The notes beneath the pieces are model-generated. The model was given only the letters and a program-made list of their open reading frames with translations. It searched no databases and was not told the DNA's origin. A program made the translations under genes and the position numbers. 18,949 nt of DNA from Pseudomonadota bacterium (GTDB lineage: Bacteria; Bdellovibrionota_C; UBA2361; OMIW01). Below are positions 1 through 18,949 of the stretch, in pieces (positions within the stretch are counted from its first letter, which is position 1; the number at the start of each line of letters is the position of its first letter). The stretch is from assembly GCA_900299205.1 (NCBI GenBank), contig OMIW01000190.1, forward strand, positions 1 through 18,949, in the 5' to 3' direction.

Positions 1-462
1 GTCGAGCGATTAGTTCTCCCCGGTGGTGAGAGCACAACCATGCTCCATCTGCTTCGCATTAGTGGTATGTTCGACCCCCTCGCTACCTTCTGCCAACACC
101 GCCCGGTTCTTGGGGTGTGCGCCGGGGCTATCCTACTCGCGTCAGAAGTTGTGGGGCCATCGCAGCCCTCGCTCGGAGCTATACCCCTCCGGGCTCACCG
201 CAATTTTTACGGTTCTCAACGAGAATCTTTTGAGGCTTCGATTACGGTTTCGCACGACCAGGCGCCACATCATGTTTCGTTTATCCGAGCACCTTTGCTC
301 GAAGCGATCAATGGTGAAGTAACGCCTGTTTCCTTTTTCGACAAGCAGCCGGTGCTGTTCCGATATCGTAATGTGCTTGCTGCCTCTTTCCATTCGGAGT
401 TAGGGAACGATCTCTTTCTGCATGAGATGTTCTTGGCTATTCCTGTGGGGCATGGAGTTTGA
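1..462 (+). CDS. pdxT: PdxT, glutaminase subunit of pyridoxal 5'-phosphate synthase (5' end outside window)
   Basis: This is the C-terminal part (153 residues) of the class I glutamine amidotransferase that hydrolyses glutamine and passes ammonia to PdxS for PLP synthesis in the cytoplasm. The frame is open from base 1. Visible family signatures are LPGGEST at the left edge, the nucleophile elbow GVCAGA with the catalytic Cys at bases 118-120, the RNFYGSQRESFE block (family form RNxFGRQxxSFE), FIRAP, and the C-terminal His/Glu pair in SFHSEL. All catalytic positions of the Cys-His-Glu triad present in the fragment are intact. The full protein is normally about 190 residues, so roughly 40 are missing. 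pdxS usually lies beside it and may be just upstream of the window. The next gene starts 2 bp after the stop, which suggests co-transcription. The family assignment is secure. Confidence 0.92.
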   Translation, partial: VERLVLPGGESTTMLHLLRISGMFDPLATFCQHRPVLGVCAGAILLASEVVGPSQPSLGAIPLRAHRNFYGSQRESFEASITVSHDQAPHHVSFIRAPLLEAINGEVTPVSFFDKQPVLFRYRNVLAASFHSELGNDLFLHEMFLAIPVGHGV

Positions 463-464
463 TT

Positions 465-1373
465 GTGTCAGGAGAGCTTTCATCGTTGGTAATTGACACA
501 TCGCCCATTCCTGGGACCTATGCCCTCGTTGATTCGGGAGAGGGGGTACGAGTCGAGCAGTGGGGAGAATATCTCCTGGAGCGTCCCTCGAGTCTCGCCT
601 GCTGGCAACGGCGCGGTGTGGCGGACTATGTTCCTGATGGTGTCTATCTACCAGCAAGCGGATGGCGAACCTCCAGGAAGTTACCCGCTCAGTGGCCCGT
701 CATCATAGATGGGGTCACGATGTTCGCCCGATGCCAGTCAAACGGTCAGGTTGGGGTATTCCCTGAGCACGCAACGTATCTCCCTGAAATTCGCGCGGTC
801 GCATCTCGCCCCGGAGCGCGAATTCTCAATATCTTTGCCTACACAGGGCTTGCATCTATCGCGGCTGCGGCGGCAGGCGCAGAGGTCACCCATGTAGACC
901 TCTCAAAAAGTGCGATAGGGTGGGCTCGGGAAAATGCGGGTGAAAATAACATTTCCTCGATCCGGTTTATTACCGAGGATGCCCTTTCGTTCCTGAATCG
1001 AGAGATAAAACGGGGGAGCCGTTACGACCTCATCATCGCCGATCCTCCCTCATTCAGCCGACCCACCCCAAAGTCTCGCTGGGAGCTTGGGGAGATTATC
1101 GTCCCGTTGCTCGAAGCGATTATATGTCTCCTTCGGTGGACAGGGGATCGGTCAGAGAGGGGCCAAGAGGGAAAGGGAGAGTTGATTGTAACGACCCATA
1201 GTTATGAGGTTGGAAATTTAGTCATTGAGAATCTCATTCGTGACTGTGTGTCGGCAGAAGGAGGGGCGATGGGGGTGCGTTTTCGTGAATCGCGACAGCT
1301 CGTTATCAGGGAGAACGCGGGGCGCGGATTGGCAGCAGGTTTTTTGGTTTGGGGAGAGGTGACGAGGGCATGA
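465..1373 (+). CDS. Class I SAM-dependent methyltransferase, RlmI/RlmK-like (probable 23S rRNA methyltransferase)
   Basis: A 302-residue Rossmann-fold methyltransferase. The SAM-binding motif I is LNIFAYTGLAS (about residues 121-131), followed by the acidic THVDLSKSAIGWARENA segment that contacts the cofactor, RFITEDALSFL, and the catalytic-region motif ADPPSFSR near residue 192. This order, with a WGEYLLER block and a beta-rich N-terminal region, matches the C-terminal catalytic domain of the RlmI/RlmK group of 23S rRNA methyltransferases. Whether the product is m5C, m7G or m2G cannot be read from the sequence, and no PUA domain is evident. I chose GTG at 465 because GGAG lies 7 nt before it at 454-457. 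A TTG at 459 overlaps the pdxT stop but sits too close to that site. It is probably translationally coupled to pdxT. The family is confident; the substrate is inferred. Confidence 0.8.
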   Translation: MSGELSSLVIDTSPIPGTYALVDSGEGVRVEQWGEYLLERPSSLACWQRRGVADYVPDGVYLPASGWRTSRKLPAQWPVIIDGVTMFARCQSNGQVGVFPEHATYLPEIRAVASRPGARILNIFAYTGLASIAAAAAGAEVTHVDLSKSAIGWARENAGENNISSIRFITEDALSFLNREIKRGSRYDLIIADPPSFSRPTPKSRWELGEIIVPLLEAIICLLRWTGDRSERGQEGKGELIVTTHSYEVGNLVIENLIRDCVSAEGGAMGVRFRESRQLVIRENAGRGLAAGFLVWGEVTRA

Positions 1374-1430
1374 AGTAACGGCCGCAAAAAAAATTTTACC
1401 ATTTGGAGTCACCCGTTTCGAGGTGCCGGG

Positions 1431-1498
1431 CATAACTCAGGACAGCCGTTTAGATATTTGGCTACCGGCAGCGATGTGAGATTTACGAGGAGGGGAGT
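1431..1498 (+). promoter_or_regulatory. Leader of first paralogue, related to the leader at 2742-2808
   Basis: CATAAC at 1431 lies 68 nt before the GTG start. GATTTA followed by GAGGAGGGG (a strong Shine-Dalgarno at 1488-1496) lies just before the start. The second paralogue has CATAAC 67 nt before its GTG and GATTTA followed by AGGAGGGG. Shared ends at matched spacing suggest a duplicated leader, possibly with a promoter. No convincing sigma70 -35 is visible (TAGATA at 1451 could be a -10). The regulatory role is inferred. Confidence 0.4.
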
Positions 1499-2677
1499 GT
1501 GGCGATTGTGACCCAAGGCGAACGAGAGGGAGCTGGATCGCCAGCTTCAGCCACACCGGCGACAACGTCGGCACCAGCTACGTCTTCGGTGGCGGGAGCG
1601 GCTAGCTTCCGACCGATCTCTTCGGTCCGAGAGTTGGCTCAGAGCGATCCCTATAAACAGGGTGAGAAAGATGCGATGAAAGCGCTTCTCGCATCGATAA
1701 AGCCGGGTGAATCGGTTACCCGGGATGGGGTCACGTTCACGGTGCACGATAAGGGAGCCGAAGAGGGTTTTCGTCGCGTCGAGATAGCCGACCGCAGCGG
1801 TAAAAAATTTGAACTCATCGTCCATGCGGCATCTGGTGACATCGTCAAACAGAAAAGTTCGATTGGCGGGGTGCCCTGGGACAAGGTTCGGATTGAGCAG
1901 GGCGTCGCGGCCGTTCATGAGGCGTTGCGTCCGGTGTGCAAAGCAATAGTGCAAAAATCGGCAGATGCGACCGAACGGGGAGCCGAGGCCAGCTCGGGCT
2001 CATCACGGGATAAGGGAACGTCTACACCCGTCACTGGGAGGGAGTTGGCGACTCTGGCGAGAGAACATGCAGGCAAAGGACCACAGGAGGTCGGTTCAGG
2101 AACTATCGCAAGTGTGGTTCAGCCCGATGGCCGCCACCAAGTATCCGTCCGAGCGCGCTCCGGGAAAAATGAGGAGGTGAGCTTCGTCGTTGATGGTAAT
2201 GGAGAGATTGCTCATCCGGTGTATCGTGAACGTGGGCACGGGCCTCAGCCCCTGAATCTGAGCAGAAGGGAGGATTTCGATAGCTTTCAGAGGGTGTTGA
2301 GCTCAGTAGGGGCTGGGACAAAATCGGAAGCAACCCCTGCTTTGACTGATAAAGCCTGGCTGACATCGCTCGGCAAATCTGATTTCCTTAAAGGCACTCC
2401 TCAGCTCATTCAAACGACGACAGGGGGAGTGATAGAGAGCTCGACAACAAATCCATTCCCTGACGAACCGCCTTTCTCGCGAGTTGGTGCCACCTCCTAT
2501 CTTATTCTGCGACCGAAGGGGCCAAATTCTGCTGCGTCCCTCGTCTTGGCGGTGAACGCGGCGGGCGAGCCCATCGCTGGGGTTCTCGAGGGTAAACCGC
2601 TGAAGCTCGATGATCCATCAGATATCGCTGCAATAACGAAGGCTTATCGTGATGTGTACGGAAAGGGCCCGAAGTAA
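1499..2677 (+). CDS. Uncharacterised protein, first of a tandem paralogue pair, three-module alpha/beta architecture
   Basis: A 392-residue protein of no family I recognise. Residues 1-45 are Ala/Ser/Thr/Pro-rich and probably disordered, with no signal peptide or membrane segment. Residues about 49-153 form a domain (YKQGEK, KPGESVTRDG, HDKGA, SGDIVKQK, AAVHEALRPVC) that is roughly 70% identical by eye to the next gene. By eye the protein then repeats a helix, two or three beta strands ending in a D/A-x-x-G-E/D turn, and a closing helix. The repeats are at about 55-145, 181-270 (VDGNGEI turn) and 283-388 (NAAGEPI turn). Its only cysteine, Cys147, is conserved in the neighbour. The GTG start is fixed by GAGGAGGGG immediately upstream. 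A strand-turn-strand resemblance to PepSY-like domains is possible, but no family assignment is justified. Location is probably cytoplasmic unless exported by a non-Sec route. Confidence 0.8.
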   Translation: MAIVTQGEREGAGSPASATPATTSAPATSSVAGAASFRPISSVRELAQSDPYKQGEKDAMKALLASIKPGESVTRDGVTFTVHDKGAEEGFRRVEIADRSGKKFELIVHAASGDIVKQKSSIGGVPWDKVRIEQGVAAVHEALRPVCKAIVQKSADATERGAEASSGSSRDKGTSTPVTGRELATLAREHAGKGPQEVGSGTIASVVQPDGRHQVSVRARSGKNEEVSFVVDGNGEIAHPVYRERGHGPQPLNLSRREDFDSFQRVLSSVGAGTKSEATPALTDKAWLTSLGKSDFLKGTPQLIQTTTGGVIESSTTNPFPDEPPFSRVGATSYLILRPKGPNSAASLVLAVNAAGEPIAGVLEGKPLKLDDPSDIAAITKAYRDVYGKGPK

Positions 2678-2741
2678 CGAACTCTTCAAAGGCTTTTAAT
2701 TTGAGGCAACTCCGTTGGGGCACATCGAATTGAAAGAAGGT

Positions 2742-2808
2742 CATAACCCTTTAAGACGCACACCTCGTTTTGAGGCTGGGAAAACAGTAGGATTTAAGGA
2801 GGGGTACC
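2742..2808 (+). promoter_or_regulatory. Leader of second paralogue, related to the leader at 1431-1498
   Basis: CATAAC at 2742-2747 lies 67 nt before the GTG start. GATTTA and AGGAGGGG (2798-2804) directly precede the start, as in the first paralogue. The middle portions are only loosely similar. It may represent an independent promoter for the second gene or a relic of tandem duplication that included the upstream DNA. Confidence 0.4.
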
Positions 2809-4002
2809 GTGACAGCAGCAGCGACTCAACCAGGGCCTTCATCAGCCAGTCCCACGTCCCCGGGAGCATCACCAATTCCGGCAGTGGCTCCGGCGACGGC
2901 ACCATCTGCGTCCACCAGCTTCCCCCGTCTAGATTCTTCGACGGCGATCGTCAAGAGCGAGCCGTACAAACAGCAAGAGAAGGTCGCCATGAGGGAACTA
3001 CTCTCATCGGTAAAGCCGGGTGAGTCGGTGACCCGCGATGGGATAACGTTCGCGGTGCACGATAAGGGAGCAGATGGAAAGCCGCTGCCTGAGGGATATC
3101 GACGAGTCGAGATTTCTGACCCGAAAGGGAAAAAGGTAGACCTGTTGGTCCATGTGGCGTCGGGCGACATAGTAAAAGAAAAAAGTTTGGTAAATGGAGT
3201 TCCCTTCGACAAAGTGAGGACGGAGCGGGGGTTAGCCGCGGTTCACGAGGCATTGCGGCCTGCCTGTAGCGCATTGGTACAGAAGCCATCATCGGCAGGA
3301 ACGACTCCTCAGCCAGGCGGGGCTACGAGCCCTGAGCCGGGAGCTACGCCCGAGTCGCGACTCTTCTCGCCCCGTCAGGAGGCAGCCATCAGGGAGGCAT
3401 CCCAAAAGCCCGGGTTTGCCGATTACCTCAGACAAAAGTACCCGGGTGAAGTGACTGAGACAGCGGATCGGATCTCGGTGTCAGTGACCGTGGGGGCGAA
3501 GAAGGTCAACCTTGAGTACATGAAGACGGGGGGAGATCCGAGGCTTCCCGGTGCCGACCCCAGCTTGCCCGAGTTGGGGGCTTTAAGGAGGCGGATCCTC
3601 GGTGACGTGGGGGGGTTCCTCGATCGGCCGTTGAGTGAGACACCCGCGTCGGCTACCGCACCCGCGTCGGTCCCGGCGTCGGCTCAGACAACAGCGGCTC
3701 AGATTACGACTGATGGCACGATTCGCCCCGAGGAGCAGGCAGCCATAGCTCAGGCGTGGAGAACGCGGAAGGCGGAGATATTGGCAAGGCTTGAGGAGGC
3801 TAAAGGAAAGGGGGATATCACACAAGCGAGTGTCTCGGGGGATGTGATAACGGTGGGTGGTCGAGTGGGGATCGTTCCGTATCAATTGGTCATCAATGGC
3901 GCGAACGGGCAGGTGCAGCTCCTCGTAAACGGCCAACCATCGACAAATCCTAATCACTTGCGCATAGTGGAGGGGAAGCTCAAATCACTCTTCCAAATTT
4001 GA
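2809..4002 (+). CDS. Uncharacterised protein, second of the tandem paralogue pair
   Basis: A 397-residue protein whose N-terminal domain (about residues 50-160) matches the preceding gene, with a 5-residue insertion after HDKGAD. Residues 1-40 are Pro/Ala/Ser/Thr-rich, and two more linkers of the same composition (about 160-185 and 275-300) separate it into three modules. The second and third modules start with similar helices, RQEAAIREA (189-197) and EEQAAIAQA (308-316). Each is followed by paired strands (RISVSVTVGAKKVNLEY; YQLVINGANGQVQLLVNG) and a basic closing helix. The single cysteine, Cys153, aligns with Cys147 of the neighbour. There is no signal peptide, membrane segment or recognisable catalytic motif. 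The GTG start has AGGAGGGG just upstream. Function is unknown; the linker-module layout suggests a scaffold or binding protein, which is inference only. Confidence 0.8.
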   Translation: MTAAATQPGPSSASPTSPGASPIPAVAPATAPSASTSFPRLDSSTAIVKSEPYKQQEKVAMRELLSSVKPGESVTRDGITFAVHDKGADGKPLPEGYRRVEISDPKGKKVDLLVHVASGDIVKEKSLVNGVPFDKVRTERGLAAVHEALRPACSALVQKPSSAGTTPQPGGATSPEPGATPESRLFSPRQEAAIREASQKPGFADYLRQKYPGEVTETADRISVSVTVGAKKVNLEYMKTGGDPRLPGADPSLPELGALRRRILGDVGGFLDRPLSETPASATAPASVPASAQTTAAQITTDGTIRPEEQAAIAQAWRTRKAEILARLEEAKGKGDITQASVSGDVITVGGRVGIVPYQLVINGANGQVQLLVNGQPSTNPNHLRIVEGKLKSLFQI

Positions 4003-4264
4003 TATCGTTCTGGAGGGGCTCTCAGGCGTGCGCTCGTGAGCTTTAAGCGGGCTCGAACTATTGAGCGAAGGCGTGCGTCACACTGGTTAAACCGAAAGAG
4101 AAGATTCTGGCGGTTGTTTGCCGACGACCAACCGCACGAATCCAACCTCACCCGCCCGCACCATACGGTCATGAGGTTCCTCTCAGCGGAGGGTCGGTGG
4201 GGAGAGGATCGCATTCCTCAAACTAGCCGATCCGCAATTAACTAGCCGGTCAGCCAGCCTCGAT

Positions 4265-5212
4265 TCAGCAGTTGAAGAAATATAGGTGGAATAATCGGGA
4301 GTCGTCCTTATTGCTCCCATAGTAGCCACTCGCCGCGTGAAGTGACCGTGCGTTGAAGATGACGCAGCGATTGTAGACGTTCGCTACGGAATCGACGAGC
4401 TCCATGTTGTTCCGATCGTAGAAATTGTTCCCATTGAAGCTCAAGCGGTCTAATTCCTCCTTCGTTTTGCCAAGTCGACTCGCGTCCTCATCGGTAGCTG
4501 CACCGTAAAGCCCCGTAATTTTGCTGCGAAATGTCTGAGTCCCTGTCTGAAGGGGAGCGTGTGGCGAAAGGTATACCATCGCCGCATATTCTTGGGTGTC
4601 GTAGTGGTAGACGACGGAGTCCTGAGCGACGCAGTACTGGAATACCCCCGTTGCTCCAACAAAATCAGTTACCTGCTTGTTAAGAAGGCGGCTAAATTCA
4701 TCCTTAACCCAGCTTGGTATGTATCTCTCCTGGGTGCGGTTTCCCTTGTGGTACATCTCGTTTGCTGTAAATTCACGGGAAAGGGCGTACTCTCTGATGA
4801 AATCCGGGTTTTCATAGAAATTATCGACGACAATCAGCTCTATCTTTGCAAGCTGATTTGGCTTGATTATTTCGTCGATGGCAAGCCCTGCAAATTTGTT
4901 ACCCGGAATGGTGAAGAGAGGCTCCCCTCGAATCGATATCAGGCAGTCACTCGCTTGGGCGGTGAAGGTTATCTCGATCCCGCTATTGAGGTAGCTTAGA
5001 TGGCTCTGCTGATAGAAGTTATAGACGTCTGGTCTTTGGGAGATGGTGGCGCGACAGGGTATGGCGCAATGCACCGAGGATACAGAGACCGAGATGTCCT
5101 CTGCGGTATATGGGGTGCTACCCGCGGCCCAGCAGTTAACGGTTACTTCCCGGTCGTTCCGATTGACGGAGTCGATATATCCCTTGTAAACGGGAGAAGA
5201 AGTTTCGTGCAT
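4265..5212 (-). CDS. 2-oxoglutarate/Fe(II) oxygenase-like protein (DUF6445-like C-terminal domain) with N-terminal beta-rich module
   Basis: A 315-residue protein from the ATG at 5212, chosen because GAGGA lies a few bases upstream and the conserved part starts soon after. A longer frame can be read from 5320. The C-terminal half starts with IVVDNFYENPDFIREYALS, typical of a 2OG-Fe(II) oxygenase-like family (DUF6445). It carries a candidate facial triad, His203-Tyr-Asp205 (YHYD) and His292 (SLHAASGYYG), and Arg306 (SRLFHLYFFN) for 2-oxoglutarate. These support an active non-haem iron dioxygenase. Residues about 9-90 (GYIDSVNR, CWA, DISVSV, QRPDV, GIEITFTA) resemble a beta-sandwich module found in glycan-related proteins; that likeness is from memory of the pattern. 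The substrate is unknown. It lies 115 bp downstream of the Cys4 gene on the same strand and may be co-transcribed. Confidence 0.75.
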   Translation of the reverse strand: MHETSSPVYKGYIDSVNRNDREVTVNCWAAGSTPYTAEDISVSVSSVHCAIPCRATISQRPDVYNFYQQSHLSYLNSGIEITFTAQASDCLISIRGEPLFTIPGNKFAGLAIDEIIKPNQLAKIELIVVDNFYENPDFIREYALSREFTANEMYHKGNRTQERYIPSWVKDEFSRLLNKQVTDFVGATGVFQYCVAQDSVVYHYDTQEYAAMVYLSPHAPLQTGTQTFRSKITGLYGAATDEDASRLGKTKEELDRLSFNGNNFYDRNNMELVDSVANVYNRCVIFNARSLHAASGYYGSNKDDSRLFHLYFFNC

Positions 5213-5327
5213 ACGTCCTCGCGAATAGTTTCGTCGTTCATTCGTCGTTGGAGATATGGGAGCGCTGACTCTGTCGCACCCCATAGACGCGAGGGTAGTC
5301 AAGAACGGGGTCGGGGGCAAGATTTCC

Positions 5328-5756
5328 CTATCGGGGGCTTACCGAGCGAAGATTTACGACTGGAATCAGGTCGATTGCTGCTCCGGACTGCGCCGGTGTC
5401 CGCGAACGGGAGGTAGACCGCATGATGGGAGGATTTGGAATCACGCAGAGTCTTTTGAGGGTGGCATCCCGACGGCTCTCGCTTTTTGCGCGCCACCGCA
5501 CCGCTTCGTCGATCTCACCCGAGCATCCCTGACAAGAGAAACTATCCCAGTTAAGGACAGCGGCAAGGCTCAGGCAGCTATTATAGTGGTCGCACGCAAA
5601 GCGACGGTCGGGGGCAGTCGCCGCATAGTGCGATTCCACCTGGCCGCAACTCAATCGAATGGGGCCCGGCCGAGGGGTGGACAATTCCTGACCCATCGCA
5701 TCGGGGCCTGAATTCTTATCGGTCGGCGCATCGCCAGTCATGGCTTCTTCAGTCAT
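5328..5756 (-). CDS. Small Cys4-cluster protein, putative metal-binding, function unknown
   Basis: A 142-residue reading frame whose middle (about residues 51-91) looks like a real protein domain. Cys55, Cys61, Cys75 and Cys78 are arranged C-x5-C-x13-C-x2-C around DHYNSCLSLAA and LNWDSFSCQGC, suggesting a zinc or other metal site. The flanks (1-50 and 105-142) are polar and low in order, and two more cysteines (37, 104) lie outside the core. The ATG at 5756 has GGAGAGG just upstream. It precedes the oxygenase gene on the same strand, so the two may share a transcript. Similar short Tyr/Trp/Cys motifs occur in small uncharacterised bacterial proteins, but I cannot name a family. The opposite strand is also open here (5256-5711), which lowers certainty. 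Confidence 0.6.
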   Translation of the reverse strand: MTEEAMTGDAPTDKNSGPDAMGQELSTPRPGPIRLSCGQVESHYAATAPDRRFACDHYNSCLSLAAVLNWDSFSCQGCSGEIDEAVRWRAKSESRRDATLKRLCVIPNPPIMRSTSRSRTPAQSGAAIDLIPVVNLRSVSPR

Positions 5757-5932
5757 GGCCTCTCCGCATACAGTACTCCCCCCCGGACAATCTCACTGAC
5801 GGAACCTCCGAAGGCAACATGTCCTCGTTTAGTCCTAGGCTTCGCCCTTCTTATCGGCTCGTAACTATGTTATACCCAGTTTTTTGCGGTAAGAAAAGAG
5901 GGAGTTTTTGGCTTATAAGTCGAGGTGGAGGG

Positions 5933-6694
5933 ATGGCGGAGGGGGCGTTGATGTTAAGAGCAGCCATTGATCGGATGGGCAACGGCCGGATTTCGCCTTC
6001 GAGGATTCGGGTGCAAACCGACAGGGGGGCTGGCCGGGCCGTTGTAATTTTACGTTGCGGGTCCCGAGATAGTGATGATTCGGCGGGAAGAGCCGGGTGG
6101 GGGGCGTTGTTCGTGCACGACGCCACAAATGGGTCTGGTGCGGCTCATGGACGGGTGATTGAGCTCCTTGTTGCGCCGCCTGCTTCGGGGAGTGAGTGGG
6201 AGGCAACGAGTGAAGAGGTTGAAAGGTGTCTTGAGTCGCTTGGAGTGCGACACTGCCCAATTGTCGGGGTGGGTGGTGGTTCGGTCGTGGTTGAACATCT
6301 TGCGGTAACTAGACCCAAGTTGTGTCAAGTTGTCGTGCTTGTGGACCCGACAGTGGAGCTAGGGTCGTCGTGGAGTGAGCGAATGGTTGCCCGGCTCGAG
6401 AGGTGGCTACCTTTGGGTTTACCCCTGCGAATAGGGACTGATCATTTTTCTCCCGCGCCGTTTCTTCATCGGATTCGATCCCCAGTTTTGGTCCTTGCCA
6501 CCCCGAGGTCGTCTGAAGCCGAGGCGCGTCAGATGGCGATTCTTGCCCAGCGAATTCCGAATGGGTGGTTCCAGAAGCTTTCTTCGGAGGAGGCGGATAG
6601 CGAAGCTGAATTGGTGAGGTCGTTTCTTCTTGTTAAGCACCGTCATCCGATGCGAAGAGGTGCCTCGGGCTTACGCGACCTTCGTGCCGAGTGA
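5933..6694 (+). CDS. Alpha/beta-hydrolase-fold protein lacking the catalytic triad (probable pseudoenzyme)
   Basis: A 253-residue protein that follows the alpha/beta-hydrolase pattern: strand AVVILR, a helix ending LESLGVRHCPIVGVGGG, strand VVVLVDPT, strand SPVLVLATPR and a C-terminal helix ending in LVRSFLL. The nucleophile elbow at about 112-116 reads GVGGG where the family has G-x-S-x-G, so glycine replaces serine. The strand that should carry the acid reads LATPRSSEAE without Asp, and the last loop (KLSSEEADSEAE) lacks the usual His. The oxyanion HG motif reads RCG. Loss of hydrolase activity is inferred from these substitutions. ATG 5933 is chosen for the GAGGTGGAGGG directly before it; the frame is open back to 5819 but that extension looks unlike protein of this fold. 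Its last 24 bp overlap the convergent patatin gene. Confidence 0.65.
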   Translation: MAEGALMLRAAIDRMGNGRISPSRIRVQTDRGAGRAVVILRCGSRDSDDSAGRAGWGALFVHDATNGSGAAHGRVIELLVAPPASGSEWEATSEEVERCLESLGVRHCPIVGVGGGSVVVEHLAVTRPKLCQVVVLVDPTVELGSSWSERMVARLERWLPLGLPLRIGTDHFSPAPFLHRIRSPVLVLATPRSSEAEARQMAILAQRIPNGWFQKLSSEEADSEAELVRSFLLVKHRHPMRRGASGLRDLRAE

Positions 6695-7843
6695 TACCAG
6701 ATCATTGCGACGCATCTCTTCGAGTGTCATCACTGTTTCCGAATATCCTAACTCGATTAATCCTTGGAGGTATTCGGGGTCAAGAGCGACATACGTCATG
6801 CTTTCATAAGCAACCTCCTCGCCCAGTTTTTTCTTGAGCACGCTGAAAAGTGGCCACACGGGACCTGCGGCGGCGATAAATCGTCTCGTCGAGCTTCCAA
6901 CAGCCTCTTTGAGAATAGGACCCAGGGAACGTCGGGTGCGGAACAAGGCGGTCTTCGGGGGGCGGAGGCAAAATGTTTCAGGTTCAGCAGCGACCTCCCA
7001 CGAGGGACGGGTGTCGTGGGGCTCACCAAATCTGTCCAGCCACCAGTGACGCCCTGACACGTCAATCGAATAGACCCGATTTGCGCCGAGGCGAACCGCG
7101 GGATCTATCGGCACGTTTATCGAGATACCCCCATCAACCAGTCTTACTCTGCCTCGATCGGTATCGAGCTCTACTGCGGGCAGAATGGAGGGTAGGGCAG
7201 CAGAAGCGAAGCCGTGTTTGGCTCGCAGATCCGGTACCATCGTAATATCAAAGGTGGCCCCAGTCATCGCTTCAGGTGAGGGATGCTTGTGGGAGGAGAG
7301 AAAGAGAAGCGGTTTACGTTCTGGGCCCTCAATCGTGGTCATTACTCCCACTGAAGTGAGGGAGGGATGCCGTGTTTCGGGTGTGAGCCCTCCACACTCG
7401 CTTATTATTCTGTCGACAACCTCCTTAAGAGGGGCGGGGTCAAAAACCGATCTATCTGAAAGGTTGGGACCGGGAGAGCGAAGCTGTTGCTGGGCGATGA
7501 GGAGAGCCCTCAGAAATGCCCGGGAGGGGGAACCACTGAAAGTATTTCTAATCGTGCGCTCACGCCATATTAGTTCCATCTGATTGACCGCCTCGTGCAC
7601 GCCATGCTTCAGGAGTGCGGCGAGCACGAGCCCGTTAACGGCACCGATACTGCTCCCCACGATGGTGTTAATCGGGTGAGAGGGGTGGTCAAAAAAACGG
7701 CATAGCGCCCGGAGTGCCCCTACCTGATAAGCGGCGCGCGAGCCTCCGCCGGAAAGAACGACTCCGGTGTCTATTACGTCAAAGGACGGAAAAGTTTTTT
7801 GTGGTATTGGGCGACTGAGAGGCGGTTGAGGGCGTCGTCTCAT
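6671..7843 (-). CDS. Patatin-like phospholipase
   Basis: A 390-residue patatin-family lipid acyl hydrolase. The oxyanion-hole glycines are in VLSGGGSRAAYQVG (about 29-42), the nucleophile is Ser65 in G-S-S-I-G (63-67), and the catalytic Asp237 is in VRLVDGGISINVPID. All elements of the Ser-Asp dyad are therefore intact. FASAALPSILPAVE (212-225) is the usual pre-DGG block, and LGANRVYSIDVSG follows it. There is no signal peptide or beta-barrel domain, so the enzyme is probably cytoplasmic or membrane-associated rather than a type V-secreted form. The only reasonable start is the ATG at 7843, which lacks a clear Shine-Dalgarno. It is transcribed divergently from cmk and its 3' end overlaps the pseudo-hydrolase gene. 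The preferred lipid cannot be read from sequence. Confidence 0.9.
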   Translation of the reverse strand: MRRRPQPPLSRPIPQKTFPSFDVIDTGVVLSGGGSRAAYQVGALRALCRFFDHPSHPINTIVGSSIGAVNGLVLAALLKHGVHEAVNQMELIWRERTIRNTFSGSPSRAFLRALLIAQQQLRSPGPNLSDRSVFDPAPLKEVVDRIISECGGLTPETRHPSLTSVGVMTTIEGPERKPLLFLSSHKHPSPEAMTGATFDITMVPDLRAKHGFASAALPSILPAVELDTDRGRVRLVDGGISINVPIDPAVRLGANRVYSIDVSGRHWWLDRFGEPHDTRPSWEVAAEPETFCLRPPKTALFRTRRSLGPILKEAVGSSTRRFIAAAGPVWPLFSVLKKKLGEEVAYESMTYVALDPEYLQGLIELGYSETVMTLEEMRRNDLVSLGTKVA

Positions 7844-7961
7844 ACATGGATTAAAGAGTTACTCTTCTGGTACTATTGGTATCGGCGTATTCGGTTGTCT
7901 CCTTGAGATAAATCGGTAAAAGGGTGCTGAATCCGAGAGGCTATTGGCAAGCTCCTGCGAC

Positions 7962-7989
7962 TTTTCCCGAGAGTTCCTTCTGGTATGAT
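7962..7989 (+). promoter_or_regulatory. Extended -10 promoter for cmk
   Basis: TGG directly followed by TATGAT (7981-7989) is an extended -10 element (TGn-TATGAT, 5 of 6 to TATAAT). A weak -35 candidate, TTTTCC, lies 16 bp upstream at 7962-7967. Transcription would begin near 7996, giving a leader of about 76 nt before the GTG at 8072. Confidence 0.55.
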
Positions 7990-8071
7990 GCCTCTCGCCC
8001 TGGATCGGAGTGGCTTTATGTTCCATCCAAAGAAGTTTTTTTGGATGAGTTGTGTTTTGGAGGTACAAGAC

Positions 8072-8779
8072 GTGGTAACACCCGCTTCTCGGTTTGTGAT
8101 TACGGTGGATGGTCTCGCCGCATCGGGTAAGTCCTCCATCGCCCGCCAGCTTGCTCAGCGGTTGGGCTTTGTGCATTTCAGTAGTGGGCTCCTTTACCGG
8201 GCGGTGGGGTGGGAGGCTTTGGAGCGGGGAATCGACCTCCTTGATGACCGAGTGCTTGGGGCATTCGTCGAGTCGCACTCATGGGAAGTGGGGCTTGACT
8301 CTTCGGGGAGGGGAGGAGTCTTTATCGATGGACGAGCGGTCGCTGTAGATCTCTCTGATGCGCGAATTTCGGAGGCGGCCTCGTGTGTGGCGACCTCCCG
8401 ACGGGTCCGTCAGGCTCTCGTACAGCCTCAGCGGCAGGCGTATGCTCCACACCCGATAGTTGGGGAAGGGCGGGATCTGGGGACAGTGATCTTCCCCGAT
8501 GCTCAGTTGAAGCTCTTCGTTGAAGCTCCTGAGCAACTGAGAATCTCTCGCCGAATTAAGCAGTGGTGCGAGGCTCGGGGGGAGGGAGTTATAGCTGATG
8601 AGGCGGTCCTTCAAGCCGAAATCGTCGAGCGCGACCGGCGAGATGCCGAACGGGCGATATCGCCGACGGTGGCGGCTCCAGATGCCGTTCTGGTGGACAA
8701 TGGGGGTCGCGCATTGACGGAGGTGGTGGACTACCTTTATACTCTGGCGTCTTCTCGGGGGCTCGTATCTGGCGTCTGA
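8072..8779 (+). CDS. cmk: Cytidylate kinase
   Basis: A 235-residue (d)CMP kinase that phosphorylates CMP/dCMP to the diphosphates for nucleotide metabolism in the cytoplasm. The P-loop is DGLAASGKSSIA (about 13-24). The substrate-binding part includes HFSSGLLYRAVGWEAL (family form DTGAMYRAVAxxAL), and VGEGRDLGTVIFPDAQLKLFVEA is the hallmark GRDxGTVxFPxAxLKxFL motif. The lid arginines are in RISRRIKQ, and VERDRRDAERAISP closes the domain. The GTG start at 8072 is set by GGAGGT at 8059-8064, 7 nt upstream. An in-frame ATG at 7985 lies inside the promoter -10 and would add 29 unrelated residues. Length fits the family (about 220-230). The DTG of the usual nucleotide-monophosphate site reads SSG here, a mild departure. 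rpsA follows, as in many bacteria. Confidence 0.93.
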   Translation: MVTPASRFVITVDGLAASGKSSIARQLAQRLGFVHFSSGLLYRAVGWEALERGIDLLDDRVLGAFVESHSWEVGLDSSGRGGVFIDGRAVAVDLSDARISEAASCVATSRRVRQALVQPQRQAYAPHPIVGEGRDLGTVIFPDAQLKLFVEAPEQLRISRRIKQWCEARGEGVIADEAVLQAEIVERDRRDAERAISPTVAAPDAVLVDNGGRALTEVVDYLYTLASSRGLVSGV

Positions 8780-8931
8780 GGGAGAAGGTCGCTCGGTGGA
8801 AAGCTGGGGCCTCTCCCGTTCGGTCGCTTGTCTCGTTGGATAACCTTGAGTGTGACCTCCTCACCAAAACGTTCCCCCGTAGAGTTAAACCAGCGAGGGT
8901 GAGAGAAGGGCACGAAAAATTCAAAAATTGT
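8780..8931 (+). promoter_or_regulatory. rpsA leader: AU-rich, no Shine-Dalgarno, short inverted repeat
   Basis: The interval between cmk and rpsA has a GGGAGA/TCTCCC inverted repeat (8780-8785 and 8812-8817). Its last 20 or so bases before the ATG are A/T-rich (ACGAAAAATTCAAAAATTGT) with no Shine-Dalgarno at usable distance; the nearest purine run, GAGAAGGG, ends about 20 nt upstream. In Escherichia coli the rpsA start region also lacks a canonical Shine-Dalgarno and is autoregulated by S1; extension to this leader is inference. Confidence 0.4.
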
Positions 8932-10662
8932 ATGACATTTTCTTCTAGTGATGTAGCAGGGACCGCCTCCGGAGAGGTGGGTTCATTCGCAAGTGAGTTT
9001 GAAAGGCTCTTTTCAGGTAAGGCGGGTAATATCCGACCCGGGAAGGTCGTTTCGGGCACTGTTGTCGCGGTTAATCGCGAGGTTGCCACGGTTGATATCG
9101 GGTTTAAGTCGGATGGCGCGGTTCCCCTGGCGCAGTTTGCGGGTGCCGATGGTAAACCAATAGTCGCAATCGGGGATACCTGCGATGTCTACATCCTCAG
9201 CCTCGAGAATGATATGGGCCAAGTGGTTCTCTCGAAGGAGAGAGCAGATCAGAAGAGGATATGGGAAGGCGTAGAGCGGGCCTATCGTGATGATGGCACC
9301 ATCCGTGGGACGATTGTTCAGAAGGTCAAGGGCGGATTGCAGGTAGATATCGGCATTCCAGCGTTTCTTCCAGGCTCACAGGTCGATATTCGTCCACACC
9401 GCAATCTTGATCGATTCCTCGGCGAGACGCATGACTTCAAAGTTCTCAAGGTTACTCGAGAAAAGGGTAACATCGTCCTCTCGAGACGAACGGTGCTGAT
9501 GTCTGAACGTGATCAACTCCGCGGTGAAACCCTCAAGCACCTGTCTGAGGGAGTCGTGATGGAGGGAACGGTGAAGAACATCACCGATTATGGTGCGTTC
9601 ATCGATCTCGGCGGTATCGACGGGCTCCTCCACATCACCGACATTTCGTGGGGTCGTGTTGGTCACCCCTCCGATAAGCTTTCGGTTGGCCAGGTCCTTC
9701 CGGTCGTTGTGCTGAAGTATGATCGTGAGCGTGAGCGGGTCAGTCTTGGTATGAAACAGCTGACAACCGACCCATGGCAGACCGTGCACGAGCGGTTCCC
9801 AGTAGGAAGCAAGGTAAGCGGAAAGATCGTCAGTGTCACCGATTATGGTGCGTTCGTCGAGCTTGAAGAAGGGGTCGAAGGACTGATCCACGTTTCCGAG
9901 ATGAGCTGGACCAAAAAGGTCAAGCACCCATCCAAGATTGTGAGCGAAGGCGACAAGGTCGAAGCGGTTGTTCTTGGTATCGATCAAGGCCAGCAGCGAA
10001 TTAGTCTCGGGCTCAAGCAGCTGATGGCTAACCCTTGGATTGACCTTGGTAGTCGCCATCCGGTTGGCTCCCGCATCCGTGGGAAGGTTCGGTCGATTAC
10101 CGAATTCGGGATATTCGTCGGAGTTGAGGACGGTATCGACGGGTTGGTACACGTTTCCGACTTCTCGTGGACGAAGCGAATCAAGGATCCGAAGGAAATT
10201 CACGACCTCTTCAAGAAGGGGGACGAGATTGAAGCGGTGGTCCTCGATGTGGACGCGGACAATGAGAGGCTCAGCCTTGGTATCAAGCAGCTTGAGTCCG
10301 ACCCCTGGGAAACAATTGCTCAGCGGTATCCTCTTGGAGTTCGGATCAAGGGTGCAATTAAATCAATTACCGACTTTGGCCTCTTCGTTGAGATCGAAGA
10401 CGGAATTGAGGGGTTGATTCATAACTCGCAGCTGGATGTGCCACGGGGTACCGAGACGTCATCGGTATACCAGGTCGGTCAGGATATTGAGGCTGAGGTC
10501 ACCAATATCGACAGGGATGAGCGGCGCATAAGCTTGAGCATCAAAGCAATCAAAAAACGGCAGGAGAAGGAGCAGTTCGCAGAATTCATGGAGGATTCTG
10601 GGACCGCGGTTACCTTCGGAGATCTCCTCCGTCAAAAGCTTGATGCTGGATCCGACTCCTAA
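8932..10662 (+). CDS. rpsA: 30S ribosomal protein S1
   Basis: A 576-residue ribosomal protein S1, which binds single-stranded mRNA and promotes initiation on structured or weak Shine-Dalgarno messages. Six S1 (OB-fold) domains follow one another. The first two are divergent (SGTVVAVNREVATVDIG; GTIVQKVKGGLQVDIG, the ribosome-binding pair). Four canonical copies follow, with cores TDYGAFIDLGGIDGLLHI, TDYGAFVELEEGVEGLIHV, TEFGIFVGVEDGIDGLVHV and TDFGLFVEIEDGIEGLIHN. Each canonical domain ends in R(V/I/L)SLG-like strands with K-Q-L and (D/N)PW linkers. The C-terminus is Lys/Glu-rich. The length fits the family (E. coli 557). ATG 8932 is preferred; earlier TTG 8836 and GTG 8899 are in frame but add unrelated residues. 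The gene follows cmk by 152 bp and ends at a strong hairpin. Confidence 0.95.
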   Translation: MTFSSSDVAGTASGEVGSFASEFERLFSGKAGNIRPGKVVSGTVVAVNREVATVDIGFKSDGAVPLAQFAGADGKPIVAIGDTCDVYILSLENDMGQVVLSKERADQKRIWEGVERAYRDDGTIRGTIVQKVKGGLQVDIGIPAFLPGSQVDIRPHRNLDRFLGETHDFKVLKVTREKGNIVLSRRTVLMSERDQLRGETLKHLSEGVVMEGTVKNITDYGAFIDLGGIDGLLHITDISWGRVGHPSDKLSVGQVLPVVVLKYDRERERVSLGMKQLTTDPWQTVHERFPVGSKVSGKIVSVTDYGAFVELEEGVEGLIHVSEMSWTKKVKHPSKIVSEGDKVEAVVLGIDQGQQRISLGLKQLMANPWIDLGSRHPVGSRIRGKVRSITEFGIFVGVEDGIDGLVHVSDFSWTKRIKDPKEIHDLFKKGDEIEAVVLDVDADNERLSLGIKQLESDPWETIAQRYPLGVRIKGAIKSITDFGLFVEIEDGIEGLIHNSQLDVPRGTETSSVYQVGQDIEAEVTNIDRDERRISLSIKAIKKRQEKEQFAEFMEDSGTAVTFGDLLRQKLDAGSDS

Positions 10663-10671
10663 GGGAGCAAC

Positions 10672-10697
10672 GAGGGAGGAGGGGAGCCTCCTCCCTC
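10672..10697 (+). terminator. Perfect 11-bp hairpin after rpsA (terminator-like, no adjacent T-run)
   Basis: GAGGGAGGAGG (10672-10682), loop GGAG, and CCTCCTCCCTC (10687-10697) form an uninterrupted GC-rich 11-bp stem 9 bp after the rpsA stop. The expected T-run does not follow directly; the only one, TTTTT, is about 25 bases later (near 10721), after a weaker GGAAA/TTTCC hairpin. It may terminate, attenuate read-through into mutS, or protect the rpsA 3' end. Confidence 0.5.
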
Positions 10698-10748
10698 AAA
10701 GGAAACAGATATTTCCGCTGTTTTTCCAAAAGCCCGCAGAAAAATTTG

Positions 10749-13442
10749 ATGACTGGCATTCCAGAATCAACAGAAGCCCTTCCCCCGATGCTTCGTCAAT
10801 ACTGCGAGTACAAGACGCAGTATCCGGAGTGCCTCCTTCTCTTCCAGGTTGGTGATTTCTACGAGGTTTTCTTCGATGATGCGGTGGTTATCGCCCGCGC
10901 CCTCAACCTCACCCTTACTTCTCGGGATAAATCGAGTGCTCATCCGGTGCCGATGTGTGGGGTGCCAATCGCCGTTGTTGATGGGTACCTCGATAGATTA
11001 GTTGACCTAGGATTTTCAGTCGCCGTTGTTAGCCAGACGGTTCCTTCCTCGCAAGTCACAAAGGGAATGGTACCTCGAGAGCTCGAGCGGATCGTAACTC
11101 CCGGCGTCCGTCTGTTGGGGGGGGCTCAGGGGAGAACTGCTCGGGAAGGGGTTGCAGCCATATTTTTCGAATCATCGGCCGCGGGGACTTCTTCAGCGGC
11201 GGGAGCGATTGCATTCTCGGATGTTCAGAGTGGGGTCGTTTGGATTCGTGATGGGGTGACTGCTGAGGAGGTGGTAGCGGAGATAGCCCGCCTCATGCCG
11301 GCTGAGGTAATTGTATGTGACCGGTGTGGGGATAGGCCGCTCGATGCGCGCACGGGGTGGATTCGCGCGATTGAACGGATCGTTTCGACTCCCATTCGGT
11401 GGCGGGGTATCAGCTTCCTTGAGGGGGAGCGATTTGGAGGGATTGCCGGTTCTGCGGTAGTCAGCCCTCGCGCCCGCCGAAGTTGCTGGCTGCTACTTCA
11501 CTGGCTTGAAGAGACTACCCTCGATGTGGGTCAGGCTATTCGTGAGGTACGACCGCTCACCTATCAAGAGGTGATGGGCATCGATCCGGCGACGAGGAGT
11601 AGTCTGGAGCTTGTTGCCTCAGCTAAAGATGGATCAACCCGAGGAACGCTTCTCGACTACCTGGATGAGACAAGTTGTGGCGCAGGATGGCGCCTTCTGC
11701 GGAGTTGGATACTCAATCCGACTACCTCAATCGAAGAGATTGAATCGCGCCTTGATGCCGTTGCTGCTTGGTGCAAGCGGTTGGAGGGGGTGCGAGCGCT
11801 TCAGGGACTTTTTAGTCGAGCTATCGACGTCGAGCGACTCGCGACTCGGCTGACTGTTCGGGTCGCGACTCCGAAGGAGCTGGGAGCGCTGAGAGACCTC
11901 CTCGTTGAGTTACCCGCGGCGCTACGTTGTGTCAGTTCGGGGGACGATCTTCCGGAGCGATTGCGGCGACTTTTCGCGCAGGCGACGGTCTCGGAGGATC
12001 TTCAAGAACTTTTAAGCCATTTTTTGGCTGACGATCCGCCACATCATTTATCAGAGGGTGGGATAGTTCGTGCGGGGGTTGCCGAGGAGCTCGACCGTCT
12101 GAGAGAGTTGCGCGATGACGGAAAATCTCAAATTGCGGCATTTGAGAGGGGAGAGCGGGAGCGCACGGGAATTGGGACGCTAAAGGTCAAGTATAATAAT
12201 TTTCTGGGATATTTCATCGAAATTCCTTCATCCAAAGCGCAGGTTGTTCCAGAAGAGTACATACGGCGACAGTCGGTTGCTCAGGCAGAACGGTTTGTCG
12301 TTCAGGAGCTCAAGGAACTTGAACATGAGATTTTAGGCGCATCGGGACGCATTTGTGAACTTGAGGAGAGGCTGTTTCGGGAGTTTCGAGAAAGGTTGAC
12401 TCCTTGGACTGAGCAGTTACGGCAGTTGTCGCGGGCGATAGCGGAGCTCGACGTGTTGATGTCATTTGGCCTCGTCGCTCGCAGTCAACGATTAGTTCGC
12501 CCGGAGATAGTTCTCGAGCCGGTGCTCTCTATCGAGAAGGGTAAGCATCCCGTCGTCGCATCGCTCCTCGGTAACAGATACGTCGCTAACTCTCTCGATA
12601 TCGATGGTAATAGCACTCGGTGTGCGGTTATTACGGGCCCGAACATGGGCGGGAAATCGACTTTTCTCCGCCAGGCTGCATTGATGATTATCATGGCTCA
12701 GATAGGATCTTTTGTGCCAGCTGAGCGGGCGCGGATCGGGATTGTTGATAAAGTATTTGCGCGTGTTGGTGCCTCGGATGACCTGTTTGCGGGGGAGTCG
12801 ACCTTTATGGTCGAGATGCGGGAGGCCGCGGCGATAGTTCATGGAGCCACTCCCTCGTCTTTGATACTTATTGATGAGATAGGTCGTGGTACTTCGACTA
12901 TTGATGGAGAGGCCCTCGCGCAGGCGATTCTCGAGTGGGTATGTGATACCTGTCGGAGTCGCACGCTCTTTGCCACTCATTTTCACCCCCTGACGATCGT
13001 CGCCGATGAGCGTGGCTCGATGATCAATCTTTCAGTGGGTGCGATTGACAGGGGAGATGCGGTTTTCTTTACTCATGAGATTGTTGGTGGGGCTGCGGGC
13101 AGATCGTACGGGTTGCAGGTCGCGCAGCGAGCGGGTCTCCCTGAAGCGCTGGTTCAACGGGCGCAGGAAGTTTTAAACGGATCTACCCCTAAGGGGGAAC
13201 AGATTGGATTATCGGCGAAGCGGGGTGGTCGGAACCGGCGGGTAGCCGAGAATGAGCAACCCTCGTTTTTTAATTTTGTTCCCCCGCCCCCTCCGGTTGA
13301 TAATCGTTTGGTTCGATTAAGGGAGCGGGTTGAGTCTTTTGACTTGGATGATTGTACGCCCCGTCAGGCCCTGGAGCATCTGTATGAGTTGCGGAGGATG
13401 GTGGGTCGGGGTGACAATGAGGAAAGAGAGGGGCGTGCATAA
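10749..13442 (+). CDS. mutS: DNA mismatch repair protein MutS
   Basis: An 897-residue MutS, the cytoplasmic mismatch sensor that slides on DNA with ATP and recruits MutL. The mismatch-binding domain I has the Phe-x-Glu motif in GDFYEVF (Phe37, Glu39), with CGVPIAVVDGYL nearby. The connector, lever and clamp regions follow (KVKYNNFLGYFIEIPSSKA marks the clamp). The ATPase has Walker A GPNMGGKST (about residues 629-637), a signature stretch in FARVGASDDLFAGESTFMVEM, Walker B LILIDEIGRGTST (about 704-716) and FATHFHPLT. The C-terminal tail, FDLDDCTPRQALEHLYELRRMV, is the usual dimerisation helix region. Length is close to the family (E. coli 853). The ATG at 10749 has no Shine-Dalgarno and an A-rich upstream; an in-frame TTG lies directly before it. 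Some read-through from rpsA is possible. Confidence 0.97.
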   Translation: MTGIPESTEALPPMLRQYCEYKTQYPECLLLFQVGDFYEVFFDDAVVIARALNLTLTSRDKSSAHPVPMCGVPIAVVDGYLDRLVDLGFSVAVVSQTVPSSQVTKGMVPRELERIVTPGVRLLGGAQGRTAREGVAAIFFESSAAGTSSAAGAIAFSDVQSGVVWIRDGVTAEEVVAEIARLMPAEVIVCDRCGDRPLDARTGWIRAIERIVSTPIRWRGISFLEGERFGGIAGSAVVSPRARRSCWLLLHWLEETTLDVGQAIREVRPLTYQEVMGIDPATRSSLELVASAKDGSTRGTLLDYLDETSCGAGWRLLRSWILNPTTSIEEIESRLDAVAAWCKRLEGVRALQGLFSRAIDVERLATRLTVRVATPKELGALRDLLVELPAALRCVSSGDDLPERLRRLFAQATVSEDLQELLSHFLADDPPHHLSEGGIVRAGVAEELDRLRELRDDGKSQIAAFERGERERTGIGTLKVKYNNFLGYFIEIPSSKAQVVPEEYIRRQSVAQAERFVVQELKELEHEILGASGRICELEERLFREFRERLTPWTEQLRQLSRAIAELDVLMSFGLVARSQRLVRPEIVLEPVLSIEKGKHPVVASLLGNRYVANSLDIDGNSTRCAVITGPNMGGKSTFLRQAALMIIMAQIGSFVPAERARIGIVDKVFARVGASDDLFAGESTFMVEMREAAAIVHGATPSSLILIDEIGRGTSTIDGEALAQAILEWVCDTCRSRTLFATHFHPLTIVADERGSMINLSVGAIDRGDAVFFTHEIVGGAAGRSYGLQVAQRAGLPEALVQRAQEVLNGSTPKGEQIGLSAKRGGRNRRVAENEQPSFFNFVPPPPPVDNRLVRLRERVESFDLDDCTPRQALEHLYELRRMVGRGDNEEREGRA

Positions 13443-13526
13443 AGAGACTTTTTCCCCGCTCTCGCGTTATGCTGTTATCTATTGGCTGACGAGTTCTGTG
13501 TAAATCAATAGCTCCCTCTGCTTGAT

Positions 13527-13555
13527 TTGAATCCTCGCACTGGAGAGATTAAATC
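13527..13555 (+). promoter_or_regulatory. Possible sigma70-type promoter for the amidase gene
   Basis: TTGAAT (13527-13532), a 17-bp spacer, and TTAAAT (13550-13555) each match 4 of 6 consensus bases. They sit in the 235-bp gap between mutS and the amidase. A second weaker pair, TTGGCT at 13482 and TCAATA at 13505 with a 17-bp spacer, is also present. The call is by pattern only. Confidence 0.35.
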
Positions 13556-13677
13556 TAAATCCGTTGAAGGTTCCCGCTTACCTCTCTGGATTTGAGTAAA
13601 GGCTTTTGTCGATGGCCTCGCTTTTTCTCCTCCTCTTCGATAGACCAAGAGTACTTGCTCCACATTGTTTGGTCTGT

Positions 13678-14931
13678 ATGAGGACGGGGCTATTGCTGCT
13701 CCTTCTGCTTGTTTTGGATCCCCACGTTCTGGAGGCAGAAGAGTCGTCTTGTAATCTGTCCCCTCTCTTGGCTCACGTGATTTCGTTGCGGGCGGGGGGA
13801 GATATTCAGGATAGCAGTCCCCTAGATAGTATTCGTCAGCGCCGAACTGTGGCTGAGGAGCTTGAACGGTGTGCTCGTCTCGCTTCGGATTCTCCCCTGG
13901 TTGAGCAGGCATTCCTCAACGCGACGATCTTGTGGGATGATGTTCATAGGATGACTGCGGATGCGGGGGCAGCCGCGAAAGTTCGTTTCCTCGTTCGCGA
14001 AGTTGAAGAGCGGTACCGAAACTCATCGAGTCTGGCGGCAGTAAAACTTATTCAGGCGCAGGTCGAGTGGCGCCTTGGTCATGAGCAGCGAGCTCAGGAG
14101 ATAGCCCACGAGGTCGAGAATCTCTTTCCGCGTTCCGAACACGCTCGCAAGGCGCGTTCTTTTGAGCAAAGTTTTGCCGAGCCATATCGACCTGCGATGC
14201 CGTTTGGGGGGGCTGATCGCAGTAAGCGCAAACAGGTGGTGGTGCTTGATCCCGGTCATGGGGGGGAGGATCGCGGGGCGGTAGGGCCTCGGGGACAAAC
14301 GGAGAAGGAGGTAGTGCTTTTCATCGCAAAGCGGGCAGCGGCACTGATCGAGCAGCGGGGTAAATTTTCGGTGGTTCTCACGAGGGAGTCAGACCTTGCA
14401 TTGCCATTGTCAGAACGGACTCGGCTCGCCAATGAGCGGGGGGCCGTGCTTTTTGTCAGCCTGCACACGAACGCTTCGACCGATCATCGACCTCGCGGCC
14501 TTGCGACGTATTATCTTGACAATCCTGATGATGCTGCGTCGCGTGCTTTGGCAGAGCGCGAGAATGCAGTAGTATCAAAGGCGGGTGATAGCGAAGATTC
14601 TGACCTAGCATTGATGCTGAGTTCGCTTGTGCAGGCGAGTAAAATGGAGGACTCGGTTGTTCTTGCCCACTCCCTTCATCAAGGTATCAATCGGTCGGTC
14701 CGAGCACCGAATATATGGCGGAGCTCTGGGCTCCGAGATCTGGGTGTGAAGAAGGCTCCTTTCTTCGTGCTCGTTGGAGCCCACATGCCGTGTATTCTTC
14801 TGGAACTGTTCTTTATCGATAATCGCGATGATGCTGCGCTTCTTGCGGAAGAGCAGTTCCGCGAGATGATTGCTCGGGGTATCGCGGATGGAATAGAGGA
14901 TTTCACTCGGGCGACATCGGTCGCCCAGTAG
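13678..14931 (+). CDS. N-acetylmuramoyl-L-alanine amidase, AmiC type (Amidase_3), exported
   Basis: A 417-residue zinc amidase that cleaves the amide bond between N-acetylmuramic acid and the stem peptide during cell separation or wall remodelling in the periplasm. From Met at 13678 the N-terminus MRTGLLLLLLLVLDPHVLEA is a typical Sec signal peptide with likely cleavage after Ala. Residues about 27-165 are helical and TPR-like (AVKLIQAQVEWRLGHEQRAQEIAHEV), as in some deltaproteobacterial amidases. The Amidase_3 domain begins at KQVVVLDPGHGG, with zinc ligands His194, Glu209 (TEKEV) and His263 (SLHTNA), and catalytic Glu376 in PCILLELFFIDN. All are intact. An ATG at 13612 and a TTG at 13606 are in frame and would lengthen the signal region; no start has a strong Shine-Dalgarno. 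The next gene starts 21 bp after the stop, so the two are probably one operon. Confidence 0.9.
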   Translation: MRTGLLLLLLLVLDPHVLEAEESSCNLSPLLAHVISLRAGGDIQDSSPLDSIRQRRTVAEELERCARLASDSPLVEQAFLNATILWDDVHRMTADAGAAAKVRFLVREVEERYRNSSSLAAVKLIQAQVEWRLGHEQRAQEIAHEVENLFPRSEHARKARSFEQSFAEPYRPAMPFGGADRSKRKQVVVLDPGHGGEDRGAVGPRGQTEKEVVLFIAKRAAALIEQRGKFSVVLTRESDLALPLSERTRLANERGAVLFVSLHTNASTDHRPRGLATYYLDNPDDAASRALAERENAVVSKAGDSEDSDLALMLSSLVQASKMEDSVVLAHSLHQGINRSVRAPNIWRSSGLRDLGVKKAPFFVLVGAHMPCILLELFFIDNRDDAALLAEEQFREMIARGIADGIEDFTRATSVAQ

Positions 14932-14952
14932 TTGGATCTCAATAGGAGGTGA

Positions 14953-18949: not shown

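What the first reader, a model, noticed from the sequence alone, without database searches (positions are those of the whole stretch)
1499..4002. Tandem paralogues built from three degenerate copies of one alpha/beta module
Each of the two unknown proteins can be read as helix, two or three strands with a glycine turn, then a closing helix, three times over. In the second protein the modules are separated by Pro/Ala/Ser/Thr linkers, and two modules begin with similar helices (RQEAAIREA and EEQAAIAQA). I recognise no known family. Seen: pattern, composition, duplication. Inferred: repeat ancestry and a binding or scaffold role.
Basis: partly seen in the sequence, partly recalled or inferred. 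Interest (0 to 1): 0.6.

Follow-up and report, generated by a model that had tools for sequence, protein, structure and literature searches.

The report
Orphan gene pair sharing one N-domain
Two neighbouring bacterial genes encode unknown proteins that share one duplicated front domain but have different back halves, all predicted as small helix-sheet-helix modules; they may be cargo of the bacterium's syringe-like secretion system, but that part is only an inference.

Summary
Both genes are real: each has a strong ribosome-binding site, and the shared domain shows dN/dS 0.135 at dS about 1.7. The two proteins are paralogous only over residues about 36-160 (65% identical). Beyond that they cannot be aligned with each other, and the modules inside one protein are only marginally similar (P2 p about 0.03; P1 p 0.07-0.34 against unrelated natural segments). 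AlphaFold2 models, of moderate confidence and made from two sequences, do show helix, 3-5 strands, helix three times in each protein. No relative was found in the libraries and collections searched, nor in the 45 held genomes of the phylum: an orphan family. Both proteins lack a Sec signal and begin with a Pro/Ala/Ser/Thr-rich tail. The genome carries a non-flagellar type III secretion system, and another protein with the same kind of tail and no Sec signal, built from peptidoglycan enzymes. My favoured reading, at confidence 0.3, is type III (or other Sec-independent) export cargo: the shared front half for delivery, the differing modules as the working part. An intracellular binding or scaffold role remains open.

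The parts
1487..1496 (+). ribosome-binding site GAGGAGGGGA of gene 1
   Evidence: sequence
1499..2677 (+). gene 1 (392 aa, GTG start), orphan protein with three helix-strands-helix modules
1499..1603 (+). Pro/Ala/Ser/Thr-rich N-terminal tail of protein 1 (residues 1-35), no Sec signal; 65% P/A/S/T in residues 2-41
1643..1972 (+). module 1 of protein 1 (residues 49-158), duplicated in gene 2
2027..2317 (+). module 2 of protein 1 (residues 177-273)
2333..2674 (+). module 3 of protein 1 (residues 279-392)
2681..2716 (+). 36-nt sequence shared with the end of an insertion element elsewhere in the genome (probably a solitary terminal repeat)
2796..2804 (+). ribosome-binding site AAGGAGGGG of gene 2
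   Evidence: sequence
2809..4002 (+). gene 2 (397 aa, GTG start), orphan protein with three helix-strands-helix modules joined by P/A/S/T linkers
2809..2916 (+). Pro/Ala/Ser/Thr-rich N-terminal tail of protein 2 (residues 1-36), no Sec signal; 80% P/A/S/T in residues 2-41
2956..3297 (+). module 1 of protein 2 (residues 50-163), paralogous to module 1 of protein 1
3355..3636 (+). module 2 of protein 2 (residues 183-276); contains RQEAAIREA
3709..3999 (+). module 3 of protein 2 (residues 301-397); contains EEQAAIAQA

Best explanation
An old tandem duplication (shown) gave two genes that keep one N-terminal half in common, a disordered P/A/S/T-rich tail plus alpha/beta module 1, while their C-terminal halves carry other small alpha/beta modules that have diverged past recognition or were exchanged (shown: not alignable; which of the two is unknown). 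Inferred mechanism: both proteins are cargo of a Sec-independent exporter, most likely the non-flagellar type III secretion system encoded in this genome. The disordered tail would be the export signal, module 1 a common handling or chaperone-binding domain, and the variable modules 2 and 3 the part that binds targets outside the cell. The presence of type III genes and the absence of a Sec signal are shown; export and target binding are inference.
For: Module 1 is under purifying selection (dN 0.23, dS 1.72, ratio 0.135) while the C-terminal halves do not align: a conserved front and variable back. No upstream in-frame extension could hide a Sec signal (open frames 407 and 403 aa against 392 and 397), and there is no hydrophobic stretch near the N-terminus. 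The two tails are among the three most P/A/S/T-rich N-termini of 48 own ORFs (0.65 and 0.80); none of 309 ORFs in 20 regions around SctJ-like genes of relatives reaches 0.60. Published type III signals are enriched in Ser, Thr and Pro and depleted in Leu and acidic residues (PMC2669295). The genome has SctJ and SctV genes (best NCBIfam hits TIGR02544 and hrcV) apart from a separate flagellar FlhA; SctJ/FliF-type genes occur in all 45 genomes of the phylum. The third protein with such a tail (622 aa, G000:C75) carries peptidoglycan-enzyme domains normally used outside the cytoplasm, yet has no Sec signal. Absence from every relative fits fast-changing cargo genes.
Against: All export evidence is indirect. 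The tails are also rich in alanine, which PMC2669295 places in the depleted group, and the tail of protein 1 holds acidic and basic residues. No chaperone-like gene or secretion gene is adjacent in the window. SctJ and SctV of this genome score below their curated cut-offs, and the cluster is only partly seen. No family member lies in the 20 regions around SctJ-like genes of relatives. Module 1 could equally be a cytoplasmic binding domain.
Confidence: 0.3

Rival explanations
1. Intracellular modular adaptor or scaffold: three small alpha/beta domains on flexible linkers each bind a partner, and the duplicated module 1 gives both proteins one common partner.
For: Disordered linkers between compact modules. 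Fold look-alikes of single modules include ligand- or peptide-binding domains such as polo-box, KA1 and BamC (Z 4-7). No Sec signal.
Against: Fold matches are no stronger than the tool's background for middling Z. No partner, no conserved neighbour and no relatives from which a conserved surface could be read.
Confidence: 0.25
2. PepSY/BLIP-like inhibitor modules that hold a cell-wall enzyme or peptidase in check, perhaps the 622-aa peptidoglycan enzyme of the same genome.
For: Helix followed by an antiparallel sheet ending in 'V..xxGEI'-like turns; best PDB Foldseek hit of protein 2 is the YpeB C-terminal domain (5boi, E 0.03; a PepSY protein, from general knowledge), with a BLIP-like protein lower down. 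BLIP and PepSY proteins are tandem repeats of such a motif (PMC2954215).
Against: No Pfam PepSY, PepSY_like or BLIP match even at E 10. Known members of the superfamily are described as periplasmic with signal peptides; these have none. The modules have a closing helix and middling Z.
Confidence: 0.12
3. Young or fast-drifting lineage-specific genes with no single conserved job: a partial tandem duplication next to an insertion-element remnant.
For: No relatives found; an insertion-element end lies between the genes; the C-terminal halves are unalignable.
Against: dN/dS 0.135 at high dS in module 1, strong ribosome-binding sites and intact frames argue for long-kept function.
Confidence: 0.15

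Closest known systems
Type III secretion substrates (effectors) of Gram-negative bacteria
   Same: No Sec signal; disordered, Ser/Thr/Pro-rich, Leu-poor N-terminus; type III genes in the genome; lineage-restricted genes with conserved front and variable back
   Different: Alanine-rich tails, no adjacent chaperone gene seen, no known effector domain, secretion not tested
PepSY / BLIP / DUF2874 superfamily (PF03413, PF07467, PF11396)
   Same: Small helix-plus-antiparallel-sheet modules in tandem within one chain
   Different: No Pfam match, no signal peptide, an extra closing helix, long disordered linkers
Helix-flanked antiparallel-sheet domains such as KA1, frataxin and BamC
   Same: Module 3 of protein 2 aligns with them at Z 5-7 over roughly 65-85 residues
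   Different: Sequence identity under 20%; Z at background level; no functional residue shown to be shared

Membership tests
Type III secretion substrate | A non-flagellar type III apparatus in the same genome | tested here: met
   SctJ and SctV on G000:C55, best hits TIGR02544 and hrcV though below curated cut-offs; a separate full-length FlhA on C127
Type III secretion substrate | No Sec/lipoprotein signal peptide | tested here: met
   maximum 15-residue hydropathy 0.71-0.72 in the N-terminal region, no upstream extension
Type III secretion substrate | N-terminal signal composition (Ser/Thr/Pro up; Leu, acidic, Ala down) | tested here: inconclusive
   S/T/P 40-55% and 0-1 Leu in residues 2-41, but about 25% Ala
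Type III secretion substrate | Export through the apparatus | not testable with these tools
   needs a secretion assay
PepSY / BLIP-like superfamily | Profile match to PF03413, PF11396 or PF07467 | tested here: not met
   no Pfam family up to E 10 for either protein
PepSY / BLIP-like superfamily | Signal peptide / periplasmic location | tested here: not met
   no hydrophobic N-terminal stretch
PepSY / BLIP-like superfamily | Helix-loop-helix plus four antiparallel strands | tested here: inconclusive
   helix, 3-5 strands, helix in moderate-confidence models; 5boi is best Foldseek hit at E 0.03
Internal three-fold repeat protein | Significant sequence similarity among the three modules of one chain | tested here: inconclusive
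   protein 2 p 0.025-0.028; protein 1 p 0.065-0.335 against unrelated natural triples
Internal three-fold repeat protein | Same fold in the three modules by superposition | tested here: inconclusive
   same order of helices and strands in all six, but model coordinates could not be superposed here

The most novel reading that the evidence does not exclude
A new family of type III (or other Sec-independent) export substrates built from serial alpha/beta modules behind a shared delivery half, in a little-studied phylum in which SctJ/FliF-type genes are universal, and exported alongside a peptidoglycan-acting enzyme with the same kind of tail.
Probability: 0.2. Interest if true: 0.6.

Novelty: new member of a known kind. 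Interest (0 to 1): 0.35.

Why it matters
If the shared half is a delivery module, it gives a handle for finding the cargo of type III systems in an uncultured phylum whose held genomes all carry SctJ/FliF-type genes. If not, it is one more orphan pair showing that a common alpha/beta module can be reused until its sequence is unrecognisable.

Tried and rejected
Family libraries: Pfam, NCBIfam, PHROGs, PADLOC and PDB sequences gave nothing above chance for either protein. tblastn of protein 2 against phages and plasmids gave no match. IMG/VR and GTDB contig scans found no relative; these need exact short peptides, so distant relatives are not excluded. Searches of relatives (57 genomes) and of the whole held phylum (45 genomes) with the proteins or the module-1 profile found only the own genome; the few other rows were chance-level. 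Foldseek against the PDB gave no hit below E 0.02, mixed folds (RseB, LolA, YpeB) and whole-chain TM about 0.1; VIA-align Z was at most 6.9. Foldseek against BFVD gave one hit at 7e-4 with TM 0.11, not credible. Type VI secretion was considered for the 622-aa protein because of the weak Tlde1 hit, but VipB was found in none of 42 genomes searched, the own one included. The N-terminal part of the 622-aa protein was suspected to be another copy of the module; alignment scores are at chance, so this is not claimed. Truncation of gene 1 by the insertion-element end was considered; the model shows a complete last module, so it is not claimed.

Full report
What is there. The window is the whole of contig C190 (18949 bases) of a 2.45-Mb, 206-contig genome. 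RpsA on the same contig is 67-74% identical to those of its nearest named matches, uncultured 'Deltaproteobacteria'/Oligoflexia MAGs. Gene 1 (1499-2677, 392 aa) and gene 2 (2809-4002, 397 aa) follow a PdxT-type gene and an RlmI-like methyltransferase gene and precede a DUF6445 gene on the other strand. Each starts with GTG a few bases after a strong ribosome-binding site.

Paralogy. The proteins align over about 150 residues (59% identity, E 3e-53) and nowhere else. Over the 121 aligned codons dS is 1.72 and dN 0.23, ratio 0.135, with changes concentrated at third positions (23, 23 and 68). This is an old duplication kept by selection. Modules 2 and 3 of one protein do not align with modules 2 and 3 of the other. 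So the pair shares a front half and differs behind it.

Internal repeats. AF2 models made from the two sequences (mean pLDDT about 60, pTM 0.31) show helix, 3-5 strands, helix three times in each protein, with disordered linkers. By sequence, summed module-to-module scores exceed shuffles (z about 3), but natural unrelated segments also do so at times. Against triples of segments from unrelated neighbouring proteins, protein 2 stands at p 0.025-0.028 and protein 1 at p 0.065-0.335 (an earlier control was spoiled by orthologues in the pool). Common ancestry of the modules is possible, not shown. VIA-align placed module 3 of protein 2 with KA1, frataxin and BamC domains, module 2 with BamC, module 1 with polo-box and module 2 of protein 1 with polo-box, all at Z 4-7, the level of common arrangements.

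Relatives. None found in profile libraries, PDB sequences, phages, plasmids, IMG/VR, GTDB contigs or the 45 held genomes of the phylum. The family is at present confined to this genome; no other member of its genus or family was among the genomes searched, so its true spread is unknown.

Context and mechanism. Neither protein has a hydrophobic N-terminal stretch, and there is no room upstream for one. Residues 2-41 are 65% and 80% Pro/Ala/Ser/Thr. With a 622-aa protein of contig C75 (75%) they are the three highest of 48 own ORFs examined; the next is 50%, and none of 309 ORFs from 20 regions around SctJ-like genes of relatives reaches 60%. The 622-aa protein came to light through a DNA repeat, not through its composition. 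It has a Beta-lactamase2/S11-type domain, whose best solved relative is TLL2115, and a YkuD domain, enzymes that normally work outside the cytoplasm; yet it has no Sec signal. Motifs read by eye (STIK, SDN, and H...TEGC) suggest both active sites are intact. The genome encodes SctJ and SctV of a non-flagellar type III system on C55, next to a small protein with no family match, and separately FlhA and FlhB of a flagellum on C127 (FlhB by reading the sequence). SctJ/FliF-type genes occur in all 45 genomes of the phylum, many with two short SctJ-like copies and one FliF-sized copy. Delta-proteobacterial 'Myxo' type III systems are known as an early branch (PMC3459982). Type III signals are enriched in Ser, Thr and Pro and poor in Leu (PMC2669295). 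I therefore favour Sec-independent, probably type III, export, with confidence 0.3; the alanine richness of the tails is against it.

Insertion-element remnant. A 36-nt stretch between the genes (2681-2716) matches the end of an element whose 398-aa transposase lies on C142; an identical 85-nt end closes contig C75, about 240 nt upstream of the 622-aa gene. Only three copies of its core were found in the genome.

Verdict. The secondary-structure observation is right; 'tandem paralogues' holds for the first half only; triplication is unproven; function is inferred. The family is an orphan and modestly interesting because it may mark type III cargo in a phylum where SctJ/FliF-type genes are universal.

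Noticed in passing
L030 854-2722 (G000:C75, minus strand): 622-aa protein with a 75% P/A/S/T N-terminal tail and no Sec signal, a DD-peptidase/class A beta-lactamase-like domain and a C-terminal YkuD (weakly Tlde1-like) domain; candidate exported peptidoglycan enzyme.
   Followed up: partly
L124 246-4051 (G000:C55): Non-flagellar type III genes: SctJ lipoprotein, a small protein without family match and SctV; separate from flagellar FlhB/FlhA on G000:C127.
   Followed up: partly
45 genomes of the phylum: Every held genome has SctJ/FliF-type genes; many have two short SctJ-like copies plus one FliF-sized copy, so paired non-flagellar type III systems seem typical of this phylum.
   Followed up: no
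window 2681-2716: 36-nt end of an insertion element sits alone between the two genes; other copies flank a transposase on C142 and lie upstream of the 622-aa gene on C75.
   Followed up: partly
L125 12722-14140 (G000:C127, minus strand): 472-aa Ser/Gln/Pro-rich low-complexity protein near flagellar export genes, possibly a hook-length or export substrate protein.
   Followed up: no
window 459-1373 and G000:C40 28153-28917: Two RlmI/SAM-methyltransferase-like paralogues in one genome, 43% identical.
   Followed up: no
window 4265-5320 (minus strand): DUF6445 protein, matched over its C-terminal half; the N-terminal half has no match.
   Followed up: no
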